DNA of 30,253 nt from a virus. The stretch is taken from IMG/VR virus record IMGVR_UViG_3300032516_000121, positions 1 through 30,253 of that record; one strand, written 5' to 3'. Each line of letters begins with the position of its first letter. Within the stretch, counting starts at the first letter, position 1. This document shows, in pieces, positions 1 to 30,253 of the stretch. The position numbers were made by a program, and so were the translations under genes. The notes under the pieces were generated by a model, which was not told where the DNA came from, did no database searches, and saw only the letters and a list, made by a program, of their open reading frames with translations.

Positions 1-1
1 C

Positions 2-235
2 ACCGACATCAACGGTGCCATTGGCGGTACTGCCGTAATGGCGGCTACCTCTATTGCTGCGAGCGGTGTTGTCGAAGGCGCCGGTTTTGTCTCTTCAGCG
101 GCGCGTAATTTTACGAAGGGGCAGCATCTTGTGGTGGATACCGTAATCACCGCCACGGGTGCAGCCGCCAACGTCGTCATCGTCGTCATGGCCTACATCA
201 CAGGTCACGCCGTCGCCGACTTGACCAAGCGATAA
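2..235 (+). CDS. C-terminal fragment of a virion structural protein (partial)
   Basis: The reading frame is open from the window edge (first full codon at 2) to a TAA at 233-235, so this is the last 77 residues of a gene that begins outside the window. An internal ATG at 38 exists but has no ribosome site and the frame runs through it. The visible part is rich in Ala, Val, Gly and Thr, with alternating hydrophobic residues typical of beta-structure and no charged helices. It lies directly ahead of small virion and lysis genes in the late block. I infer a capsid decoration or other head protein from position and composition only; no family is recognised. Confidence 0.55.
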   Translation, partial: TDINGAIGGTAVMAATSIAASGVVEGAGFVSSAARNFTKGQHLVVDTVITATGAAANVVIVVMAYITGHAVADLTKR

Positions 236-250
236 TCGAGAGGGGGCCGC

Positions 251-430
251 ATGGGCGTCATCCGTCAATCGGCCCCCTACTCGTCGAGCAAGGTTCGCAA
301 GGTCATGGGCGAATTCAAAACGGGCGACCTCCATAGCGGTTCGGCAAAGGGGCCAACCGTCAAGAGTCGCAAGCAGGCCATCGCGATCGCACTCAGCGAA
401 GGGCGACGGGCCAAATCGAAGGGACGTTGA
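251..430 (+). CDS. Small basic DUF6496-like phage protein
   Basis: This 59-residue ORF starts at ATG 251, with a G-rich stretch (AGAGGGGGCC) just upstream as ribosome site. The sequence has the pattern I associate with DUF6496: a KVMGEFKTG segment (residues 17-25), a Ser/Gly stretch, then RKQAIAIALSE (40-50) followed by a Lys/Arg-rich tail. Proteins of this family are short, very basic and common in phage late regions and in bacteria; their function is not established. It is followed after 2 bases by a second Lys-rich mini-gene and then the holin, so it is probably co-expressed with late genes. Recognition is from memory of the motif, not from a search. Confidence 0.75.
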   Translation: MGVIRQSAPYSSSKVRKVMGEFKTGDLHSGSAKGPTVKSRKQAIAIALSEGRRAKSKGR

Positions 431-432
431 CT

Positions 433-546
433 ATGGCCAAGGCGAAGGGTAAGGGTAAGGGCAAGGCGACGCCGATGCCGAAGATGTCATCGAAGATGCA
501 CGAAAAGATGGAGTCAAAGGGCGGCGGCAAGAAGGGCTGCAAGTAG
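433..546 (+). CDS. 37-residue Lys/Gly/Met-rich peptide
   Basis: ATG 433 opens a 37-codon frame ending at TAG 544-546, immediately before the holin start codon. The peptide begins with alternating Lys-Gly/Ala (AKAKGKGKGK), has a Met-Lys-Ser middle and ends GGGKKGCK, so roughly every third residue is lysine and there is a single near-terminal Cys. It has no hydrophobic segment. Its place between the DUF6496-like gene and the holin, with gaps of 2 and 0 bases, and the absence of stops argue that it is real. DNA or membrane-phosphate binding, as in a packaged basic peptide, is only a guess from charge. Confidence 0.55.
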   Translation: MAKAKGKGKGKATPMPKMSSKMHEKMESKGGGKKGCK

Positions 547-1086
547 GTGGCCAAGTTCAACTGGCGCGCGTTGATCGGCACGGTCGCTCCCACGCTCGGT
601 GCGGCGCTCGGCGGCCCACTTGGCGGCATGGCCGGTGCCCTCTTGTCGAAGATCGTTCTCGGCAAGGAGAAGGGCACTGAGGCTGAACTGGCGACCGCCT
701 TGGCCAACGTGACGCCTGAGCAACTGTTGGCCATCAAGAAGGCCGACCAAGACTTCGCCGCGCAGATGAAGACGCTCGACGTTGACATCTTCAAGCTGGA
801 AACGGCCGATGTGCAATCCGCCCGTTCGATGTTCTCGATCAACTACTGGCCACAGATCACCTTGTCCATCGTCTTCGTCGGTGGCTACTTCGGGATCATG
901 GCTCTCTACATCTCGGGCCATGTCGTCATCCCGGCCGATGTGAAAGACACCGTAACCGTGCTAATCGGCATCATGTCGGCATCGGTGACTGCGATCATGG
1001 CGTTTTGGTTCGGTTCGTCATTCGGTAGTCGCGAGAAGACGGCGGCACTCGCCGCATCGCGACCGGACGATGGAAAGGGGGCGTAG
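547..1086 (+). CDS. Holin, 3-TM gene-transfer-agent type
   Basis: This 179-residue protein starts at a GTG directly after the preceding stop. It has a Gly-rich hydrophobic N-terminus (about residues 11-38, with TLGAALGGPLGG), a charged middle helix containing a DVQSAR-type motif (88-93), and two clear membrane segments at about 101-123 and 134-156. They are followed by FGSSFGSREK and a polar tail. This layout matches holins of the 3-TM family described for gene transfer agents, which permeabilise the inner membrane at the end of infection to release endolysin. No endolysin is recognisable nearby, so its partner is probably encoded outside the window. Family recognition is by pattern. Confidence 0.8.
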   Translation: MAKFNWRALIGTVAPTLGAALGGPLGGMAGALLSKIVLGKEKGTEAELATALANVTPEQLLAIKKADQDFAAQMKTLDVDIFKLETADVQSARSMFSINYWPQITLSIVFVGGYFGIMALYISGHVVIPADVKDTVTVLIGIMSASVTAIMAFWFGSSFGSREKTAALAASRPDDGKGA

Positions 1087-1641
1087 ATGGCGATTGCCAC
1101 GTTTGGAAACGGTTATGTTCTGGCGCCAGGGGACACGCTGAATAAGGTTGGTGCCGGTTTCCTCGGCGCTGGCCATTTCCGCGCCCGCGTAAATCAGATG
1201 ACCGTCGTCGGTGACGGCACCGGCGGAACAGCAGCGATCACCGTTGGGAATTCGGCACCCAAGGTGTTCACCGTGACACTCGCGACGCCTGCTGTTTTCA
1301 CCAGCACAGCACACGGGCTGCAAATCGGTGCGGCCATTCGGTTCACGACAACTGGCACCTTGCCCACCGGGCTGACCGCAGGGGTAACTTATTACGTCAT
1401 CGCGACCGCATTCGACGCGAATACGTTTGAGGTTTCTCTTACCCCTGCCGGGACGGCTGTCAACACAAGTGTCGCGCAATCGGGGGTCCACTCGATGACC
1501 TTTAGCGCGTTGATCTGGCGCAAGGCGATTGCGGCCAATGTCAGTGAGGTTGTATCTTCGGGTACTGACCAGGAACTTGACGACGTTCATCTCACCACAA
1601 GCAGTACCGGCTTGACTCTCGTCGTCCTCCTGTCAACATGA
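1087..1641 (+). CDS. Beta-rich virion-associated protein
   Basis: This 184-residue protein starts at ATG 1087, with GAAAGGGGG about 9 bases upstream as ribosome site. Residues about 58-125 contain a module often seen in phage fibre and decoration proteins: an HGL segment, then a G-x-LP-x-GL turn, then YYVI and a short NTFEVS strand. The rest is Thr/Val/Gly-rich with no catalytic motif, signal peptide or membrane segment. Its position between the holin and the adaptor-like gene suggests a virion surface or head-associated protein. The exact role is unknown. Confidence 0.6.
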   Translation: MAIATFGNGYVLAPGDTLNKVGAGFLGAGHFRARVNQMTVVGDGTGGTAAITVGNSAPKVFTVTLATPAVFTSTAHGLQIGAAIRFTTTGTLPTGLTAGVTYYVIATAFDANTFEVSLTPAGTAVNTSVAQSGVHSMTFSALIWRKAIAANVSEVVSSGTDQELDDVHLTTSSTGLTLVVLLST

Positions 1642-1648
1642 GCGCGCC

Positions 1649-1861
1649 ATGTCTCAACGCTACCCGCCTGAAAACGGACCTCGACTCGCCCGTACTACAT
1701 GGTACGTGGATGACGTCACAGGCCGACTCGTTCCGCGTCACAGAGCGGTCCGCGACTACTACGGACGTGTGGTCGATTGCAACGACCTCGATGAACTTGG
1801 TCGAGATGAACTGAACGTCGGCTATCCGCTGCGCATCGAACAGCAGCCACAGGACCCGTAG
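1649..1861 (+). CDS. Small hypothetical late protein
   Basis: This is a 70-residue ORF in a tight late operon: 7 bases after the previous stop and 3 bases before the next start. It is rich in Arg, Asp and Tyr, with a central TWYVDDVTGRLV strand-turn-strand pattern and an acidic DLDELGRDEL segment near residue 50. It has no membrane segment and no recognised family. Being placed just ahead of the adaptor-like gene it may be a small virion or assembly factor, but that is inference from position. Confidence 0.55.
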   Translation: MSQRYPPENGPRLARTTWYVDDVTGRLVPRHRAVRDYYGRVVDCNDLDELGRDELNVGYPLRIEQQPQDP

Positions 1862-1864
1862 CGC

Positions 1865-2596
1865 ATGGCGTTGACCAAAGCCGATTTGCGCACGTTGACG
1901 AAACAACTCATGGGCAACCGCACGTCCGTGACCATCACGGACGCTTGGTACGATGCCCGTGTGTATTCGGCTTATCGTCGTCTATGCACCTTTCAAGGCA
2001 ACGTGACGGCGCCAAGTTTGAAACAGCCAACGCTGCGTCGCCTTGGCTTCTTCGAGCTTCAAGATCGACAAGCGCGCTCGATTGGCGTCGCCCCCGTTAC
2101 GCCTGTCATCACGTCGAACTTCATCACGCCAAATCCTTCAACCAACGTCTGTGTCGTCACCGACATTTTTGACCGCACGCATGATCGTGGTCTCGACCGC
2201 CGCAGCTTGCGCGAACTGCGCACGCGCAATCCGGACGCAACGGGCATTCCGCGAACATGGTGCCCTGTTGGCCAGGGTGGCGTCGTTGGCTACTACGTCA
2301 ACCAGATCCCGGCCGTTGTCGCCGACAACATTGACGTCTACGAGTGGCTTTACCGCTACCCAGTTGCTCTCGCAACGGACAGCGACGCTCCTGTCATTCC
2401 CGATCCTTGGCATATCGCTATCGTCTATGCCGCTGGCAGCGAGGCGGCAATGTTCCTCGACATGCCTGAAAAGCACACCGAGCTTGAAGGCAAGTTCCTT
2501 GGCTACATTGCCGAGCGCAAATCACCGATCGAAGAGGCGGCGCACAGCGGGCTTGCCGGTGCGCGGCGCTTCACTCCGATCGGCCAGAGGTTCTAA
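1865..2596 (+). CDS. Head-to-tail adaptor-like protein
   Basis: A 243-residue protein. The N-terminal region (1-50) is helical, with a TITDAWYDARVYSAYRRL segment, typical of short-tail-phage adaptor or head-completion proteins that sit under the portal. The centre is variable, and the C-terminal third (about 175-225) has the family-like pattern IPDPWHIAIVYAAGSEAAMF followed by an amphipathic helix of about 25 residues. P22 gp4 and T7 gp11-type adaptors are similar in size and helical ends. Its stop overlaps the next start by one base (TAATG at 2594-2598), so translation is coupled to the fibre gene. The portal gene is not in the window, so the assignment rests on pattern and order. Confidence 0.6.
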   Translation: MALTKADLRTLTKQLMGNRTSVTITDAWYDARVYSAYRRLCTFQGNVTAPSLKQPTLRRLGFFELQDRQARSIGVAPVTPVITSNFITPNPSTNVCVVTDIFDRTHDRGLDRRSLRELRTRNPDATGIPRTWCPVGQGGVVGYYVNQIPAVVADNIDVYEWLYRYPVALATDSDAPVIPDPWHIAIVYAAGSEAAMFLDMPEKHTELEGKFLGYIAERKSPIEEAAHSGLAGARRFTPIGQRF

Positions 2597-3504
2597 TGGC
2601 AGTTGTAACGGTCACGTGGGATTCATCCGTCCCTGTCGGTAGCGAGGACATCAAGACCGGCGATAATCGTATCGTTGAACTCAAGGGGGGTCTTGTCCAG
2701 CGGCTTCGCAACGGCGGCCACCGCATGCCAACGATCGCCTCGGCCGACGCAAGCGAGGGATTCCACTGTTGCGGCGAGATGTACGCGGCTGACACCGGAC
2801 ACACGACGGCTGCGCTTGCAGGTGAGTTTTACCTCTTTGCCGCTGACGGCGTGACCGTTGTCGCCACGCTTCGGGATTCGACCGCAGCGACACCGAGCGA
2901 ATTGTTTCTCGGCGCCAACAAGTTGCGAACAACGGGGAACGTCACAGCCGCCACTGGGACGTTCAGCGGCGCCGTCGCGACAGGTGCGCTTACCGCGACG
3001 GGCCACATCAAGCCGACGACCGATGATCTCTATGATCTTGGCGACTTGACGCATCGTATTAAGAACGCGTGGTTCAGCGGAACGGTGAAGTTTGACGGCG
3101 CGGTTCAGCATGCGGCGAACGAGGTATTTTCAGCGGGGATTCAGGTAGGCGGTAACGGGACATCGCCACAGATTCTTGACATCGTTACAAGTCAGTACAC
3201 GGCTTGGCAAGATGTTACAACCGGAACGAACGCCCTGTCCATACTGGCGCGTATGGTTTTGGGCAAATTGGTAGCCACGACGACGGTTACATTGCCCGCC
3301 GCCGCGGTATCTACCGGGAGAGAAGTCACGATTGCTCATGTCAGTGGCGCGTTCGGCCTCATCATTGACCCTAATGCGTCGGAACTCATCAACGGCGCGG
3401 CTACTCTTACTCTCGACGCCAGCGCTGGTAAGGCGCGCGCCGTTCACATTCTCTGTGACGGTACTGGATGGGTCATCGTAGGCACCTACACCGTTGGAAC
3501 TTAA
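2596..3504 (+). CDS. Tail fibre or spike-type structural protein
   Basis: This 302-residue protein begins inside the preceding stop (TAATG). The N-terminus (1-80) is a compact domain containing two adjacent Cys (HCCGE, near 57-61). From about 115 to 165 there is a repetitive fibre shaft (GNVTAATGTFSGAVATG) leading into a DLYDLGDLTHRIKNAWF motif, which recurs in many trimeric phage fibres just before surface modules. The C-terminal half is Thr/Ala/Val-rich beta structure with a final glycine-rich strand. It is followed after 3 bases by the larger fibre. Likely part of the receptor-binding apparatus; no enzymatic residues are seen. Confidence 0.7.
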   Translation: MAVVTVTWDSSVPVGSEDIKTGDNRIVELKGGLVQRLRNGGHRMPTIASADASEGFHCCGEMYAADTGHTTAALAGEFYLFAADGVTVVATLRDSTAATPSELFLGANKLRTTGNVTAATGTFSGAVATGALTATGHIKPTTDDLYDLGDLTHRIKNAWFSGTVKFDGAVQHAANEVFSAGIQVGGNGTSPQILDIVTSQYTAWQDVTTGTNALSILARMVLGKLVATTTVTLPAAAVSTGREVTIAHVSGAFGLIIDPNASELINGAATLTLDASAGKARAVHILCDGTGWVIVGTYTVGT

Positions 3505-3507
3505 ACT

Positions 3508-6243
3508 GTGGCCATTCGCGAGATCGCCTCGACTGTTCCCGGCACGTTGTCCCTTCGTGGGTTCGCCAAGGATTCGCAACAACTAGCCGTTCACCTTGAA
3601 TCCGCGCTCGCCCCTGTGTTGCGCGCCGTTTCCCTCGCCGCCGATTGGATCGAACAGCGCCAGGTTGCCATTGCCTTTGCGCAATCCCCGTTCACGATCA
3701 CTGACGAGACTGTGATCTTGGCTAACGCGACGAGTGGAGTCGTCGCCGTCCTACTCCCTGCGTCGTCAACTGAAACGATCAATCGTGATCTCTACATCAA
3801 GAAGACGGATACGACCGTGAATTCCGTAACGATCACGGCGCATGGCAGCGACTTGATCGACACTACGTCGACCGTTTCGATTACAACTGAAGGTCAGTGC
3901 TACCACCTATTGTCCGACGGACTCGGTAACTGGCGTGTTTTGTCGACGATTGCCGCATCTGGTGGCGGCGGCCTTGCTATTCCGGCGACGGCGGCGCCGA
4001 TCATCGTCAACCTGACACCCGCCGCCGTTGGCACGTCAGTTAAGTACGCACGTGAGGATCATCGTCACCTGTTTGACGTAACGATCGATCCAACGGGAGC
4101 AAATGCCTGGACCGGAATTCACGCGTGGTCGCCTGACAGCAATGCCGTGCCCATTACGATCAATACAACGGCAAGTCTCACGTCGGCAAACATGCAAACG
4201 TGGAGCCCACTGGGAAGCCTAGATACAGTCGTCGATCGGTTAGGCAACGTCGGTGCCGGGGACGAAACTCCAACGGCCAATGTGTCGATTCGACAACGCG
4301 CCGTCGATATTTCTCAATCGGCAATCCTCGCTTTGAATCCGTACGCCTGGTGGTACCCTGGCGATGTCGATGGGAATAACACCAACAATGCCGCTTATTC
4401 AGATGGAGCGTCCATCGCGACCTGGACCGACAAGTCTGGAAATGGTCATAACCTGGCCAAAGACTCAGTCGTTACCAACACACTTCACAAGACAGGCGGT
4501 CCCAACAATAAGGCATGGATGAATAGTGAGGGCTGGCTCGCTTGGTCGGGATCGGCCTTTGGCAATAATCATTCATGGGCCTGGTTCTCTGTAGGACGGT
4601 TCAACCAATACACCGTCAAGGCAGTCACACCAGACCAATCAGGGATTCTTGCTTTGGGTGGTGTCTTTACCAACTGTCACCTCTTCACGGGATATCCTGA
4701 AGCATCTGGAACTCACGAATACACGTTCGCCAAAAATGCCACATCGACACCTGGAGATCCCCCGCCAACCTCTTGGTCAAGCACGGGCATTGGTGACGTG
4801 TACTCGCATTGCCATACTTACGTCGGAACAACCGCAGGAACACATACCGCCTACTGCATGGGCGTTGAGTTAACAAATAATCGGGCAGGATACCCTCGTC
4901 TTTTCGGGGCCGACGATCTCAGGGGGACTACGAATTGGGGACGCCTGCATAGAACCGGCGGAAGTCCTGACGCTTTTGCAACTCACGCTGACGTCGAGAT
5001 CATCGTATTCGACAGAGAAATAACGAACGATGAGCGTCTTCTCGTTGAAGCCTATTTGTCCAGTCAGTACGATTCCGCATACGTTGCTTCCGCCTCGGCG
5101 CAGCCGCTAACCGATTGGAAAACCTTCACGGGTTCCGTTGATTCCATCGTTGATTTGTCACTCAACTTTGGTCTCGGTACCGCCGCGACGACCCCCGCCG
5201 CCAAGCTGCACGTCGTCAAGACGACTGAGCAACTTCGCCTCGGTTACGATGCGACAACGAACTACTTCCAGACGACCGTAGGCAGCGCGGGTGGCGTGAC
5301 ATTCGATACCCACGGCGCGACACCACAGTTCACCTTTGCCGATCCCGTCAACATCACCGGCCTCCTCGCCGTCACGGGCGCGATCACCGCGACCACGACG
5401 ATTGCGGCCACCGGGACTATTTCTGGGAGCAACCTCAGCGTAAATGGGGTTCCTGTGGACCGCGTGGACAACGCCGGATCGATCCCTGGTTCCTGCGTAT
5501 TCGGAACGTCGCCAGATCTCCTCGACGACAACACCGGAGACCTGTGGACGTGTACGGCTGGCAACGTCTACGGGCTGTCAGGTTTTGGAAATCGAATGAC
5601 CTTGGCTACCGGGTATGGTCAAACCGGACACTTCCCCTACCTGTCCACTTTCGGGCCGGGGTTCACATACATCGACGGAATCCTGTATACAGATGAAATA
5701 GACAAGATTCACGGATGGGCGCACGAACTGGAATCGACTCGCGGATCGCAGTTGGTCCTTATGTACTCAGCATCCTCGAACGGATTGCTTGAGGTGAACA
5801 ATAGTTCAACCGCGTGGAATACCTACACCGCCAAGAACTTTTCCGTTGCTCCTGGTCTCATCAACGCGCACACGTTCGACGCTTCATTCAACAGTCAGCC
5901 GGATTCCGGGTCGTCATACTTTCGCGTAAGGGATAGCTCGCTTCGCCAACGACTCTGGTTAGGGAAGGCGTCTTCATCCGCAGCAGACGTCCAGTTCCGA
6001 GTCGGATTCGACGCGACGAATTACCTGCAAATCAGTTTAGGAACCGCCGCAGCACAAAACGCGGTCTACTCAGTCGTCGGAGGTGGTCGACACCAGTTCA
6101 CCGGAGCGATCACTGGGTCAACCACGATCGCCGCAACTGGCGCGGTAACCGGATCGAACCTTAGCGGGGTCAATACAGGGGACGATCCTCTTTCAGCCGG
6201 AGGCTCCACGCTTCCACTTGTGTTCTGTATGATGGGAGCCTAA
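3508..6243 (+). CDS. Large tail fibre with LamG/concanavalin-like domain
   Basis: A 911-residue protein starting at GTG 3508, with GGAAC about 9 bases upstream. Residues 1-170 are beta-rich and end in a GGGG hinge. Near 176-187 is an AREDHRHLF motif seen in many phage fibres. Residues about 272-522 look like a LamG/concanavalin-type sandwich: they begin with LNPYAWWYPGD, contain a WTDKSGNGHN turn and end with the helix VFDREITNDERLLVEAYL. Two related modules follow (576-644 and 830-886), and the C-terminus carries SGVNTGDDPL, a common fibre hinge. It probably binds a host-surface glycan. Base composition of the LamG stretch is visibly less GC-rich than the later virion genes. Confidence 0.8.
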   Translation: MAIREIASTVPGTLSLRGFAKDSQQLAVHLESALAPVLRAVSLAADWIEQRQVAIAFAQSPFTITDETVILANATSGVVAVLLPASSTETINRDLYIKKTDTTVNSVTITAHGSDLIDTTSTVSITTEGQCYHLLSDGLGNWRVLSTIAASGGGGLAIPATAAPIIVNLTPAAVGTSVKYAREDHRHLFDVTIDPTGANAWTGIHAWSPDSNAVPITINTTASLTSANMQTWSPLGSLDTVVDRLGNVGAGDETPTANVSIRQRAVDISQSAILALNPYAWWYPGDVDGNNTNNAAYSDGASIATWTDKSGNGHNLAKDSVVTNTLHKTGGPNNKAWMNSEGWLAWSGSAFGNNHSWAWFSVGRFNQYTVKAVTPDQSGILALGGVFTNCHLFTGYPEASGTHEYTFAKNATSTPGDPPPTSWSSTGIGDVYSHCHTYVGTTAGTHTAYCMGVELTNNRAGYPRLFGADDLRGTTNWGRLHRTGGSPDAFATHADVEIIVFDREITNDERLLVEAYLSSQYDSAYVASASAQPLTDWKTFTGSVDSIVDLSLNFGLGTAATTPAAKLHVVKTTEQLRLGYDATTNYFQTTVGSAGGVTFDTHGATPQFTFADPVNITGLLAVTGAITATTTIAATGTISGSNLSVNGVPVDRVDNAGSIPGSCVFGTSPDLLDDNTGDLWTCTAGNVYGLSGFGNRMTLATGYGQTGHFPYLSTFGPGFTYIDGILYTDEIDKIHGWAHELESTRGSQLVLMYSASSNGLLEVNNSSTAWNTYTAKNFSVAPGLINAHTFDASFNSQPDSGSSYFRVRDSSLRQRLWLGKASSSAADVQFRVGFDATNYLQISLGTAAAQNAVYSVVGGGRHQFTGAITGSTTIAATGAVTGSNLSGVNTGDDPLSAGGSTLPLVFCMMGA
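5233..5439 (+). repeat. Fibre module, copy 1 (residues 576-644)
   Basis: The encoded segment starts RLGYDATTNYFQ and ends TTIAATGTISGSNLS. The same order of motifs returns at 5995-6165, as RVGFDATNYLQ and then TTIAATGAVTGSNLS. The two copies are diverged at DNA level but alike as protein, which suggests an old internal duplication or repeated import of a fibre shaft unit. Confidence 0.65.
5995..6165 (+). repeat. Fibre module, copy 2 (residues 830-886)
   Basis: Second copy of the module at 5233-5439. It is about 12 residues shorter in the middle and leads directly into the SGVNTGD hinge near the C-terminus. Confidence 0.65.
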
Positions 6244-6563
6244 TGCCAACCACGTTGAAGATTCTAGGTCAAGTGATGCCCGCCGCCGGGGTCACGACGA
6301 CGCTCTGTGGGAGCGCCTTGCAGATAACGATTAGCTCCGTCGTCTTCTGCAACACTGGCGGCAATGCAACTACTGTTCGCCTTGCGGTCTCGGCTGCCGG
6401 GACCGACCTGGATAAGGAGTTCATCTACCACGACCTCCCACTCGCTGCTCACGATACCTTTATCGCGACAATAGGAATCACGATTGGAAACGCAAACGTC
6501 CTTCGCTGTTCCTCGGGGAACGGCCTGGTGGCGTTCAACGCATTTGGCGTGGAGGTGTCGTAG
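6243..6563 (+). CDS. Small beta-rich tail-fibre-associated protein
   Basis: A 106-residue protein overlapping the fibre stop by one base (TAATG). Its pattern is common in small fibre-accessory proteins: LGQVMPAAGVTTTL at the start, a strand with VVFCNTGGN near 33-41, FIYHDLPLAAHDTF near 60-73 and FNAFGVEV at the end. This predicts a compact beta-sandwich that may cap or decorate the fibre. Three Cys are present (22, 36 and 89). No enzyme signature. Function is inferred from fibre-operon context. Confidence 0.6.
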   Translation: MPTTLKILGQVMPAAGVTTTLCGSALQITISSVVFCNTGGNATTVRLAVSAAGTDLDKEFIYHDLPLAAHDTFIATIGITIGNANVLRCSSGNGLVAFNAFGVEVS

Positions 6564-6781
6564 TGGCGCAGGGCACAGCGATACTGAAGGGTTCCGTGGA
6601 AAGCGGGGGCAACCTTGATCACATCAAATTAACTGGGTTCACCACGCAAGAACTTCTCATCGAGATGCTCTTGGAGCTTCATTCGATTCGATTGGCTACC
6701 GTTGCCCTTGCTTGCGACGGTGGGCATTACAAACCCAAGGACTTCAACCCCGATCACAATCGGACTACCAAAGGAGACTGA
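6563..6781 (+). CDS. Small hypothetical protein of the fibre cluster
   Basis: A 72-residue protein whose GTG start shares a base with the preceding TAG (TAGTG at 6561-6565). The first 25 residues are Gly/Thr-rich strands. Residues about 26-48 form an amphipathic helix (TTQELLIEMLLELHSIRL) and the tail is polar, with HNRTTKGD at the end. It may be a short trimerising or chaperone-like factor for the neighbouring fibre proteins, but there is no family match I can name. Confidence 0.5.
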   Translation: MAQGTAILKGSVESGGNLDHIKLTGFTTQELLIEMLLELHSIRLATVALACDGGHYKPKDFNPDHNRTTKGD

Positions 6782-6782
6782 G

Positions 6783-7454
6783 ATGGAATTGCAAGTTGAC
6801 GTAGGGCCGCAGGTCGTTGCGGACGGAACAAATCCGACGCTGCGAGGTGGACGGTCGGGAGAAGCGATCGTCCAGCAGCTACACGGTCGGTACTTCGAGC
6901 AAGCGTTTCGCGGTTCGCTGTTCTCGATAGGGTGCGCCCCCACCGCCTTGTCAGCGGCGACGATCGCCCTGACATCGAGCGGCCAGCCGATCGTCGGCGT
7001 CTGGAACCCGCTAGCGTCCGGAGTCAATCTAGTAATTCTCCAGGCGGCGCTCACCGACTTCATCAACAACGTGACGAGTGTTGCCCTTGGCGGGTTCATC
7101 TGGGCCTCCTCGGTCAACAACGGCGCTCTGACTGCGGGCCTCAACCCGTTCAATCGAAGGTCGATGGCGTCTTCAGGCTCCCTCGCCCGAGCGTTTTCGC
7201 TCTCGACCGCGAGCCTTCTTACGGGCCTGACCAACAATTTGACATTCTTCGAGGCGGCAGAATTCAACACGGCTAGCGGCCTCTTGACGACGACCGTCGC
7301 CGCCGCAACTCCAACGCCTTCCGTGGCGGGCGTCCAGGTGTTCGACGGATCGCTCCTCGTTCCTCCTGGTGGAGTGCTTGGCCTGTTCAACACGATTTCC
7401 TCAGCAACGCACACCGTTTCGGCTCGCCTCATGTGGGAAGAAGTACCGGTCTAA
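6783..7454 (+). CDS. Beta-sandwich virion structural protein
   Basis: ATG 6783 is chosen over upstream in-frame codons because AAGGAG sits at ideal distance and the preceding gene ends 2 bases before it. The product is 223 residues. The segment GRYFEQAFRGSLFS (near 36-49) followed by a PLASGVNLVI strand (near 77-86) is a pattern I have met in many uncharacterised phage virion proteins. The rest is Ala/Ser/Thr/Leu-rich strands ending in SARLMWEEVP. It probably forms part of the fibre or tail surface. No enzymatic motif. Confidence 0.6.
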   Translation: MELQVDVGPQVVADGTNPTLRGGRSGEAIVQQLHGRYFEQAFRGSLFSIGCAPTALSAATIALTSSGQPIVGVWNPLASGVNLVILQAALTDFINNVTSVALGGFIWASSVNNGALTAGLNPFNRRSMASSGSLARAFSLSTASLLTGLTNNLTFFEAAEFNTASGLLTTTVAAATPTPSVAGVQVFDGSLLVPPGGVLGLFNTISSATHTVSARLMWEEVPV

Positions 7455-7487
7455 TCTAAGCCCCGGAAACAGAAAGGAAACGACGAA

Positions 7488-7775
7488 ATGGCTACGGCAC
7501 CTCCCTTCGCTGGGTCGATCATCATCATGCAAGAGAACGATGATGGAATACACATGAGCCTGTTCCACTGGACGGACCTCGCCCAAGCATCCACCGTACC
7601 CCCTAGAGGAACCATCGTTGGCTGGCTACTCGGAGGTAACATGCCACCATCGCTAGGCTCGGTGGGGGTTATCCTTCCAGACTTCGTTAGGAATCGAATG
7701 CCGACGACCCGAGCCGGTGCCACCGCACTAATTTCTGCGCTCCTCGATGCGAAGTATCCGAAGACACCGGCTTAG
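7488..7775 (+). CDS. Small hypothetical virion-region protein
   Basis: This 95-residue ORF has a ribosome site AGAAAGGAAA about 7 bases before ATG 7488. It shows a hydrophobic strand SIIIMQ, a GTIVGWLLGG segment near 41-50 that is too short and turn-rich to be a sure membrane helix, and a helical C-terminus (AGATALISALLDAKY). No recognised family. It is the last gene of the fibre cluster before a short AT-rich gap. Confidence 0.5.
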   Translation: MATAPPFAGSIIIMQENDDGIHMSLFHWTDLAQASTVPPRGTIVGWLLGGNMPPSLGSVGVILPDFVRNRMPTTRAGATALISALLDAKYPKTPA

Positions 7776-7822
7776 ACGTGATGAGATGTTAATATCAACG
7801 TATCTCTTATCAAGGAGTTTCC
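7776..7822 (+). promoter_or_regulatory. AT-rich leader with inverted repeat and ribosome site
   Basis: This is the only clearly AT-rich intergenic stretch of the late arm. GAGAT at 7783-7787 pairs with ATCTC at 7802-7806, and an inner GTT/AAC pair could extend the stem around AATATC. AAGGAG follows at about 7812. It could be a small hairpin controlling translation of the next gene, or cover a promoter; no convincing -35/-10 pair is seen. Confidence 0.3.
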
Positions 7823-8068
7823 ATGGACAGTCCTGAAGCCAACTCGACCGAGCCGCTTGCCAATAAGAACTATCGAGTCCGCCGCTTGCTCGTCGTTCTT
7901 GAGGTCGATGTTTACGATGATGACGGCCTGCTACTCAATCGGGGAAAATCCGACGAAGTTGTCATTCCCGAAGCGCATTTTCCGACCGTATTGATCGAAC
8001 TTCTTGGGAGCATGACAGGATTGTCCAAGGGATTCGTCAAACGACCGCTCCCCAGCGACACGCCGTAA
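7823..8068 (+). CDS. Small acidic hypothetical protein
   Basis: An 81-residue ORF with a good ribosome site (AAGGAG about 7 bases upstream). The core, about residues 18-60, alternates strands and turns: RVRRLLVVLEVDVYDDDG, then an EVVIPEAHF strand and a short helix. The composition is acidic with a basic C-terminal KRP. No membrane segment, Cys or family match. It precedes the tail nozzle-like gene by 6 bases and may be a tail accessory, but this is only positional. Confidence 0.5.
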   Translation: MDSPEANSTEPLANKNYRVRRLLVVLEVDVYDDDGLLLNRGKSDEVVIPEAHFPTVLIELLGSMTGLSKGFVKRPLPSDTP

Positions 8069-8074
8069 CAAATC

Positions 8075-9760
8075 ATGCGCCGCACAGGACTCGTTCTCCA
8101 ATTCACGGGTCTCGGCAATGGGGAAGTGAACACGGTCATGGCGCGGGACATCTTGTTGCCGCCCGATCGTGCCTACTTCGTTGCACCTTTGACACCGCGC
8201 GCGGAGAATTGCCGCCTACTGAACGGCGTCGCGGCGCCGCGCACCGGCTACCGCACGATTGGTGGAACTAAGCCAGCCGCATCCGCCGTCACTGGAATGT
8301 TCCAGGCGACCTTTGACAATAATGTCATCGAGAACATTCGCAGCGACGCCGCCGAGACGTATTACCTGACAGGTGGCACGTGGTCTACTCTCGTCGCTGC
8401 GGGCATTGGCGGTAATTGGACCTACGCCATGGTTCGTCTTTCGGGTGGGACCACGCGAGCGAATCAAGTTCTACTCAGTAGTGACGGCGACAGTGATTTC
8501 GTCTGGCGCTATACCGGAAGCGGCGTAGCCGCAAGCAAAGTTGGCGACTCGACCGGCGGTGGGGGCACCGGTTTCCGTGGCGCCCGCGCGATCGTTGGGC
8601 ATCGTGGTCGCGGACTGGTAATGAACACCTACGACAACAGCCGCAGCGCACGCAAGATCAAGCGCGTCAACTACAGCATTGTCGGTGACCCCGCAACCTA
8701 CACCGGCTTCGGCAGCGGCTTTGTCGATCTCGACGACGATCCGTACCCAATCGTCAACAGCAAGATCATCGGCGGGAACGTGTGCGTCTTCAACGGGAAC
8801 AACATCGCCGGTTCGATCGTCGTTGGCACACTCACCGGCGTGACGAACGCACCTTACCGTTGGGACACGATCAGCACCGGGGATGTCGGGCTGCTCGTTC
8901 CCCGCTCTCTCGTAACGATCACACCCGAATTGGCGTTCTTCCTTGGCCACAACGGCTTCTATCTCTACGATGGCGCGCGTGGATTGGAACCTATTGCCAG
9001 TGGCATTACCCGCGACGTTCTCTCCCGCATCAACAGTGCGGTCCTCAAGGCCGGTTTCGCTTGGCACAAGCCGCAAACAGGTGAGGTATTCATTGCCTTA
9101 CCCATGGGCGGTTCAACCGTACCCAACGAAACATGGGTCTTCAACTTCCCCGAACGTCGCGTCTATGGTCCCTACACCTACGCGAACTCGCTCACAGCGG
9201 CGACGTCCTACGCAACGACCGACACGTTGACTTGGGAACAGACCGTAGGTACTTGGGACACCAACACGTATACCTCTTGGGACAGTGTTGGGGGAATTTC
9301 CAGTTCCCGTGGTGTGATGTTCGGTGCAAGCGACGGCACGACCTGGCTCGATGACGAGGCAACGTACACGGACGGAGGCGCATCCGTAGGCGCCACGTAC
9401 ACACTTGCGCCGATCCGTGCCAGTGCGCGCACGCTCATCATGCCCGATGGTAGCCAACGGCCTTTGGAAGAAGATGGTTACTTGACCTTGCGAGACATCA
9501 CACTCTCCTATCGCAACAACGGTGCATGGACGCCAACAGTTTCAGTCAGCACCGACGGTGGCGCAACATGGACTACGGTGACAAGCGGCGTTCCTATTGG
9601 CGACGGCAGCAGCAACCTCGACCGAACCATGACCGCGCCGTTTTCGTTCGATGGTCTCAGCGGCACGTGGTTCCAGGCTCGCATTTCCGGCAGCGCGCCT
9701 ATGCAACTCATAGGCTTGCGCATGGAATTTACCTATGGCGGTAATGCCCGAAACGACTAA
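8075..9760 (+). CDS. Tail hub/nozzle-like protein
   Basis: A 561-residue protein. The N-terminus contains LLPPDRAYFVAPLTPRAENCRLLNG (about residues 27-51), the kind of opening seen in podovirus tail-nozzle and DNA-stabilisation proteins of the P22 gp10/T7 gp12 type. The middle is a run of beta strands with repeated Gly/Asp/Asn turns, including FLGHNGFYLYDG near 288-299, consistent with a propeller-like hub. The C-terminal 100 residues include a sandwich with VSVSTDGGATWTTV. It overlaps the next gene by 26 bases. A ribosome site is not obvious; ATG 8075 is kept because it follows the previous stop by 6 bases. Confidence 0.65.
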   Translation: MRRTGLVLQFTGLGNGEVNTVMARDILLPPDRAYFVAPLTPRAENCRLLNGVAAPRTGYRTIGGTKPAASAVTGMFQATFDNNVIENIRSDAAETYYLTGGTWSTLVAAGIGGNWTYAMVRLSGGTTRANQVLLSSDGDSDFVWRYTGSGVAASKVGDSTGGGGTGFRGARAIVGHRGRGLVMNTYDNSRSARKIKRVNYSIVGDPATYTGFGSGFVDLDDDPYPIVNSKIIGGNVCVFNGNNIAGSIVVGTLTGVTNAPYRWDTISTGDVGLLVPRSLVTITPELAFFLGHNGFYLYDGARGLEPIASGITRDVLSRINSAVLKAGFAWHKPQTGEVFIALPMGGSTVPNETWVFNFPERRVYGPYTYANSLTAATSYATTDTLTWEQTVGTWDTNTYTSWDSVGGISSSRGVMFGASDGTTWLDDEATYTDGGASVGATYTLAPIRASARTLIMPDGSQRPLEEDGYLTLRDITLSYRNNGAWTPTVSVSTDGGATWTTVTSGVPIGDGSSNLDRTMTAPFSFDGLSGTWFQARISGSAPMQLIGLRMEFTYGGNARND

Positions 9761-10289
9761 CGTTGTCCCGTTTGCGACGGCACACGACACGAATATCGGC
9801 GTCCCCGGCCTCTGGCTTGTCAAGGCCACGGACGTCGATCGTTTGTCAGTCTTACTCAAGGAAGGCTGGCGCGTGCGTGAGATTTGGGACGACGAAGCCC
9901 GTGCCAATCCCGGCCTTTGGTTCATGTCCCACTACACGCAGCCGACGAATCTGTTGTTCGACGTACTGAACGGCAAGGGCATGGTTGCCTTCATCCGCAC
10001 GATCGTTGGTTGGCGCTGTCAAGTCTACGCCGCCGCTTGGTCCCGCGACGCCATGCGCCGGGACGATCTATTCATCGCCGCCTGCAAGATTGCGATGTTG
10101 ACCAATCGCCTCCTCGTCATCGACAGTTTCGTCAAGATGGACAACCCGCTGTCTCAACGTGCGACGGTTCGTTGCGGCTTCCGAAATCGCGGGATTATCA
10201 AAGACGCGCAATGTTACAATGGAGTTCCAAGATCAATGTACTGGAACGAGGCCGATCGCCCGGCGCTAGGTCTCGACGAGGACGAGTAA
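9735..10289 (+). CDS. GNAT-fold protein of the ejection cluster (T7 gp13-like by position)
   Basis: A 184-residue protein overlapping the nozzle-like gene by 26 bases; an alternative start is Met4. It has the layout of an acyltransferase fold: an N-terminal WLVKATDVDRL region, central strands (GMVAFIRTIVGWRCQVYAAAW) and a C-terminal NPLSQRATVRCGFRNRG segment. That last segment is the N-x-x-A-x-x-x-x-x-GF part typical of GNAT proteins. In T7-type phages a small GNAT-like protein is encoded just before the internal virion proteins and acts in morphogenesis. Whether it binds acyl-CoA is unclear; the pyrophosphate loop is weak. Confidence 0.55.
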   Translation: MAVMPETTNVVPFATAHDTNIGVPGLWLVKATDVDRLSVLLKEGWRVREIWDDEARANPGLWFMSHYTQPTNLLFDVLNGKGMVAFIRTIVGWRCQVYAAAWSRDAMRRDDLFIAACKIAMLTNRLLVIDSFVKMDNPLSQRATVRCGFRNRGIIKDAQCYNGVPRSMYWNEADRPALGLDEDE

Positions 10290-10673
10290 ATGGGTGGCAC
10301 AGCCAAAGGCTCGGCGGTTGGTTCATTGGTGGACCCGATCGGCGGGCCGATTCTCGGTGGGGTAATCGGTGGTAAGAGCAAAGGCAACAAGTCTGCCGCT
10401 GGACCCGCAACAACTCCGTATCAGCCACCGGAACACGGTCCTGCGCCCTACAGCAGCTTCCCCGCGTCGAATCCTTGGGGCACCGCAGCGCCAAATTGGT
10501 CCGGTGGCGGCGGTGGCGGCGCGCAAGGTAAGCCGTCGCCAGGTATGCCTCAAGGTCCCACAGGTGGCGGTGGCGTGGTCATGCCCGCCACGCAGCAGAT
10601 GAGTCGGGGCAAGACCCCGCCCGTGTCTCCGGGGATACCTGGCAGCCAGGGCATCTCTACAGGGCGCGTGTAG
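10290..10673 (+). CDS. Gly/Pro-rich putative ejection protein
   Basis: A 127-residue ORF whose ATG abuts the preceding stop, with GAGGACGAG as ribosome site. Residues about 8-28 form a Gly-zipper-like hydrophobic hairpin (SLVDPIGGPILGGVIGGK). The remainder is low-complexity Pro/Gly/Ser with a run of six Gly near 73-78 and no predicted fold. Small proteins with this membrane-seeking N-terminus often open the ejection-protein cassette of podoviruses. Function is inferred from order. Confidence 0.55.
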   Translation: MGGTAKGSAVGSLVDPIGGPILGGVIGGKSKGNKSAAGPATTPYQPPEHGPAPYSSFPASNPWGTAAPNWSGGGGGGAQGKPSPGMPQGPTGGGGVVMPATQQMSRGKTPPVSPGIPGSQGISTGRV

Positions 10674-10691
10674 CAATACTAAGGAGAACCC

Positions 10692-11696
10692 ATGGGCGGC
10701 ACTCAAAGCATGTCATGGTCCCCCGAAACATGGGGAACCTCAAACCCCGAGACCGGGGACGCCAACTCACCGATCGGCCGCTTTTTCCAGGGAGCCTTCG
10801 GCAAGCACGGCGCGACGACGGGGCAACTTCCCGAGCAACTCAAGTGGATCAATGGATTCGCGCAGAATCTTGCTCAAGGCGCGCCGGTTGACTACCGCGC
10901 CTCGACCGCAGCGGAAAACGCGGGCGTCGCCGGATCGGGTGCCATGCAGCGTGCGTCCACAGGGACCGAAGCCGGTTCCGCCGCAGCGTGGAACGCCGGT
11001 CTTGGCGGTCTCGGTGAAGGCATCGCCACCGGCTTCATGCCTGATGTCTCACAGATCGACGCTCTTTTGCGGCCGGGTGTCGAACGCAGTTTCGCGTCGG
11101 GCGCCGCCGATCTGCGTGAACAGAACGCGCTCATGGGCAATCTCTCCTCCTCTGGCGCCGGGCAACAGATGGTCGATTACCGCACGCAACTTGAGAACAA
11201 TCTCAACAACGCCACCGCTGGGATCGTTGGCCAGGCGATGCCGACGTCGATGAACATTCGATCCGGCATGACGCAAACGGGGCTGGCTCTCCCTGGTGCC
11301 AACGCGCAATCGATCTGGGGACCGTCCATGGCAGGTGGTCTTCAAGGACAGCAATCCGTTCTCGACGCGATCAACGCAGCCTTTGGCGCGATTGGCGCGT
11401 CGCCGTACAGCGCGCAACAGGGATCAGGCGGCAGCGGAGGCGGCGGCGCCGCAGCGTCCATGCTCACCAAAGGCTGTTGGGTCGCCGAAGCCATTTTCGG
11501 CATCGACGCCCCCGAGACGAACATGGCTCGTTTCTACGTCAATGAACTCGCGCCGGTTGAATTCCGTGAATGGTATCTCACCTACGGACAGGAACTCGCC
11601 GAGAAGGTCAAGGTCGATCCCGTTCTACGCGAAATCTTGAGGCCACTATTCCTCGCATTCGGCGAGGTTGCGACCGTCGCCATCGCAAAGGGGTAG
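10692..11696 (+). CDS. Putative internal virion/ejection protein with C-terminal CWVAEAIFG domain
   Basis: A 334-residue protein starting at ATG 10692 with AAGGAG ideally placed. The first 240 residues are Ala/Gly/Ser/Gln-rich helices (for example GSAAAWNAGLGGLGEG) that resemble internal virion proteins, ending in a Gly-Ser linker (GGSGGGGAAAS). Residues about 260-334 form a distinct domain: GCWVAEAIFG, then an ARFYVNELAP helix, a YGQELAEKV helix and ILRPLF. I recognise this domain as recurrent at the C-termini of phage and bacterial proteins, with unknown role. The next start is 3 bases after its stop. Confidence 0.6.
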   Translation: MGGTQSMSWSPETWGTSNPETGDANSPIGRFFQGAFGKHGATTGQLPEQLKWINGFAQNLAQGAPVDYRASTAAENAGVAGSGAMQRASTGTEAGSAAAWNAGLGGLGEGIATGFMPDVSQIDALLRPGVERSFASGAADLREQNALMGNLSSSGAGQQMVDYRTQLENNLNNATAGIVGQAMPTSMNIRSGMTQTGLALPGANAQSIWGPSMAGGLQGQQSVLDAINAAFGAIGASPYSAQQGSGGSGGGGAAASMLTKGCWVAEAIFGIDAPETNMARFYVNELAPVEFREWYLTYGQELAEKVKVDPVLREILRPLFLAFGEVATVAIAKG

Positions 11697-11699
11697 CTC

Positions 11700-13181
11700 A
11701 TGGCACTCACTGTCATTCCCGCGCCGGACATGAGCGGTGCCACCGCCGGATGGGAAATGCTCGCCCGCAGCGTTCAACGAAATCAGGAACACAAACGCGA
11801 GCGCGAGACGCAGTATCAAAATCTCATCCTCAAGTTGAGCGCGCCGGATACCACTGAGGAACAGCAAAACGCCATCTTGACGCAGGACCCCAAGCAATTT
11901 GAATCCTTCTATGGCGTCCCCTTGGCGCAAGTTGGCAAAGACGTCGCGCAATTCCGATCCGCCGCAAAGGACATCGAGACTCCAAGCGGTAGCGAACCCG
12001 CAGGCAGCAAGCGCGTTCTCGTTCCACATCCCGGCGGCACCGACGCACAACGCAAAGAAGCGGCCGACCTTGCGCAGACACAGGCACAAACGCGACAAAC
12101 AACGACGCAAACCCGTGCCACCGAAGCCGCGATTCCGATTGCGCAAAGTGACTCCCGCCAACGCATCGCGAATGCCACGATGGACATTGCCAAAACCATG
12201 CGCACGCCCGACGGCAAGGTGCCAAACTACAATCAGCGCATGGGCTACATCGCTGGCAACTTCGACCTCGTCCCGACGACCGACGTGCAAAAGAAGATGG
12301 AAGCCATCCGCGAGATTCTTGGCGTAGACGGCTCGACGCCCGAAGGCCGCGTGGTGATGCACGAATTCGCCAACACAACGAAGATGAGTGATCTCGAACT
12401 CGACAAAACCGCCGCCGACATTCGCGGCACGAACGCCCTGAGTGCCCTTCGCGAACAAGAGTACGATCTGATCGCGCAAGGTTTCAATCCCAAGACCGGC
12501 CAGCCAGCGAACGCCGCCGACGCCATCGACCCAAAAGAACTCATGGCGCTCGGCAAGGGATTCACCGACGCATTGAACAGTTCCCTTGGCCCCCTTGGCT
12601 TCTCGTCCCAGATGACAACCGAACGTGACTCCTGGTATACGAGCGATTGGTATACTCGCAAGTCTACGGACAATTCCAAACTCCTCCCCGCGATCTTCGG
12701 CAACGGTGTCGCCGATCCCGCAGTCGTCCGCGCCGATTTACTCGCCGCAGTCGAACCGGGGCGCAAACTCAAGACGATCGACTTCCCGTCCTTCGACCCC
12801 AAGACGAATCGCCCTATCACGGTCAATCTTACGATCGACGAAGCCGTTCCTGTTGTCACGCAAATGCGCCGTCAACTCACAACCTCACTCCCCCCGGTCT
12901 TCGCCGCGTTGATGCAGGCATCGCCGCAGACCTTGCTCTACATGATCTCCGGTAATCCGCTCATTGAACAGGCGGCCAAAGCCTACGCGCCGCAACTCGC
13001 CGATGCGATTGCCCGCGCGCGGGCGACGGTTGGCGCGGGTGGCGGCGCATCCGGCGCGCCCGGCGCGCAAGCTGATCCCAACCTTGCGCCGCTATTGCCC
13101 GATCTCAAACGACTGCAAGGCGAAGTGGACTCGATCAAGTTACTTCTTCAGGGCAAAGCCACGCCCCCGCCGCCGCAGTAG
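11700..13181 (+). CDS. Putative helical internal virion protein
   Basis: A 493-residue protein with ribosome site AAGGGG. The N-terminus (20-60) and residues 115-145 are charged, Gln-rich, coiled-coil-like (TQAQTRQTTTQTRATEA). The middle and C-terminus are mixed helices, followed by a Gly/Ala linker (GAGGGASGAPGA near 448-459) and a last coiled helix ending in PPPPQ. There is no transmembrane segment, protease or lytic transglycosylase motif. Its place just before the 2235-residue protein makes it a probable member of the ejection complex (T7 gp15-like by order, not by recognised homology). Confidence 0.55.
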   Translation: MALTVIPAPDMSGATAGWEMLARSVQRNQEHKRERETQYQNLILKLSAPDTTEEQQNAILTQDPKQFESFYGVPLAQVGKDVAQFRSAAKDIETPSGSEPAGSKRVLVPHPGGTDAQRKEAADLAQTQAQTRQTTTQTRATEAAIPIAQSDSRQRIANATMDIAKTMRTPDGKVPNYNQRMGYIAGNFDLVPTTDVQKKMEAIREILGVDGSTPEGRVVMHEFANTTKMSDLELDKTAADIRGTNALSALREQEYDLIAQGFNPKTGQPANAADAIDPKELMALGKGFTDALNSSLGPLGFSSQMTTERDSWYTSDWYTRKSTDNSKLLPAIFGNGVADPAVVRADLLAAVEPGRKLKTIDFPSFDPKTNRPITVNLTIDEAVPVVTQMRRQLTTSLPPVFAALMQASPQTLLYMISGNPLIEQAAKAYAPQLADAIARARATVGAGGGASGAPGAQADPNLAPLLPDLKRLQGEVDSIKLLLQGKATPPPPQ

Positions 13182-13192
13182 GCCGGGCCGCC

Positions 13193-16100
13193 ATGGCGCT
13201 CGGTCCGTTTCTCGACCCGAAGACAGGCAAGCCCGACGACACCGAGGCTTCTTTTCTCGATTGGTACGGTGGGCACGCGATTCGTCTCGGCATAGACCCC
13301 AATCCCGATGCGCCCGCACATCATTACGACTTTCGCAACGCATTTCTCAATGGCTACGAACCGAACGACGACGGCACATGGGACTACCGCGCGTCCGAAG
13401 CCTTCGCCCGCACAGCCGGTAAGCGCAACGTCATCCGCGCCAACGTGCGGGGCGCCGCGAGCGGCGACACGGAAGCCGATACGCTAACCCGCACGTCCAT
13501 GGCGGAACCGCCGACCTCGTCAACGTCCACCGCGCCCGTTGAACTCACCGACGCCATGCGCGAAGAGGTAACGAAACGCCTCGCCGGAATCGAGTCGAGT
13601 CTTGCCACGTACAACGAGGCGATCGACTCGTATACCAAAGGCTACATCTCGCCCGAAGAGGCACAGAACTACCTCTATTTGAGCAAAGGCACCGAAGACT
13701 ACGCCAACAAGCTCGTCAACCACGGACGCACCTTTCTCAAAGGTCTCACGATCGGTGAAGGACAAATCGCCAATTTCTACCACGCCGGTTTCATGCCCGC
13801 CGTTTCTCGCGCACTGAACTTGGGCCTAGCCGAAACCGGCCTTGGCGCCGCACGCCTTCTCGGCCAAGGCGCGGCGGCGATGATGCCCGGCGTCCCCGGC
13901 GTCCCGACGCCCGGTCAAATCGACACCCGCGTTGCCGACCTCCGCGACAAGATCGAGACCGAATTCTTTGGCCTTCCGTTCGACCCGATTGAGCGCGCCG
14001 GGTATAACGCAGCCTTCCCCTGGTACGGCCATGAACTCGGCAACCTAGCCGCCTGGACCGCCACGATCATGGCGCCCGGTCTTGCCGTTGGCCAGGCAGG
14101 CATGGCCATCAACGCGGGCCGTCACATGACCGGCGCGGCCGGGATGGCGAACGGCATGACCCGTTGGCTTTCCGCCGCACGTGGCGCCCGTGGCCTCGCC
14201 ACGACGAGTGCCGTCGGCGCCGTCGGCGGCGCGCTCATTGCAGCCGGAACCGCGCCCGACGACATTGACGGTCAGCGCATTCTCGAAGGTGCGATGATCG
14301 GTCTCGGCGGGACGGCCATGCTCTCGACCTTCCTTGCCGGGCGTCCGATCGGCAACATGGCGCGGTTGCTTAAGATTCAAGCCATGGCCGAAACGCTTGG
14401 CGCGGAAGGCGTCGGCGGCGCCCTTCGTGTCGCACCGCGCATGACCTTTGGGCGCATGGCCGCAGCTGGTCTCGAAGGCGCCGGATACTCGACACTCAAA
14501 GCCATGGGCGAAGGACAACCGATCGACAAATCGATCGCCTCGGGTGTCGAAGAGGGCATCGCCTTCGCCGGTTACGACACCGCATTCCTTGGCCTCGGTC
14601 GCATGGCGAAGTGGCTGCCGATTCACGCACGCATTAGCGAAACGTGGGCCAAGACGGCGCAGTCCCTCAAGCTCCCCGCCCGCATGGCCGCCGCATCCGG
14701 TGACATGGCGAACACGGTGCTTCAAGCCGTTCCCGGCATTCTCGCCGGTGGCGCACTCGGCCCCGCCGGTGCCGCTCTCGGTGGCACGATCAGTGCGAAG
14801 ATGGCACTCAATCTTCAACGTGATCTCGTTCACACCGCCGCGCGCCTACGTAACGTCGGTGTCCCTGCGGAGATCGTCAACCACCTCCTCACCGGAAGCT
14901 GGCACAAGCTATCGGCGGAACAAGCTGAAATCGTCACCAAAGCCCTTGTCAAAGATGTCGTCGAGCGCGCGACCGCCGAGGCCGATCCCATTCTCAAATA
15001 CGCGATCAATGAATCCCTTGGCAGCACCGCAATCCTCGACAACACCGAACTCAAGGCAATCACCTACGAACGTGCCCGCGTGATGCAAGCCGTTGCGACG
15101 ATGAAATCACAAGGCATCCTCGAAATCGATCCGAAGATGATCCAAGCAACGCGCCGCATTGCCGAACTCAGCGAGCGCCGTTCGCAAATTCTCATCGACG
15201 AGGCGAATGCGTTGGGCATTGGCCAAGCTCCGTCAACCCACAGTGGCATCATGGGCCGGGTCTCGGACAAGGTTGTCTCTGCGCAGGTGCGGGATATCAT
15301 CGAGTCCGCAGGGGAGAATCGCGGTTTCTTTGTCGAGACAACCGTTGCACGCAAGCGGGGCAAACCCGCCACGTTTCGTTCGGTCATTCCTCGTCTCGAT
15401 CCCAACGCCGGGTCTGCGCTCGAACGTCTCCATGCCAGTATCCGCGCAGCGTCAGGTGAGACAGCCGGTCTAGCCCGTGGCGCCGCTTCCGCACCACCCA
15501 CTCGCGTTCTCTTCGCCACCAACAGTACCTTGCTTCGCGACCTCGCCGACGCCGGGCTGGAGCGCCAAGGCATCGACGCCATGATGTCTCCCGAAGGCGC
15601 CCGCGCGCTCGATCGCATCATTGCCCGGCCCGGTGATCTATCGCCCAACGCCACAGAGACCCTTCTTGCGTCACGTAAAAGGCTCACCGCGCCTGTGATC
15701 GAAGGTGTCAACGTCGGCCGTGAGACGCCACCTTCGCAAATCACGGGCACATTGCAGCGGCAACTCCCCGGCCGCGCCGTCGCCCCGGCGGGCGCCAAAG
15801 GTCTCAAGCGACCCTTCACCGACTTCGACTTCGGCGACACCAGTGGCCGTGTCGGTGGCCAAGCCGTTCGCTCCCTGGCAGGCGCGGGCCTTGGTGGCAC
15901 CATTGGCGCGGCGGCCGACCCCGAACATCCTTGGCGTGGTGCGGCCCTTGGCGCGCTCGCCGGTGGTCTTGGTGTCGGTGCGGCAGAGGACCTTCTTCGC
16001 ACCTCCGCACGCATGCGCAGCGACATCGGTGCAATGCGCACGAACATTGACGTCGGCATTTCCTCTCGCAACGCACGTCTTGCCCGTGAAATCGAGACCG

Positions 16101-19100
16101 GAAAGCGATCAGCATTCACCGCATTCGACAAGGCGACTACCGAAGCGCGCGCCACCGTGCGGATTAATCCCGAACCACTCATTGCGCTCGCCGAAAAGCA
16201 ACTCGCCCGCTCAAGCCCGACGAACGAAGTCGCGCGGGCCAGTTTCCGTCGCGCGCACAAAGCCTTTTGGGACGACATCCACGCCGCCATGACCGCGCGC
16301 AGGGTCGCACCTGACGACATCGACGCTTTGTTCATCGACAACCCACGCCTCGCCGATCTGCGTGACCGTGTTGCCGCGCTCGACAGCGAATTCGCCAAAG
16401 GCACAACGGCCGTCGAGACCAAAGCAGCCGGTTACGTCTTCACGCCCGCCGGTGAGATCGCCCGCCCCGGCCAGCCGCCGATTCGTTACTGGACCTCCAA
16501 CAAACCTATGCCCATCACCGGCGACAAAGGTCGCGTCACCGACGACATGATCCGTTTGAACGGTCTCGAACCGCCGCCGATTCGCAGCGGAGAGACCGGC
16601 GCCGCCCGCCTTGGCATTCTTGGCCCGGTCGCAGCGGGCGGCATTGGCGCGGTCGTTGCACCCGCCATTGCGCGCCGTCTCGGCCTGCTCGACGAGGAGG
16701 ACAGCGTCCTCACCGCGTCGGCCATGGGCTTCCTTGTCGGCGCGGGTCTCGGTTATAAGATGCTTGCGCGTGACGGCGCGATGTTGAATGCCGAAGCCAC
16801 GCGTGTCGCACGCTTTATCCAGCCAACTGTCGAAGGTCAACTTGCCCCGGCCGAGACCGCGCGCCTCGTCGGCAAATCCGGTGACGCCTTCCGCACGACG
16901 CTCAACGGTTCTCAGGTCAGTGGCCGCCGTCTCTACTGGCTTCTCCCGCAGGATCAACAGGTCACGCACACCGTTGAGAACATGCGCGCCTGGCCACAGC
17001 GCACCGTCGATGCCAAGGGTAACGGGATCGACCTTCCCGAACGTCGCGCCAGTTTCGAGCGGGACCTCAAGCGATTCGCCCCGTTCACCGTGACCGATGC
17101 CGATTGGTCCCGCGTTACCGACACGTTTATGACCTCTACCAAGGCACTCGGCTACACCCCGGCCGAATCCATGCGTCTTTACAAGGGCTGGCTCGGTTGG
17201 ATGACGACCCCGCTCGCGAGCCGTGCGCGTACCAACATCGAAAAGATGTCACTCAAGGTTCTCGGCAACGATGCCAAGAATCCCTTCACCACCGCAGCCG
17301 GGATCGATGAACTCCGTGCGCGCACATTGACAGCCGACGTCATTACCGGCCCGTCCATGCCGCTCCCGCGCAATTACCAACGTGCGGCGAACACGCTCAA
17401 CAAGGACGGCACGCCCGCTGCCAGCCGCATTCGCGCGCTCGTTGAAGACATCGAATCGAACCCGCCGTCAACTGCCGAAGGCACGGCCGAGACGGTCATG
17501 CCCTGGTGGAGCTTCGCGGGCGCCCGCTCCGTTGCCCCGTCCGTCCGCTTCTATCGCTATGCCGATCGTTTGATTGCCGGTGGCGACAAGGTCGTTGGTC
17601 AACGCATTCACGACGTCACACAAGGGATCTTCGAGGCAACCGAATTGGCGCGGGGCAGCGACGACAAGGATCGTCAAATCCTTGCGACCATCTTCCAAGG
17701 AATCTCCTCGCCGCAGGACATGAACCTCGTCGGACAAGCGGTCGAGAATCGCATCTTCCGCGAATCGCTCAAGGGCACCAACGCCCGTGTCTACGAAGCC
17801 GCGCTTGGTGTCCGCAAGTTCCTCAAAGAGCGTGCCGACGCACTCGGTCTCCCCGAATTCGAGCGCATCGACGACTATCTCCCGTGGGTCTACAACTACC
17901 GCACCAAACGGGAACTCAAGGAACTCGCAGAGAAGGGCGTGACACCGAACGACGTCAACTATCCGGCCGACGCACCTGTACCGCATCACGTTTTCTTCAA
18001 CCATCTCGAATCCCGCACAGCCGACGCGCCGCTTGGCAAGCTGATGTCCCCTTACGAATCTCTCCTCATGTACTCCCACGGGGCGAATCGTAAAATCTAC
18101 ATGGATCAACTCCTCGCGAACTTCACGCCGGAGACGTTCCAAAGCATCCGCGCCTCGCAACCGTGGATCGCACATGACCTTGGCCGCTGGCTTCTCGACG
18201 TCGTCGGCATTCCCGGTCCCGGTACGATGTACGTGCAAAAGAAGGTCGAGTCGATGGGGCTGTTTCTCGAAAAGTACCCCATGTTCCAGCGTGAAGGCTT
18301 GGCGCAAGAGATCAATGAACGCTACTTCCTCTCGCCATCTGGCGCGAACAATCTTTCCCGCTTGGCGACCGGCTACGCCTACACATCGAAGATCGCTTGG
18401 AACTATCTATCCGCCGTGACCAACTTGTCACAACAGATCATCAACGGGGGCACTGAATACGGAATCATCAATGTCTTGACCTCTTCCGTCATTGGCGCAG
18501 GGGTCGCTGGCGGCGAGCGCGTGCCCGCATTGGCGCCGATCCTTGACGCCGTCACACCGCGCTCGGCTGAGTACCGCAAGCTCCTCGTCGAAAATGGCAT
18601 CTTGAGAGAAACATCGCAACGACACTTCGATGCGCTCGCGCTCTACGAGGCGAACTTCGGCACGAACCGCGCGCACCTTGCGCTTGTTGGCATTCCTGTC
18701 GGCGCCGCAGCCGGTGCCGCCTCCACCGCCATACTCAATAGTGACCGATCAAACGAAGATCAGCTTTCGATCGCGACCGGCGCCGCTCTTGGGGCCGGTC
18801 TTGCCACCTTCGGTGCCGCGAAATCCGCCATCATGCGCCGCGCGCTCATGCGTGTCCGCGACGTTGGCACCTTCACATTCAACCTCGCCGAAACGTGGAA
18901 CCGCGCATCGGTCGGCATCGCCAGCGTCCGTCAAGCCAGGGCAACCGAACGTGCGCTCGCGTCCCCGGCCTATGCGGCAACGCAACGCGCACGGGAAGTC
19001 GTCGAAGGCGTCTTCACCGGCGCGCTCGGTGGCGCCGCTGCCGGGAACCTCCTTGGCGGTTCGGATCAGGTCATCCCCGGCGCGCTTCTTGGGGCCGCTG

Positions 19101-19900
19101 CTGCTGCCGGTGCCGCACCCTTTGGCGAATCCCGTACCGCGCGCACCGCGCGCACACTCGAAACGATCCGCTCAAGCAATGTGATTTTCGAGAACCGCAT
19201 CGTGCGCGACCAGGCGAAGGACGGCCTCCGCAAGCTCACAGACGACGAAGTTCACGGCCTCTACGCACAGATGCAAACCGACATCACACAGTTCCGCATC
19301 GCCAAGGAAGGCCGGGGCTACATCCTGAACACGCCACATGGGCAAGCGTTGGGCGCGTTGCAAAGTTACACCCTCAACCAAGCTGAATTCGTTGGCGGCC
19401 GCCTTCAGTCCTTCATTGAAACCGCAAACCGCGCAATCAACGGCCAGCCCGCGCAGATCGACTTCCGTGTCTTCCGCTTCGCCAGCTATCTTCTCGGAGT
19501 CGGTTCCGTCTACGGGGCGATCCTTGGTGGCAGCGCGGACAGCGAGTCCGATCCCGACTATTGGGTATCGCGTCTCGGCTTCGGCGTGATGCCCTTGCTC
19601 TTGTGGAACGACCGCGCGCGCAAGTGGGAGATGAAGCCGCCGTCCGATCTATTCCGTGGCCCGCTCATCGGCGACATCACGCGCACCGCCAACTCGTATC
19701 TCGAACTCATTCAAAATGAGGAAGCCAACGCATCCTTCCTCGACACCACCGACTCGCTCGTCATCAACCTTTTCCCTGGCGCCAAGAACATCATCAAGCA
19801 GACGCAGCAGCAACAGGGCACGGGTGCGCTCAAGCTGTTCAGCGAAGGCGCGGCCGAGTCGATGGGCCAGCCGCAACCGCAGTCGCGCGGGCCGCGTTAG
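13193..19900 (+). CDS. Giant putative ejection/internal virion protein (2235 aa)
   Basis: By far the largest gene of the window. The N-terminus (1-80) has a compact FLDWYGGHAIRLG / HHYDFRNAFLNGYEP module that recurs in large phage proteins. The body alternates helical stretches with Gly/Ala-rich hydrophobic hairpins, near residues 340-383, 515-541, 893-936, 1140-1195, 1830-1882 and 1938-1978, most of them two segments joined by a short charged loop. Around 1558-1645 is a polar region with RIDDYLPWVYNYRT and PHHVFFNHLESR; near 1718-1770 an NYLSAVTNLSQQIING segment typical of internal virion proteins. I see no transglycosylase catalytic Glu motif and no polymerase motifs. It likely crosses or lines the cell envelope during DNA ejection. 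Start ATG 13193 lacks a clear ribosome site. Confidence 0.65.
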   Translation: MALGPFLDPKTGKPDDTEASFLDWYGGHAIRLGIDPNPDAPAHHYDFRNAFLNGYEPNDDGTWDYRASEAFARTAGKRNVIRANVRGAASGDTEADTLTRTSMAEPPTSSTSTAPVELTDAMREEVTKRLAGIESSLATYNEAIDSYTKGYISPEEAQNYLYLSKGTEDYANKLVNHGRTFLKGLTIGEGQIANFYHAGFMPAVSRALNLGLAETGLGAARLLGQGAAAMMPGVPGVPTPGQIDTRVADLRDKIETEFFGLPFDPIERAGYNAAFPWYGHELGNLAAWTATIMAPGLAVGQAGMAINAGRHMTGAAGMANGMTRWLSAARGARGLATTSAVGAVGGALIAAGTAPDDIDGQRILEGAMIGLGGTAMLSTFLAGRPIGNMARLLKIQAMAETLGAEGVGGALRVAPRMTFGRMAAAGLEGAGYSTLKAMGEGQPIDKSIASGVEEGIAFAGYDTAFLGLGRMAKWLPIHARISETWAKTAQSLKLPARMAAASGDMANTVLQAVPGILAGGALGPAGAALGGTISAKMALNLQRDLVHTAARLRNVGVPAEIVNHLLTGSWHKLSAEQAEIVTKALVKDVVERATAEADPILKYAINESLGSTAILDNTELKAITYERARVMQAVATMKSQGILEIDPKMIQATRRIAELSERRSQILIDEANALGIGQAPSTHSGIMGRVSDKVVSAQVRDIIESAGENRGFFVETTVARKRGKPATFRSVIPRLDPNAGSALERLHASIRAASGETAGLARGAASAPPTRVLFATNSTLLRDLADAGLERQGIDAMMSPEGARALDRIIARPGDLSPNATETLLASRKRLTAPVIEGVNVGRETPPSQITGTLQRQLPGRAVAPAGAKGLKRPFTDFDFGDTSGRVGGQAVRSLAGAGLGGTIGAAADPEHPWRGAALGALAGGLGVGAAEDLLRTSARMRSDIGAMRTNIDVGISSRNARLAREIETGKRSAFTAFDKATTEARATVRINPEPLIALAEKQLARSSPTNEVARASFRRAHKAFWDDIHAAMTARRVAPDDIDALFIDNPRLADLRDRVAALDSEFAKGTTAVETKAAGYVFTPAGEIARPGQPPIRYWTSNKPMPITGDKGRVTDDMIRLNGLEPPPIRSGETGAARLGILGPVAAGGIGAVVAPAIARRLGLLDEEDSVLTASAMGFLVGAGLGYKMLARDGAMLNAEATRVARFIQPTVEGQLAPAETARLVGKSGDAFRTTLNGSQVSGRRLYWLLPQDQQVTHTVENMRAWPQRTVDAKGNGIDLPERRASFERDLKRFAPFTVTDADWSRVTDTFMTSTKALGYTPAESMRLYKGWLGWMTTPLASRARTNIEKMSLKVLGNDAKNPFTTAAGIDELRARTLTADVITGPSMPLPRNYQRAANTLNKDGTPAASRIRALVEDIESNPPSTAEGTAETVMPWWSFAGARSVAPSVRFYRYADRLIAGGDKVVGQRIHDVTQGIFEATELARGSDDKDRQILATIFQGISSPQDMNLVGQAVENRIFRESLKGTNARVYEAALGVRKFLKERADALGLPEFERIDDYLPWVYNYRTKRELKELAEKGVTPNDVNYPADAPVPHHVFFNHLESRTADAPLGKLMSPYESLLMYSHGANRKIYMDQLLANFTPETFQSIRASQPWIAHDLGRWLLDVVGIPGPGTMYVQKKVESMGLFLEKYPMFQREGLAQEINERYFLSPSGANNLSRLATGYAYTSKIAWNYLSAVTNLSQQIINGGTEYGIINVLTSSVIGAGVAGGERVPALAPILDAVTPRSAEYRKLLVENGILRETSQRHFDALALYEANFGTNRAHLALVGIPVGAAAGAASTAILNSDRSNEDQLSIATGAALGAGLATFGAAKSAIMRRALMRVRDVGTFTFNLAETWNRASVGIASVRQARATERALASPAYAATQRAREVVEGVFTGALGGAAAGNLLGGSDQVIPGALLGAAAAAGAAPFGESRTARTARTLETIRSSNVIFENRIVRDQAKDGLRKLTDDEVHGLYAQMQTDITQFRIAKEGRGYILNTPHGQALGALQSYTLNQAEFVGGRLQSFIETANRAINGQPAQIDFRVFRFASYLLGVGSVYGAILGGSADSESDPDYWVSRLGFGVMPLLLWNDRARKWEMKPPSDLFRGPLIGDITRTANSYLELIQNEEANASFLDTTDSLVINLFPGAKNIIKQTQQQQGTGALKLFSEGAAESMGQPQPQSRGPR

Positions 19901-19904
19901 TCCA

Positions 19905-21356
19905 CTATTTCTTCGCGTTGAAATCCACAACGCGCAGGACCAATCCTACAGTCGGGTCCGTTGTTGTATCCTGCATCAGTACCCGCGCAAGCAACAATGT
20001 CTTGACGCCTTCCTGAATGTTGCGCGACTGATACCGATTCTTCAGCCCACGCACCAGGCTCGATAGTGTCGAAAGCCCACCTTTGCGTTCGATGTACGAC
20101 AGCACGGCCTCAGTCACCGCGCCTTCGGTACTCGCTCCTAGCGCGTGGTAAACCGACATCACCCCTGTGTCCATCCAATCGATCAACCGCGTCGCCCGTT
20201 TCAACCAATCGACATGCAGCGCGTCCCGAGGGCCACCGTCAACGATCTGCCACACAACAGCAATCTTGATCGCGTGCGGCAGCTTTCTCGACAGCCACGC
20301 AGCGAATAGCTCGTCCAATTCCATTCGTTCTTGCCGTGTCACCTTGTTCGTATACCACTCGTCCATGTGCGTGGCGGCGGCTTTGCTCAATTCCATCGTT
20401 GGCGGCAGGTCAGCGATGCGCGTGCCAAGCGTCACCGCCAACGACGTCCGCAGCGCGGCGTCGAATCTCGGATTCGCCTTGTCATGGCGCTTCTCACGCG
20501 CCGTGAAGATCAAGTGTCTTGGCATGTAACCGGCTTTGATTAAGTTATCCGGTATCTCCCGCAGCCAGGTCATGTTACTCGCCCCGGCGAAACAGACATA
20601 CGGCGCAAGAAGCTCGTAAGTATCCTCTCCCTTGAGCGCGCGAGACCAAACCGGCGACATGTTGTCGTACCAATCAGTCAGCCACTCGCCAAGCGCAGCC
20701 TTGTATTGCTCCCGCCCGACAAGCACCGTCAACTCACTTGCGACGATCAGCCCGTCGCTCGTCGTTGTTACCTCGAAATTGCGCCGACGCAACGCGCCTG
20801 CGTACCCCTGTGGCGACCCCTCATTCGGCAGCACGTTCAGTTGCGATGGCTTGTTTCCCACCTTGGGAAATGCCTGCACCGCAAGCTCCCGCGCCTTGGC
20901 GAGCGCCGTCGATTTGCGTGTTCCGGTTGGCCCGACAAGTAGCGTGTAGATATTCGGATAAAGTGGCGCGGCGTCCCAACCGATCAGCGGCTTGCGTCCG
21001 AATGCTCCACTCGCGCAGGTCATCATCGCGCCAAAGTGAAACTGCGCAGGGGCTTCGCTTTCCTGTGTGTATCCTAGATAATCCTTGAACCAGCCATCCT
21101 CGATCAACGGAGTAAACGTATCGACGATCGCGTTGACCTCGCCCATGTCCCGCAATTCGTCAGGAACATCGAGACCAAACTTAGTTCGTATCGACGCCGC
21201 AATAAGTTCCCACTCACCGTTGCGATACGCCGGGCGCACGATCTTTGCAAGCTCGATGACCTTGTCCCGCAACGCAGCAGGCGACTCAGGCGTAGCGTCG
21301 GCGAGAAGCAATTCCAGACCCGCACATGCAGCGCGAAGATCGCTCGCAATGGGCAC
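19905..21356 (-). CDS. DUF3987/RepA-like ATPase, probable replicative helicase
   Basis: A 483-residue protein starting at GTG 21356, with GAGGT 5 bases upstream. It has a clear P-loop GPTGTRKST (142-150), a Walker-B-like strand LIVASELTVLVG (203-214) with the acidic Glu at 208, an ASN sensor near 259-261 and an Arg-finger-like GYMPRHLIF (277-285). These match the DUF3987/RepA-type ATPases used as phage replicative helicases or primase-associated helicases. The N-terminal 80 residues and the C-terminal winged-helix-like region (about 415-460) flank the motor. It is the last gene of the replication operon and ends 4 bases from the convergent giant gene. No primase domain is attached. Confidence 0.7.
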   Translation of the reverse strand: MPIASDLRAACAGLELLLADATPESPAALRDKVIELAKIVRPAYRNGEWELIAASIRTKFGLDVPDELRDMGEVNAIVDTFTPLIEDGWFKDYLGYTQESEAPAQFHFGAMMTCASGAFGRKPLIGWDAAPLYPNIYTLLVGPTGTRKSTALAKARELAVQAFPKVGNKPSQLNVLPNEGSPQGYAGALRRRNFEVTTTSDGLIVASELTVLVGREQYKAALGEWLTDWYDNMSPVWSRALKGEDTYELLAPYVCFAGASNMTWLREIPDNLIKAGYMPRHLIFTAREKRHDKANPRFDAALRTSLAVTLGTRIADLPPTMELSKAAATHMDEWYTNKVTRQERMELDELFAAWLSRKLPHAIKIAVVWQIVDGGPRDALHVDWLKRATRLIDWMDTGVMSVYHALGASTEGAVTEAVLSYIERKGGLSTLSSLVRGLKNRYQSRNIQEGVKTLLLARVLMQDTTTDPTVGLVLRVVDFNAKK

Positions 21357-21366
21357 ACGGACCTCG

Positions 21367-21609
21367 TTATCGTTTCAGTCGAGCCTTCATTACCTGTTGC
21401 CGTGCGGCCCATTGCAGCGCCCGGCTGTGATTCGTCAACTTAGGTTGCCAACCACTCGGAAAGCTACCGTGCCGGGCGCATGCAAGTGCGACGTGAACCT
21501 TGCCCGCATGTCGCATTTCAACGCGCATTTCAAGATCGCGGAAGCAACACGGGCACGTTGGCGCCGGGTGTTCGATGACGTTCGCTTTGCCGGGCACGTC
21601 GTCAGGCAT
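21367..21609 (-). CDS. Small Cys-rich (zinc-finger-like) protein
   Basis: An 80-residue protein starting at ATG 21609, overlapping the preceding stop by 8 bases. A CPCC pair at residues 19-22 and a later Cys near 44 (ALACARHG, followed by His) could hold zinc. The C-terminus is basic (NHSRALQWAARQQVMKARLKR, split by Trp/Gln), suggesting nucleic-acid contact. It directly precedes the helicase gene. Function unknown; a helicase or polymerase accessory is an inference from operon position. Confidence 0.5.
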   Translation of the reverse strand: MPDDVPGKANVIEHPAPTCPCCFRDLEMRVEMRHAGKVHVALACARHGSFPSGWQPKLTNHSRALQWAARQQVMKARLKR

Positions 21610-21757
21610 GGCGTGGCTCGACTTCGATGCGTCCCGACGGGTGGATCGTAATACGATTCACGTGCGTATTGACTTGCACGGTGCCTGTCGCGTCGATCAC
21701 CGTGACACCTACAAGGTTACTGATCTTCAAATCGTCACTCGCCGTCATCTTCGCCAT
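21602..21757 (-). CDS. Small hypothetical beta-rich protein
   Basis: I take the start at ATG 21757 (alternative ATG 21748), giving about 51 residues. It overlaps the upstream Cys-rich gene by up to 23 bases and the downstream one by 8, so it is embedded in a coupled chain. The sequence is a series of short strands (SNLVGVTVIDATGTVQVN, then RITIHPSGRIEV), suggesting a single small beta-sheet domain. No family is recognised. Confidence 0.45.
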   Translation of the reverse strand: MAKMTASDDLKISNLVGVTVIDATGTVQVNTHVNRITIHPSGRIEVEPRHA

Positions 21758-21935
21758 CCTTTTTGTCAAGCCGCCCGTTGGCATACGCGATCTCCCGTTC
21801 CCGCGATACGCAATCGTCGCATGTCACGTTCTCTCCCCGGTCGATCGCGCGGGTGCAGCTAGCGCATGTGCATACACCCCCGTCGTCCCACTTATCGCCA
21901 GTGCGCAAGGGGCGCCATCGTGAATGGTTTGGCAC
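21735..21935 (-). CDS. Small Cys-rich (zinc-ribbon-like) protein
   Basis: A 66-residue ORF starting at ATG 21935, 44 bases inside the end of the polymerase C-terminal gene. Five Cys occur as CTCASC (22-27) and CDDC (39-42), a spacing compatible with one zinc-binding knuckle. The C-terminal 20 residues are a charged, mostly acidic tail (KKDGEDDGE). The long overlap with the polymerase gene and the metal motif argue for a real, translationally coupled product. Role unknown. Confidence 0.5.
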   Translation of the reverse strand: MPNHSRWRPLRTGDKWDDGGVCTCASCTRAIDRGENVTCDDCVSREREIAYANGRLDKKDGEDDGE

Positions 21936-22899
21936 TTTTCAACTCCGTTAGCCCAAGACGATTACTGTAGGGATTGAATTTACCAAGGTTGAACCCGACC
22001 ATCCCCTCAGCCGGGGCGCGCCAGCCGTCAAGCTCGGGCCAAGGTTGTTCCATTGTCCACAACAACCAGGCCGTGATCTCGTTGCTGCGTTCATACGGGC
22101 ATTCCAGGTAAAACGAATCGTAAGTTCCCGTGGCAACGAATATCTCAGCAGGGCGAAACATGACGCCCCAACTCGCGGTGGGATAATACCGCAAGATGCC
22201 TTCGGGAGACGGCCAAGATTCATCCGTTATCGGGTCATATCCATGCAGCCGCGCCAGCGTGATGTTCCACATGGTAGCGCCACAGGATTGCGGATGTTGA
22301 CTCGTCAATGCATTCGCCCCGTTGCGACGCCGTCCTTCGTACAAACGCCGACGACCGAATACGGTTCGCTCGACTCGCGACGGTAACTGTCCGTATCCCG
22401 CGAACCGTAATGGAATCGGCACGCCCACCGAGCGCGTGCAATCGGCACAGTCTCCGTCATCTTCAGCGGTTGCCGCACAACGCGGGCATCGAAAGACGGG
22501 CATCCCAAAGACACGGTCAGCCAATTCCTTGCGCCAAGCGGCGACACGTTCGTACTTCTTTGCCAGCTTTCCGAATGCCTCTGCCATGAACGCTTCAGGT
22601 AACCAAAACGTACGCGCACCTTGTCGCGGCCCGGCGCCGTAGTTCCACATATGGCTAACCCGCTTGCCTGCCTCATACGCCGGACGCATCCGACCTTTGA
22701 GATTCACAAGATGCGTCTTGGCATCTGCGGGATCAATGCCGTAGATCAGGGCGGCGTTTCTAGCGTGCACTTTCGTGCCGCCAGCCACTTGTTCCTGTAG
22801 CTCGGCCAGCAACACGGGGTCCTTGGCATGAATCGCGGTCAGCCACGACTCGACGGCGATCCAGTCGGCGCCGACGAAGACGCGAGGATCATTTGTCAT
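21892..22899 (-). CDS. Family A DNA polymerase, C-terminal (palm/fingers) half
   Basis: 335 residues from ATG 22899, chosen over GTG 22905 because GGAAAG is correctly spaced only for the ATG. It carries the catalytic part of a family A polymerase: motif A VFVGADWIAVES (7-18, Asp12 and Glu17), the O-helix KRVSHMWNYGAG (79-90), the late-helix Gln region (HPQSCGATMWN, near 202-212) and motif C TGTYDSFYLE (257-266, Asp261). Between motifs B and C lies an inserted CPRC...CADC loop (Cys 138, 141, 151, 154). Exonuclease and thumb are missing; they are encoded by the separate gene at 23137-25014. Odd: in my alignment the O-helix Lys is His83, the motif C His is Tyr260 and the motif C Glu is Ser262. 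Confidence 0.8.
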   Translation of the reverse strand: MTNDPRVFVGADWIAVESWLTAIHAKDPVLLAELQEQVAGGTKVHARNAALIYGIDPADAKTHLVNLKGRMRPAYEAGKRVSHMWNYGAGPRQGARTFWLPEAFMAEAFGKLAKKYERVAAWRKELADRVFGMPVFRCPRCAATAEDDGDCADCTRSVGVPIPLRFAGYGQLPSRVERTVFGRRRLYEGRRRNGANALTSQHPQSCGATMWNITLARLHGYDPITDESWPSPEGILRYYPTASWGVMFRPAEIFVATGTYDSFYLECPYERSNEITAWLLWTMEQPWPELDGWRAPAEGMVGFNLGKFNPYSNRLGLTELKSAKPFTMAPLAHWR

Positions 22900-23038
22900 G
22901 TTCACTTTCCATCAGGCGCTCTAGTCTCTTGATGCTCTCTGCCAGGAGTAAAGTAATCAACTCCTCTTCGCGTTGATGTAGCTTTTGAAGCTCCAACATC
23001 ATGCGTATTCCTTCGGCGGCGGCTACGCGATCACTCAT
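22889..23038 (-). CDS. 49-residue coiled-coil mini-protein between polymerase halves
   Basis: ATG 23038 to TGA 22889 encodes 49 residues. It overlaps the upstream Cys-rich ORF by 8 bases and the polymerase C-terminal gene by 11. Almost the whole length is a charged amphipathic helix (MMLELQKLHQREEELITLLL, then SIKRLERLMESEHDK) with leucine spacing typical of a dimeric coiled coil. One possibility is that it helps assemble the two polymerase halves; this is a guess from position and helix character. No family is recognised. Confidence 0.5.
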   Translation of the reverse strand: MSDRVAAAEGIRMMLELQKLHQREEELITLLLAESIKRLERLMESEHDK

Positions 23039-23174
23039 TGTCATCCTGCGTCGGAACCTCAACGCACGCCGGGTGCTTGCTGCACCCCTCGCACAGGCCG
23101 CAGTCGCGACAAACGTGCTTGTAGTCGCAACAACTGCTACATATCGCCAGCTTCCGATTCTTCGTCGTTGTCAT
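23031..23174 (-). CDS. 47-residue Cys-rich mini-protein between polymerase halves
   Basis: ATG 23174 has a good ribosome site (GGAGA, 7 bases upstream) lying inside the end of the polymerase N-terminal gene, and the ORF overlaps that gene by 38 bases. Eight Cys in 47 residues (12, 15, 16, 22, 25, 28, 31, 37) are spaced CxxCC-x5-CxxCxxCxxC-x5-C, which suggests binding of one or two zinc ions. The tail is acidic (PTQDDNE). The C-terminal tail of the polymerase half is encoded by the same DNA in another frame. Confidence 0.5.
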   Translation of the reverse strand: MTTTKNRKLAICSSCCDYKHVCRDCGLCEGCSKHPACVEVPTQDDNE

Positions 23175-25014
23175 AATCAATCTCCGTTGTGATCGAATTC
23201 GCATTGACCGTAAACGAACGCGAGTGCGGAACATAGATAGCCCGTGTTTCCTCTGGAATGTTGAGCGCATTGTAGGCATAAGGATTGACTTGACGATCAC
23301 CGAGATCGCTGTCAGGCCCGCCCGCCATGCGCCCGGTGCCGGTGCCGAACGGACGATACTCAGGATGCGCCACTCCCTGCGCGTCGATCGCGTTTGATGG
23401 CGCGTAAGTCTTGACGTTCCACAGCAGGAATGTGTTCGTCATCTTCATTGCGTGCTGATATTCCTTCACGCCCGCGAGTACCGATTTGATGACATCATTT
23501 CCTTGCACCTGTTTGAGCGCGAGTAGCCGTGCAATCGCATCCGTATCTGCGGTGACACGCCCGTCCTTCTTTTGCGACGGCAACTTGAATCCGTCCTTGT
23601 CATACAACAACCATCGCAAGTGATCGTTATTTCCAAGATCGAATCCCTGCGTCCAACGTGCGATCACGACATGGCAGCGGTCGCGCTCTTTCCGTAACGC
23701 AGTAACACGCGCGTCAACAACAGGGTCGCGGTCCTTCTTCAACCGTGGCAGCGTGATGCCTTCTAGCTCCACCGCTACTTCGCTCAAACGCCGTTCATGC
23801 GGAACACGCCGCTTGGCGAATATCTCCGCAACATGCCGTGTCACCTCGTCTTTGATTCGATTGCACGTTTCTCCGTTATCGACAACGGCCTTACGCTGCG
23901 CCGTCGGGCAAACGGCCAGCCCGCGCGCCTCCATGGCCATTGCCAACACCCCAACATGCCGGGCCTCGCGCATATAGACGTGCCACAGATCAGCGTCGGT
24001 CATCCGTTTCGACAACTCACGAAAGATTCGCCACGTCGCGACAACGTCCAGTGCGTTATACGCCGGATCGTCATGTGCCATGCCTTTCCACTCGCGCCAA
24101 TGGTCCTGCAAATGCAACGTCACGCGCGCCAAACCGACGGGTAGATCAGGGTACAACGTCGCGTACATCATCAACGTGTCGAAGATCGGTGGCCGTACCG
24201 TTATCCCAAGCGTCATCAACGCCTGGACATCAGCAGGCGCATGATGAAATACCTTCGTCACGTTCTCGTCATCCAGCATCCGACGCAACTCGCGAATCGT
24301 GTCGTCCACAGGAACGACACTCGTCACATGCTCCCCGTCACACGAAATCCCGATCAGAAACGGACGCTTGGTTACACGGTCATATTCCGTGTCGATCGCC
24401 ACGGGCCAGCCGCGATCGAGTGCCAGGTTATGCACCGCTTCCACGCTGGCATCCGTGTAGCCCCACTCTTGAGACGGCATCATTCGCTGCGGTTCATAAA
24501 CGAGCGCGCCCGTCGCGTAGCGCACAGCACGTTCCGTCGCGCAGCGCACCGACGTCCAGCCCGCCTCGATTTTCGATCGCATAACTGCGGCGGGATGTAT
24601 CGACGCCACGCACGGCACACGTTGGCCACCAATCTCGATCTCCGTCACCTCACCATGATGATCGGTAATCTTGGTCTTACCGGATATGCGCCAAAGAGCG
24701 GCACGTCCGTAGAGAACAACGGCCCGGTGCGAACCGCGCAGTAGCGTCGCCTCTATCGATGTCCAGTGTTGCCGCACCATTGCCTGCATCGCGGCCGGGG
24801 TCTTGGGCAACGTCGCCATTTCGATCGGAATAACGTTGGCGTAACGCACTTGCCGCTCGGGATCAAGCCCGGCGTCCTTGATGAACTCACGAACACGGCG
24901 TCCGGTCGCGCCGACGAACGGTCGGCCGAGTCGGCCTTCGTCCTTCCCGCCTGCCTCGCCGATGACGAGAAGCGGGGCGTCGTAGGGGCCGAAGTCGGGG
25001 ACGGAGCGGTTCAT
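23137..25014 (-). CDS. UDG-like + DEDDy exonuclease + family A polymerase N-terminal half
   Basis: A 625-residue fusion. Residues about 10-170 are a family 4/5-like uracil-DNA glycosylase domain: GEAGGKDEGRLGRPFVG (19-35) and SIHPAAVMR (138-146), but without the four Cys of the iron-sulphur family 4 enzymes. Residues about 200-345 are a 3'-5' proofreading exonuclease: AIDTEYD (206-212), HHAPAD (257-262) and YNALD (319-323), i.e. Asp208, Glu210, Asp262, Tyr319, Asp323. Residues about 350-600 are the thumb and start of the palm, with FGTGTGRM (555-562) and NIPEETRAIYVP (585-596). The protein stops just before motif A, with an acidic tail (DYDNDEESEAGDM). The rest of the polymerase is at 21892-22899. 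Confidence 0.85.
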   Translation of the reverse strand: MNRSVPDFGPYDAPLLVIGEAGGKDEGRLGRPFVGATGRRVREFIKDAGLDPERQVRYANVIPIEMATLPKTPAAMQAMVRQHWTSIEATLLRGSHRAVVLYGRAALWRISGKTKITDHHGEVTEIEIGGQRVPCVASIHPAAVMRSKIEAGWTSVRCATERAVRYATGALVYEPQRMMPSQEWGYTDASVEAVHNLALDRGWPVAIDTEYDRVTKRPFLIGISCDGEHVTSVVPVDDTIRELRRMLDDENVTKVFHHAPADVQALMTLGITVRPPIFDTLMMYATLYPDLPVGLARVTLHLQDHWREWKGMAHDDPAYNALDVVATWRIFRELSKRMTDADLWHVYMREARHVGVLAMAMEARGLAVCPTAQRKAVVDNGETCNRIKDEVTRHVAEIFAKRRVPHERRLSEVAVELEGITLPRLKKDRDPVVDARVTALRKERDRCHVVIARWTQGFDLGNNDHLRWLLYDKDGFKLPSQKKDGRVTADTDAIARLLALKQVQGNDVIKSVLAGVKEYQHAMKMTNTFLLWNVKTYAPSNAIDAQGVAHPEYRPFGTGTGRMAGGPDSDLGDRQVNPYAYNALNIPEETRAIYVPHSRSFTVNANSITTEIDYDNDEESEAGDM

Positions 25015-25017
25015 GCG

Positions 25018-25266
25018 CTAGTTCGACCGGCCGGGAATGATGATCCCGGTGACGTTACGTTTCCGCTTCTCCTCAATCTTCGCGCGGATGTACGACTCCA
25101 TCGCTGTCATACGCTCAGCCATGCGCACGATCGCTGCGACTGACAGCATCCCTTCGGTGACATCCGGCGGTAGCTCGGCAATCTCGTCGTCAGTGATCCC
25201 GCACATCCGTAGCAAATCATTCGTCCATTGTCCGTGCGAATCCAACGTCTCACCGTTGTCATTCAC
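25018..25266 (-). CDS. Small helical hypothetical protein
   Basis: An 82-residue protein whose GTG start overlaps the nuclease stop (GTGA, 25263-25266) and which ends 3 bases before the polymerase N-terminal start, so it is translated in coupled fashion between them. The first 45 residues are acidic (DDEIAELPPDVTEG); then comes an amphipathic helix (VRMAERMTAMESYIRAKIEEK) and a basic end (KRKRN). No Cys, membrane segment or family match. Probably a replication accessory by location only. Confidence 0.55.
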   Translation of the reverse strand: MNDNGETLDSHGQWTNDLLRMCGITDDEIAELPPDVTEGMLSVAAIVRMAERMTAMESYIRAKIEEKRKRNVTGIIIPGRSN

Positions 25267-26156
25267 GACGGCACCCCGAATTGCCTGACGAGTTCATCGC
25301 ACCGCTCTTTCAATGAGCAATACTTGTCACACTTCTTCCTACTAAACATCGGCTGCCCGACGAGCGGCACCGACGCCGCCAGCCGCGCTTGCCCATCCAC
25401 GTCGCCAGGGGTCAGTGCCTCAAACGCCGTGCGAATATCCACAAGCAAACTGGCATGATCCGCGATCGTCATCAACGATCCCGCCGGGCGCACCGCAAGG
25501 ATCTCATCAACGGTCATGTGATCGCACGTCTGCGCGAGCGGCCCCTCATCCTGCCCAAGCGCGTGATCCCAGATTGTCAGCCGCACCGTCGCCGGATCGA
25601 ATCCCGCCGCAATCGCCCACGGTTGCTGTGCCATCAAATGCCGCTCGATATTCAACTGTACCGCATGCTCCAATTTCGGCGTGCCGTCCTTCTTCCTAAA
25701 CTTCACCGCCCAATCAAGCGGAAACTTGAAATCCCCAATCTCGGTGAGGTCCAATCGCCACGCATCCGCCAACGCGCTCACTTCAAACGGGCCGATCGTC
25801 CCGCGCAGGTCATGGCGAACGGGGTCCGTCGCCTCGGTTGACCAAATCGCAGGGTCCAAGGTCCGCGCGGCGACGTCATGCAACGCCGTCCCCCGGTGCA
25901 TCGGCGCCGACCGCGCAGGGTCAACGTGGTACTTCGTTGTCCGATCGAGATAGATATGCCGTGGGCAATCCATGATTCCGGTTGCCGTCAGATCAAGTGT
26001 CGAATGTCGCACGTCCCCCTGCGTCTTGATGGTCGCTAGGCGTGCCAGGAACGGGCTGTACGCGGGCCGTTGCCGTGGCCCATGCTCACACGTGTCGAAG
26101 TGATCGAAGGGCACCTTGGCCCTGCTACCGGGGCAAATCCAGCCTACAACCGGCAT
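25263..26156 (-). CDS. Cas4/RecB-type PD-(D/E)XK nuclease with Fe-S-type cysteines
   Basis: Start ATG 26156 is preferred (AGAGGTGG upstream; first residues MPVVGWICPG), giving 297 residues; the frame itself is open further upstream. Counting from this start, a Cys at 64 (TGIMDCPRHIYL) opens the domain, then RGTALHDVA (88-96), DAWRLDLTEIGDFKF (131-145) supplying the Asp and D-x-K, and QLNIER (167-172). Three Cys close it (276, 280, 286; CDKYCSLKERC). One N-terminal plus three C-terminal Cys is the Fe-S arrangement of Cas4/AddB-type exonucleases. An extra N-terminal knuckle has Cys at 8 and 23. Its likely role is DNA-end processing with the Sak4-like recombinase upstream. Confidence 0.75.
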   Translation of the reverse strand: MPVVGWICPGSRAKVPFDHFDTCEHGPRQRPAYSPFLARLATIKTQGDVRHSTLDLTATGIMDCPRHIYLDRTTKYHVDPARSAPMHRGTALHDVAARTLDPAIWSTEATDPVRHDLRGTIGPFEVSALADAWRLDLTEIGDFKFPLDWAVKFRKKDGTPKLEHAVQLNIERHLMAQQPWAIAAGFDPATVRLTIWDHALGQDEGPLAQTCDHMTVDEILAVRPAGSLMTIADHASLLVDIRTAFEALTPGDVDGQARLAASVPLVGQPMFSRKKCDKYCSLKERCDELVRQFGVPS

Positions 26157-26169
26157 TCTCCACCTCTTG

Positions 26170-26238
26170 TCAACTTCGCCCGCGCGCCACAGCACCGGGG
26201 AGTCTCCACCCTACTTTCGCCTTACGTTCGTTTCTCAT
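26170..26238 (-). CDS. Possible 22-residue basic micro-ORF
   Basis: ATG 26238 overlaps the preceding micro-ORF stop (ATGA) and runs 22 codons to TGA, ending 13 bases before the nuclease start. The peptide is strongly basic (MRNERKAKVGWRLPG...). It may be a coding micro-gene or just a coupling leader for the nuclease. Evidence is limited to the overlap pattern. Confidence 0.25.
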   Translation of the reverse strand: MRNERKAKVGWRLPGAVARGRS

Positions 26239-26336
26239 TCAGTGAACGAGAACCGACCATGACACGGACCGCCGCCCTCTTCGTGAACCGTCCAACGTCG
26301 CACCATGCGACGCCCGACAACGACGGCCCGTGTCAC
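26235..26336 (-). CDS. Possible 33-residue micro-ORF
   Basis: GTG 26336 begins 6 bases after the preceding gene's stop, and the frame ends at a TGA overlapping the next micro-ORF. The product is basic and Val/Arg-rich (VTRAVVVGRRMVRRW...). There is no ribosome site. This and the next micro-ORF together fill an otherwise empty 186-base stretch between 26343 and the nuclease start. Confidence 0.2.
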   Translation of the reverse strand: MTRAVVVGRRMVRRWTVHEEGGGPCHGRFSFTE

Positions 26337-26342
26337 GTTGAA

Positions 26343-26507
26343 TTACTCGCCGCTCGTCTTCATTGCCGACCGGACGAAATCGACGCTCATCACGTCTTTC
26401 ACGTCCATCAGATCGGCTTCCGCCCGCGCCGCGTCGCTCGACTTCGGGTCCTGCGCGACGGCCACCTTAAAGTAATGCACCAGAACCTTGTCCTTCGCTT
26501 TCGCCAT
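26343..26507 (-). CDS. 54-residue basic/acidic hypothetical protein
   Basis: I take ATG 26507 (MAKAKDK...) rather than the longer frame reaching 26651, because GAGGAGCGCAGGAAC lies just upstream and a separate TM micro-gene occupies the DNA before it. The product is a short helical protein: a Lys-rich start, a central YFKVAVAQDP strand, then an acidic helix (ARAEADLMDVKDVMSVDF). No recognised family. Confidence 0.45.
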   Translation of the reverse strand: MAKAKDKVLVHYFKVAVAQDPKSSDAARAEADLMDVKDVMSVDFVRSAMKTSGE

Positions 26508-26566
26508 GTTCCTGCGCTCCTCTACCGGAAAATGGGGGAATAGTCCCCAGACGTCGAATGCAAAAT

Positions 26567-26662
26567 TCACCAATTCCTCTTTCGCCACCGATGTTGCAAT
26601 TCGTCGCGGATCGCCAGTGCCAGAACCACGACGAACACAACGATCAGCCACAGGCCGATCAC
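26567..26662 (-). CDS. 31-residue single-pass membrane micro-protein
   Basis: GTG 26662 overlaps the stop of the upstream gene (GTGA) and opens a 31-codon frame ending at TGA 26567. Residues 2-18 are uninterrupted hydrophobic (IGLWLIVVFVVVLALAI) and the tail is strongly basic (RDELQHRWRKRNW). This is the classic shape of a small inner-membrane protein with the positive end in the cytoplasm. Such a hydrophobic run is unlikely by chance in a frame coupled this tightly. Function unknown; host takeover or lysis control are possibilities. Confidence 0.5.
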   Translation of the reverse strand: MIGLWLIVVFVVVLALAIRDELQHRWRKRNW

Positions 26663-26892
26663 TCGCTGACGGGCACGCTGTTCAACTCTTGGCGTGCCAA
26701 TACGGTTGATCCCTCGGGGACAAGAGCGTTCATCAGAATCGGCACCAACGTTCCAAACGCTTGCCGATCGGAAATCGACTTAAGCGACGTGACGTGCATC
26801 TCCGCTTCGTCCTGATAGATCGGCTTCCATGATTCAAATGGGGTGCGGCTTGTGTCGTACACTTCCAGACGCAACACGTATCGAATACTCAT
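26659..26892 (-). CDS. 77-residue hypothetical protein
   Basis: ATG 26892 overlaps the previous stop (ATGA, 26889-26892), so this start is preferred over the longer frame from 26922. The protein begins with strands (MSIRYVLRLEVYDTS), has a WKPIYQDEAEMHV segment, then a helix and a final polar stretch. This suggests a small alpha/beta fold. No family is recognised. It is followed by the membrane micro-gene through a GTGA overlap. Confidence 0.55.
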   Translation of the reverse strand: MSIRYVLRLEVYDTSRTPFESWKPIYQDEAEMHVTSLKSISDRQAFGTLVPILMNALVPEGSTVLARQELNSVPVSE

Positions 26893-27095
26893 CGCGTCCT
26901 CAATCCACGCGAAGCAAGCCACTTTGAGGTCGCCTGCGTCTTTGGCCCGGTTGCTCTACGCACCGACGGCTCGACATCGAAATGCCGAAGCGCCAGCACA
27001 CGCGCGACGGTCGCGACTGCCAGTCCCCTACGTTTCGCCGATCGACGCAACTCGCGGAATTCCCGTTTGTCGCAGAAAAATGTGACGTTTGGCAT
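26889..27095 (-). CDS. Small basic protein, possible ribbon-helix-helix
   Basis: A 68-residue, strongly basic protein whose start shares a base with the upstream stop (TAATG). It opens with a strand NVTFFCD, followed by a helix KREFRELRRSAKRRGLAV and a second helix TVARVLALRHF. This strand-helix-helix order resembles small ribbon-helix-helix DNA-binding proteins such as phage Arc-type or plasmid copy/mobilisation repressors. The C-terminal 20 residues are polar. It could regulate the early operon; the assignment is by pattern only. Confidence 0.45.
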   Translation of the reverse strand: MPNVTFFCDKREFRELRRSAKRRGLAVATVARVLALRHFDVEPSVRRATGPKTQATSKWLASRGLRTR

Positions 27096-27325
27096 TACAC
27101 GCCTCCTTCATCGATGTAGTCCAATATGAGACGCATCCGCGTGCCAGGAGCGATGGAAACGAATCCTCGCAGCGTGACCGTGTCCCGCCATGTTTCGGTG
27201 TCTTCGACCTGAAAAGACAACCGGGTTCGGGTCAAGCTGGCGTCCACGATTTCCACCGTGCGGATTTGACTCGCCAGGATTCGTGCTTTTTCGGCGCGCA
27301 ACGGCAGCGGATCGAGATTCTTCAC
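27095..27325 (-). CDS. 76-residue beta-rich hypothetical protein
   Basis: GTG 27325 overlaps the SSB-like gene's stop as GTGA (27322-27325), so it is chosen over the longer open frame from 27460, which would lie inside that gene. The protein is a run of strands: ILASQIRTVEIVDASLT, LSFQVEDTETW, TVTLRGFVSI and MRLILDYIDE. This predicts a small beta-barrel or sandwich. With the SSB-like gene immediately upstream, a nucleic-acid role is possible but not shown. Confidence 0.55.
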   Translation of the reverse strand: MKNLDPLPLRAEKARILASQIRTVEIVDASLTRTRLSFQVEDTETWRDTVTLRGFVSIAPGTRMRLILDYIDEGGV

Positions 27326-28110
27326 CCGGCGTTCGGCGTGGCGTCCATGGCCGCCTTCGTCGCCTCCTGTTTCGGATACTCGACGGCGCGAACCCAAGCC
27401 AGTCCCTTTTTCTCGTCGGCAAGCGGCAAGAATCCGTCGAAAATGTTGTTGAAGTAGCAATCAGGCGTGCCGTCGGCCAGGAACGCCGGAATACCGTCGC
27501 GCTTTTTCTGCTGCCCCTGTTCGATGCCGAGCTTGACGACGACGCGTTTCCCGTCCCACGCCACAACGTTCAGCAACGCGGCGACAAAGGCCAACCGTTG
27601 CCCCGCATCCATCGCGTAGAACCCGGCCGCGATCGTTGTCTGCACCTGACGCCGGAAAGCCTGTTCCGGTGACTCCTTACCTTCGGGCCGCACCTGCGCG
27701 CCGGTCGGCAACACGATTCCGAACCGCCCACACACAGCCGCCGTCTGCGCATGCTGCATCGTGATCGCATGGCACGCACCGAGCCACTTTCCAAGTGCGC
27801 GGCCGGTCTTGCCTGGCGTGATGTAGACCTTACGTGTCACCTGCGCCCCGGCGAACGGTCCCTCGTACACGTCAGCCGTCAGTTCGACGAATGGCGTATC
27901 GCCGCCTTCCTCCATGATAGGCTGCTGGAACTCGTCCGTCAGAAGCACGCCACCCTTGCCCTTGGCCTGTTGCATCTTCGGTTCGCTCGTCCCGCTCGAT
28001 GCCACGTGCAAAATGCACGGGTAGTACGACTCAGGCAAAAGTGGTGAACGGCCCCCGTACTCATACGTCTCGCCCAAAGCCTGATTGATGTCAAACACCG
28101 GGTCACTCAT
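27322..28110 (-). CDS. Putative single-stranded DNA-binding protein
   Basis: ATG 28110 is used because GAGGAGG lies 8 bases upstream and the Sak4-like gene ends 16 bases before it; the longer frame to 28143 has no such site. The product is 262 residues. The N-terminal half carries strands of the type seen in phage OB-fold SSBs: ESYYPCILHVASSG near 26-39 and a DTPFVELTADVYEGPFAG / VTRKVYI pair near 71-100. Then come a GRALGKWLGAC helix and further strands (KRVVVKLGIE). The C-terminus is not the acidic DDxPF tail of bacterial SSB. Sak4-type recombinases are very often paired with a neighbouring SSB, which supports the call. Confidence 0.55.
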   Translation of the reverse strand: MSDPVFDINQALGETYEYGGRSPLLPESYYPCILHVASSGTSEPKMQQAKGKGGVLLTDEFQQPIMEEGGDTPFVELTADVYEGPFAGAQVTRKVYITPGKTGRALGKWLGACHAITMQHAQTAAVCGRFGIVLPTGAQVRPEGKESPEQAFRRQVQTTIAAGFYAMDAGQRLAFVAALLNVVAWDGKRVVVKLGIEQGQQKKRDGIPAFLADGTPDCYFNNIFDGFLPLADEKKGLAWVRAVEYPKQEATKAAMDATPNAG

Positions 28111-28126
28111 CAGCCATCCTCCTCGG

Positions 28127-29044
28127 TTATGTGGTTTCACCACGGTAATAGGCAGTCAGCTTTTCGTAGATCGTGCCCAGATTGGGATTGATGATCTTCG
28201 CGTCGAACAAGCCACCGGGCGCCTTGGCACTCCAACGGCCCATATTGGGATATGGTGTTTCCCCGCCAATCGTGTGCGCGACATACTGCACACCACCGTC
28301 GGTTGGTTCGATCGCCAGCCGCAAGATCAACTCGAATTGATACGGCAACTTGTCCGGCGCCTGGTTCCCTGGCAGAATCGGCGCAAATTTGCCTGTCTTC
28401 GTGTTCAGTATCTCGCCGCACGTTGCGGCAATCGCGATCGGTGGGATTCCATACGCCATCCCCGAATCGCTCGCGGCTTCCTTGAAACTCGCCATCATGT
28501 CAATTAGATCGTTCCCAATCCGATCGAATGCGGCCCACGTATTTTGCGATCCGTCGCGGTCCACCGGCATCACGCCAGGTGCCATGCGATGCGCCTTGAT
28601 GATGTCGCCAAGTTCCATCAGGCCGTCGAACGCAATCGCGCCGACCTTCTTGCCAAGATGTTCGCGGTACTTCCCGGCCTTCAGCCCGTCGCGGAACGTC
28701 AGTAGCCGATTGTACTTCTCAGTTGCGGTCGGCGCGCGTTTCTGTCCGCCAACAACAACCGGCGCGTTGATCGGCAAGACGAACGGGCGCAGTTCGGCAA
28801 GAATCTGTTGCTTACTCTCAGCGGCGACAACGATCGTCGCCAAACCCTTCCCATTCAAATGTGCAATCAGGCGCTTCAGTTGCTCGGTCTTTCCCGTGCC
28901 GCTGTCGCCGATCAGACAGATCGACGGTTGCGCGTTGCCGGGATCAGCAACGTAGATGTCTGGAAGGTCTTGTGTGTTGGCTGTTGGCAGTACCGCACCC
29001 AGCTTTGCGACACCAGGCATTCGGAGTGGCGCAATACCGCTCAT
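28127..29044 (-). CDS. Sak4/RecA-like phage recombinase ATPase
   Basis: A 305-residue protein starting at an ATGA overlap with the 48-residue gene. The Walker A is GDSGTGKT (46-53), a catalytic-Glu strand VVAAESK follows at 72-78, and the Walker B strand is GAIAFDGLMEL (135-145). After this come an Asn/Arg-containing region (QNTWAAFDRIGNDL) and a C-terminal domain with LILRLAIEPTDGG. Size and motif order match the Sak4 group of minimal RecA-like recombinases (AAA_24-type phage nucleotide-binding proteins), which anneal or exchange strands with help from SSB. A role as helicase loader is less likely. Confidence 0.75.
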   Translation of the reverse strand: MSGIAPLRMPGVAKLGAVLPTANTQDLPDIYVADPGNAQPSICLIGDSGTGKTEQLKRLIAHLNGKGLATIVVAAESKQQILAELRPFVLPINAPVVVGGQKRAPTATEKYNRLLTFRDGLKAGKYREHLGKKVGAIAFDGLMELGDIIKAHRMAPGVMPVDRDGSQNTWAAFDRIGNDLIDMMASFKEAASDSGMAYGIPPIAIAATCGEILNTKTGKFAPILPGNQAPDKLPYQFELILRLAIEPTDGGVQYVAHTIGGETPYPNMGRWSAKAPGGLFDAKIINPNLGTIYEKLTAYYRGETT

Positions 29045-29187
29045 GCCTGTTCCGTCTGCGTAGCGGCAAGCAGCCGCGTGTCAACCTCGCGTTTGATCGC
29101 GCGCAAGGTTTCGATGTACTCGTTATGCGCGAGGCACCGTGTTTCCTGTTCAAGTACCCGCAAGATTCTGGACGCTTCTTCACTCAT
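29041..29187 (-). CDS. 48-residue helical mini-protein
   Basis: ATG 29187 has AGGAG 6-7 bases upstream, overlaps the preceding stop by 8 bases and overlaps the Sak4-like start by 4 (ATGA). The whole peptide is a charged helix (EEASRILRVLEQETRCL, then YIETLRAIKREVDTRLL) with heptad-like Leu/Ile spacing. No family is recognised. It could be a small adaptor, but this is not shown. Confidence 0.5.
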   Translation of the reverse strand: MSEEASRILRVLEQETRCLAHNEYIETLRAIKREVDTRLLAATQTEQA

Positions 29188-29626
29188 ACGTTCTCCTCAT
29201 GGACTGATGGGCCGTTTCCTGCGCACGCAGCCGCGCCACCATCGTATGCCGATACGCGTCAACGGCTTTCGTCATCGCTCCCCGCATCCCTTTCCGACCC
29301 GGACGTGTTAATAGGTAACGGTATAGCACTCCCGCTTTCTCATGCAAGCAAAACATTCGCGGCATTACACGGCTCAACAGAGGTAAAGCATCCGAAGCAA
29401 CCAGCACGTAACGATTAGTGCCAATTTGGCGCAGTCGCACTCCTGCCAAGTCCTCGAACTTGAACGCCGCGCGAATGTCGGTAAAGCGAATCCCGACGCG
29501 CCAGCACCAACGACGGGACGTTTGGGAAAACCATAGATCGAATGTGCCACCGCTGTCCAGCACGCCCGCCAGCCAGCTATCGGGATCGATTAGAATAGAT
29601 GTCTTGCCACGATCGCGTGCGCTCAT
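29180..29626 (-). CDS. LAGLIDADG-like protein, probably degenerate homing endonuclease
   Basis: ATG 29626 overlaps the upstream membrane micro-gene (ATGA); the product is 148 residues, the size of a single-motif LAGLIDADG enzyme. WLAGVLDSGGTFDLWF at 18-33 aligns with the family helix; strands WRVGIRF and LRQIGTNRYVLVA follow, then a helix (ALPLLSRVMPRM) and the family-like EKAGVLYRYL with the conserved Lys. In the nine-residue motif the eighth, catalytic position is Gly instead of Asp/Glu, so cleavage activity is doubtful. It sits freestanding between other genes, not in an intron that I can see. The C-terminus is basic and helical. Confidence 0.5.
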   Translation of the reverse strand: MSARDRGKTSILIDPDSWLAGVLDSGGTFDLWFSQTSRRWCWRVGIRFTDIRAAFKFEDLAGVRLRQIGTNRYVLVASDALPLLSRVMPRMFCLHEKAGVLYRYLLTRPGRKGMRGAMTKAVDAYRHTMVARLRAQETAHQSMRRTYE

Positions 29627-29727
29627 ACGGGCGCAGTCAACAGCCAGGCGACAACGACGAACACGCCGAAGACAATGAAAGCCCACCACGCGAGGCGGGC
29701 TGTGCGCTCATTCATTTGCAAGGTCAT
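29623..29727 (-). CDS. 34-residue single-pass membrane micro-protein
   Basis: The frame from ATG 29727 (or ATG 29715, which would give 30 residues) overlaps the upstream gene by up to 20 bases and the LAGLIDADG-like start by 4 (ATGA). After a polar start with Arg (NERTARL), residues about 13-31 are hydrophobic (AWWAFIVFGVFVVVAWLL), ending in TAPV. It is a second tiny membrane protein in the same operon, with polar N-terminus and membrane C-terminus, unlike the 31-residue one. Function unknown. Confidence 0.5.
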   Translation of the reverse strand: MTLQMNERTARLAWWAFIVFGVFVVVAWLLTAPV

Positions 29728-29920
29728 CACGATTCTCCGACGGGTCTTCGGCGTTGACCCAAGTAGCCAGTGCGGCCTGTGCTTCGCGCCATTCCCAATC
29801 AAGCGCCTCGGTTGCCGTCAAGGAATACTCAGCGGTGCGCGACAGTTCCAGCCGCCAAGCGTGACGGTGCGCCCAAGCAAAACGGAACGTCAGCCACGCC
29901 ATACGGAGCGCGCGGATCAT
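29708..29920 (-). CDS. 70-residue helical hypothetical protein
   Basis: ATG 29920 starts 5 bases after the previous stop, with a GGGGAAG site upstream; longer open frame to 30034 would overlap the upstream gene. The N-terminus is basic and aromatic (MIRALRMAWLTFRFAWAHRH), possibly amphipathic and membrane-associated. The rest is an acidic helix (LTATEALDWEWREAQAALATW) ending ENRDDLANE. No family is recognised. Confidence 0.5.
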   Translation of the reverse strand: MIRALRMAWLTFRFAWAHRHAWRLELSRTAEYSLTATEALDWEWREAQAALATWVNAEDPSENRDDLANE

Positions 29921-29925
29921 GGCTT

Positions 29926-30253
29926 TCACTTCCCCGCCTTGCGCCGGTCGCGGGTGGGGTCGGCCCAGAACGGGGCCAATTTCCGCCTCTCGACGCACTT
30001 GCCGAAGCCGTGCGGGCCAGCAGTACCGTTGCACCCAACAGTCTTCTTGAGTTCGCAGTAGTAGAACGGCGACGTATCCTGTACCACCGGCTCGGCAAGG
30101 GCGCGACGAAGATCATCGGCCTCAACTACATCAGTGATCCTTACGCCAATGTCGGCACGGTAGCGGGTAAGGTTCCCTGCCCTCTCCACCGTCGCCTTGA
30201 GCGCGTCACGCTCGGCCCTGAGAGCGCGAATGTTGCCGTCGAGACGGTTCTTG
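29926..30253 (-). CDS. Coiled-coil/Cys-containing protein, N-terminus outside window (partial)
   Basis: The frame is open from the right edge to a TGA at 29926, so this gene starts outside the window; the in-frame GTG at 30189 is probably internal. The first visible residues form a charged coiled coil (RLDGNIRALRAERDALKATV). A polar domain follows with three Cys in an FYYCELKKTVGC ... GFGKCVERRK arrangement, and a basic end. The helix plus Cys cluster may be a small DNA- or metal-binding tail. No family is recognised. Confidence 0.5.
   Translation of the reverse strand, partial: KNRLDGNIRALRAERDALKATVERAGNLTRYRADIGVRITDVVEADDLRRALAEPVVQDTSPFYYCELKKTVGCNGTAGPHGFGKCVERRKLAPFWADPTRDRRKAGK

Follow-up and report, generated by a model that had tools for sequence, protein, structure and literature searches.

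We propose that the family A DNA polymerase of this virus (a uracil-DNA glycosylase-exonuclease-polymerase, or UDG-exo-PolA, protein) is encoded by two neighbouring genes that arose by gene fission and are probably translationally coupled. We hold this view with considerable confidence. The two genes, P0001 and P0002, are on the minus strand of the window, by which we mean the whole 30,253-nt stretch of DNA that was analysed, and the coding sequence is interrupted just ahead of the motif A strand. Two results go beyond the initial annotation of this locus: among related phages this polymerase has been split repeatedly, and a phage from another lineage, MEP401, has its break at the identical position.

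Table 1. Features at and near the split polymerase (positions in the window).
Feature	Position	Strand	Evidence
P0001, polymerase N-half, 625 aa: UDG-like domain, 3'-5' exonuclease, thumb, start of palm, 25-aa acidic tail	23137..25014	-	Pfam, PHROG 17, family profile, exonuclease residues, model
Tail of the N-half after VPHSRS, FTVNANSITTEIDYDNDEESEAGDM; shares 38 nt with the 47-aa ORF	23137..23211	-	translation; pLDDT <50
P0004, Cys-rich 47-aa ORF within the break	23031..23174	-	open frame, start/stop overlaps, high third-position GC
P0003, Leu/Glu-rich, probably helical 49-aa ORF within the break	22889..23038	-	open frame, AGGA 5' of the ATG, overlaps, codon-position GC
P0002, polymerase C-half, 335 aa: motif A, fingers, motif B, CxxC..CxxC insertion, motif C	21892..22899	-	PHROG 17, invariant residues, model
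DUF3987 primase-like gene after the polymerase, here and in relatives	19905..21356	-	Pfam DUF3987 (E 2.4e-10), PHROG 14296 DNA primase (E 3.6e-23)

Four minus-strand ORFs form a chain (N-half, 47-aa ORF, 49-aa ORF, and C-half) in which each end overlaps the next start. The second and third overlaps, between the 47-mer and the 49-mer and between the 49-mer and the C-half, are 8 nt and 11 nt. Exactly 237 bases separate the stop codon of P0001 from the ATG of P0002, and there is also an in-frame GTG for P0002 at 22905. These ORF positions agree with the coordinates in the initial annotation, both for the halves and for a 237-base gap with a 47-mer and a 49-mer. Its view that this is not a simple frameshift also stands, as the gap holds ORFs with start/stop overlaps.

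Several comparisons indicate that the halves make up one polymerase. Both match the DNA polymerase family PHROG 17 (2.7e-30 and 1.4e-8), and these matches follow one another along the profile. A second profile, built from 60 continuous relatives, matches P0001 and then P0002, in order (the E-values from this profile are for three sequences only). The halves are collinear with continuous relatives and no core residues are missing. Together with the structural match to KlenTaq described below, this supports the earlier claim of two separately translated halves of a single polymerase. The usual Pfam model for this polymerase overlooks the locus, which is a warning for annotation: PF00476 had no matches anywhere in the record at E 0.001, and P0002 scored 13.5 bits against a gathering score of 34.3.

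P0001 opens with a uracil-DNA glycosylase domain like those of family 4 (Pfam UDG, E 7.6e-14; NCBIfam UDG_fam4, E 8e-15, yet under the family's cut-off). The exonuclease, thumb, and palm start that had been described for the N-half are present, but this fused domain had been missed. The exonuclease domain follows it (Pfam DNA_pol_A_exo1, E 5.2e-11) and retains the residues of DnaQ/DEDD-type exonucleases (D208 and E210 in Exo I, D262 in Exo II, and Y319 and D323 in Exo III). The structure predicted for P0001 (pLDDT 74) resembles known structures of both UDG and Pol I. In the thumb, about 60 extra residues (about 397-456; window 23640-23820) are skipped by the family profile. P0001 does not stop after VPHSRS, as had been stated: another 25 residues follow, and they are acidic and unstructured in the model. 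Part of this tail, FTVNANSITTEID, can be placed in a gap-free register with motif A strands, with Asn at the position of the catalytic Asp, and has V.A[N/D].I..E in common with the real motif A downstream. We considered whether the tail is a relic of a duplicated motif A strand, but the statistical support is weak (p about 0.01 for the fixed register, 0.14 for any register, and 0.46 for the family profile). There is also no similarity at the DNA level, and the model gives the tail no structure, so we do not claim this.

P0002 begins with motif A, as the initial annotation had it. In an alignment of 32 rows, D12 of motif A, H83 and Y87 of motif B, and D261 of motif C are invariant, and K79 is nearly so. 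The rows were chosen because motif C aligned in them (a larger C-half alignment misplaced it), so the conservation seen in that column depends on how the rows were selected. Motif C of P0002 is YDS, with Tyr replacing the His of HDS/HDE. The best PDB matches of the P0002 model (pLDDT 74) are KlenTaq and Klenow (Foldseek E 1.6e-9). Between the fingers and motif C, at about residues 136-161 (window 22416-22493), there is a zinc-ribbon-like CxxC..CxxC insertion, FRCPRCAATAEDDGDCADCTRSVG, that is missing from the aligned relatives.

We collected relatives by tblastn with the Mel-JY34 polymerase, by two scans of viral contigs for similarity to the C-half (with at most 80 from each), and from phage records. 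The tblastn search turned up relatives with a continuous gene as well as three with a split one. The initial annotation had suggested a check for continuous polymerases: among the 116 distinct loci listed, 82 are continuous, 33 are split, and in one only the C-half was seen. Because the loci were taken by C-half similarity and were limited to 80 per scan, the share of split loci should not be read as a population frequency. Ordered splits are also found in the genomes of the isolates VS-ABTNL-3 and Kuura. In ten split records, the only matches to PF00476 are the two halves.

The breaks favor a few places. Among the loci listed, 26 breaks, plus that of L024, are in the loop between LQNIP and LPNIRKLFVPDP (about 550|563 in the profile), and the window's break is about 15-25 residues downstream of this usual site. 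Five more are in the exonuclease before ExoIII (L026, L062, L079, L089, and Kuura), one is at the border of the exonuclease and thumb (ctLwi270), and one is before motif C (L080). In L124, the polymerase is in three pieces (1838-5213), with the second break at the UDG/exonuclease border. A tree of the relatives requires 18 changes between split and continuous, of which at least nine are forced by well-supported branches, and the exonuclease site requires five separate changes; the tree was made by a quick method, and the window's own position in it is unreliable. If breaks were spread evenly along the profile, the chance that four of nine would fall within the 13 columns of the loop is, by a rough calculation, about 8e-6. 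The open literature that we covered (most subscription journals were outside its scope) has no description of recurrent fission sites. Fission may need little change, judging from the sequences of continuous loops, some of which already hold ribosome-site-like strings or in-frame starts: the loop could be parsed in 37 continuous relatives, and of these 22 have a ribosome-site-like string and 8 have an in-frame start at a suitable spacing (no chance rate was computed for either count).

What lies between the halves varies greatly across the relatives. In eight loop splits, the gap is -4 to 0 nt, and most of these have ribosome-site-like sequence within the "KGD/E" codons of the upstream gene. 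Another 17 loop splits have gaps of 43-1817 nt, and the gap in L081 is 2 nt (a script chose the start codons, so any one gap length may be inexact). Across all break sites, mechanical calling found 35 gap ORFs in 18 loci. They include HNH endonucleases in L017 and L166 (by Pfam) and in L161 (35% identity to L017), methyltransferases in L037 and L061, and an NrdR-like zinc ribbon in L166; many others are small and unmatched. The break in L138 (3132-4963) holds five ORFs, one of them a DnaQ-type exonuclease and another a weak Mom-like ORF. One close pair is L161 and L169, whose DNA is about 87-90% identical: a 146-aa HNH-like ORF is exactly between the halves in L161 alone. That junction is occupied in L161 (4526-4966) and empty in L169 (4070), and the same upstream ribosome-site sequence serves the HNH-like ORF. 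Similar-looking pairs are L060 (gapless) versus L065 and L073 (an ORF of 63-65 aa) and L054 (gapless) versus L061 (four ORFs).

In the window, we take the 47- and 49-aa ORFs to be real genes because of their overlaps, the AGGA upstream of the 49-mer's ATG, and their codon-position GC. Neither has detectable relatives in Pfam, in PHROG, or in homology searches that included the comparable breaks of relatives. As gap content elsewhere is varied or absent, the two ORFs are most likely passenger genes that arrived in an already split junction. Alternatively, the mini-proteins could be working subunits that aid assembly of the polymerase or act on DNA, which develops a suggestion in the initial annotation. 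They are probably made in step with the halves, as they overlap and belong to the same gene chain, and one is Cys-rich while the other is probably helical. However, they lack relatives at comparable breaks, and other splits hold unrelated genes or none, so we think that working subunits are unlikely. A broader proposal would make a fixed loop of phage replicative PolA both a recurrent fission point and a docking site for genes: the coding sequence of the loop could give a ribosome site, a stop beside a start would yield two subunits, mobile nucleases and cargo genes would then settle between them, and the 47-mer and 49-mer would be cargo that is now part of a multi-chain polymerase. We give this proposal little credence.

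Three further explanations concern the break itself. A small self-splicing intron or an intein could interrupt one gene and restore a single chain, and phage polymerase genes commonly carry group I introns; the authors who described MEP401 suggested an intron for its split (PMC10580990). We consider this highly unlikely for the window. There was no Rfam match over 21892-25014 at E up to 5, nor at gathering scores in 11 split relatives, and the Pfam scan of the four ORFs found no intein (Hint) family. Furthermore, the window's insert is occupied by overlapping ORFs, and an intron would have no room in those split relatives whose gaps are -4 to 0 nt. The small intron that had been offered as an alternative is thus disfavored, and intron readings of other split phage polymerases need to be rechecked. 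A ribosomal frameshift or hop between ORFs, yielding some full-length polymerase, would need just a shift at the stop codon in relatives with overlaps of 1 or 4 nt. Translational bypass does occur, as in gene 60 of T4, but about 330 nt containing whole ORFs lie between the homologous ends here, and up to 1.8 kb in some relatives, so we regard this as extremely unlikely. Finally, the window is a single metagenomic record without read data, and metagenomic contigs can contain errors. The break might then come from faulty sequencing or assembly, or the gene might be a decayed pseudogene; indeed, single in-frame stops make the breaks of some relatives (L049 and L080). But both halves are fully open and keep their catalytic residues, the starts and stops at the junction overlap in order, and other members of the lineage, the two isolates among them, also have ordered splits, as does MEP401. 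An error or a pseudogene is therefore very unlikely.

If the polymerase is a product of gene fission, as we propose, then one transcript would yield both chains by successive re-initiation at the overlapping ORF ends. The chains would fold onto each other to form one active site, with the N-half supplying the exonuclease, thumb, and base of the palm, and the C-half supplying the catalytic palm and the fingers. We infer the assembly and activity of such a two-chain enzyme by analogy to the split polymerases of T4-like phages (see below). The mini-genes would have entered the already split junction as passengers; such a junction would tolerate insertion because both of its flanks are gene ends. 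Counting against gene fission are the divergence of the window's polymerase, its shifted break, the lack of a close relative to show that the window's split is conserved, and the tail of the N-half. Given the splits in relatives, what looked like a one-off oddity becomes a repeated natural experiment, in which an enzyme has been cut many times at a few preferred places. Close pairs of split and unsplit loci, or of empty and occupied junctions, let one ask how an essential enzyme made as one chain turns into a complex, and they bear on why phages tolerate gene insertion inside a polymerase.

By gene content, the window groups with the UDG-PolA/DUF3987 phages. The polymerase is followed by the DUF3987 primase-like gene and then by a 2235-aa ORF on the opposite strand (13193-19900, +), in the place where relatives have a giant opposite-strand gene. 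This ORF has no match in PHROG or NCBIfam and none in Pfam over its first 1669 aa. Upstream of the polymerase are a Sak4-like gene and a gene with a weak match to a CRISPR/Cas-associated nuclease-type PHROG. Much of this layout is common to Mel-JY34, ctMlz233, VS-ABTNL-3, Kuura, ctLwi270, vir526, PaP2, and others. The window's polymerase has diverged strongly from its relatives, with identities of about 20-25%, and we found no close relatives when we compared P0001 and P0002 to viral contigs and P0002 to genome contigs. A DNA pattern for motif B (HMWNYG) gave 13 stretches, none of them related to the polymerase.

Split replicative polymerases have been described in other phages. In the T4-like Aeromonas phages 25 and 44RR, gp43 is split into 43A and 43B; the gap holds a homing endonuclease in one phage and untranslated sequence alone in another, and in phage 25 the 43A and 43B proteins co-purify and are active as a polymerase (PMC2988022). 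As in the window, a phage's replicative polymerase is in two genes, but gp43 belongs to family B and these phages are unrelated, so the likeness is in the way of working only. A split DNA polymerase was also reported for the OM43 phages MEP401 and MEP402 (Zobellviridae) and their metagenomic relatives (PMC10580990). MEP401 resembles the window in that two genes encode its family A polymerase, a small ORF separates them, and the break falls directly before motif A: by direct comparison of gp13/gp14/gp15, its N-half ends with ...IKTLFLSRYGE and its C-half starts with MILNADAKALEW. Unlike in the window, the N-half has 387 aa and begins near the exonuclease, with no UDG domain in the translation; the gap has one 77-aa ORF instead of two mini-ORFs; and MEP401 is from a different phage lineage. 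The UDG-exo-PolA phages of the Mel-JY34/VS-ABTNL-3/Kuura type, along with their IMG/VR relatives, share the window's domain order and its DUF3987 primase-like neighbour, and their usual break, in the LQNIP loop, comes about 15-25 residues before the window's.
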